Source: a virus. Taken from it: a DNA stretch of 24,767 nucleotides. The DNA is taken from positions 1-24,767 of IMG/VR virus record IMGVR_UViG_3300009126_000032. One strand, written 5' to 3'. Below, piece after piece: positions 1 through 24,767 of this stretch. The translations under genes and the position numbers were made by a program. The notes beneath the pieces were generated by a model. The model was not told where the DNA came from. It did not search any database and saw only the letters and a program-made list of their open reading frames with translations. Within the stretch, counting starts at the first letter, position 1. Each line of letters opens with the position of its first letter.

Positions 1-479
1 CCGACAACAGTAGTGTTGCAAGCAATGCAAGTGGTGATAATAATACAGCAGTAGGAAATACTAGTGGTGATAATAATGTAGCAGTTGGGAATACTAGTGG
101 TGACAATAATATAGCAGTTGGTTCAGTACAGGCTGAGATTAATGTAACCATTGCAGAAGTTTCTACAACCTCTGAAGCTGATACTGTCGCAGATAAGATT
201 GTCGCTCAGAATATAAAACAACAACAAGAACAATTAGAAGAGAAACAACAGGAGACAGGAGAATACGGAGACTCCTCAACACTAATTGCTTTTATGGGAT
301 TCGTACCAGGATTTAGTGATTACAGGCAAATAGAAATGCCAACAGCCACAGTTTGGTACGAACCAGAAGATATCTATGCAAACGCCTCAATACCTGATAA
401 TACAAAGGCATTTTTTGGTATGTATAGTGATAGTTTGAATGGCTTAAATGCTATGAAAAACTTACAACCTAACTTATAA
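1..479 (+). CDS. Virion/tail-associated protein, C-terminal part (5' end outside window)
   Basis: This open frame enters from the left edge (first complete codon at 3) and stops with TAA at 477-479, so only about 158 C-terminal residues are visible. The visible part starts with an 11-residue repeat of the type VGNTSGDNN(V/I)A, reminiscent of the beta-roll repeats of YadA-like heads and of some phage fibres. A Gln/Glu-rich, probably helical linker follows, then a compact C-terminal segment (VPGFSDYRQIEMP, WYEPEDIY, IPDNTKAFFGMYSDSLN). This ending resembles a short conserved C-terminal motif I recall from hypothetical proteins of marine phages (P-x-F-x-x-Y ... WY ... IY ... DN ... S-D). It lies 15 nt upstream of the membrane protein at 495, at the end of a rightward late operon. 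Whether it is a fibre, an internal virion protein or an assembly factor cannot be decided from this fragment. Confidence 0.7.
   Translation, partial: DNSSVASNASGDNNTAVGNTSGDNNVAVGNTSGDNNIAVGSVQAEINVTIAEVSTTSEADTVADKIVAQNIKQQQEQLEEKQQETGEYGDSSTLIAFMGFVPGFSDYRQIEMPTATVWYEPEDIYANASIPDNTKAFFGMYSDSLNGLNAMKNLQPNL
33..131 (+). repeat. In-frame 33-nt tandem repeat (11 aa, about 3 copies)
   Basis: Three successive units begin at about 33, 66 and 99, each encoding GDNN-x-A-V-G-(N-T)-S. The third unit ends in VGS. A more diverged unit (VASNAS) precedes them, so the array probably continues leftward out of the window. The DNA of the second and third copies is nearly identical, which suggests recent duplication. 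Confidence 0.8.
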
Positions 480-494
480 CAAAAGGAGAATACT

Positions 495-860
495 ATGGAT
501 TGGTTTCAATCAAAAGCAGCACAGATCATAGGCTTAGTTTCTATAATAGGAACACTAGCAGGTTTTGGATATACAGGCGCTACATATGTTAATCGTATAG
601 AGAATTTAGAATCTAAAATGGTTAAATATATTAATGAAATAGACGCGCTTGGAGATGAAGTAGCCGTACTAGATAAACAAGTAGTCGCTGTTGACGAACA
701 AATTAAATCGTTGAATATAGAAACACAAGACCTAAGTCCTATCAAAGCAGACATCGTTGCACTACAAACAAGTGTTGCGGGGATTAATGCAAGTGTAGAT
801 ATAATCTACGTTGATGTGCAGTCTTTAAAAAATATTAACGATAACCCTTTAGCAAATTAA
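495..860 (+). CDS. Small membrane protein with coiled-coil domain (i-spanin-like topology)
   Basis: The 121-residue protein has one hydrophobic segment near the N-terminus (about residues 10-30, IIGLVSIIGTLAGFGYTGA). A long acidic/hydrophobic heptad region follows (NRIENLESKM ... IDALGDEVAVLDKQV ... DEQIKSL ... LQTSV). One N-terminal anchor plus an extended coiled coil is the topology of inner-membrane spanins, but also of many small phage membrane proteins. A good Shine-Dalgarno sequence (AAAAGGAG) precedes the ATG. The gene directly follows the virion protein gene, and its last 26 nt overlap the 3' end of the convergent lipoprotein gene. Lysis function is an inference from topology and neighbourhood only; no endolysin or holin is seen in the window. 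Confidence 0.75.
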   Translation: MDWFQSKAAQIIGLVSIIGTLAGFGYTGATYVNRIENLESKMVKYINEIDALGDEVAVLDKQVVAVDEQIKSLNIETQDLSPIKADIVALQTSVAGINASVDIIYVDVQSLKNINDNPLAN

Positions 861-1200
861 CAAATACAAATCTAAAAATTAGTATTAGTAGAGCCACTAG
901 CAACGCCATTGCAATACCATATAAAGAAGTATAAATACTTTTATTTTCTTCTGGTGTTGCTTGTGGTAGAGGCGTTTCTTCTTCAACTATAGGATCAGAT
1001 TCATGTAGTTCTTCATCAATCTTATCTACTATTGTTTTTGTAGCATCAACAGGTATTGAAATAATAGTCTTGCTTAAGTCTACTGTTTCATCTATAATAG
1101 CATTGCCTACTCTTTTACTAGATTCAATTGTTGTTTCTATTATAGAACAGGAGACAAGAAAAAATATTAAGACTACATTAATCTTTATGAACTCTAGCAT
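835..1200 (-). CDS. Lipoprotein with C-terminal transmembrane segment; candidate unimolecular spanin (u-spanin)
   Basis: The 121-residue product starts with a hydrophobic stretch ending in a lipobox, FFLVSC, predicting lipid attachment at Cys18. A charged, possibly helical periplasmic region follows (TIESSKRVGNAIIDETVDLSK, then a DKIDEELHESDP acidic part and a Pro-rich linker). The C-terminus is a strong transmembrane helix (about residues 91-115, YGIAMALLVALLILIFRFVFV) followed by basic residues. An outer-membrane lipid anchor plus an inner-membrane C-terminal helix in one short protein is the defining layout of u-spanins such as T1 gp11, which fuse outer and inner membranes at lysis. It is the last gene of the long leftward operon and overlaps its upstream neighbour by 23 nt. 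No lysis gene beside it confirms the role, so the functional call is moderate; the topology is clear. Confidence 0.7.
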   Translation of the reverse strand: MLEFIKINVVLIFFLVSCSIIETTIESSKRVGNAIIDETVDLSKTIISIPVDATKTIVDKIDEELHESDPIVEEETPLPQATPEENKSIYTSLYGIAMALLVALLILIFRFVFVNLLKGYR

Positions 1201-1393
1201 CTAATTCTGCTTCTATTTTATTGTGTATCTTTTTAAACTCTACATCGGCTACACGTATTATAGTTTTTAAAGTGGCTAAAGTATAGACAGGAAGTATACC
1301 CTTCATCTTATCTATTTCCGCAATCGAACTCTCTGTTATTATTTTACCTGTAGCATCTATAAGAACTTTGTAACTTATTACATTTGCTTCCAT
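1178..1393 (-). CDS. Hypothetical protein, 71 aa
   Basis: This small acidic/basic mixed protein has no recognised motif; it looks like a compact alpha/beta domain (NVISYKVLIDATGKIITESS, then an amphipathic ATLKTIIRVADVEFKKIHNKIEAEL helix). Its ATG lies 1 nt after the stop codon of the ribonucleotide reductase gene and no Shine-Dalgarno sequence is visible, so translation is probably coupled to that gene. Its 3' end overlaps the start of the lipoprotein gene by 23 nt. Function unknown. Confidence 0.65.
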   Translation of the reverse strand: MEANVISYKVLIDATGKIITESSIAEIDKMKGILPVYTLATLKTIIRVADVEFKKIHNKIEAELDARVHKD

Positions 1394-1394
1394 A

Positions 1395-3314
1395 TTATAT
1401 TATTTCACACGCACCAGCAGTACATGCAAGCTCCTTAGTATTTTCAGTCATATCTTCTTTCTCATAATCCATCAGTAAAGACCAATCAACTTTGTTTGTT
1501 GTTTTCTTTAACCACTCTTTGTATTCTTTCTTTGTTATCTCTTGGTATGGTGCTTGTTGATACGAGTGATCTGCATATGGTAAGAATGAAACTCCTGATA
1601 TAGTATCAAAGTTATTCCATACCCATGAGCCTACATCTAACCATTCGTTTTCACGCACCGATATTGTAGCAGAAGGTTTATGTTCGCACCAATGATCTTG
1701 ATAAACCTTCCATATTTCAAGATGTTCTAAAGCTGTCAAATCTTTTCTAACTAAAGAATCTTTTGGAGATTGTATAGGAAAATAGAATACATAAGTATGT
1801 TCTGGTTTTGTTATGTCATCTTCGTGGTATACTCCTTGATCTACCATCAATTGAGCAAGCGGATCTTTCTTATCAGCACGAATAGTTCTTATATAGTATT
1901 CACTGTGTCTGGCGTGGATGCCACTAGCGCTATCAACCAATTGACTAACAGTACCGCTTGGTTTAACACAAGTAATAGCTACTGATTGTTTGATTCCTAA
2001 GTTAGCTGACCATCCTTCGTTCATTGTAACTGCTGAGTTCTTCAAAGCTTGTAATCTCATAGGTAAGTTTTTATCTGTAGACATTTTCTTGTTGTCCATT
2101 ATGCCTGTAAGAGATACACCAAGTAATGATTCTTCTTCTGTATTGTTCTTCCAAGCCTTTGTCAAGTATCTAAAGTTAGTTAGTGTTGCTTGAAACGTAC
2201 CGAGAATTGTAGCTAGTTCTACTTTTTCTTGAAGAGTTTTCCAAGTATCGTTAGGTCTTACGACAACTTCTGTTAGATTGCAGAATTGTTTGTTACGCAA
2301 GATGATTTCACTACAAGGATTACAACCAAAGTCTTTGTATTCTTCTCGTCTGCCATTCTTAGCCGCTTGATTCTCTGCCGCTTGACGATTGAAGATACCA
2401 CGTTCCCCACTTTTAGATTCGTATAGAGATAACCATTCGCGCATGAAAGCTCCCATTTCTGATGAGTCTGTATAAGCTACTGAGTTGTTGGACAACGCTC
2501 TGTGTTGACTGTGTTCCCACCAAGAACCTGACTTAGCATTACGCATACGCTCGTCTGAGAGGTTGCTGAGTGAGATCAAAGCTGATCTCCTAACACCACC
2601 TACCACAACAACCTCTGCGATCTTACACATCAAATCATGACAGTCAATAGATACTAATTTGTTTTGTCCTTTAGCTACTGCATCGAAAAATATATTAGCA
2701 GTGAATTGAAATAGATCAGCTAAAGGTGCAGGACCACTAGCTCTACCGCCAAATGTTTTAAGTCTTGCGCCTTGTGGTCTGATATTACCTAGATCCCATT
2801 GTGGTATTTGTCCTGAATAAAGAAGAGACATAAATTCTTTGTAGGCTTTTGCCCAGCCAATCTTTGAGTCAGCAACTTTTATTACAGTATCAGTGTAGTG
2901 TATTTCTTCAGGAAGGTCAGGAAGTTTATTAATGTATTGTCGTTCTACGCTGAATCCAACACCTGTACCACACATGAGTATGTAAAGTGTTTCATCGAAT
3001 GCTCTTGGTGTATCAACAGCAACATAACTACAGTTAAAACCTGCTACATTGTCTCTTTCTAATGCTTTACCTGCTGACATTAAGGCTCTCATACTTGGCA
3101 TAATATCCAAGTTAAGCACAGCTTGTTCTAACTGTGGTCTCATGTCTGATATATCTGTATCGTTATTCTTCTTTAAGTGTTCTTGCATGAAGTCAAAGTA
3201 TCTTGAGACTGTCTCTTGCCAAGTCTCTCGTCTGTTAAGTTCTTCATTCCATCTAGCATACCTGCTTAGATGTATGAACTCTTGATATTGTGTGGGTAGT
3301 TTAGTTTGTTTCAT
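1395..3314 (-). CDS. nrdJ: Adenosylcobalamin-dependent (class II, monomeric) ribonucleoside-triphosphate reductase
   Basis: The 639-residue protein reduces ribonucleotides to deoxyribonucleotides for phage DNA synthesis, using a B12-derived radical. Visible catalytic landmarks match the monomeric RTPR family: first redox cysteine in FNCS (Cys95), radical-site motif NPCSEI (Asn332, Cys334, Glu336), second redox cysteine in FCNLTE (Cys345, 11 residues later as in Lactobacillus RTPR), VKPSGTVSQL, and a C-terminal CxxxxC pair (Cys631/Cys636) in ACTAGACEII that shuttles electrons from thioredoxin. Because this is the single-chain type, no NrdB-like radical subunit is expected, and none is seen. 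The start overlaps the 3' end of the 112-aa gene upstream by 14 nt, so it sits in the same operon as the polymerase. The family is widespread in marine podoviruses and implies a host that makes or imports B12. No B12 riboswitch is present in front of it. Confidence 0.96.
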   Translation of the reverse strand: MKQTKLPTQYQEFIHLSRYARWNEELNRRETWQETVSRYFDFMQEHLKKNNDTDISDMRPQLEQAVLNLDIMPSMRALMSAGKALERDNVAGFNCSYVAVDTPRAFDETLYILMCGTGVGFSVERQYINKLPDLPEEIHYTDTVIKVADSKIGWAKAYKEFMSLLYSGQIPQWDLGNIRPQGARLKTFGGRASGPAPLADLFQFTANIFFDAVAKGQNKLVSIDCHDLMCKIAEVVVVGGVRRSALISLSNLSDERMRNAKSGSWWEHSQHRALSNNSVAYTDSSEMGAFMREWLSLYESKSGERGIFNRQAAENQAAKNGRREEYKDFGCNPCSEIILRNKQFCNLTEVVVRPNDTWKTLQEKVELATILGTFQATLTNFRYLTKAWKNNTEEESLLGVSLTGIMDNKKMSTDKNLPMRLQALKNSAVTMNEGWSANLGIKQSVAITCVKPSGTVSQLVDSASGIHARHSEYYIRTIRADKKDPLAQLMVDQGVYHEDDITKPEHTYVFYFPIQSPKDSLVRKDLTALEHLEIWKVYQDHWCEHKPSATISVRENEWLDVGSWVWNNFDTISGVSFLPYADHSYQQAPYQEITKKEYKEWLKKTTNKVDWSLLMDYEKEDMTENTKELACTAGACEII

Positions 3315-3639
3315 CTTGTTCTTCCTTTTTAATTACATCATAAACATCTGGATACTGAGCTTTAAATTGTTCAAGTTCTTCAATAGTTTTAGGAATTTTT
3401 ATTCTTTCATTATATTTTTTAATCTTTTTGTCATAGTGTTTTTTCAAATCTTTATATCTTTTTTCATATTGTTCAGGAGTAAGTTTTGGAGTTAAACTAT
3501 CTTCTTCTACCATTCCATAAACAGGATTTCCTTTTTCATTAAAACTTTTTACGATAACCATTCCGTCTGAAAAATATACATATTCTTGTCCTTCTTCTTC
3601 TACATACATTTCAAAATGGTCTTTCATAAAACTACTCAT
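3301..3639 (-). CDS. Hypothetical protein, 112 aa, lysine-rich helical region
   Basis: No family recognised. The first half is acidic with beta-strand character (MYVEEEGQEYVYFSDGMVIVKSF). The second half is a highly charged helix (PEQYEKRYKDLKKHYDKKIKKY) followed by an IPKTIEELEQF segment. The start codon at 3639 overlaps the stop of the DUF3310 gene by 8 nt and its own end overlaps the reductase start by 14 nt, so all three are probably translated from one mRNA. A second ATG four codons downstream is possible. Confidence 0.65.
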   Translation of the reverse strand: MSSFMKDHFEMYVEEEGQEYVYFSDGMVIVKSFNEKGNPVYGMVEEDSLTPKLTPEQYEKRYKDLKKHYDKKIKKYNERIKIPKTIEELEQFKAQYPDVYDVIKKEEQDETN

Positions 3640-3886
3640 TTTCTTTTAAAACTCCCATCAATTTTTTCTCGTACCATTCTGCTTTCTCCAAATCCTGTAT
3701 TCCGTTCTTGTATCTAAATCTCCAGCGATATTTCAAAGAGTTGCCGCGTAAATAGCCTACAAATTCTTCGTGTGTAAGCATAGCTTCTATAGCATCTATA
3801 CATTCTATATCGCCTTTGTTATAGTGTGGTGGATGGTTAACTAAGTCTTTCATTTCTTCCTCGTTGTAGTAAATCATTTTAGCCAT
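3632..3886 (-). CDS. DUF3310 family protein (SaV-like)
   Basis: The protein carries the hallmark of the DUF3310 phage family: VNHPPHYNKGDIECIDAIE near the N-terminus, then FVGYLRGNSLKYRWRFR and a Glu/Lys C-terminal helix (DLEKAEWYEKKL). Family members are common small proteins in phage nucleotide-metabolism and replication regions; some are described as nucleotide-kinase-like, but the biochemical role is not settled. I chose the ATG at 3886, which overlaps the upstream stop codon by 1 nt (TAATG) and has GGAG 9 nt upstream. The longer frame would need a TTG start. Confidence 0.85.
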   Translation of the reverse strand: MAKMIYYNEEEMKDLVNHPPHYNKGDIECIDAIEAMLTHEEFVGYLRGNSLKYRWRFRYKNGIQDLEKAEWYEKKLMGVLKENE

Positions 3887-4311
3887 TATTCTTCTCTCCA
3901 ATTCTTAGGCAAATTATCTTTATGAAACCATCTGAATTTATTTCGTTCTGCCCATTCAGCATGGCTTCGTTTAGTGCCGTCTTTTCTTTTTTTAGCGGCA
4001 GGCATCGCCGCATAAGGATCTGAAAATAAAAATACTAACTCGCAATCTTCTGGTAAATATTCTCTAACCCACTTGTATTTGCTATACTCAGGATAATCCC
4101 AGAATCTACCTTTAGCTTCTAAGTATATGATTTTATTATCAATTACTTTAATAAAGTCTGGATGATATTTATGTTGTATAGAATACTCCACCAATCCTTT
4201 ATGGTGTTCCCAATTCTTCAACTCATTTTGATGGAGTTCATACTCCCATCTAGAGTGATATCCTTTAGGTAAATTCTTTTCCTTTGGTCTTTTTACTCTA
4301 GGCTTTCTCAT
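3886..4311 (-). CDS. T7-like endonuclease I (Holliday-junction resolvase)
   Basis: The 141-residue protein aligns by eye with T7 gp3, which resolves branched replication and recombination intermediates and helps degrade host DNA. The four metal/catalytic positions are present: Glu23 (in HSRWEYELH), Asp52 (YHPDF), Glu65 and Lys67 (YLEAKGRF), matching T7 Glu20, Asp55, Glu65 and Lys67. The C-terminal half (YLPEDCELVFLFSDP ... HAEWAERNKFRW ... LPKNWREE) also follows T7 (ELDIRIVF ... EFCEKHGIKF ... IPAEW). The N-terminus is basic (RKPRVKRPKEK). It shares its start nucleotide with the stop of the upstream nuclease gene and sits between the exonuclease and DUF3310 genes. Confidence 0.9.
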   Translation of the reverse strand: MRKPRVKRPKEKNLPKGYHSRWEYELHQNELKNWEHHKGLVEYSIQHKYHPDFIKVIDNKIIYLEAKGRFWDYPEYSKYKWVREYLPEDCELVFLFSDPYAAMPAAKKRKDGTKRSHAEWAERNKFRWFHKDNLPKNWREE

Positions 4312-5114
4312 TAGATTATTTCTCCTGTTGGATCATAGTTTTTAGAAAGCTTCCAATAAGTTAAAATACTATTAAACATTGCTAAATGTTTTTCATGTGA
4401 TTCTTTATCCCATATATAACAAGCAATCAAGTCTGTTTGTTTTCTATCTACAAATATAGATACTCGTTCAGGGTTATCAAAGCCTAATCCTTGTGCATAA
4501 GCTGAGAGTTGCATCGCATGGCTATCATATACTAATCGTTTAGGATTCTTACCTTCAAGATTATCTTTAGTTTTGAAGTCTACGAAGATTCCTGATTCAG
4601 AATAAAGATCTATCATACCACCATAGCCTTCATCAGCGCAGAAAGAATCTTCTGCTATCCATGTTTCATCAGGATAGTATTCATCTAAATAGTTTTTTAT
4701 TTCTTTATATGGTTTGTTTGTAGAAGTACCAAGAAATCCTTTTTCAATCATGGCGTGTATTTTTGTACCGCGTTCAGCCGCTTCCATGCCAGGTTTCTTA
4801 GCATCCTGTTTGCATCTGTAAATAAAAGATCCTTCTGACTCTTCTTCTCCTCTCTCTAATGTAAGCGCAGAATTTAAAGCCTGATTTATTTTCCAGTTCT
4901 CTAAAGATGGTTTAGCAATTAGATCCATAATAGTAGTGACAGAAGGAACTAAACCTAAAAGCCTTGCATCTCTTAAGTTAGTATTTCTTTCTTTGCCATT
5001 AACACCTATGATAGTGTACATAGGTTCTCCCTCTTGGGTGTACCAATGTCCTGATTCAGATGTATGTTTATTATATACCTGTGATTCTGATTTGTCAATT
5101 GTTTTTTTATTCAT
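4311..5114 (-). CDS. PD-(D/E)XK exonuclease, RecB/Cas4-like
   Basis: The 267-residue protein shows the RecB-family nuclease pattern in order: GTKIH (His120), GGMIDL (Asp169), IFVDFKTKD (Asp179 and Lys181 of the D-x-K core), and QLSAYAQGL (Gln202, Tyr206; the QxxxY motif). In T7-like phages this position holds the 5'-3' exonuclease (gp6) that trims recombination intermediates and degrades host DNA; here an unrelated PD-(D/E)XK enzyme probably takes that job. I chose ATG 5114 over a start five codons upstream, because GGAG lies 7 nt before it and it overlaps the upstream stop by 8 nt. No iron-sulfur cysteine cluster like that of Cas4 is visible. Confidence 0.85.
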   Translation of the reverse strand: MNKKTIDKSESQVYNKHTSESGHWYTQEGEPMYTIIGVNGKERNTNLRDARLLGLVPSVTTIMDLIAKPSLENWKINQALNSALTLERGEEESEGSFIYRCKQDAKKPGMEAAERGTKIHAMIEKGFLGTSTNKPYKEIKNYLDEYYPDETWIAEDSFCADEGYGGMIDLYSESGIFVDFKTKDNLEGKNPKRLVYDSHAMQLSAYAQGLGFDNPERVSIFVDRKQTDLIACYIWDKESHEKHLAMFNSILTYWKLSKNYDPTGEII

Positions 5115-5442
5115 CTCTATGCTCCACAAATCTAAGCTCTCTAGTTTCAGGATTAAATCCTAAAATTCTAACTCCTAGTTTAACTTGTTTTTTAGTTCTT
5201 GAATGAGGAAGATTAGACATGTGTTGATAACCATGTGTTTGTTTCTTAAAAGTTTTAACATCTATTAATTCCATGTCTCCTTTTTTATTCATTGCTATCA
5301 TATCAACAGGTCCTGTACATCCTGAGTTTTGAAAGACTTCATAACCATGATCCCATAACCATGTGACTGCATAGTATTCAGCAAAGTCTCCTTTCCTTTT
5401 TATATTCATTATTTTTTTCTTAATGTGTTTCATCCCATCCAT
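5107..5442 (-). CDS. Small PD-(D/E)XK endonuclease
   Basis: The 111-residue protein has the minimal nuclease fold signature: KGDFAEYYAVTWL (Glu22), GPVDMIAMN (Asp47) and MELIDVKTFKK (Asp61-x-Lys63). It resembles the short PD-(D/E)XK endonuclease group that includes archaeal Hjc-like resolvases and phage or intron-associated enzymes (PF11645-like). The substrate cannot be read from the sequence. The frame overlaps the polymerase 3' end by 23 nt; the start is uncertain, with ATGs at 5442, 5433 and 5409 all usable. It is the first of three consecutive genes for proteins of this nuclease superfamily or a related fold. Confidence 0.8.
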   Translation of the reverse strand: MDGMKHIKKKIMNIKRKGDFAEYYAVTWLWDHGYEVFQNSGCTGPVDMIAMNKKGDMELIDVKTFKKQTHGYQHMSNLPHSRTKKQVKLGVRILGFNPETRELRFVEHRDE

Positions 5443-7171
5443 TTCCTATTTTGTATTCACCATCTAAAGGACAGCGAAGATTTAAATATTCTCCTGCTTG
5501 TTGAATTGCTTGAACACCTAGTTCACCAAGGCGTGATGCCTCTTCTTCTAAAACTTCTACTTGCCATTCATCATGTACATTGGCAACAAAATTAAAGTTT
5601 AATTTTTCTTCTTTAGCAAGAGTGTTTAACATAATTAACGCTACCTTCATTACAATAGCACCCGCACTTTGTAGTAAAGTATTTAGAGCCGCGTGTTGGT
5701 GGCGTACAAAAACCTTTCTACCGTCTAATCCTTTAAGATAAGTTCTTTGTGCCGCTTCTTCAACTCTACTTCTAAGAGATTTAAATGATGGGAGATTATT
5801 AAGAAACTGTTGTCTAAGTCGCTTACCAGTTGCTCTATTTCCGCCAACCACCTCTCCAAGTTTTGCATCTCCTGCACCGTATAAAAGCGCGTAGACAAAA
5901 CTTTTTGATTTATCTCTAGATTTAAGTCCTGCAATTTCTTTATTGCGGGTGTGGATGTCTCCATGTATAAGTTCATTTGTATATTCCTTATCGTTCATAT
6001 AGTGTGCAAGCATTCTTAATTCTAATCCCGAAGCATCTATGCCTACAAGTTTGTATCCTTCAGGTACTGTCCAACAAGCTCTGCATTCTTTACCATACTC
6101 ACTTTTAATAGAAGGAACCTGTGCCATATTAGGACTACGATGACTCATTCTATTAGTAATAGCACCTATTGAAAAGACTCTACCATGTACGCGCTTGTCT
6201 TCTACTACATCAAACCAAGAATTAATTTGCGCTATACGTTTTTGTAATAATAAAAACTCTGCAATCATTCTTGCTTCAGGTATGTGTTTTATTTTATTTA
6301 ATGTTCCTTCGTCTATAATAGGCTGACCAGTTGGAGTAAACCTATTAGGTTCCCAACCAAAGTCTTTAAGATACTCACCTATTTGTTTGCGGGAACCAAG
6401 ATTAAACTCTTGATACTTCTTGCGCATGAAAGGTTTATAATCTTTAGTTTGAAATACTCTTTCATATTCTGCATCAGTCAATCCTCTTTTAGAAAGATCT
6501 CCGTCTTTCTTTATATAAGGAGTAACTATTTTATCGTCAACCCACTTAGGTTTGAATACTTTATGTACCTCATCTTCTACTTCTTTCATGCGTTTTTTTA
6601 AAGAAACTAGAAGTTCCATAGCTTTTTTCTCGTCAAAATAAAACCCATGCTCTTCTTGTTGTTGTAATATTTTAGTAACTTCATGTTCTACTTCAATTGA
6701 ATCTTTACTGAAAGAACTACCATCTAGTAAGAGTCTATCATATAACGCTTCATTAACTATAACATCCTGCTCACAATAAGGAATCATTTGTGGATCAAAC
6801 TCATCCCACTGTAAAGGCTTCTCTGCTTTATATATCTTTAATCTATATCCCCAACTCTCTAATCCATGTCCGCCTTCACGTACTGGATTAAATAATCTCG
6901 ACATAACTAACGTATCTATAATCTCTTTATCTTTAAGAAGATCTATATTATATAATTTATTTAGTACAGGAATATCAAATCCTATAATATTATGCCCAAT
7001 TAAAATGTCTGCTTTTTGTAATAATTTTATGCCATCTTCAATATTATCTTCATCATATCTAAATATAAAAGTATCTCCTTTATATTCTTTAGCGACAATA
7101 CACCAGATTTTATCTGGCGCAAGACCATTACATTCAATATCAAATGTTAATTTAGAAATCTGATTTTTCAT
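5420..7171 (-). CDS. polA: Family A DNA polymerase with 3'-5' exonuclease domain (T7 type)
   Basis: The 583-residue replicative polymerase has an N-terminal proofreading domain: Exo I TFDIECNGL (Asp11, Glu13), Exo II NIIGFD (Asp66), Exo III YCEQD (Asp136). The polymerase domain follows: motif A VGIDASGLELR (Asp379, Glu384), motif B RDKSKSFVYALLYG (Arg419, Lys423, Tyr427, Tyr431) and motif C HDE (533-535). There is no 5'-3' exonuclease domain, as in T7 gp5. The residue equivalent to E. coli Phe762 is Tyr427, as in T7, an allele reported to accompany virulent lifestyles. I chose ATG 7171, which has GAGGAG 10 nt upstream; longer starts include a GTG at 7201. It overlaps the helicase gene by 20 nt, indicating coupled translation. 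Confidence 0.96.
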   Translation of the reverse strand: MKNQISKLTFDIECNGLAPDKIWCIVAKEYKGDTFIFRYDEDNIEDGIKLLQKADILIGHNIIGFDIPVLNKLYNIDLLKDKEIIDTLVMSRLFNPVREGGHGLESWGYRLKIYKAEKPLQWDEFDPQMIPYCEQDVIVNEALYDRLLLDGSSFSKDSIEVEHEVTKILQQQEEHGFYFDEKKAMELLVSLKKRMKEVEDEVHKVFKPKWVDDKIVTPYIKKDGDLSKRGLTDAEYERVFQTKDYKPFMRKKYQEFNLGSRKQIGEYLKDFGWEPNRFTPTGQPIIDEGTLNKIKHIPEARMIAEFLLLQKRIAQINSWFDVVEDKRVHGRVFSIGAITNRMSHRSPNMAQVPSIKSEYGKECRACWTVPEGYKLVGIDASGLELRMLAHYMNDKEYTNELIHGDIHTRNKEIAGLKSRDKSKSFVYALLYGAGDAKLGEVVGGNRATGKRLRQQFLNNLPSFKSLRSRVEEAAQRTYLKGLDGRKVFVRHQHAALNTLLQSAGAIVMKVALIMLNTLAKEEKLNFNFVANVHDEWQVEVLEEEASRLGELGVQAIQQAGEYLNLRCPLDGEYKIGNGWDETH

Positions 7172-8804
7172 TATCGAATGTCTCCTCATTTGTAAGTTCA
7201 CTTAATCTGCCTGTGTCTGCATCATAAAGCAGAGAACAAGCATACCCTGTATATCCTGTGTATCTAGATTTTAATACGCGGACAATTGTTGTATTGGCTT
7301 CTGTAAGATCATCAGCTTGCTGATTTCTTTCAATAGCAACTACACTATCGGATAGTTGCGCTATACTTTGAGAGCCTTTAAGATGACTCAACGAAACTTG
7401 AACACCTTTCTCATGTCCTAAGTCTCCACCTACTCTGCGTAGATGAGATACAAGTATCATACCTACACCAGTTTCTTCTACAAGACTTCTTAACTTAGTC
7501 ATGAGAACATCTATACCACGCCTCTCGTCTGTGTCAGGTAGTGATGATACAAGCATATGAAGATGATCTATAATAACCCACTCACATTCACAACCAATAA
7601 TCATATATCTTAATTTAGAAAAGATCTCATTGATATCATTGACGCCAAGATGAGCGTGTATAAAGACACGACCTTTCTGTATAGTTTTATCAAATAAATT
7701 AGACAGCTTATCTTCTGAATAATTATCTCTAATCTCATTTATATATAGTCTGTCGTTAGCTTCAATTGATATGATACCATCGGCGGTGCGTTGCCAATTC
7801 TCTTCGAGTGCCATGATACCTATGTTATCCTTTGTTTGTTTAATCAACCAGTGTTCTAGTTCTCTAACAACACTACTCTTACCAAGTCCTGTTCCACCTG
7901 TTAGTGTTAGGAGTTCATTCTTTCTTAAACCATATAGTTTTTTATTTAATCCTTCATAAGGATAAGCAATGCTTTCTTTTATTTCTCTAGTAATCCACTT
8001 ATCTTTTTTACTGGATAACTCTAAGATTCCTGAAGGTGTATATGGCTTTGCTTCGAACCATGCTTTAGTAAACTCTGCAAATCTATTATTGTTGAGCATA
8101 TCATTAGCATCTTTGTATCCATTAGGCAGTTGTAATATCTTAGCCTTGCCAGGTTTTAATATACGCGCAACATCTCTTGCCGCTTTTCTACCTGCTTTGT
8201 CATTATCGAAACAAATAATTACTTTATCAAATGATTCAATAAATTCTATGCTATCTCTTATATCACGAACAGCACCTGCAGATCCTCTTTTGATAGAGAC
8301 AACAGCAGATTTAATTCCTAGTTCAACAACGGCGAGAGCATCACACTCTCCTTCTGTTATTGTAAGAGGCATTTTTGATTTACCATATAGTTGTTCGCCA
8401 AATAAACCAGTACCTTCATAAGTACCATTAACTCTAAAGCTTTTGTTATTAACATATCTAGTTTTCACAGCACCAATTTCGTTGCCGTTATAATATGGGT
8501 AGATGTGTTCTATAACACTACCATCATTACCATATACAACACGAACACCATATCTTTTTGCTGTTTTTTCTGTTATATTCCTATCAGTTAAAGCACCATA
8601 AGTACCCGCGTATGAATTTAAATAAGATGTATTGTTCACTTTATTAATTGTCGTTGTTCCATTTGGATTTTTGTAGTCTGTAAAAAATGTACCGCAACTA
8701 AAGCATTTAGCAGAGCCATCACCATTTAATGATACTGGATCTGAACCGCCGCATTTAGGACAAGGTAGTTTGTGTTTTACAAATGTACTTTGTTTTAATT
8801 CCAT
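7152..8804 (-). CDS. Bifunctional primase-helicase (T7 gp4-like)
   Basis: The 550-residue protein unwinds DNA at the fork and makes primers. Domains in order: a zinc-binding primase finger CPKC ... CFSC (Cys15, 18, 34, 37); a Toprim primase core with TEGECDA (Glu151) and CFDNDKAGRKA (Asp200, Asp202); a linker; and a hexameric DnaB/gp4-type helicase with Walker A GGTGLGKS (303-310), Walker B IIDH (Asp413), LVSHLRR and HLKGSQSIAQ loops. The C-terminus is acidic (ETFDNEKSDF) and ends in Phe like T7 gp4, where the tail contacts the polymerase. I chose ATG 8804 because GGAG lies 6 nt upstream; the ATG at 8816 has no Shine-Dalgarno sequence. The gene follows a strong intergenic hairpin after the SSB genes. 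Confidence 0.95.
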   Translation of the reverse strand: MELKQSTFVKHKLPCPKCGGSDPVSLNGDGSAKCFSCGTFFTDYKNPNGTTTINKVNNTSYLNSYAGTYGALTDRNITEKTAKRYGVRVVYGNDGSVIEHIYPYYNGNEIGAVKTRYVNNKSFRVNGTYEGTGLFGEQLYGKSKMPLTITEGECDALAVVELGIKSAVVSIKRGSAGAVRDIRDSIEFIESFDKVIICFDNDKAGRKAARDVARILKPGKAKILQLPNGYKDANDMLNNNRFAEFTKAWFEAKPYTPSGILELSSKKDKWITREIKESIAYPYEGLNKKLYGLRKNELLTLTGGTGLGKSSVVRELEHWLIKQTKDNIGIMALEENWQRTADGIISIEANDRLYINEIRDNYSEDKLSNLFDKTIQKGRVFIHAHLGVNDINEIFSKLRYMIIGCECEWVIIDHLHMLVSSLPDTDERRGIDVLMTKLRSLVEETGVGMILVSHLRRVGGDLGHEKGVQVSLSHLKGSQSIAQLSDSVVAIERNQQADDLTEANTTIVRVLKSRYTGYTGYACSLLYDADTGRLSELTNEETFDNEKSDF

Positions 8805-8829
8805 TTCTATCTCCATAAAATGAAAAGGC

Positions 8830-8877
8830 TAGACCTATGTTGCGCGTTAATTACTCGCGTCCTTTAACACAGGTCTA
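8830..8877 (-). other. Intergenic RNA hairpin between the acidic 91-aa gene and the primase-helicase
   Basis: The arms TAGACCTATGTT (8830-8841) and AACACAGGTCTA (8866-8877) pair at 11 of 12 positions, and CGCG-type bases inside extend the fold. It lies in the 85-nt gap in the middle of the leftward operon. There is no U-run after it on the minus strand, so it is unlikely to be a complete terminator. An RNA-processing or stabilising element, or a partial attenuator, is more plausible. Confidence 0.7.
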
Positions 8878-8889
8878 ACCCAGTTTAAT

Positions 8890-9165
8890 TTAAGAATCAG
8901 TAGTTTCTTCTACTTCTTCCGTTTCTTCTACCTCAGAATCTTCAGAACTTTCAGGCATTGGCGCATGTAATTGTCGCAATATATCTGCCCACCCATTTCT
9001 TCTGATTTGAGTATCTATTCTACGATCATCAAGTTTAACTGCTTCAGAATCAAGCATAACAACATTGTTAAATGCTCTGACTGATGCAGAACTGTCTAAT
9101 TCATCTTGAAATATTTCTACTCCTTGATGAAGGATAGAGATTCTATTTTCATTAGTCTCTGCCAT
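8890..9165 (-). CDS. Hypothetical acidic protein, 91 aa, coupled to SSB
   Basis: No family recognised. The first 65 residues look like a mixed alpha/beta domain (RISILHQGVEIFQDELDSS ... VVMLDSEAVKLDDRRIDTQIRR). The C-terminal 25 residues are almost entirely Glu, Asp, Ser and Thr (SEDSEVEETEEVEETTDS). Such a tail can mimic DNA or contact replication partners, but this is inference. Its ATG overlaps the SSB stop by 1 nt (TAATG), so the two proteins are probably made together. The gap after it holds the 8830-8877 hairpin. Confidence 0.7.
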   Translation of the reverse strand: MAETNENRISILHQGVEIFQDELDSSASVRAFNNVVMLDSEAVKLDDRRIDTQIRRNGWADILRQLHAPMPESSEDSEVEETEEVEETTDS

Positions 9166-9578
9166 TAGAACTCTTCTCCACCTGCGAGCAATTCATCTCC
9201 ATCTTGGGAACGACCTGCTACTAGATCAACAACTTGAACTGCTTGCAAATCAAAACCTGCGTAATTGCCGTATTGATTTTCGCCAGTATATTCAGTGAAC
9301 TGAACTTTTACTGTAGATCCATTGCCTATTTGAATATCAACTTCATTCTTGTCAATATCAAATAGTCTAGGAGCCGCGCGTTTCATGCCGCTTGGTCCAT
9401 CAACTTTACGTCTTGCGACCATATAAAAACCATCCTCATCCTGTTTAACAGGGAACCCTCTGGATTTATACTCATTGTATTCTTCTTCAGAAACTTCCAA
9501 GTTAATAGTATAAGTCGGTTGAAATTTAGTATTTGGAGTTGTAATCCATGCATACTTACATTTACCTTTCTTAATCAT
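9165..9578 (-). CDS. Single-stranded DNA-binding protein (T7 gp2.5-like role)
   Basis: The 137-residue protein has the beta-rich layout of phage OB-fold SSBs (CKYAWITTP ... PTYTINLEVSEEEY ... FYMVARRKV ... GSTVKVQFTEYTGENQYGNYAGFDLQAVQVVDL). It ends in an acidic tail, DGDELLAGGEEF, with a terminal Phe, the feature that lets T7 gp2.5 contact polymerase and helicase. Position just upstream of the primase-helicase and polymerase supports the call. GAGGAAAAG precedes the ATG by a normal distance. A strong leftward promoter at 9725-9753 and a hairpin-containing leader with a possible 35-aa peptide lie in front of it. Confidence 0.85.
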   Translation of the reverse strand: MIKKGKCKYAWITTPNTKFQPTYTINLEVSEEEYNEYKSRGFPVKQDEDGFYMVARRKVDGPSGMKRAAPRLFDIDKNEVDIQIGNGSTVKVQFTEYTGENQYGNYAGFDLQAVQVVDLVAGRSQDGDELLAGGEEF

Positions 9579-9592
9579 TTACTTTTCCTCTA

Positions 9593-9700
9593 TTAGATTA
9601 ATATTAATTTAGTGTAAGGGTTGTCGAGCAGTCTACCCTTACAAGACTTAATCGGTTCTTTATTTAGGAGATAGAGGGCATCCCGATACTCTAAGTTCAT
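9593..9700 (-). CDS. Possible 35-aa leader peptide upstream of SSB
   Basis: An uninterrupted ATG-TAA frame of 36 codons lies between the 9725-9753 promoter and the SSB start, ending 14 nt before the SSB ATG. The product begins MNLEYRDALYLLNKEPIKS and continues with a basic/hydrophobic end containing one Cys. GAGAAAAGGG lies immediately before the ATG; AAGG itself is very close, but GAGA is at a usable distance. The hairpin 9613-9643 is inside the frame. It may be a real micro-gene, or a chance frame in a structured leader. Confidence 0.4.
   Translation of the reverse strand: MNLEYRDALYLLNKEPIKSCKGRLLDNPYTKLILI
9613..9643 (-). other. Leader hairpin upstream of SSB
   Basis: The perfect 9-bp arms TGTAAGGGT (9613-9621) and ACCCTTACA (9635-9643) enclose a 13-nt loop in the leader of the SSB operon. 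No U-run follows on the minus strand. The GTAAGGGT core recurs in three other leaders of this leftward region (near 13434, 14516 and 16325). Confidence 0.65.
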
Positions 9701-9724
9701 CCCTTTTCTCTTTTACTGCCACCA

Positions 9725-9753
9725 ATTATACCACAAAACAGGAATAATTGCAA
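9725..9753 (-). promoter_or_regulatory. Strong leftward sigma70 promoter for SSB/replication block
   Basis: Read on the minus strand: -35 TTGCAA (9748-9753), 17-nt spacer, -10 TATAAT (9725-9730) preceded by TGTGG, an extended -10. The predicted transcript starts near 9718, about 140 nt before the SSB ATG. The match is 6/6 at the -10 and 4/6 at the -35. Confidence 0.8.
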
Positions 9754-9760
9754 GCAAAAT

Positions 9761-10048
9761 TTAATGTAATTGTGTGTCGTCTTCTTCTTCTGTCTCAGTA
9801 ATGCGTAATTCAAGACCAATGCCACCATCAGTTCTTGAGATCATCTTTCTTATTTCTCTAAGTGGTTCTAGTTCCGCATCAAAATCCCAGACGGCATCAT
9901 CCTTCAATCGTTTTATATGATATAGATATGCTACATTAGGTAGCTGTACTATATTATCTATTACTTCTTCTGGAGTAACACCAAAGTTTTTTAATTCTGT
10001 TGGTTTATTATTTCCTGCCATCAATACTGTTGCTACATATTCGTCCAT
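9761..10048 (-). CDS. Hypothetical protein, 95 aa
   Basis: No family recognised. Predicted alpha/beta (VTPEEVIDNIVQLPNVAYLYHIKRL ... GIGLELRITE) with an acidic tail (TETEEEDDTQLH). It is the last gene before the SSB promoter, whose -35 lies 8 nt beyond its stop codon. It overlaps its upstream neighbour by 16 nt. Confidence 0.65.
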   Translation of the reverse strand: MDEYVATVLMAGNNKPTELKNFGVTPEEVIDNIVQLPNVAYLYHIKRLKDDAVWDFDAELEPLREIRKMISRTDGGIGLELRITETEEEDDTQLH

Positions 10049-10329
10049 AATACTTCCTTTGTTTTTTGTTTTTTATTGTATAAAGTTTCTAATTCTTTAA
10101 ATGTTTTTATTTGTGGGTTTCTTTTTAATTGTTTTAATATCCAACGATCAGACATAAAAGATAACTCAAACTGTCCGTTAAGAAATGTGTGTGTTTCAGC
10201 ACTTAAATATTCTACGATATTTTCTGTTGTAATTTGTGCGCCATCAACTTCAGATAATAGACTGCGCAACCATTCAACTTGAATAAGTCTCATAGTTTCC
10301 TTCAATTTTTTAATTTGTTTTTTCTTCAT
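10033..10329 (-). CDS. Hypothetical protein, 98 aa, basic N-terminus
   Basis: No family recognised. A very basic N-terminus (MKKKQIKKLKETMR) and a mostly helical body with Trp residues (MSDRWILKQLKRNP) suggest nucleic-acid contact, but this is only a composition argument. The start overlaps the upstream stop by 4 nt (ATGA), with AGGA upstream, so it belongs to the same mRNA as its neighbours. Confidence 0.65.
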   Translation of the reverse strand: MKKKQIKKLKETMRLIQVEWLRSLLSEVDGAQITTENIVEYLSAETHTFLNGQFELSFMSDRWILKQLKRNPQIKTFKELETLYNKKQKTKEVLWTNM

Positions 10330-10673
10330 AAGATAAAGTCCTGTATTGGTGGTTCATATTCATCAAGAAATTTTATATTGAATCCTTCTTCTTGTTCTAA
10401 TATAACTGGAACCATTAATGCATTACCAAAAATTGTTTTAGTTTCTGTTAGTCCTTCAACTTCAAACCAATATAAATCTTTCTCTTTAGATAGGTTTGTT
10501 TGTGATTGATAATACAACGCATAGTTGTGATTATACCATAATCTTTCTACAAAGTCTACTTCTAATATAATAGTAATTGTTTTATCTAAACTGAAGTCAC
10601 CGCCTTCAATGTTTTGAGACAGCACTACTTCTTTTATTGTTTTTTCTTTTGGGTTTATATAATAACCTTTCAT
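10326..10673 (-). CDS. Hypothetical protein, 115 aa
   Basis: The N-terminus MKGYYINPKEKTIKEV is like the small phage proteins that begin M-K-x-x-x-I-D/N-P and continue as a beta-rich domain (DUF3846-like). The resemblance is weak and I do not assign a family. It is beta-rich with Tyr/Trp (LWYNHNYALYYQSQ, DLYWFEVEGL) and has an acidic C-terminus. AGGA lies 7 nt before the ATG, which follows the Gp88 stop by 1 nt. Confidence 0.65.
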   Translation of the reverse strand: MKGYYINPKEKTIKEVVLSQNIEGGDFSLDKTITIILEVDFVERLWYNHNYALYYQSQTNLSKEKDLYWFEVEGLTETKTIFGNALMVPVILEQEEGFNIKFLDEYEPPIQDFIL

Positions 10674-10674
10674 A

Positions 10675-11382
10675 TTAATATCCTGATTTATAAATTACGA
10701 AGCCGTTGTCTTCAACTTTAGCTTTACCTTTAGCAAGTAGTCCTACAACTACATTGTCTTCATCCATGAATCTCATGTCATGCTTATCACCATCAATAAC
10801 TTTACGACCACGAAAAGTTTTAGGTAGTTTTTTATGGAATACAACTGCTATATTATACTTAACTTTATTAAAGTTATTAGCATACTTAGAACTAGCTTCA
10901 CTATATGACCATGTTAAATGATAATTTATTAGGTGTTTTATTTTTCTTGTAGGAATTTTAGTATAGTCATACCATTGTACTTGCGGAAACATCTCAAATA
11001 TGTTCTGCCCGCACTCAACTATAATCTTTTCCCATTGTATATCGGATGTACCATTCAATCTAATAGCAGGCTTCTTACCTTTACGATCACACGCTTTAAT
11101 AAATTTTATAACATCAAGTACTAACTGCGTCATAAACTCCGCCTGGTCATTAAGAAACAGATCAGTCTTGCGTTGTCTAGCATCTTGCACACTAGGGAAT
11201 ATACCTGCCACACCTGCTGTATTTAAACAAGCATCTTTACATCCCGCCTCAATCTGGTAAGGACAGATGCGTGTATTGACTGGTCGCAGGTGCATGATAC
11301 ATGACCAGTATTCATCTGATAGTTTATTACTCTTGGCAATCTTTGGATTGCTGTCTACTGATAATAGTTTATAATTACTCAT
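10675..11382 (-). CDS. Gp88-family phage protein
   Basis: The 235-residue protein matches the pattern I recall for the phage Gp88 family (PF17338-like): SNPKIAKSNK at the N-terminus, a cysteine cluster CPYQIEAGCKDACLNTAG (Cys40, Cys48, Cys52), RLNGTSDIQWE, WYDYTKIPTRK, NYHLTWSYSE, and a C-terminal KVIDGDKHDMRF / VVVGLLAKGKA. The function of the family is not known to me; the spaced cysteines could bind a metal. I chose ATG 11382 rather than 11442, because it overlaps the upstream stop by 8 nt and the product then begins with the family's usual N-terminus. It lies among small early or middle genes upstream of the replication block. Confidence 0.8.
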   Translation of the reverse strand: MSNYKLLSVDSNPKIAKSNKLSDEYWSCIMHLRPVNTRICPYQIEAGCKDACLNTAGVAGIFPSVQDARQRKTDLFLNDQAEFMTQLVLDVIKFIKACDRKGKKPAIRLNGTSDIQWEKIIVECGQNIFEMFPQVQWYDYTKIPTRKIKHLINYHLTWSYSEASSKYANNFNKVKYNIAVVFHKKLPKTFRGRKVIDGDKHDMRFMDEDNVVVGLLAKGKAKVEDNGFVIYKSGY

Positions 11383-11680
11383 GGATACCATCCCTTCTAA
11401 TTTCTTCATCGAAATCAAGATCATCTGGTCTGCCATCCTCAATCAAATAGCGATAAGCTACCTGTCCAATAAAACTATTATCAGATTCAGGATGGTTCTT
11501 TTCAACTAGTATATTCTTAACTGCTTGTACAAACCTAGATGTTTCATTACCTACATGGTTCTCTAAAGCAGGAAAGGATTTACATAAGAGTGCAATATTT
11601 TCTATACGCCTCAATGCTAAGTCAGCAACATCTCTTACTGCACTTTCAGCACCAATTAGTTCGTCTTTGATTTTACTCAT
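11375..11680 (-). CDS. Hypothetical protein, 101 aa
   Basis: No family recognised. The first 65 residues are predicted all-helical (SAVRDVADLALRRIENIALL, NETSRFVQAVKNILVEK) and the C-terminus is acidic and Arg-rich (GRPDDLDFDEEIRRDG). Its stop overlaps the Gp88 start by 8 nt, and its start shares one nucleotide with the stop of the 78-aa gene. Confidence 0.6.
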   Translation of the reverse strand: MSKIKDELIGAESAVRDVADLALRRIENIALLCKSFPALENHVGNETSRFVQAVKNILVEKNHPESDNSFIGQVAYRYLIEDGRPDDLDFDEEIRRDGIHE

Positions 11681-11916
11681 CAGACACCTCCTTTATTAAA
11701 TTTAATACATTCTTTCATAGCATCTTCTAAAAAATAATGGTCGCTACTTTCAGTTCGATCACCAGCTTTCCCATCTGATACTTGAAACTCGGTAAACTTA
11801 CCAATATTCTCTTCCCCAGAACAATTTCCAGTTATTCCTATAACAATACACCAACCATTGGGCTTGTCTTTTTGAAAGAAAGCCATTTCTTTTTCGTCAA
11901 ATATAAAGTTATTCAT
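11680..11916 (-). CDS. Hypothetical protein, 78 aa
   Basis: No family recognised. A small beta-rich protein (GWCIVIGITGNCSG ... FTEFQVSDG) with a short C-terminal helix (LEDAMKECIKF). It is tightly packed: it overlaps the preceding gene by 4 nt (ATGA) and the next by 1 nt. Confidence 0.6.
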   Translation of the reverse strand: MNNFIFDEKEMAFFQKDKPNGWCIVIGITGNCSGEENIGKFTEFQVSDGKAGDRTESSDHYFLEDAMKECIKFNKGGV

Positions 11917-12095
11917 GGTCTTTCCCCCAATATATCATCAACTCTTTGTTGAATAAAAATCATTCGTGCTTCATGATCAAATATTTCTAAAGCGTCTGCC
12001 TCGGTACATGCTTTTGTAATAGCTTGTGTCCACTTATCGCCTTGTACTTTTATAAAATTAAGTACCATTTCTGTATAGTTTACTTCGATTGTCAT
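11913..12095 (-). CDS. Hypothetical protein, 60 aa
   Basis: No family recognised. Predicted helical, acidic overall (WTQAITKACTEADALEIFDHEARMIFIQQRVDDIL). It starts 5 nt after the 73-aa gene and overlaps the next gene by 4 nt, so expression as part of the operon is likely despite its size. Confidence 0.55.
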   Translation of the reverse strand: MTIEVNYTEMVLNFIKVQGDKWTQAITKACTEADALEIFDHEARMIFIQQRVDDILGERP

Positions 12096-12100
12096 TTGTT

Positions 12101-12322
12101 TTACCTCTCAAAATGATATGTTCTAGGATTTTCCAATCCATTAATTAATTTAATATTCTTCATGCCCCGCATTTTGAATATGCCCTCAACTAAAAGATTG
12201 TAATCGTTTTGATTATTCAATCTGATAACTAAGGACATATTTTTATGCTGTCGCAGATAGTTTCTAGCATCTTCGACACTTTTAAGATTCAACTTAATGC
12301 CGTAGTGTATAGATTCTATCAT
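12101..12322 (-). CDS. Hypothetical protein, 73 aa
   Basis: No family recognised. The sequence reads as an alternating beta-alpha fold (SVEDARNYLRQ ... MSLVIRLNNQNDYNLLVEGIFKMRG). The start overlaps the DUF932 stop by 4 nt (ATGA), so the two are probably translated in sequence. Confidence 0.6.
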   Translation of the reverse strand: MIESIHYGIKLNLKSVEDARNYLRQHKNMSLVIRLNNQNDYNLLVEGIFKMRGMKNIKLINGLENPRTYHFER

Positions 12323-13284
12323 GCCACCAACTTCAAACTAGGAATCATCTTCTCATTTAAAGTCTTTCTAACTTTGTCAAGCCGATCAATTTGTAATGAT
12401 GCGTAGTTTCCAATAGATGATTTCTTAGTTACAGAACCATGTGTTGCCCATTCAGTCATAGCATTATATAATGCCCACGCTGTACCATCTAATTGTCTAT
12501 TATTGACTATCCAATAATCCCACAATTTAGATAATGTTTTATTTCTAATTACATCTGGTTGATATAAAATTTCAGTTGTATATTTTCCAGAATTTAAATG
12601 CGCATCTACTGTTTTAGCCTTAGATAAATGTGCCAATATAGTCATAGCATCATTGTTTGTTATCTTAGTATCAACCATCTCTTGCCACAATTCAGTTTCT
12701 TGATCGTAGAATCTAACAGCTTCTGATAATTTATCAGCAACACGCTGTAGATTAAGACCTTTAGTGTGTTTAGATTTGTGGATTGCAAAGTTATTAGCAA
12801 ACACTTGCATATTTAAACAGATAAATCTAAAACCGCCGACCTCAACTGTGAATGACCACGAACCATCAAAACTATTTCTTGCTGATATAGTTAATGCTAC
12901 ATCATCATTCTTTCTACCAAGATTAACTCTGTGTTCTGGTAATGTGTAGATACTATATGCTCTAGCACCATCATGAGAACATCTAGTTTCTCTTGTGATC
13001 CCTGTTATATCAAGATCAGACAATTCAATAACATTCTCTGCTGTTTTAAATGCAGTGCTATGTTTAACAGGATTATACCCTGCACCAACCACACTTAATA
13101 CTTGGTTTGTATCTTCACGCACCAATGCTACATGAGAATCTATGCTATCAAAAACACGTTGATACCTTCCGCTTTGTGTTGTATCAAAAAATCCTTTACT
13201 TTGTATATGTAAAGGTTCTTTGCGTACTGAAAAATCAGCGCCGTTATAATTGCCTAGATTTGCTAGGACTTCTGTTCTATTCAT
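12319..13284 (-). CDS. DUF932 family protein
   Basis: The 321-residue protein shows the DUF932 layout: N-terminal RYQRVFDSIDSHVALVRED with VVGAGYNPVKH, central ARAYSIYTLPEHRV / DDVALTISARNSFDGSWSF, then the characteristic FRFICLNMQVFANNF followed by HTKG. A helical part follows, and the Trp-rich LDGTAWALYNAMTEWATHG near the C-terminus. DUF932 proteins are frequent on phages and plasmids and their role is unknown. GGAG lies 9 nt before the ATG. A roughly 200-nt structured, non-coding leader (13285-13492) separates it from the gene upstream; no sigma70-like promoter is visible in that leader, so read-through from the promoter at 14608-14636 is likely. Confidence 0.88.
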   Translation of the reverse strand: MNRTEVLANLGNYNGADFSVRKEPLHIQSKGFFDTTQSGRYQRVFDSIDSHVALVREDTNQVLSVVGAGYNPVKHSTAFKTAENVIELSDLDITGITRETRCSHDGARAYSIYTLPEHRVNLGRKNDDVALTISARNSFDGSWSFTVEVGGFRFICLNMQVFANNFAIHKSKHTKGLNLQRVADKLSEAVRFYDQETELWQEMVDTKITNNDAMTILAHLSKAKTVDAHLNSGKYTTEILYQPDVIRNKTLSKLWDYWIVNNRQLDGTAWALYNAMTEWATHGSVTKKSSIGNYASLQIDRLDKVRKTLNEKMIPSLKLVA

Positions 13285-13319
13285 AATTCTATCTCCCGAA
13301 TTAAAAAAATTAAAATTGT

Positions 13320-13491
13320 GGTAGTTTTGATAAAGCAGACTACCAACTGCTTGTAAGGAACTGTTTATAACTCGTTTAACACCTCATGGGTAGAGTGCAG
13401 GATGTTTTATGTTGGCTTCCTTTTCTTACCAACCCTTACAATATTAAGCTCTCGCAGGAATCTCAGTTAATCGTTCTTCCCACTAAACGAG
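13320..13491 (-). other. Structured leader of the DUF932 gene with pseudoknot-type pairing order
   Basis: The 208-nt gap holds several perfect inverted repeats: GGTAGT/ACTACC (13320-13325, 13339-13344), TTGTAAGG/CCTTACAA (13351-13358, 13434-13441), CTCGTTTA/TAAACGAG (13371-13378, 13484-13491) and GTTGG/CCAAC (13411-13415, 13429-13433). The second and third pairs interleave (A-B-A'-B'), which is the topology of a pseudoknot. No frame longer than a few codons with an ATG is seen on the minus strand. A cis-regulatory RNA is plausible but unproven. Confidence 0.5.
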
Positions 13492-13492
13492 C

Positions 13493-13942
13493 CTAATTAA
13501 TATCAACAATGAATTTATCAGCAAGATCAGATACAATCTGCATGATATTATCTTTGGCATCACTAGGTAATAATGCAACCGCTAACTCACTAGCGATTGT
13601 ATTTCTAGCACCATGATAACCATTGACAGAAGTTTCAAAACTAATTTCACCGCCAGCAGTACTGCTATAACCATAATCATACTTTAAGCTGAATACTTCA
13701 TTACCGTATTTAATATTGAAAGAGTTTAAATCGTCATTTAAAGTTCTTCTAAGAATAGAAACTTCTTCTTCTGCTTGCTTAACTCTTTTTACTGCATCTC
13801 TTAAATCATTAAGACCTATTATAAGAGCAGTATACTCTGGTTGATTCGTAAATTGCGTTTCAACATGATCAGCATTGCATAGTATTTTAGTACAAACACC
13901 ATCAACCATTGCATCTATTTCAAATTTTCTGAATTGTGTCAT
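13493..13942 (-). CDS. Hypothetical protein, 149 aa, with coiled-coil segment
   Basis: No family recognised. An N-terminal beta-rich part (FRKFEIDAMVDGVCTKILCNADHV) is followed by a clear heptad helix (LNDLRDAVKRVKQAEEEVSILRR), a Gly/Ser/Tyr-rich stretch and a C-terminal helix (NIMQIVSDLADKFIVDIN). It begins 1 nt after the neighbouring gene and is probably co-transcribed with it from the promoter at 14608-14636. Confidence 0.65.
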   Translation of the reverse strand: MTQFRKFEIDAMVDGVCTKILCNADHVETQFTNQPEYTALIIGLNDLRDAVKRVKQAEEEVSILRRTLNDDLNSFNIKYGNEVFSLKYDYGYSSTAGGEISFETSVNGYHGARNTIASELAVALLPSDAKDNIMQIVSDLADKFIVDIN

Positions 13943-13943
13943 A

Positions 13944-14366
13944 TTACACCAACCTTGCAGGAATACGAATCATCTGCATTGTAGTATTAGTATGACTTAC
14001 AGGTGTCATTTGATAATCGCCTTCGACATTGGTTCTTTTATACCAGATGTCATTTTTAGGAAGGACATTAGTATTCCGTCTATAAGCAACCCATTTGCCA
14101 AAGTTAATAGATGTATAAGTGCGTGGTACCATTTTAATAGTACCATCTTCTTCATAAATGAAGTTTCCATCTTTATCTTTAACAGGTCTTAAATAATCAA
14201 AACCAAATCCTCTGCTTTTAACAGCATTGCGTTTAATTTGATTGATACCAAATAGATTTCCTAATGCCCATAAAAGTCTAATCTTAAATGGTGCGGAAGC
14301 TATTGGTTTAGTTAATTCTACAGTATCTCTACTGTTCCCTTTCTTTGTATAAGTTATTCTACTCAT
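13944..14366 (-). CDS. Hypothetical basic protein, 140 aa
   Basis: No family recognised. The protein is basic, with a hydrophobic stretch (APFKIRLLWALGNLFGINQIKRNA) and a beta-rich part (TYTSINFGKWVAYRRN). GGAG lies 8 nt before the ATG. A 240-nt leader separates it from a strong promoter, so its translation may be controlled by RNA structure. Confidence 0.65.
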   Translation of the reverse strand: MSRITYTKKGNSRDTVELTKPIASAPFKIRLLWALGNLFGINQIKRNAVKSRGFGFDYLRPVKDKDGNFIYEEDGTIKMVPRTYTSINFGKWVAYRRNTNVLPKNDIWYKRTNVEGDYQMTPVSHTNTTMQMIRIPARLV

Positions 14367-14607
14367 TACAATCTCCGATTTTGAGCAATATTATGAAGGC
14401 AACTGCTCTTTAGCCTATAGTGATTATTATGTGGCGAAAACTTGGAGGCATTTATTTTGTTTTCTTTAAGTATTTTGTCGACTTTCCAATGATACACCAC
14501 ATTTTATTTTTGCCCACCCTTACCCGATAGAACACATCTATCTCAACCTTTTTTCATAGGAGTAATATGAAAACTTTTAATTTGTTTCTGCCCGAAAGCA
14601 CCCCCCA
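14367..14607 (-). other. About 240-nt untranslated leader of the 13944-14366 gene
   Basis: This stretch lies between the promoter at 14608-14636 and the start at 14366. It contains a perfect 8-bp hairpin TTTTCATA/TATGAAAA (14551-14558, 14566-14573), the GTAAGGGT motif near 14516, and a few very short ATG frames on the minus strand (longest about 16 codons). I see no convincing gene in it. Confidence 0.5.
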
Positions 14608-14636
14608 ATTTTACACGAAAAGTTCGGGGAAGTCAA
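14608..14636 (-). promoter_or_regulatory. Leftward sigma70 promoter
   Basis: Minus strand: -35 TTGACT (14631-14636) within CTTGACT, 17-nt spacer, -10 TAAAAT (14608-14613). It drives the 13944-14366 gene through a long leader. The spacer contains AACTTTTC, which is also in the spacer of the promoter at 15205-15233. Confidence 0.8.
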
Positions 14637-14654
14637 GCTGAATCTATACTGTTT

Positions 14655-14885
14655 CTACCAATTAAAAACATACCATTTAGTACCCATAATCATATCATCA
14701 ACATAAAGGTATTGATGTGGCTCAGAAGTTATTATCATATTCTTACTACCTTTACTATAATAGAATATTTTATATTCTTTATAGTTTTCATGTCCTTTAT
14801 AGTAATAGCCATCTTTTTTTACAGAACGCTTAGCTTCATCTAAATTTCTAAAAGTTCTTATCGGTCGCGGTTTAATTCTTTTCAT
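14655..14885 (-). CDS. Hypothetical protein, 76 aa, Tyr/Lys-rich
   Basis: No family recognised. A basic N-terminus (MKRIKPRPIRTFRNLDEAKRS) is followed by an aromatic, beta-rich part (GYYYKGHENYKEYKIFYYSKG ... YLYVDDMIMGTKWYVFNW). GGAG lies 9 nt before the ATG, and it has its own promoter about 50 nt upstream, marking it as an independently expressed small early gene. Confidence 0.65.
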   Translation of the reverse strand: MKRIKPRPIRTFRNLDEAKRSVKKDGYYYKGHENYKEYKIFYYSKGSKNMIITSEPHQYLYVDDMIMGTKWYVFNW

Positions 14886-14935
14886 AAATATATCTCCAAG
14901 ATTATTATTGTGTTGCCCAAAGTGCTGTGGAGAAT

Positions 14936-14964
14936 TATACCACAGATCACACCAGAAGTCAAGC
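14936..14964 (-). promoter_or_regulatory. Leftward sigma70 promoter
   Basis: Minus strand: -35 TTGACT (14959-14964), 17-nt spacer, extended -10 TGTGGTATAAT with TATAAT at 14936-14941. It lies just upstream of the 14655-14885 gene, and the -35 touches the 3' end of the zinc-ribbon gene. Confidence 0.85.
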
Positions 14965-14970
14965 TCTAAT

Positions 14971-15156
14971 TTATACTGTTATTTTTATACCGCAGTCGAC
15001 ACAAATATATAAGTCATCTTTTTCATATTCTGCTTCGATCCCACAATCATCACATTTTACTGTAGGACTGGCATCAAATAAATCTGGAATATCTCTAATA
15101 TATTCTTGATCGTCTGCATTTAGAAAGGTTTCTAAGTTGTTGATTTCTATAGTCAT
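14971..15156 (-). CDS. Small zinc-ribbon protein, 61 aa
   Basis: The C-terminal half carries two CxxC knuckles, CDDCG and CVDCG, 18 residues apart, typical of a zinc ribbon that binds nucleic acid or protein. The N-terminal half is acidic (NLETFLNADDQEYIRDIPDLFD). Phages use such small proteins to bind host transcription or replication factors, but no specific target can be named. It has its own promoter (15205-15233). Confidence 0.7.
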   Translation of the reverse strand: MTIEINNLETFLNADDQEYIRDIPDLFDASPTVKCDDCGIEAEYEKDDLYICVDCGIKITV

Positions 15157-15204
15157 ATTAATTCCTATGTTGTTTTATTTTGTTCCTTGCGGAAGGTTGC
15201 CCAG

Positions 15205-15233
15205 ATTTTACCAGAAAAGTTTGCGAAAGTCAA
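15205..15233 (-). promoter_or_regulatory. Leftward sigma70 promoter
   Basis: Minus strand: -35 TTGACT (15228-15233), 17-nt spacer, -10 TAAAAT (15205-15210). It drives the zinc-ribbon gene. The leader contains a small hairpin TTCC-GCAA-GGAA with a GNRA-type loop. Confidence 0.82.
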
Positions 15234-15276
15234 GCCCTAGTATAAATTAATTTAATATAAATTAGTGTTAATTTCC

Positions 15277-15339
15277 TGTGGATAAGTGTGTATTCTTGTG
15301 TTAATTTGTTGTGGATAACTCTTTATTTTTTGTGGATAT
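15277..15339. other. DnaA-box cluster, candidate replication origin
   Basis: Three same-orientation boxes TGTGGATAA (15277-15285), TGTGGATAA (15310-15318) and TGTGGATAT (15331-15339) are, on the other strand, TTATCCACA, TTATCCACA and ATATCCACA, the classic DnaA-box sequence. Starts are 33 and 21 nt apart, about three and two helical turns, so all face the same side of the helix. AT-rich DNA flanks them on both sides. Position in the main non-coding region between the leftward and rightward arms supports an origin. Confidence 0.65.
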
Positions 15340-15358
15340 CTTGTGTGTATTATTATTT

Positions 15359-15409
15359 TGCCCTCAATAAGAGGCGGATAAGTTTATTTTATGCCCTCAA
15401 TCAGAGGCG
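15359..15409. repeat. Two iteron-like direct repeats, 33-nt period
   Basis: TGCCCTCAATAAGAGGCG (15359-15376) and TGCCCTCAATCAGAGGCG (15392-15409) differ at one position and start exactly 33 nt apart, the same interval as the first two DnaA boxes. Each contains a CCTC/GAGG mini-palindrome. Both are followed by T-rich DNA. They look like binding sites of an initiator or regulator. Confidence 0.65.
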
Positions 15410-15467
15410 CTTGTATTTATTTTTTATAAATTTTTTGTAAAATTAATAAGAACAAAAAATAAATATG
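15410..15467. other. AT-rich non-coding stretch after the iterons
   Basis: Almost pure A/T with a run of TTTTTTATAAATTTTTTG-type sequence. No gene, promoter or hairpin of note is visible. It could be the DNA-unwinding element of the neighbouring DnaA-box/iteron cluster. Together with the features at 15157-15646 it accounts for that 490-nt gene-free region. Confidence 0.4.
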
Positions 15468-15578
15468 ATCCCCTATGGTCTCCAAAAAATTCAGAAGAAT
15501 TAAGAAGAACTGTTGAGACCTGGCTTTGCCAGTTCGAAACAGACAACAGAATTTTTTATCAAATCGCTAGTGAGATGA
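15468..15578 (-). repeat. Mirror cassette, left copy: conserved flanks around a 76-nt hairpin core
   Basis: ATCCCCTATGGTCTCC (15468-15483) and CAAATCGCTAGTGAGATGA (15560-15578) bracket exactly 76 nt. Both flanks recur inverted at 16792-16903, around another 76-nt core of unrelated sequence. Here the core folds from AAAAAATTC (15484-15492) plus TGTTG (15511-15515) against CAACAGAATTTTTT (15544-15557), with 18 unpaired nt in the left arm and an inner CTGGC/GCCAG stem (15520-15524, 15528-15532). Read in the same orientation as the right copy, this copy is on the minus strand. No reading frame explains it. Confidence 0.75.
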
Positions 15579-15583
15579 AAAAC

Positions 15584-15635
15584 AGGAAAAAAATAAAAAA
15601 AATCCCAAACTAAACACGAAGTCTAGTCTGGGATT
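15584..15635 (-). terminator. Rho-independent terminator of the 15647-16292 gene pair
   Basis: On the minus strand the stem AATCCCAGACTA / TAGTTTGGGATT (15624-15635 with 15601-15612, 11 of 12 paired, loop of 11) is followed at once by a T-rich run (complement of 15584-15600, T8-A-T7). It starts 12 nt after the stop codon of the 131-aa gene. Confidence 0.88.
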
Positions 15636-15646
15636 CTTATCATTCG

Positions 15647-16042
15647 CTAAGCCTTATTACGATTAGCGTAGTAGGTATTAACTGAATCGAGAAAACCTTT
15701 GACAAACTTAAGATCAAAAGCTTGATTGGTTTTCGCATTATCAATTAATTTACTAACCGCGCCTCGATTCAGACTCTGATCAACACTAAAAGTGTTTAAG
15801 AGATGAATAGCGAATGATGCAGGTCTGCGGTTCGCGCCTGCAAACCAAGGGAAATCACTGGTTTTGGCACTTTGTATAAATTCGTGCCTTTTAAGGATTT
15901 TCGCCTTAAGGATTTCCCTGTACAAATAAATCAAATATTTACATTGATTCATTGTTGGTTCTTCTTTCTCAGAACTGGCGAAAATCGATTCGTGAACCGA
16001 ACCGCTAGCCTGAGTCTTAGTTTTACTGGATGATTTTGTCAT
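15647..16042 (-). CDS. Hypothetical protein, 131 aa
   Basis: No family recognised. A Ser/Thr/Lys-rich, probably disordered N-terminus (TKSSSKTKTQASGS) is followed by a mostly helical domain (CKYLIYLYREILKAKILKRHEFIQ ... ASFAIHLLNTFSVDQSL ... GAVSKLIDNAKTN ... FLDSVNTYYANRNK). It overlaps the 89-aa gene by 20 nt and is followed by a strong terminator, so the pair forms a closed two-gene transcription unit. As the first unit of the leftward arm it may be an early gene acting on the host; that is inference. Confidence 0.65.
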   Translation of the reverse strand: MTKSSSKTKTQASGSVHESIFASSEKEEPTMNQCKYLIYLYREILKAKILKRHEFIQSAKTSDFPWFAGANRRPASFAIHLLNTFSVDQSLNRGAVSKLIDNAKTNQAFDLKFVKGFLDSVNTYYANRNKA

Positions 16043-16292
16043 CAGTACTACTCCTAGTTTGAAACTCTCGATTAAGAGCTACCTGCCTATTAATAAATGT
16101 TTCATCTTCAGTAGACAGACCTGATGACAAAACTCCAAGTAAAACATCTTCGCGCGATAACATAGACTCACTCGATTTTAGATGAGCAAAATGCCCAACT
16201 AAAAACTCGTATGCGTCTGCTAGGTCAAGAAACCTAGCGACTAAGTTATCGGCGAAGATGAAATGAATTTCAATATTATTTTTAATGCTCAT
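16023..16292 (-). CDS. Hypothetical protein, 89 aa, first gene of the leftward arm
   Basis: No family recognised. The N-terminal half looks like a small alpha/beta domain (NIEIHFIFADNLVARFLDLADAYEFLVGHFAHL); the rest is polar and helical (SREDVLLGVLSSGLSTEDETFINRQVALNREF). AAGGAG lies 8 nt before the ATG. It is placed directly downstream of the leftward promoter at 16330-16358, at the divergence point of the two transcription arms. Confidence 0.7.
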   Translation of the reverse strand: MSIKNNIEIHFIFADNLVARFLDLADAYEFLVGHFAHLKSSESMLSREDVLLGVLSSGLSTEDETFINRQVALNREFQTRSSTDDKIIQ

Positions 16293-16329
16293 ATTTATTA
16301 CTCCTTATATGACATGAATATTACCCTTA

Positions 16330-16358
16330 CCCTAACACAAAAATTTGTAAGCTGTCAA
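16330..16358 (-). promoter_or_regulatory. Leftward promoter of the first early unit (weak -10)
   Basis: Minus strand: perfect -35 TTGACA (16353-16358), 17-nt spacer, poor -10 TTAGGG (16330-16335) or TAGGGT one base on. The -35 and spacer are an inverted copy of those of the rightward promoter at 16456-16485, so both probably answer to the same regulator. The weak -10 suggests dependence on an activator, or escape only under certain conditions. Confidence 0.55.
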
Positions 16359-16480
16359 GTTTTTTAATTGATTTAAAATGCGCTTTGCGCCGTGTCTATT
16401 TTTAAATCATTACTTAAAAAACGTATAATTTTCGTTGCCTTGCAACTATAAATTATTGACAGCTTACTATAAATTTTTGT
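16337..16480. repeat. Inverted repeat carrying the two divergent promoters
   Basis: GTAAGCTGTCAA (16347-16358) and TTGACAGCTTAC (16456-16467) are perfect inverted copies. Beyond them ACAAAAATTT (16337-16346) and AAATTTTTGT (16471-16480) continue the match after a 3-nt insertion in the right copy. Each half contains a -35 box. Between them lies a smaller hairpin, GATTTAAAA/TTTTAAATC (16370-16378, 16400-16408), with GCGC-TTT-GCGC inside. This is a typical layout for an operator shared by divergent promoters. Confidence 0.7.
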
Positions 16481-16485
16481 ATCAT
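16456..16485 (+). promoter_or_regulatory. Rightward sigma70 promoter facing the hairpin array
   Basis: TTGACA (16456-16461), 18-nt spacer, TATCAT (16480-16485). The predicted start, about 16492, coincides with the first base of the 16491-16681 foldback. No protein gene follows before the possible 30-aa frame at 16948, so its first product is probably a structured RNA or a very long leader for terS. Confidence 0.7.
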
Positions 16486-16490
16486 GATAT

Positions 16491-16681
16491 GTTTGTCAAT
16501 TCTATCCTTAACAAATCTTCACAATTCAAATTCCCAAATGGAATTTGTAGTATTTAAATAATATCAGAAAGCGTATGCGTCCATTGCGTAGATCAGGTTC
16601 TTCTGTCTTACCGTTAAGATCTTTGCAATGGTTCTGATATTTTATTAAATACTGTGAAGAACTGTTAAGGATTTGACAAAC
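16491..16681 (+). ncRNA. 191-nt branched foldback (candidate structured RNA)
   Basis: The outer arms GTTTGTCAA (16491-16499) and TTGACAAAC (16673-16681) pair perfectly and continue through ATCCTTAACA/TGTTAAGGAT and TCTTCACA/TGTGAAGA after a 4-nt bulge in the left arm. A side hairpin CAAATTCC/GGAATTTG (16527-16534, 16540-16547) follows. An inner stem runs from AGTATTTAA...ATATCAGAA (16549-16569) to 16632-16653, then CCATTGC/GCAATGG (16581-16587, 16625-16631) and AGATC/GATCT (16590-16594, 16618-16622). No frame is present. Whether it acts as RNA or as a DNA cruciform is open. Confidence 0.6.
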
Positions 16682-16693
16682 AAATATAGAAAC

Positions 16694-16779
16694 AAAACCC
16701 TACAAAATAATAATACTTTGTAAACTTCATATCTCTCATCAACTCCAAGAACAGTTTACAAAGTATTTTGTAGGGTTTT
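16694..16779. other. 27-bp bulged hairpin
   Basis: The left arm is AAAACCCTACAAAA (16694-16707), a 6-nt insertion TAATAA (16708-16713), and TACTTTGTAAACT (16714-16726). The right arm 16753-16779 pairs with both parts without mismatch; the loop is 26 nt. A-runs and T-runs at the base (AAAACCC ... GGGTTTT) are compatible with a bidirectional terminator, but the loop and the single-sided bulge are unusual for one. Confidence 0.65.
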
Positions 16780-16791
16780 ATAACTTATAAT

Positions 16792-16903
16792 TCATCTCAA
16801 CTAGCGATTTGACTAGGCACTTCATAGTCTTGGAAGATCTTTGAAGGGATTATGCAGAACCTTCAAAGACTATGAAGTACCTAGGCAGGAGACCATAGGG
16901 GAT
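16792..16903 (+). repeat. Mirror cassette, right copy: conserved flanks around a 76-nt hairpin core
   Basis: TCATCTCAACTAGCGATTTG (16792-16811) and GGAGACCATAGGGGAT (16888-16903) are inverted copies of the flanks at 15560-15578 (one base shorter) and 15468-15483 (identical). The 76-nt core forms a 25-bp stem: CTAGGCACTTCATAGTC (16813-16829) and TTTGAAGG (16840-16847) against 16860-16884. There is one mismatch and a 10-nt bulge TTGGAAGATC (16830-16839) in the left arm. The core sequence is unrelated to that of the left copy although length and architecture match. Confidence 0.75.
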
Positions 16904-16947
16904 ACATGGGTATATATGTAATGAACGTACAAAATTATAGGATTTAT

Positions 16948-17040
16948 ATGTCAACCAGATCCCGCCGACAACAAAGACTTGCCATCAACGAAGAACTATA
17001 TAGCTTCTATGCGCTATATAGCTTGCGTAAAAGGGGGTAG
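16948..17040 (+). CDS. Possible 30-aa basic micro-protein upstream of terS
   Basis: The ATG-TAG frame of 31 codons encodes a peptide beginning MSTRSRRQQRLAINEELYS and ending in RKRG. AGGA lies 6 nt before the ATG. The frame includes the 11-nt direct repeat CTATATAGCTT (16996-17006 and 17014-17024), whose halves also form a 9-bp hairpin (16996-17004, 17013-17021). It would be read from the promoter at 16456-16485. It is the only ATG frame of reasonable size I see in the 16293-17172 non-coding region, which otherwise holds promoters, hairpins and the G-rich motif. Confidence 0.35.
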   Translation: MSTRSRRQQRLAINEELYSFYALYSLRKRG

Positions 17041-17063
17041 ATTGGGTGGGGGGGAGATAGGGG
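17033..17063 (+). other. G-quadruplex motif upstream of terS
   Basis: Four G-runs (5, 3, 7 and 4 G) are separated by loops of 6, 1 and 5 nt, fulfilling the standard G3+N1-7 pattern in an otherwise AT-rich genome. It lies about 110 nt before terS, where packaging-initiation sites are often found, and just beyond the start point of the leftward promoter 17087-17115. Confidence 0.6.
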
Positions 17064-17086
17064 TTTACCGACTGGCGCCTAAAGCT

Positions 17087-17115
17087 ATTTTACACTTGTA
17101 TTTCAGTTTTGTCAA
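17087..17115 (-). promoter_or_regulatory. Leftward sigma70 promoter reading into the hairpin region
   Basis: Minus strand: TTGACA (17110-17115), 17-nt spacer, TAAAAT (17087-17092). Transcription would start near 17080 and run antisense through the G-rich motif and all hairpins toward the genes at 16292. Its -35 lies in TTTGTCAAGT (17108-17117), a perfect inverted copy of ACTTGACAAA (17137-17146) of the terS promoter. Confidence 0.7.
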
Positions 17116-17138
17116 GTATTATTTAATTTATTTTTAAC

Positions 17139-17166
17139 TTGACAAATCCCCAAACAGGTGTATACT
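17139..17166 (+). promoter_or_regulatory. Rightward sigma70 promoter of terS, start codon at the predicted transcript start
   Basis: TTGACA (17139-17144), 16-nt spacer, TATACT (17161-17166). The terS ATG at 17173 is 7 nt after the -10, so the mRNA from this promoter should have no or almost no leader. Confidence 0.8.
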
Positions 17167-17172
17167 AGATCT

Positions 17173-17604
17173 ATGAACCAATTATCCACACTAAATCAAA
17201 CAGATAAGCGTAAGTTGTCTGAAAAACAACAATCTTTCCTTGATAATCTCATAGAAACCAAGGGAGATGCTAAGTTAGCGGCGTCATTGGCGGGATATAA
17301 AAGTTCTCACTACCATTTATTGAAGAGCTTGAAGCAAGAAGTATTGGATATAACCCAAGAAATACTCGCGCAGTCGGCGCCTAAAGCAGCATTCAAACTC
17401 TTGGAGATCATGGAGTCTAATAGACCTATCCCACAAGCCAGCAATAAGCTCCAAGCAGCTCAATCGGTCTTGGATCGGGTGGGTGTTGTTAAGAGTGAGC
17501 GCCTGGATATCAATCATAGTGGTGGAGGCGGTATATTCTTACTACCTGAGAAGAGAGTTATAGAGGCAGAAACAGTAGAAATAGAAGATAATGATGGAGC
17601 ATGA
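17173..17604 (+). CDS. terS: Terminase small subunit
   Basis: The 143-residue protein recognises the packaging site and loads the large subunit. It has the N-terminal helix-turn-helix pattern of TerS (SEKQQSFLDNLIETKGDAKLAASLAGYKSS), a central oligomerisation part (APKAAFKLLEIMES ... KLQAAQSVLDRVGVVKSE) and an acidic C-terminus (AETVEIEDNDGA). A frame starting at the GTG at 17158 would place the -10 box inside the gene, so I chose ATG 17173. A perfect DnaA box TTATCCACA (17182-17190) lies in its first codons. It is followed by small genes, and TerL comes 2.1 kb later. Confidence 0.85.
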   Translation: MNQLSTLNQTDKRKLSEKQQSFLDNLIETKGDAKLAASLAGYKSSHYHLLKSLKQEVLDITQEILAQSAPKAAFKLLEIMESNRPIPQASNKLQAAQSVLDRVGVVKSERLDINHSGGGGIFLLPEKRVIEAETVEIEDNDGA

Positions 17605-17785
17605 AGAACTAGACAGCAATAACAAAGCATTCATGGATTTCTGTCGTTGGTTATACGATGAGAATTGTCACGAAAGACGTGAACATGGGCAAAGACCTTA
17701 CAAACATTTTGAAGTTTATTATTTTGCGCACACTAGATGGTTAAGAGAACAATATGAAGAACGGTACAATAACAATGGAAATTAA
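17591..17785 (+). CDS. Hypothetical protein, 64 aa
   Basis: A short, highly charged helical protein with a NCHERREHGQRPYKHFEVYYF core. I recall comparable small proteins with ERREHG-PY cores near terminase genes of marine phages, with no known function. It overlaps terS by 14 nt and shares the operon. Confidence 0.65.
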   Translation: MMEHEELDSNNKAFMDFCRWLYDENCHERREHGQRPYKHFEVYYFAHTRWLREQYEERYNNNGN

Positions 17786-17996
17786 CTACAAGCATTTAGA
17801 ACAAGAGAATGAGTCTTATTTTAAACATATGTTTGTTGCACTGCGCTATGCTTCTAAGTTACTCAAACTTGTTGGATGTTTAGTTATTCATGCTTTTTTA
17901 CCTTTTATCATGTACAATGTCATGCGACCAACATTCATGAGAATTAATCAAGAAGACAACGAGCGTAAGCTTAGAAACAAGAATGCCGCCGATTAA
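17775..17996 (+). CDS. Small membrane protein, DUF6356-like
   Basis: The 73-residue protein has an N-terminal SYFKHMFVALRYASKLL helix, one transmembrane segment (LVGCLVIHAFLPFIMYNVM with the IHAFLP signature), and a basic/acidic tail (NERKLRNKNAAD). The pattern resembles the DUF6356 family of small membrane proteins. An in-frame ATG at 17754 with AAGAGA upstream would add 7 residues; I chose 17775 because it leaves only an 11-nt overlap with the upstream gene. Function unknown. Confidence 0.65.
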   Translation: MEINYKHLEQENESYFKHMFVALRYASKLLKLVGCLVIHAFLPFIMYNVMRPTFMRINQEDNERKLRNKNAAD

Positions 17997-18183
17997 ATTC
18001 AAACCAACCGAGAAAAACTACGATAGACGCACAGGTAAGTACTCTACTACATATTATTACATGAAAGCTACATCAAAGAAAGATCTATTTGACTATTTAA
18101 ACTCAAGCAATGCGACACCAAAGAAAACACACAAAGTTTTAAAAGAGCTACAAAGACGCGGAATAAAAGTAGCATGGAGTTAA
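17983..18183 (+). CDS. Hypothetical basic protein, 66 aa
   Basis: A conserved-looking small basic protein beginning MPPIKFKPTEKNYDRRTGK, followed by TYYYMKATSKKDLFDYLNS and a basic helix (KTHKVLKELQRRGIKVAW). I recall similar MPPIKFKP-type small proteins in marine phage genomes, with no known role. It overlaps its neighbours by 14 and 10 nt. Confidence 0.7.
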   Translation: MPPIKFKPTEKNYDRRTGKYSTTYYYMKATSKKDLFDYLNSSNATPKKTHKVLKELQRRGIKVAWS

Positions 18184-18884
18184 ATCAAGAAGAACTTAAT
18201 ATACAAGTACATAGTCTTCCTGCGGCTGTGATGTTAGAGTGTCAATTGCCTGAAGAACTTATTAATGATCTAAACGAATACTTAGACGAATACAAAGAAA
18301 CAGCAGAGAAGAAATCATTGGCTGGAACACTTGTAGGTCAAATACACCAAGGCGAACAACTGCTCATGGACCACAAGCATAAAAGCTTAGAAGATTATTA
18401 TAGCTTTATAACAACAATGGGAGCAATGTATATTAATACCTTTGCAAATATAACAGGTGCAGAGTTTGATCCAATCACTGTAGACATTGATGAACTATGG
18501 TCTGTACATAGTTTCGAAGGAGATTATAATCCGATACACGATCACGGCACTAAAACAATCATGGGTATATCTACTACTTGTTGGACAATGGTTCCAGAAC
18601 AAATAGGTAAGCTCGGAGAAACAGAAAAAGGAAGTTCAGAAAACTATAGTCTTTATAATGACTCAGGTGCTTGTGACGGCTTCTTGGCTTTTACTTATGG
18701 TCGTAACGAAATAATGAACACTGAGAGATTAAGACCGCCACAATCAATTACACTACAACCTAAGATCGGTAGACAGTTAATGTTTCCGTCTTGGATGCAA
18801 CACATGGTCTATCCGTTCTTTGGTGAAGGTGAGCGAAGAACAGTCGCAGCAAATTTAAATTGCTGGAAACAAGAAGAGATATGA
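18174..18884 (+). CDS. 2OG-Fe(II) oxygenase-like protein
   Basis: The 236-residue protein resembles the putative 2OG-Fe(II) oxygenase family (PF13759/TIGR02466-like) common in marine phages. Candidate landmarks: NPIHDHGT (His122, His124) as the first metal-binding segment, and the double-stranded beta-helix end QLMFPSWMQHMVYPFFGEGERRTVAANLN, with His210 as second metal ligand and Arg221/222 as 2-oxoglutarate anchor. The first motif reads H-x-H rather than the usual H-x-D, so activity is uncertain. The N-terminal half (EELINDLNEYLDEY ... SLEDYYSFITTMGAMYINTF) is helical. The substrate cannot be read from the sequence; protein or nucleic-acid hydroxylation is possible. It sits between terS and terL and overlaps the lipoprotein gene by ATGA. 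Confidence 0.75.
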   Translation: MELNQEELNIQVHSLPAAVMLECQLPEELINDLNEYLDEYKETAEKKSLAGTLVGQIHQGEQLLMDHKHKSLEDYYSFITTMGAMYINTFANITGAEFDPITVDIDELWSVHSFEGDYNPIHDHGTKTIMGISTTCWTMVPEQIGKLGETEKGSSENYSLYNDSGACDGFLAFTYGRNEIMNTERLRPPQSITLQPKIGRQLMFPSWMQHMVYPFFGEGERRTVAANLNCWKQEEI

Positions 18885-19108
18885 AATACGCTACATTAAT
18901 TATATTGTTTATTTTAACAGGCTGTAGTACAACCAAAAGCAGTAACACAAATGCAACATGGTATTGTCTTAACAAAGCATTTGAATACGAAGATAAATGT
19001 AATTGTACATTATATCCCAGAGGTGTCACAAAAGAAACTTATTGTGATGCGTGGGCAAACCTAACCCTACAAGGACACAATGTAAAATTAGAAATCCCAA
19101 CAAACTAA
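18881..19108 (+). CDS. Small cysteine-rich lipoprotein
   Basis: The product of the ATG at 18881 has 75 residues: a signal peptide MKYATLIILFILTGC with lipobox LTGC (Cys15), then a Ser/Thr/Asn linker and a small domain with four further cysteines (WYCLNKAF, DKCNCTLYPRG, ETYCDAW) that may form disulfides in the periplasm. The start overlaps the oxygenase stop (ATGA) and has AAGAAGAG upstream; the longer frame would begin with TTG. A role in superinfection exclusion or envelope modification is only a guess. Confidence 0.75.
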   Translation: MKYATLIILFILTGCSTTKSSNTNATWYCLNKAFEYEDKCNCTLYPRGVTKETYCDAWANLTLQGHNVKLEIPTN

Positions 19109-19132
19109 AATAATAATAAAAAGGAAATAAAA

Positions 19133-19324
19133 ATGAGCATAAAAAGAAACTATTGGTACATAGGTTTAAAAGATTGGTTCAAAGTTAGATTTCTTGATGC
19201 AGAGACAGTTACTGTCCGCGCTAGAAACAAGAAAGGACATTTTGTAAAAGATGATCCCAAGACTAAAAAGAACGAAGCTTACATGACAACTAAGAAACCA
19301 AGAGCCAAGAAAAAAGCTAAATGA
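19133..19324 (+). CDS. Hypothetical lysine-rich protein, 63 aa
   Basis: A beta-rich N-terminus with aromatics (NYWYIGLKDWFKVRFLDAETVTVRARN) and a very basic tail (TTKKPRAKKKAK), suggesting nucleic-acid contact. AAGGA lies 8 nt before the ATG. The next start overlaps its stop (ATGA). Not recognised. Confidence 0.65.
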   Translation: MSIKRNYWYIGLKDWFKVRFLDAETVTVRARNKKGHFVKDDPKTKKNEAYMTTKKPRAKKKAK

Positions 19325-19449
19325 CAAAGATTTGGAGACAAAAAGAATGGGAGCGCAAGATTAAGCGGGAACCAGATAAACCCATAACTATTGCACCTGG
19401 AATAATAATTAATAAACAAAAGAAGAAAAAGAATGTTAAATCTACCTGA
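19321..19449 (+). CDS. Small basic protein, 42 aa
   Basis: This frame is short but well placed: its ATG overlaps the stop of the 63-aa gene (ATGA) and its end overlaps the next gene by 17 nt, closing what would otherwise be a 108-nt gap. The product is basic and Trp-containing (MTKIWRQKEWERKIKREPDK ... GIIINKQKKKKNVKST). Translation would be coupled to the upstream gene. Not recognised. Confidence 0.55.
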   Translation: MTKIWRQKEWERKIKREPDKPITIAPGIIINKQKKKKNVKST

Positions 19450-19711
19450 AGGATATATACGCAAAAGAAGCTCAACAATCCCATTTGGTTATGAGATTGA
19501 TGAAGAGACAAAAGGATATTTAAAACCTATTCCACAACAACTGGAAGTATTAGAAGAAGTATCAAAGGCTGTTTATAAGCAGGAAATTAGTCTTGGAGTT
19601 GGTGTAGATTGGCTTGAAGCAGAGACAAATCGTTCCATGTCAAGAATGGGATTAAAAAAATATGTTGATAAAATATATAAAAAATCTAATTCTTTACTTG
19701 ACAAAAGCTGA
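19433..19711 (+). CDS. Hypothetical protein, 92 aa, possible DNA-binding fold
   Basis: The N-terminus LPEGYIRKRSSTIPFGYEIDEETKGYLKPIPQQLEVLEE followed by SLGVGVDWLEAETNRSMSRMGLKKYV recalls the linker and helix-turn-helix layout found in resolvase-like proteins and in small phage proteins near terL. The resemblance is by pattern only; no catalytic residues are present. It ends just before the terL promoter, whose -35 overlaps its last codons. Confidence 0.6.
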   Translation: MLNLPEGYIRKRSSTIPFGYEIDEETKGYLKPIPQQLEVLEEVSKAVYKQEISLGVGVDWLEAETNRSMSRMGLKKYVDKIYKKSNSLLDKS

Positions 19712-19726
19712 ATATCCCTCTATACT
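19698..19726 (+). promoter_or_regulatory. Rightward sigma70 promoter of terL
   Basis: TTGACA (19698-19703), 17-nt spacer, TATACT (19721-19726). The terL ATG (19740) is 13 nt after the -10, so the predicted leader is only about 6-8 nt and no Shine-Dalgarno sequence is present. CTTGACAAA and TATACT are identical to the terS promoter. Confidence 0.8.
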
Positions 19727-19739
19727 ATAAGAAAATAGA

Positions 19740-21221
19740 ATGACAAAACTTACGAGAGCGAAGACAAAGCCTAAAGATCGTATAAAGAATTTAAAGAAGA
19801 GATTGGCGAACGCAGAACACAATCTCAAAAAGAAAGAGTCTAAGGTTCTAGAGACAGATAAGATACAGAAACACTTAGATGAAACAGGATCTAATGTTGC
19901 ATTCTTACCGAACGAAGGTCCGCAAACAGATTTTTTAGCGGCTCCCGAAAAGGATGTTCTGTACGGTGGAGCAGCAGGCGGTGGTAAAAGTTTTGCAATG
20001 CTTATTGATCCTCTGCGCTATTGTCACGTCAAGGCGCATAGAGCCTTAATACTAAGGCGGTCAATGCCAGAGCTACGAGAGTTAATTGATAAGTCGCGTG
20101 AACTTTATCCTAAAGCTTTTCCAGGCGCTAAGTTTCGTGAAGTCGAAAAGCTTTGGAACTTTCCAAGCGGAGCAAAGGTAGAGTTTGGATTCTTGGAACG
20201 AGATGCAGATGTATATAGATACCAAGGACAAGCATACTCTTGGATAGGTTTTGACGAGATTACGCATTTGCCGACAGAGTTCAGTTGGAATTATTTAGCC
20301 TCGCGGCTTAGAACAACTGATCCGAGCATAGAGACATATTTAAGATGCACAGCAAATCCAGGTGGAGTTGGTGCGCAATGGGTTAAAAAAAGATACGTAG
20401 AACCTTCAGAACACAATGAAACATTTAAAGGTGATGACGGTTTAACCCGAAAATTTATTCCCGCTAAGTTGATAGATAATCCATACTTAGCTGAAGACGG
20501 AGAGTACGAGAAGATGCTTCTTTCACTACCTCCAGTTCAAAGGAAACAATTACTAGAAGGTAATTGGGATATAGCAGAAGGCGCAGCTTTCGCTGAATTT
20601 GATCCTGAAATCCACGTGATTGTACCGTTTGGAATACCTGCTTGGTGGGAAAGAGTAAAGGCAATAGATTATGGATACGCATCTGAAAGCTGTTGTCTGT
20701 GGGGAGCCATAGATCCCGAAGACAAGACCATCATTATATATAGAGAATTATACAGAAAAGGTCTTACAGGGGAAGCTTTAGCAGACAATATCATCCAAAT
20801 GGAACAAGATGAAATCAAATCTATAGCAGGTGTTCTAGACACCTCTGCTTGGGCAAAGACTGGCTATACTGGTCCTACTATAGGTGAAATATTACAGCAG
20901 CGAGGTCATAAACTACGCAGAGCAGATAAAAATAGATTAGCAGGTAAAGTGCAAATACACGAGTATTTAAAACAAACGCATATAACAGGGAGACCTAGGT
21001 TGCAAGTAGTTAATACATGTGTTAATTTAATAAGGGAACTACAAAGTATCCCACTAAGTAAGACTAAGCCTGAAGACGTAGACACGAATGCATCTGATCA
21101 TGCATACGATGCGCTACGTTATATGTTAATGAGTAGACCTAGATTAGATAGTCCTTATGATAGGATGCTAGATCTAAAACGAAATATATATGAACCCGCA
21201 GACAGCGACTTTGGATATTAA
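19740..21221 (+). CDS. terL: Terminase large subunit
   Basis: The 493-residue DNA-packaging motor cuts the concatemer and pumps DNA into the prohead. ATPase: Walker A GGAAGGGKS (76-84), Walker B WIGFDE (Asp172, Glu173), and coupling motif TANPGG (205-210). RNase H-like nuclease: AIDYGYA (Asp310), GVLDTSAW (Asp367), and ASDHAYDALRYML (Asp453, Asp457), as in the Terminase_6 family. The N-terminal 50 residues are a lysine-rich coiled coil. It has its own promoter with a near-leaderless start, and the portal gene follows after 3 nt. Confidence 0.95.
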   Translation: MTKLTRAKTKPKDRIKNLKKRLANAEHNLKKKESKVLETDKIQKHLDETGSNVAFLPNEGPQTDFLAAPEKDVLYGGAAGGGKSFAMLIDPLRYCHVKAHRALILRRSMPELRELIDKSRELYPKAFPGAKFREVEKLWNFPSGAKVEFGFLERDADVYRYQGQAYSWIGFDEITHLPTEFSWNYLASRLRTTDPSIETYLRCTANPGGVGAQWVKKRYVEPSEHNETFKGDDGLTRKFIPAKLIDNPYLAEDGEYEKMLLSLPPVQRKQLLEGNWDIAEGAAFAEFDPEIHVIVPFGIPAWWERVKAIDYGYASESCCLWGAIDPEDKTIIIYRELYRKGLTGEALADNIIQMEQDEIKSIAGVLDTSAWAKTGYTGPTIGEILQQRGHKLRRADKNRLAGKVQIHEYLKQTHITGRPRLQVVNTCVNLIRELQSIPLSKTKPEDVDTNASDHAYDALRYMLMSRPRLDSPYDRMLDLKRNIYEPADSDFGY

Positions 21222-21224
21222 TAA

Positions 21225-23444
21225 ATGGCAGAACAAGATAACACACTACTAAATGCAGACAATCTTTATACGGCAGTAGAAGGCGAAGACGGCAAGGAGC
21301 TTAATCTTGAGTTTGACCAGCGTTTAAATCTGGTTGGAGTAATTCGAGATCGTTTTAAAGTTGCAGAAGATGCACGTATAACAGACGAAAAACGGTGGAT
21401 TAAGGCGTATGAGAACTATAGAGGACTCTACGGTAAGAAGATAAGATTCAGAGAATCAGAAAAATCTAGAGTCTTTGTAAAGATTACAAAAACAAAAGTG
21501 TTGGCTGCTTTTGGACAATTAGTAGATGTAGTATTTGGCACTGGTAAATTCCCTATAGGTATTACCGAAACTAAAATACCAGAAGGTGAGCGCGAACACG
21601 CACATCTAGATACAGAAAATCCTGTGCCAGGAATAGAAACTACACCAGAATTAGCCACTGAAGAGCCTACAGAAGAGCTTGTAGATAATCCATATGATGT
21701 TGGATACGCAGGCGATGGTAGAGTTTTAAAGCCTGGAGCCACTCTTGGCAAAGGTTTATTTGAAGAATCATTAGAAGACAAAGCAGAAAACGCAGGTTTA
21801 CTTGCAGAGGGTTTAGTTCCTATCCCTCAAATCCCCGAACTTTCTCCTGCTCAAATGGCAGCTAGACGAATGGAAAAGCTGATCCATGATCAAATAGAGG
21901 AATCAAGTGGTTCATCTGAAATAAGGAACGCACTTCTTGAGGCTGCTTTATTAGGAACAGGAGTTATTAAAGGACCTTTCAACTTTAATAAAACTCTTAA
22001 CCGATGGACCGATGATGAAGGAGAAAGACAATACAAGCCTTTGGAAGTGCGTGTACCTAGAATTGAATTTGTTAGTTTGTGGGATTTCTTCCCAGATCCA
22101 TCTGCTACTAATATAGAGGAATGTGAATACGCTATTCATCGACACAAGATGAATCGTTCACAGTTTAGAGCGTTAAAGAACTTACCTTATTTTGATAAGG
22201 ATGCAATTAGAGAATGCTTAATCATGGGAGCAAACTATGAAGAAAAGTATTATGAAAATCAATTGCGCGACAATGATCATACTGAAGGCGTAGAGAATAC
22301 AAATTATGAAGTCTTAGAATATTGGGGAGTAATGGATGCTCAGTCAGCAAGAGAAGCTGGTATTGAAGTCGGTGAAGATGTTGACGAGTTAGATGAATTA
22401 CAAATCAATGCGTGGATCACAGGTAATAAAGTACTACGAGTAGTAATTAATCCATTTACACCGCACCGCTTACCTTATCATTCGTTCCCATATGAACGCA
22501 ATCCTTATAACTTCTTTGGTATTGGTATCGCTGAGAATATGGATGACTCACAACAAATCATGAATGGACATGCACGTATGGCTATTGATAATCTTGCCCT
22601 GGCAGGTTCGTTGGTGTTTGATATAGACGAGTCTGCACTTGTAGGTGGACAGAGTATGGAAGTATATCCAGGAAAGATATTCCGCCGACAAGCAGGAATG
22701 CCAGGACAAGCAGTACATGGAATGAAGTTCCCGAATACCGCACAAGAAAATTTAATGATGTTTGATAAATTTAGACAACTTGCAGACGAACAAACAGGTC
22801 TACCAAGCTACAGTCACGGACAAACAGGTGTTCAAAGTATGACACGAACAGCCTCTGGTATGTCAATGTTGCTAGGTGCAGCCAGTTTAAATATTAAAAC
22901 AGTGGTTAAAAACCTAGATGATTTCTTATTAAAGCCATTAGGAGAGGCTTATTTTCAATGGAACATGCAGTTCTTTGAGGGCAGTTTAGATGTTAAAGGT
23001 GATTTAGAAGTTAGCGCTACTGGAACTAATAGCTTAATGCAGAAAGAAGTACGAAGTCAAAGACTGACTACATTCTTACAAACTGTACAAAATCCAGCTA
23101 TTGCTCCGTTTGTGAAGATCTCTAAATTGATAAGTGAACTTGCCTATAGTCTCGACCTTGATCCTGATGAAGTTTTGAATGATCAAGAAGAAGCGGCTAT
23201 CGCGGCACAAATTATAGGAATGCAAAATGCTGGACAAAACATTGGCGAAGAAGCTCAAGCCGTTGGTCAACAACCGCCAACTATGGGAGGCGCTGAAGGC
23301 GCACCTGCAGGACCTGAAGGACAAGGAGTTACAGGCACTGGTGGTGGCAACATCGGAACAGGAAATATTCCGCAGCCAGGGGAAGATCAATTTTCTGGTA
23401 CGCTTAGAGCGCTTGAAGGAACAGGTAGCGGAGGCTATCAATAG
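21225..23444 (+). CDS. Portal protein (head-tail connector)
   Basis: The 739-residue protein forms the ring through which DNA enters the head. Supporting features: position right after TerL, length typical for podovirus portals, N-terminal RDRFKVAEDARITDEKRWIKAYENYRG, the central AIHRHKMNRSQFRAL ... YEVLEYWGV ... LPYHSFPYERNPYNFFGIG ... DDSQQIMNGHARMAIDN block, and the TRTASGMSMLLGAASLNIK segment followed by LDDFLLKPLGEAYF, common in portals of marine podoviruses. Residues about 115-200 form an acidic, Pro-rich insertion, and the last 75 residues are a Gly/Pro/Gln-rich tail. That tail overlaps, in another frame, the small helical gene at 23227-23457. Confidence 0.92.
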   Translation: MAEQDNTLLNADNLYTAVEGEDGKELNLEFDQRLNLVGVIRDRFKVAEDARITDEKRWIKAYENYRGLYGKKIRFRESEKSRVFVKITKTKVLAAFGQLVDVVFGTGKFPIGITETKIPEGEREHAHLDTENPVPGIETTPELATEEPTEELVDNPYDVGYAGDGRVLKPGATLGKGLFEESLEDKAENAGLLAEGLVPIPQIPELSPAQMAARRMEKLIHDQIEESSGSSEIRNALLEAALLGTGVIKGPFNFNKTLNRWTDDEGERQYKPLEVRVPRIEFVSLWDFFPDPSATNIEECEYAIHRHKMNRSQFRALKNLPYFDKDAIRECLIMGANYEEKYYENQLRDNDHTEGVENTNYEVLEYWGVMDAQSAREAGIEVGEDVDELDELQINAWITGNKVLRVVINPFTPHRLPYHSFPYERNPYNFFGIGIAENMDDSQQIMNGHARMAIDNLALAGSLVFDIDESALVGGQSMEVYPGKIFRRQAGMPGQAVHGMKFPNTAQENLMMFDKFRQLADEQTGLPSYSHGQTGVQSMTRTASGMSMLLGAASLNIKTVVKNLDDFLLKPLGEAYFQWNMQFFEGSLDVKGDLEVSATGTNSLMQKEVRSQRLTTFLQTVQNPAIAPFVKISKLISELAYSLDLDPDEVLNDQEEAAIAAQIIGMQNAGQNIGEEAQAVGQQPPTMGGAEGAPAGPEGQGVTGTGGGNIGTGNIPQPGEDQFSGTLRALEGTGSGGYQ

Positions 23445-23457
23445 AATAGAGGAATAA
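23227..23457 (+). CDS. Small helical protein encoded inside the portal 3' end (overlapping gene)
   Basis: The 76-residue product is a clean amphipathic helical protein (LKPLVNNRQLWEALKAHLQD, LVVATSEQEIFRSQGKINFL, RLERLKEQVAEAINRIEE). It resembles small phage proteins with LW-x-AL-x-x-HL and QG-x-I-x-x-L-x-RL patterns found directly after portal genes. It overlaps the portal frame for 218 of 231 nt, in the +1 frame relative to the portal. It has AGGA 7 nt before its ATG and stops 1 nt before the next gene. The portal frame over the same DNA is a low-complexity Gly/Pro tail, as expected if the helical frame is the constrained one. I regard it as real. Confidence 0.75.
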   Translation: MLDKTLAKKLKPLVNNRQLWEALKAHLQDLKDKELQALVVATSEQEIFRSQGKINFLVRLERLKEQVAEAINRIEE

Positions 23458-23458
23458 A

Positions 23459-24592
23459 ATGGCATTATTTGGCGGTAGTTTAAAGAAATATTTAAAACAA
23501 ATCATGGCTAGAGTGAGAGCAGAGCGTGAGGAAATGATGTTACCAGTTGAAGGTTCAGGCATTAATCCTCCTCCTCCTCTGATGCCACAAACAAGCATGC
23601 CACAACGAGAGATGTACGCGGTTGGTGGCTGGGCATCTAGATTAGCAAGACAGCTTATAAAGAAACATAACAAAGATCCTAAAATTAAAAGCGCCGTACA
23701 AAAAATTAAATCTGACATTGACGATATTGATGCTGAAATAAGTGGAATGGGGGATTCTGCAAAAAAAGAAGCACAAGATAGAATGGCACCTCTTCAAGGA
23801 GATGAAACTCCTAATATTGATCCGTATCCAAATGATATACACGGACAAGATGTAAGAGAAATTATGGAGCTTTCACGAGATAAACAAGAATTAAGTCAGG
23901 CTTTAAGAGAAATAGAAATTTATGGAACAGCGCCTGAGTTTGATGAAACAGGATTTCCAATAATAAGAGAAAGAGATGTTCCTTTCTCAACAGGCGGAAG
24001 AGTTGGAAAACAAGAAGGCGGTAACGTAGACGCACAGATGACAGATATGATGGAAGAACCAACACACACAATGCCTGACGGAACTGTAATGCCAGGCGCA
24101 ACACACGAAGAATACATAGAATCAACACAACTTCCAGACGAAGAGATGGAAGAGGATTACGTAGAATTTATAATGTCTGAAGCTTTAGAGCCAGAAGAAC
24201 AACAATATCTAACAGATAGACTTGTCGAAGATGATCAACTAAGTATGATCTTTGATAAAGTTGTTGAAACGGCGTCTGAATTTTCAGGCTCTGGATCAGT
24301 AGATGGTCCAGGCACAGGAATTTCTGATTCGATACCCGCAAGGTTATCGGACGGAGAGTTTGTTATGACAGCAAAAGCAACGGATGCAATCGGAGCCGAT
24401 ACTCTTCAAGAGTTAATGTCTCTGGCTGAACAAGAAGCAGAAACTGGCAGACAAGCAAAAGCAATTGGCGGAGAAGCACAACGAAAGATAGAGACAGCCT
24501 CTTCTACTGTTATTGAGGATGATCCAATCAAACTCAAAAATAAAGAAGCTATGCGATCTTTAGATCCTCGTTTAAGCTTATTCGCTAGTTAA
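23459..24592 (+). CDS. Scaffold- or head-assembly-like structural protein, 377 aa
   Basis: The protein lies between the portal and the next head gene. An N-terminal basic helix (LKKYLKQIMARVRAEREE) is followed by a Pro-rich stretch, coiled-coil helices (SAVQKIKSDIDDIDAEIS, LSRDKQELSQALREIEIYG), a long acidic region and the motif VDGPGTGISDSIPARLSDGEFVMTAKATDAIG (281-312; shown in parts GPGTGISDSIPA and LSDGEFVM), which recurs in structural proteins of marine phages. The motif and position suggest a virion or assembly protein; scaffold is the best guess. AGAGGA lies 7 nt before the ATG. Confidence 0.7.
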   Translation: MALFGGSLKKYLKQIMARVRAEREEMMLPVEGSGINPPPPLMPQTSMPQREMYAVGGWASRLARQLIKKHNKDPKIKSAVQKIKSDIDDIDAEISGMGDSAKKEAQDRMAPLQGDETPNIDPYPNDIHGQDVREIMELSRDKQELSQALREIEIYGTAPEFDETGFPIIRERDVPFSTGGRVGKQEGGNVDAQMTDMMEEPTHTMPDGTVMPGATHEEYIESTQLPDEEMEEDYVEFIMSEALEPEEQQYLTDRLVEDDQLSMIFDKVVETASEFSGSGSVDGPGTGISDSIPARLSDGEFVMTAKATDAIGADTLQELMSLAEQEAETGRQAKAIGGEAQRKIETASSTVIEDDPIKLKNKEAMRSLDPRLSLFAS

Positions 24593-24597
24593 TAACC

Positions 24598-24730
24598 GTA
24601 GAGCGACCTGTTCTAGTCAAACAGCACTCTACATAACTTTAAAAAAGTAAAGACCTTTTGATGCCACCTTACTTAGGCAAGCACTTATTTAGAAGACGTT
24701 CTTGGAATAAGCCACCTTCGGTATAGTAAG
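24598..24730 (+). other. Structured intergenic leader before the next head gene
   Basis: The 158-nt gap is unusually long for this operon. It holds GTAGAG/CTCTAC (24598-24603, 24627-24632) with CTGTT/AACAG inside (24608-24612, 24620-24624), and CTTATT-AGAA/TTCT-AATAAG (24684-24694, 24699-24711) with outer CTTAC/GTAAG (24668-24672, 24726-24730). No T-run follows the first hairpin, so termination is unlikely; mRNA processing or translational control of the abundant next protein is plausible. Confidence 0.5.
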
Positions 24731-24750
24731 CACAAAGGAAGGAGAGTAAA

Positions 24751-24767
24751 ATGACTGAAAATGAAAA
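24751..24767 (+). CDS. Start of the next late gene (only 5 codons visible)
   Basis: An ATG preceded by a very strong Shine-Dalgarno sequence (AAGGAAGGAG, 7 nt) opens a frame beginning MTENE and runs off the right edge. After the portal and a scaffold-like gene, a scaffold or major capsid protein is expected, but nothing in five codons can prove it. Confidence 0.6.

Follow-up and report, generated by a model that had tools for sequence, protein, structure and literature searches.

We asked what two mirror-image repeats signify in a virus genome fragment from IMG/VR (record IMGVR_UViG_3300009126_000032; the whole 24,767-nt stretch analysed is called the window). The preliminary description of this DNA had read them as the ends of one unit present twice in opposite orientation, with conserved flanks around exchangeable hairpin cores. 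The repeats themselves are real: ATCCCCTATGGTCTCC at 15468-15483 recurs as its exact inverse at 16888-16903, and a second inverted pair, with one base extra, joins 15559-15579 and 16791-16812. Allowing up to three mismatches, ATCCCCTATGGTCTCC matches the window at these two places only (0.13 expected; at least two matches in 1 of 100 shuffles). We found, however, that the flanks belong to a single stem, of which they form the two sides and which closes a module of ~1.4-1.45 kb (15464-16908); they are not two copies of a unit, and are mutually inverse because they pair with each other. The closing parts of the module are as follows.

15464-15483: left side of closing stem S1, containing the 16-nt flank; pairs with 16888-16908
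15484-15558: left side hairpin (the first core of the preliminary description); a weak fold
15559-15579: left side of closing stem S2; pairs with 16791-16812
16791-16812: right side of closing stem S2; pairs with 15559-15579
16813-16887: right side hairpin (the second core); a strong fold
16888-16908: right side of closing stem S1; pairs with 15464-15483

The equal spacing of the flanks holds in this phage, where both spacers measure 76 nt with the borders first proposed (75 nt if the pairing is extended inwards by one pair), and it fails as a rule: the side hairpins are 28 and 87 nt long in the related locus L012 and 15 and 63 nt in L013, so a fixed core length falls away. In both relatives the matching two positions pair, but with different sequences. 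That both cores fold into hairpins was correct for the right one, which together with its flanks reaches a z of -6.4 on the minus strand and -3.7 on the plus strand (0 of 200 shuffles equally good), whereas the left one folds weakly (z -1.4 on minus, with 16 of 200 shuffles equally good, and -1.9 on plus, with 7 of 200). In the window's subgroup, the closing stems with their side hairpins form a four-way junction.

A pair of cassettes, mobile or exchangeable, whose ends are conserved and whose cores have been swapped would account for the exactly inverted flanks and for the equal spacing in this phage. A DNA search, however, found the exact 16-mer only in a near-identical phage, its two other matches being chance hits within unrelated sequence, and the flanks of the relatives differ in sequence while remaining paired within each phage, as their core lengths differ too. 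A second 16-mer, from the right end, gave matches in six contigs, namely those of the near-identical phage, L012 and L013, and L132-L134; these last three were rejected as relatives since their sequence proved unrelated on reading. One query (A3) of host and prophage genomes gave 43 pattern matches with no relative among them. No recombinase or transposase was found among the 10 window proteins scanned against PHROGs (five were scanned against Pfam), most of the genome lying outside the 24.8-kb record. The cassette reading is refuted in its main point by L012 and L013, and we regard it as extremely improbable. Nothing in the analysis supports a DNA element with a swapped core, and a family of small RNAs does not fit a selected structure of more than 1 kb instead of a 76-nt hairpin.

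Taken alone, the window shows long-range pairing of only moderate significance: over 2,007 nt the nested chain scores 57 (z 2.5), whereas the best of 100 shuffles reached 58. The chain z is 3.5 for 15001-17000, the sole segment above 3 among 23 two-kb segments of the window, and local folding is far stronger in the module (mean z -4.0/-5.0, n=10) than elsewhere (-0.7/-0.7, n=178). The pairing becomes secure because relatives show it too, and we consider it almost certain that 15464-16908 is one fold-back element.

From its sequence context, the module sits between DnaA-like boxes and the terminase small subunit gene terS, and it holds two small minus-strand genes, ORF-A and ORF-B. DNA polymerase, helicase and RNR are also encoded in the window. 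The features of the region are listed here.

15205-15233, minus: predicted sigma70-like promoter of the left minus-strand gene block (TTGACT-17-TAAAAT, consensus 10/12)
15277-15339, minus: three DnaA-like boxes, TGTGGATAA at 15277-15285 and 15310-15318 and TGTGGATAT at 15331-15339
15360-15376 and 15393-15409, plus: two iteron-like repeats, GCCCTCAATNAGAGGCG
15592-15635, minus: intrinsic-terminator-like hairpin (15601-15635) with T run, after ORF-B
15647-16042, minus: ORF-B, 131 aa, no known family, homologues in relatives
16023-16292, minus: ORF-A, 89 aa, no known family, homologues in relatives
16490-16682: large branched hairpin predicted in the non-coding right arm
16694-16779: near-perfect hairpin of 16 + 15 exact pairs, containing TTTGTAAACT
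16884-16894, plus: GGCAGGAGACC, family-wide motif at the base of the rod
17087-17115, minus: predicted leftward sigma70-like promoter reading into the module (consensus 11/12)
17139-17166, plus: predicted rightward sigma70-like promoter of terS (consensus 11/12)
17173-17604, plus: terS, the anchor for finding relatives

We take TGTGGATAA and TGTGGATAT to be DnaA-like boxes, and 15277-15339 is likely the replication origin. A DnaA-box-like array is present in L056, L057, L063 and L065, and 15 of 28 relatives have words of the TTATCCAC type to the left of the ORF-B stop; for the iteron-like repeats, GCCCTCAA was found in 13 of 28. The right arms of relatives often contain words of the TTTGTAAACT family, and the rod-base motif was matched loosely in 23 of 30 non-redundant relatives and exactly, as AGGAGACCA, in 19 of them.

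Related marine phages carry nested inverted repeats at the same place, phage-specific in sequence and complementary within each phage, so that the preliminary description was right in seeing conservation here as one of structure and not of sequence. Of 71 relatives, 57 have a long-range foldback (z>3) upstream of terS; the controls gave one in 64 downstream regions and none in 43 regions at 2-4 kb upstream. The chain test took 71 of 92 locus ids: loci with less than 900 nt upstream of terS were excluded, as were second contig records and the near-copy of the window (L053, L054, L010, L011), and L090 and L092 (931 and 900 nt) also lie outside it. In group II relatives the pairing spans much or most of the module, and the gene-bearing left arm, with ORF-A and ORF-B on the minus strand, pairs over hundreds of nucleotides with a non-coding right arm. 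The best cases are unbranched rods; L114, with 1,290 nt of which 83% are paired, folds at -637 kcal/mol on the plus strand, and a comparison of its strands gave -603 for plus and -378 for minus. A rod-like structure of ~1 kb is thus a feature of group II (best in L114 and L017), and the window shows it only in its closing stems. The cultured phages HTVC115P, HTVC103P and HTVC033P have no foldback upstream of terS (z 0.2, 0.3 and -1.2), and in the cultured HMO-2011, CRP-235 and CRP-1 the matching place is packed with genes, as read from gene layout.

Next, we compared loci for changes at paired columns. Double changes restored pairing in 298 of 407 cases, where one third is expected (25 overlapping locus pairs read both ways, so that the counts are non-independent). 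Where the partner was unchanged, 131 changes led to G.T on the plus strand versus 54 to A.C. Relative to unpaired columns, the rate of G.T was 0.42 and 0.75 in the left and right arm, that of A.C 0.17 and 0.24, and that of transversions 0.25 and 0.41, for 13 chosen locus pairs of at least 73% identity (L065 and L101 each used twice). G.T exceeded A.C in 11 of these 13 pairs and the reverse held in two; L058 to L067 goes the opposite way (6/8). From L101 to L114 the G.T/A.C counts were 42/8 at paired columns, 11/10 at unpaired columns and 13/15 in the right flank; the excess is restricted to paired columns, and a regional mutation bias is therefore not its source there. Across eight mismatch classes, tolerance correlates with stability on the plus strand (Pearson correlation 0.85 with RNA and 0.83 with DNA energies) and inversely with stability on the minus strand (-0.68 and -0.71). 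The mismatch columns are G-rich on plus (GC skew 0.26 and 0.32 in the two arms, against -0.06 and 0.09 for the arms overall), and at fixed base composition G.T is not over-represented among mismatches (187 vs 191 +/- 10). An early alignment-free count had given mainly transversions and little asymmetry (13, 7, 50); strand-blind pairing at the DNA level was dropped after the aligned mismatch and change counts.

The plus strand also folds better in 26 of 32 loci, a figure for which composition accounts in part. With eight shuffles each, an extra plus advantage persists in L114, L099, L078 and L017 and is slightly reversed in L101, the window, L013 and L087. The window's group shows no plus preference, the MFE being lower on the minus strand for the window, L012, L013 and L087. 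Collectively, compensation and plus-strand mismatch tolerance in group II suggest that a single-stranded plus molecule, probably RNA, is under selection in the relatives. Plus-strand-specific selection in group II is highly probable, and the conservation of the fold despite sequence change suggests a giant structured RNA (or single-stranded DNA) of a kind hitherto undescribed.

Some of these observations are also what an inverted duplicate of the ORF-A/ORF-B operon would leave as it decays, with similarity maintained by gene conversion or template switching and a fold without function. Gene conversion would likewise produce compensatory changes, the plus strand of the right arm reads as a broken copy of the genes in sense orientation, a plus-strand ORF of L069 (3594-3884) repeats pieces of ORF-B, and L084 and L071 lack a rod and have the genes on the opposite strand. 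Neutral decay and conversion are strand-blind, yet G.T is favoured over A.C on plus and at paired columns only; moreover, non-coding hairpins between the paired blocks and a wholly structured module would be unexpected. Accordingly, we judge the duplication quite unlikely.

Whether the plus molecule acts as RNA or as DNA is a closer question, and RNA appears somewhat the more probable of the two. RNA and DNA mismatch energies fit the tolerance equally, which leaves room for a plus-strand ssDNA whose rod would function at the origin in single-strand initiation or restart, or as a structure that binds protein. Since the module lies right of the DnaA-box origin, plus would be the lagging-strand template for a rightward fork. 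The adjoining DnaA-like boxes at a turn of gene direction agree with such a role, as do a G.G tolerance (0.48) nearly that of G.T (0.58) and the promoters, no consistent rightward one having been found left of the rod in the loci examined (a perfect one only in L122). However, A.G tolerance is only 0.31, though DNA energies rank A.G level with G.T, and 63 of the 534 pairs of the L114 plus fold are G.U, which is RNA-like. Known single-strand initiation hairpins are far shorter, a further point against ssDNA, and we consider this explanation rather unlikely.

The promoters bear on the RNA reading as well. An equivalent of the leftward promoter, matching 11-12 of 12 consensus positions, was present in 20 of 20 loci examined, and with no consistent rightward one the minus transcript is therefore the obvious one, which speaks against a plus RNA. 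Under this alternative the minus mRNA would itself be the functional rod, its long 5' leader pairing with its own coding region and locking ORF-A/ORF-B translation until opened. The leader is conserved, all Watson-Crick pairs exist on the minus strand too, and the minus fold is slightly better in the window's group. Against it, the group II changes giving G.U on minus are the second least tolerated class, L114 folds far worse on that strand, and the best-kept pairs of the window's group fall outside the terminated mRNA, the left sides of S1 and S2 lying beyond the ORF-B terminator-like hairpin when read on minus. This makes a minus-strand rod very unlikely.

We therefore lean, if only slightly, towards the window module being the local form of a giant rod fold-back that occurs in many uncultured marine phages between a DnaA-box origin and terS, with the plus RNA as the folded molecule. 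The selected molecule would be a plus transcript of ~1.2-1.5 kb running from the origin side to terS, folding as a near-double-stranded rod in group II or, in the window's group, as an array of hairpins that a four-way junction closes. The strong leftward promoter would yield the ORF-A/ORF-B mRNA from the minus strand; the plus transcript, made at another time, would be antisense to both genes and would at once fold on itself into a stable dsRNA-like body. The folded RNA could then serve as leader or scaffold of the terS-side operon while ORF-A and ORF-B are shut off. We offer this antisense and leader role tentatively and think it rather improbable as it stands.

Several known systems resemble the element in part. 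Divergent gene blocks with mirror-image structured elements near promoters occur in the HK022 put and lambda nut leaders, as in the phage module, but here the mirror-image parts pair mutually and do not form two separate leader signals. Terminal repeats of MITEs and invertible segments are likewise inverted, identical within and different between genomes, and placed around small genes. In the phage element, by contrast, group II pairing continues inside the flanked genes, mismatch tolerance is strand-specific, no orientation variant of the same phage was seen, and the position is always upstream of terS, the loci having been found via terS. The very large structured phage RNAs GOLLD and ROOL are of unknown function according to one report (PMC12286853); they are highly branched, conserved in sequence, represented in Rfam and often near tRNA islands, whereas the phage element is a rod or hairpin array, hardly conserved in sequence, beside terS and the origin. 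Their Rfam covariance models matched neither the window nor L114.

No tRNA, tmRNA or Rfam family, ribozymes included, was matched in the window at gathering score. The 18 and 5 weak Rfam matches at E<=5 in window 15100-17300 and L114 1-2000 are hairpin look-alikes, mostly to microRNA models, far below cut-offs and with no ribozyme among them. In the literature within our search's reach, which left most subscription papers outside, we found no description of such an element.

The closest likeness is to Obelisks, described in two reports as ~1 kb RNAs with a rod-like fold (PMC13096302; PMC11922315), and to viroid-like and delta-virus-like rods: a near-unbranched rod of ~1-1.7 kb with coding along one side. 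Such circular RNAs have no DNA counterpart, whereas the phage rod has a fixed place in dsDNA phage genomes, which encode it once, all loci lying in DNA phage contigs with terS. Its two small proteins look unrelated (60-138 aa, against about 200 aa for Oblin-1), the selected strand is antisense to the genes, no ribozyme was seen in the window or L114, and there was no sign of circularity or RNA replication. It is conceivable, though on balance doubtful, that dsDNA phages encode an HDV- or Obelisk-like rod RNA of 1.2-1.5 kb in which one arm is antisense to the operon and the other its pairing-only ghost copy; it might even be that the phages have domesticated a rod-RNA replicon and carry it at their origin.

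If the preferred reading of a folded plus RNA is true, tens of marine phage lineages carry among the longest near-continuous intramolecular foldbacks so far known outside RNA replicons, with two protein genes and a base-paired partner arm held together by evolution, and rod-shaped RNA agents gain a DNA-encoded counterpart. An unstudied structured nucleic acid would then lie at the junction of phage origin and packaging gene; were it ssDNA, its size would still be unusually large for a structure at an origin. Existing strand-specific marine metatranscriptomes offer a ready test of the reading.

The two genes go with the rod. Both ORFs lie on the minus strand in 55 of 57 rod loci as against 0 of 14 rod-less loci, and on the plus strand only in L071 and L084. 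Compared with L012, dN/dS is 0.20 for ORF-B and 0.57 for ORF-A. No Pfam or PHROG family was matched by more than 3 of 32 ORF-A/ORF-B members; the best Pfam match (HEAT_HEATR1, E 0.0017, one of 32 ORF-B members) and the best PHROG matches (E 0.0075 and 0.0098, families without assigned function) were taken as noise. ORF-B has no match in cultured phages, and Foldseek gave neither protein a match at E<=0.001. ORF-B is predicted to fold into five helices and ORF-A as bbaba, the ORF-A model aligning best with two designed proteins, Top7 (Z 6.4 and rmsd 1.9, with 59 aligned) and NF2 (Z 6.3), a resemblance that may reflect only a common arrangement.

This virus contig of 24,767 bases carries replication genes on the minus strand at its left side (DNA polymerase, primase/helicase and ribonucleotide reductase) and terS, terL and portal on the plus strand at its right. 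Its terS shares 52-53% identity with those of Pelagibacter phages HTVC115P, HTVC103P and HTVC104P, and its portal gene shares 75% DNA identity with HTVC103P across 614 bases. At the switch of gene direction, immediately left of terS, sits a fold-back module with the following parts:

15464-15483 and 16888-16908: the two strands of the outer closing stem (S1)
15559-15579 and 16791-16812: the two strands of the inner closing stem (S2)
15647-16042, minus strand: ORF-B, 131 aa
16023-16292, minus strand: ORF-A, 89 aa

The preliminary description read the ends of this module as two mirror-image cassettes, each with conserved flanks around a hairpin core of fixed length. Both inverted flank pairs are indeed present in the window, exact or near-exact; of the hairpin cores, the right one is strong and the left one only weak. 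A search for close terS genes gave 14 contigs, and in most of them nested reverse-complementary blocks form a chain over 1-1.5 kb upstream of terS. In the nearest relatives, L012 and L013, the positions of S1 and S2 match those in the window. The S2 sequence differs in each of the three, with 21 pairs and one bulge in the window, 19/19 pairs in L012 and 42/43 in L013, and the side hairpins separating the two stems are 76/76 nt long (75/75 when one extra pair is counted), 28/87 and 15/63 nt, respectively, so that the fixed 76-nt core length does not hold. Stems at the same places with different S2 sequences and hairpin lengths argue, from sequence comparison, that the flanks are the two sides of one stem rather than two cassettes, and that each core forms a side hairpin at a four-way junction.

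The module (15.5-16.9 kb) is unusually structured, with a mean z of -4.0 on plus and -5.0 on minus (250-nt windows, n=10) versus -0.7 on either strand outside it (n=178), and the folding energy of the whole lies 189 kcal/mol (plus) and 212 kcal/mol (minus) lower than the average over 8 dinucleotide-shuffled versions. Further single 250-nt windows at z < -3.5 were found at 876, 4126, 8751, 12001-12126, 14001, 21501 and 24126. A second local structured block, at 12001-12375, lies amid small minus-strand genes (minus-strand z -4.6 and -6.2).

Next we scored nested reverse-complementary blocks against dinucleotide shuffles in 71 loci that have 900 nt or more upstream of terS, drawn from a wider terS search and the close-terS set. 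The chain exceeded z=3 in 57/71 upstream regions and z=7 in 48/71, with a maximum of 31.9 in L101; these loci are not independent, and 30 are left once similar rods are removed (z of at least 6 being required there). The same test gave z>3 in 1/64 downstream regions, in 0/43 regions at 2-4 kb upstream, and in 1/23 segments along the window, that segment being the module. Almost the entire module folds into a single rod in L017, L021, L101 and L114.

The left arm of the rod holds, all on minus, a terminator-like hairpin, ORF-B and ORF-A. The right arm is without a conserved gene and, read on plus, is a broken sense copy of ORF-A/ORF-B with inserted hairpins and bulges. The motif GGCAGGAGACCA, the core of the 16-nt flank, stands at the right base of the rod in 23/30 loci (loose pattern), and a similar word is found also in the rod-less locus L016. 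The sequence left of the rod carries DnaA-like boxes and iterons: the window (15277-15409) and L056 (2200-2340) show DnaA-like boxes, AAGGTACA-type iterons (L056 and relatives) and GCCCTCAA repeats, and these regions are probably the phage replication origin. Between rod and terS is a divergent promoter-like pair, the leftward member of which matches 11-12 of 12 consensus positions in all 20 loci examined. Across nine relatives, strong conservation is also seen in the leader that follows the leftward promoter (e.g. L056 3780-3960, window 16909-17110), which could be a packaging signal or a structured RNA in its own right.

Both ORFs are under purifying selection (dN/dS 0.05-0.43 for ORF-B and 0 to 0.60 for ORF-A, 10 comparisons each), and both lie on minus in 55/57 rod loci, the exceptions being L125 (cut, ORF-A only) and L089 (neither). 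Among rod-less loci, 12/14 are without the ORFs. The other two, L084 (2970-3475, ORF-A and ORF-B) and L071 (2900-3196, ORF-B), carry them on plus, in the direction of terS, with no rod detected; therefore these genes can exist without the fold-back. Structures were predicted with high confidence for ORF-A (pLDDT 94.4) and good confidence for ORF-B (89.1), and searches with them gave no significant match for either. The ORF-A family has a predicted bbaba fold (L078 2803-2985; window 16023-16292), whose nearest solved structures are the de novo designed proteins Top7 and NF2; comparison of the L078 model found no natural relatives. ORF-A and ORF-B are two new protein families accompanying the rod.

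We then examined selection on pairing. Between related loci, 298/407 double changes at paired columns retain Watson-Crick pairing, a count that rests on overlapping locus comparisons. Among single changes, the tolerance of G.T on plus is about three times that of A.C (0.75 vs 0.24 as relative rates in the non-coding arm and 0.42 vs 0.17 in the coding arm), with 131 G.T vs 54 A.C events and G.T ahead in 11/13 locus pairs. From L101 to L114, the most extreme of nine comparisons, G.T/A.C is 42/8 at paired sites vs 26/26 at all other sites (Fisher p 0.0003); L058 to L067 runs the opposite way (6/8). Furthermore, tolerance across the eight mismatch classes correlates with plus-strand stability (0.85 with RNA, 0.83 with DNA parameters), and inversely on minus. 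On the other side, G.T enrichment among mismatches is absent once mismatch-column composition is fixed, and the better plus than minus fold of 26/32 loci comes partly from base composition: of eight loci compared with their shuffles, four keep an extra plus advantage and four, L101 and the window among them, show a slight reversal. Taken for and against, these results make plus-strand selection likely in group II, the relatives that pair through much or most of the module, and leave it unproven in the window's own group of closing stems and side hairpins. The related rods of L101 (2303-3644) and L114 (329-1498), one near-all Watson-Crick and the other with many plus-strand G.U pairs, look like a lineage shifting pairs to wobble with the fold kept.

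The selected molecule may be RNA, as favoured by heavy G.U use in L114 (63/534 pairs) and L099 (74/668) and by the poor tolerance of A.G, or single-stranded DNA, as favoured by the rod adjoining the origin and by the finding of no consistent rightward promoter; the thermodynamic fits do not separate the two. Alongside the observed genes, promoter-like sequences, fold-back and plus-strand mismatch signature, we infer two transcripts, their timing and their roles: the strong leftward promoter would drive ORF-A/ORF-B expression on minus, and plus transcription from the origin side would give a self-folded rod, antisense to ORF-A/ORF-B and running into the terS operon. No published description of such an element was found in the literature searched. 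GOLLD and ROOL resemble it in size class and phage setting, but its topology is that of a rod and neither the window nor L114 matched their models; its fold is like that of Obelisks, viroids and delta agents, whereas the rod described here is encoded in DNA phages.

Follow-up and report, generated by a model that had tools for sequence, protein, structure and literature searches.

A second gene within the portal gene

In a 24,767-base virus record (the window, by which we mean the whole stretch of DNA analysed), a 76-codon reading frame lies almost entirely inside the 3′ end of a portal protein gene. This raises two questions: whether the frame, here called p76, is a gene, and how one stretch of DNA came to be read in two frames. 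The features concerned are as follows.

19740–21221, + strand: terminase large subunit gene, the second tree marker (phrog_979, E 7e-62)
21225–23444, + strand: portal protein gene, SU10/HMO-2011-type, 739 aa (PF23899, phrog_332, full-length homologs)
23214–23219, + strand: Shine-Dalgarno-like ATAGGA within the portal gene, 7 nt ahead of the p76 ATG (sequence, relatives)
23227–23457, + strand: p76, predicted nested gene, 76 aa, helical hairpin (open reading frame, conservation, dual-frame constraint, homology, AF2)
23227–23444, + strand: 218-nt overlap predicted to code in both frames, p76 being +1 relative to the portal
23459–24592, + strand: downstream gene, 377 aa, beginning just past the p76 stop (open reading frame, weak tape measure matches)

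The phage is close to the HTVC103P-type pelagiphages. Its DNA polymerase has its best match in HTVC103P (50.6% identity), the best portal matches among named phages are HTVC115P and HTVC103P, and the host of this phage group, judged from the relatives and the low G+C, is probably SAR11. The portal protein scores 91.2 bits against Pfam SU10_portal (PF23899; cut-off 30), which places it in that family, matches phrog_332 with an E-value of 3e-79, and has homologs over its full length in HTVC103P, HMO-2011 and others. It has the core family in common with SU10-type portals but, unlike the remoter ones examined, carries a Gly/Pro tail with GGGNIGTG together with the nested p76. The p76 frame ends at 23457, two bases ahead of the start of the 377-aa gene, which has weak matches to tape measure families spanning about 50–105 residues.

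Portal ends were collected from IMG/VR and phage records, giving 434 distinct ends. The overlap exceeds 170 nt in 212 of these (173–218 nt), invariably with p76 in frame +1; the remaining ends overlap by 61–130 nt (n = 80), 11–60 nt (n = 12) or ≤10 nt (n = 117), none of the 434 overlaps by 131–170 nt, and p76 was not found in 13. There is no p76 homolog within 700 nt past the portal in loci L453, L459, L494, L498, L509, L512, L517, L525 and L535, in which p76 has either moved or been lost; apart from L453 and L459, the loci without p76 were first found in a search centred on CRP-13.

Both frames are constrained

A sequence-only reading of the window had described a 76-codon frame overlapping the portal by 218 nt, with its own Shine-Dalgarno sequence, a well-formed helical product, and a Gly/Pro-rich tail in the portal frame. 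All of this is borne out: the coordinates (23227–23457 against 21225–23444) place p76 in the +1 frame opposite such a tail, AGG or GGA precedes the start in 211 of the 212 long-overlap loci just as ATAGGA does in the window, and AlphaFold, given 60 relatives, predicts a hairpin with helices at residues 4–15, 17–40, 44–61 and 63–72 (mean pLDDT 93.4).

When the window overlap is recoded with the portal amino acids held fixed, the +1 frame stays open in only 1.9% of recodings, and over 60 relatives the mean is 12%. The frame is nevertheless open, and begins with ATG, in each of the 212 distinct long-overlap loci, so that the stop codons named beforehand as a sign against the gene do not occur among them. 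Across 152 pairs of relatives the portal synonymous difference rate, 0.361 upstream, is down to 0.121 within the overlap, the third codon position of the portal passing from the most to the least variable. Over the same pairs p76 identity is 0.729, against 0.500 expected under portal-only constraint, and lies above every portal-only simulation in 138 of the 152. Selection confined to the portal frame, the other sign against the gene, is thus not what is seen; the pairs, together with the homology of the tail described below, indicate purifying selection in both frames.

That p76 is a chance open frame without a product might be suspected because overlapping frames are often spurious and because the frame is unannotated in HTVC103P, HTVC115P and HTVC033P. 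The conservation of the frame and its ATG, the threefold drop in portal synonymous change, the p76 identity far beyond portal-only expectation, the homology to separate genes and the confident predicted fold contradict it at the level of sequence, and we regard it as scarcely credible. On these comparisons p76 is almost certainly a real dual-coding gene inside the portal gene. An abundant marine phage group would thereby gain a conserved, unannotated gene, located within one of its marker genes. In the literature searched we found no account of this overlap, nor of any viral overlap split by duplication.

The p76 family

Models of p76 were built, for alpha-phages and for gamma-phages, from separate or short-overlap genes only. 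Nested p76 proteins score 43.5 bits against the alpha-phage model (null of recoded portal tails, 3.5 ± 4.0), the window p76 itself scoring 58.1 bits, and 45.2 bits against the gamma-phage model (null 1.8 ± 3.8). The homology to the separate members spans the whole length, with the pattern LxPLVNN..W..YL...RxQG..L..L, and the gene lies directly past the portal or in the portal 3′ end. The p76 of the long-overlap phages is old.

A homologous protein of 63–76 aa, like that of the window, is present in HMO-2011 (AFV50589.1), CRP phages, phiM6, RHph_N3_19, MQM1 and CHOED (CHOED_090), and these genes have in common with p76 the RxQG motif (in most members), the genomic place and the helical family. 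They stand separate or overlap the portal by 0–98 nt, as opposed to the 218 nt of the window, and in the window the conserved tail motif of the portal lies inside p76. A separate or slightly overlapping gene is likewise found in ctYwJ313 and Slicky01. HTVC103P, HTVC104P, HTVC115P and HTVC033P have the portal type and nested p76 of the window, left unannotated by their depositors, with overlaps of 191–203 nt in HTVC103P, HTVC115P and HTVC033P; the portals of the HTVC103P-type phages and HTVC033P are about 60% identical to that of the window. The suggestion that proteins of this kind are usually encoded on their own, past the portal, thus holds in other lineages and fails in the window's own.

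In HMO-2011 (L135) p76 is annotated from a GTG at 5105. An in-frame ATG at 5066 would give a gene at L135 5066–5281 of 71 aa with a 74-nt overlap, which fits the family length, and the annotated start is probably too late. Homologs are also unannotated in Roseobacter phage CRP-345 (L391 4431–4688) and Aeromonas phage 1233 (L148 4537–4752).

No Pfam or PHROG family matches p76; its homolog in HMO-2011 weakly matches a single PHROG, itself of unknown function. Searches of the PDB by sequence and fold returned only generic helical hairpins and no function; the fold matches are PscE/EscE-like (Z 6.6), below the level that helical bundles attain by chance. In a viral structure library the best matches (TM 0.86 and 0.76) are proteins of 70–76 aa, whose small size suggests that they are probably separately encoded p76 homologs. 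Scaffold or coat genes follow p76 in gamma-phages and StenR_269, for which reason we propose an assembly role; from gene position and shape, p76-like proteins could be small portal or head assembly factors, a suggestion we regard as evenly balanced.

More remote phages also have a p76-like gene past the portal. The gene in Rollin matches both the separated alpha-phage model (E 3e-6) and the long-overlap model (E 1e-7), neither of which was built from Rollin; those in StenR_269, Y3 and ctsTn925 match weakly. The portal tails of all four are without the tail motif, and p76 is therefore phylogenetically the wider of the two readings. By the principle that the wider reading is the older one (reviewed in PMC8227390), p76 is probably the older of the pair.

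The portal tail in other arrangements

Two parts of the portal tail can be followed among relatives.

23253–23291, + strand: segment X, portal AQAVGQQPPTMGG over p76 LKPLVNNRQLWEA
23340–23399, + strand: segment Y core, portal GGGNIGTGNIPQPGEDQFSG over p76 VVATSEQEIFRSQGKINFLV (column map of both readings)

The Y core is conserved in separated relatives, and the core motif of the tail, GxGGGNIGTGxxPxPGExxFSG, is found ungapped in HMO-2011-type, roseobacter and rhizobium phages with a p76 homolog downstream. Against a tail model made from non-overlapping alpha-phages only, long-overlap tails score 43.5 bits, compared with −3.9 ± 4.2 for a null of recoded p76; 70 of 70 lie beyond every null (maximum 15.6 in 7000). 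The mean of 195 long-overlap tails is 42.2 bits, against 5.6 ± 3.2 for composition shuffles, and the second motif half, PxPGxxGFTGN, scores above shuffles in most gamma-phages as well. Segment X (QAVGQQPPxMGG) is the portal reading over the p76 N-terminus. In short-overlap phages the segment after the motif scores 29.1 bits against the X model (shuffles 13.1 ± 4.4), and in HMO-2011-type phages this X-matching peptide forms the portal end.

Since the p76 and tail models both score across arrangements, one DNA stretch codes for two peptides, both of which have homologs encoded separately elsewhere. The loss of a portal stop codon in the window's lineage had been suggested as the origin of the tail. 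The conservation of the tail motif in non-overlapping relatives argues against this, and no relative was found with a shorter portal ending near 23220, all 212 long-overlap portals running on. Compared in this way, the Gly/Pro tail was very probably not newly made in the window's clade. The tail predates the overlap clade as sampled, yet p76 reaches outgroups that are without the motif. The idea that a portal once ran over its neighbour accordingly fares better for some deep ancestor, with which the wider distribution of p76 is consistent, than for the window's clade.

Layout of the two readings

In the portal frame the strictest motif is GGGNIG, which falls on p76 residues V39–E44, at the turn between the two long helices. 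Here the p76 residues ATSE are conserved in 96, 76, 97 and 95% of long-overlap phages; in separated p76 proteins the same sites carry different residues and vary more, so it is probably the portal that imposes the conservation. In the p76 frame the strictest motif is RxQG, which is kept in nearly all p76 proteins of alpha-phages and lies over the portal PxPG, in which the second P is often A in long-overlap portals. The two strict motifs are thus side by side and not stacked, and the constraints are partly separate. We propose that the portal tail is a flexible, Gly/Pro-rich C-terminal extension, and that the tail motif may be a docking peptide.

Origin of the arrangements

The reading we prefer, and hold to be somewhat probable from the comparisons above, is of an ancient dual-coding overlap later split by duplication. 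In the overlapping state p76 would be translated from its own internal ATG in the portal gene, within the virion-assembly region, and the portal frame would read on across the same DNA into a flexible Gly/Pro C-terminal tail. As the older reading, p76 would have been run through by the portal frame of a common ancestor, giving rise to that tail. The window's clade and other HTVC103P- and HTVC033P-type phages would then have retained the overlap, and in HMO-2011-type, roseobacter and rhizobium phages a tandem duplication would have left one copy keeping the tail and the other p76; in the gamma-proteobacterial relatives such a split would probably have been a separate event.

The split is the simpler reading because merging two separate sequences needs one of them to converge, while duplication needs no convergence. 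In long-overlap tails segment X precedes Y, and in HMO-2011-type tails Y precedes X, an order that fits tandem duplication with partial loss, although deletion in the opposite direction gives the same order. In the terminase tree LA, LB and the separated clade stand apart from LC and the gamma-phages (SH-aLRT 100), the overlap clades LA and LB grouping with the separated clade, and a single overlap clade is rejected (AU p = 0.014). The portal tree leans slightly towards one overlap clade (support 74/67) and does not reject the terminase arrangement (p = 0.124); portal-only trees leave the clade order open, and the terminase may have its own history. The terminase row of RHph_N3_19 was left out of the concatenated tree because of its aberrant branch. 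If the gamma-phages are the outgroup, separation must have happened at least twice. In HTVC033P, an overlap phage, the DNA polymerase is closest to those of HMO-2011 and the CRP phages, which are without the long overlap. HTVC033P has been classed as HMO-2011-type by phylogenomics (PMC9038755), whereas what the HTVC103P-type phages share is mainly the morphogenesis and packaging module (PMC8528129).

Relics of a duplication were sought. The +1 frame of 116 separated tails holds no memory of p76 (2.04 vs 1.63 bits) and is open in 4.3% of separated tails, against 15% of recoded tails. Separated p76 genes, when read in the portal frame, show no tail, a small excess coming from the part that is still portal, and segment X was not found ahead of the motif in separated tails. 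None of the 434 portal ends has a convincing two-copy p76 locus; L496 was considered as one, and the 14 bits in its tail are near the 99% level of recoded nulls. The missing relics speak against the split; saturation could explain them, without itself counting in its favour.

Two other histories would derive the overlap differently. Separate genes may have been ancestral, with the old tail and its stop lost in the overlap lineage, the portal read through p76, and the motif GGGNIGTGxxPxPGExxFSG rebuilt by selection in the −1 frame of p76. Separate p76 genes do occur in gamma-phages and deeper outgroups, short-overlap HMO-2011-type portals do reach across the N-terminus of p76 in the same frame, p76 codons limit which chemical classes the portal residues opposite them can belong to and make a Gly/Pro-rich reading easy, and the portal tree gives slight preference to a single overlap clade. 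An ungapped motif of roughly 24 residues would nonetheless have to converge to the score given above (43.5 bits against −3.9 ± 4.2), and the terminase tree rejects the single overlap clade, so we consider this course unlikely. Conversely, the overlap DNA may be an old portal tail in which a new +1 frame converged on p76, the original having been lost. The tail is indeed ancestral and widely conserved, and recoded long-overlap tails reach 32 bits of p76-likeness by chance, the portal residues going partway. The whole-length homology, at 43–45 bits with the alpha and gamma models, exceeds this and extends into the N-terminal half, opposite which the portal is an unconstrained spacer, and the best viral-library matches are likewise small and probably separately encoded; we find a re-born p76 very improbable.

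Under the preferred split of an ancient overlap, the Gly/Pro tail of HMO-2011-type phages would be a frame-shifted fossil of the neighbouring p76, overprinted, long dual-coding and then freed by duplication, a proposal for and against which we find the case about equal. If it is true, one ancestral sequence survives as two unrelated-looking, adjacent protein segments, and the tail may be a case in which overprinting gave rise to new protein that was afterwards released from the overlap. Classical same-strand overprinted pairs, such as those of phiX174 and plant viruses (PMC8227390), resemble the window pair in having two constrained frames and two proteins; one frame there is usually novel and without homologs elsewhere, whereas both readings of the window have separate homologs. 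The evolution of overlaps is usually told in one direction, with an existing frame being overlaid by a novel one. As relatives encode both pieces separately, the window pair is unusually well suited as a test case: several hundred sequences carry these two protein segments, some of them jointly encoded and others apart, and allow both the origin and the dissolution of an overlap to be studied.

Other features of the window

A near-identical contig, IMGVR_UViG_3300009132_000121, has TGA in the portal gene where the window has AGA (L001 2224–2226, portal codon 76), either a variant or a sequencing error; its p76 is identical to that of the window.

Between the divergent replication and packaging modules lies a non-coding stretch (16328–16900) with several long hairpins in succession, for example 16694–16709/16764–16779 (perfect) and 16810–16836/16861–16887 (89%); their RNA fold z-scores are −4.7, −2.8, −7.1 and −3.8, and the stretch has no match in Rfam. 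The genes for the small and large terminase subunits have a 2OG-Fe(II) oxygenase gene (18174–18884) between them; HTVC033P has two oxygenase genes of this kind, placed elsewhere than in the window.

The 377-aa gene at 23459–24592 contains the motif GTGxSDSIPAxLSDGEFVxTAKA, also present in HTVC103P gp79 and HTVC115P gp72 and, in the form DDIPAQLSEGEFVMPADVV, in HMO-2011 gp49; the four proteins differ in length and in their remaining sequence.
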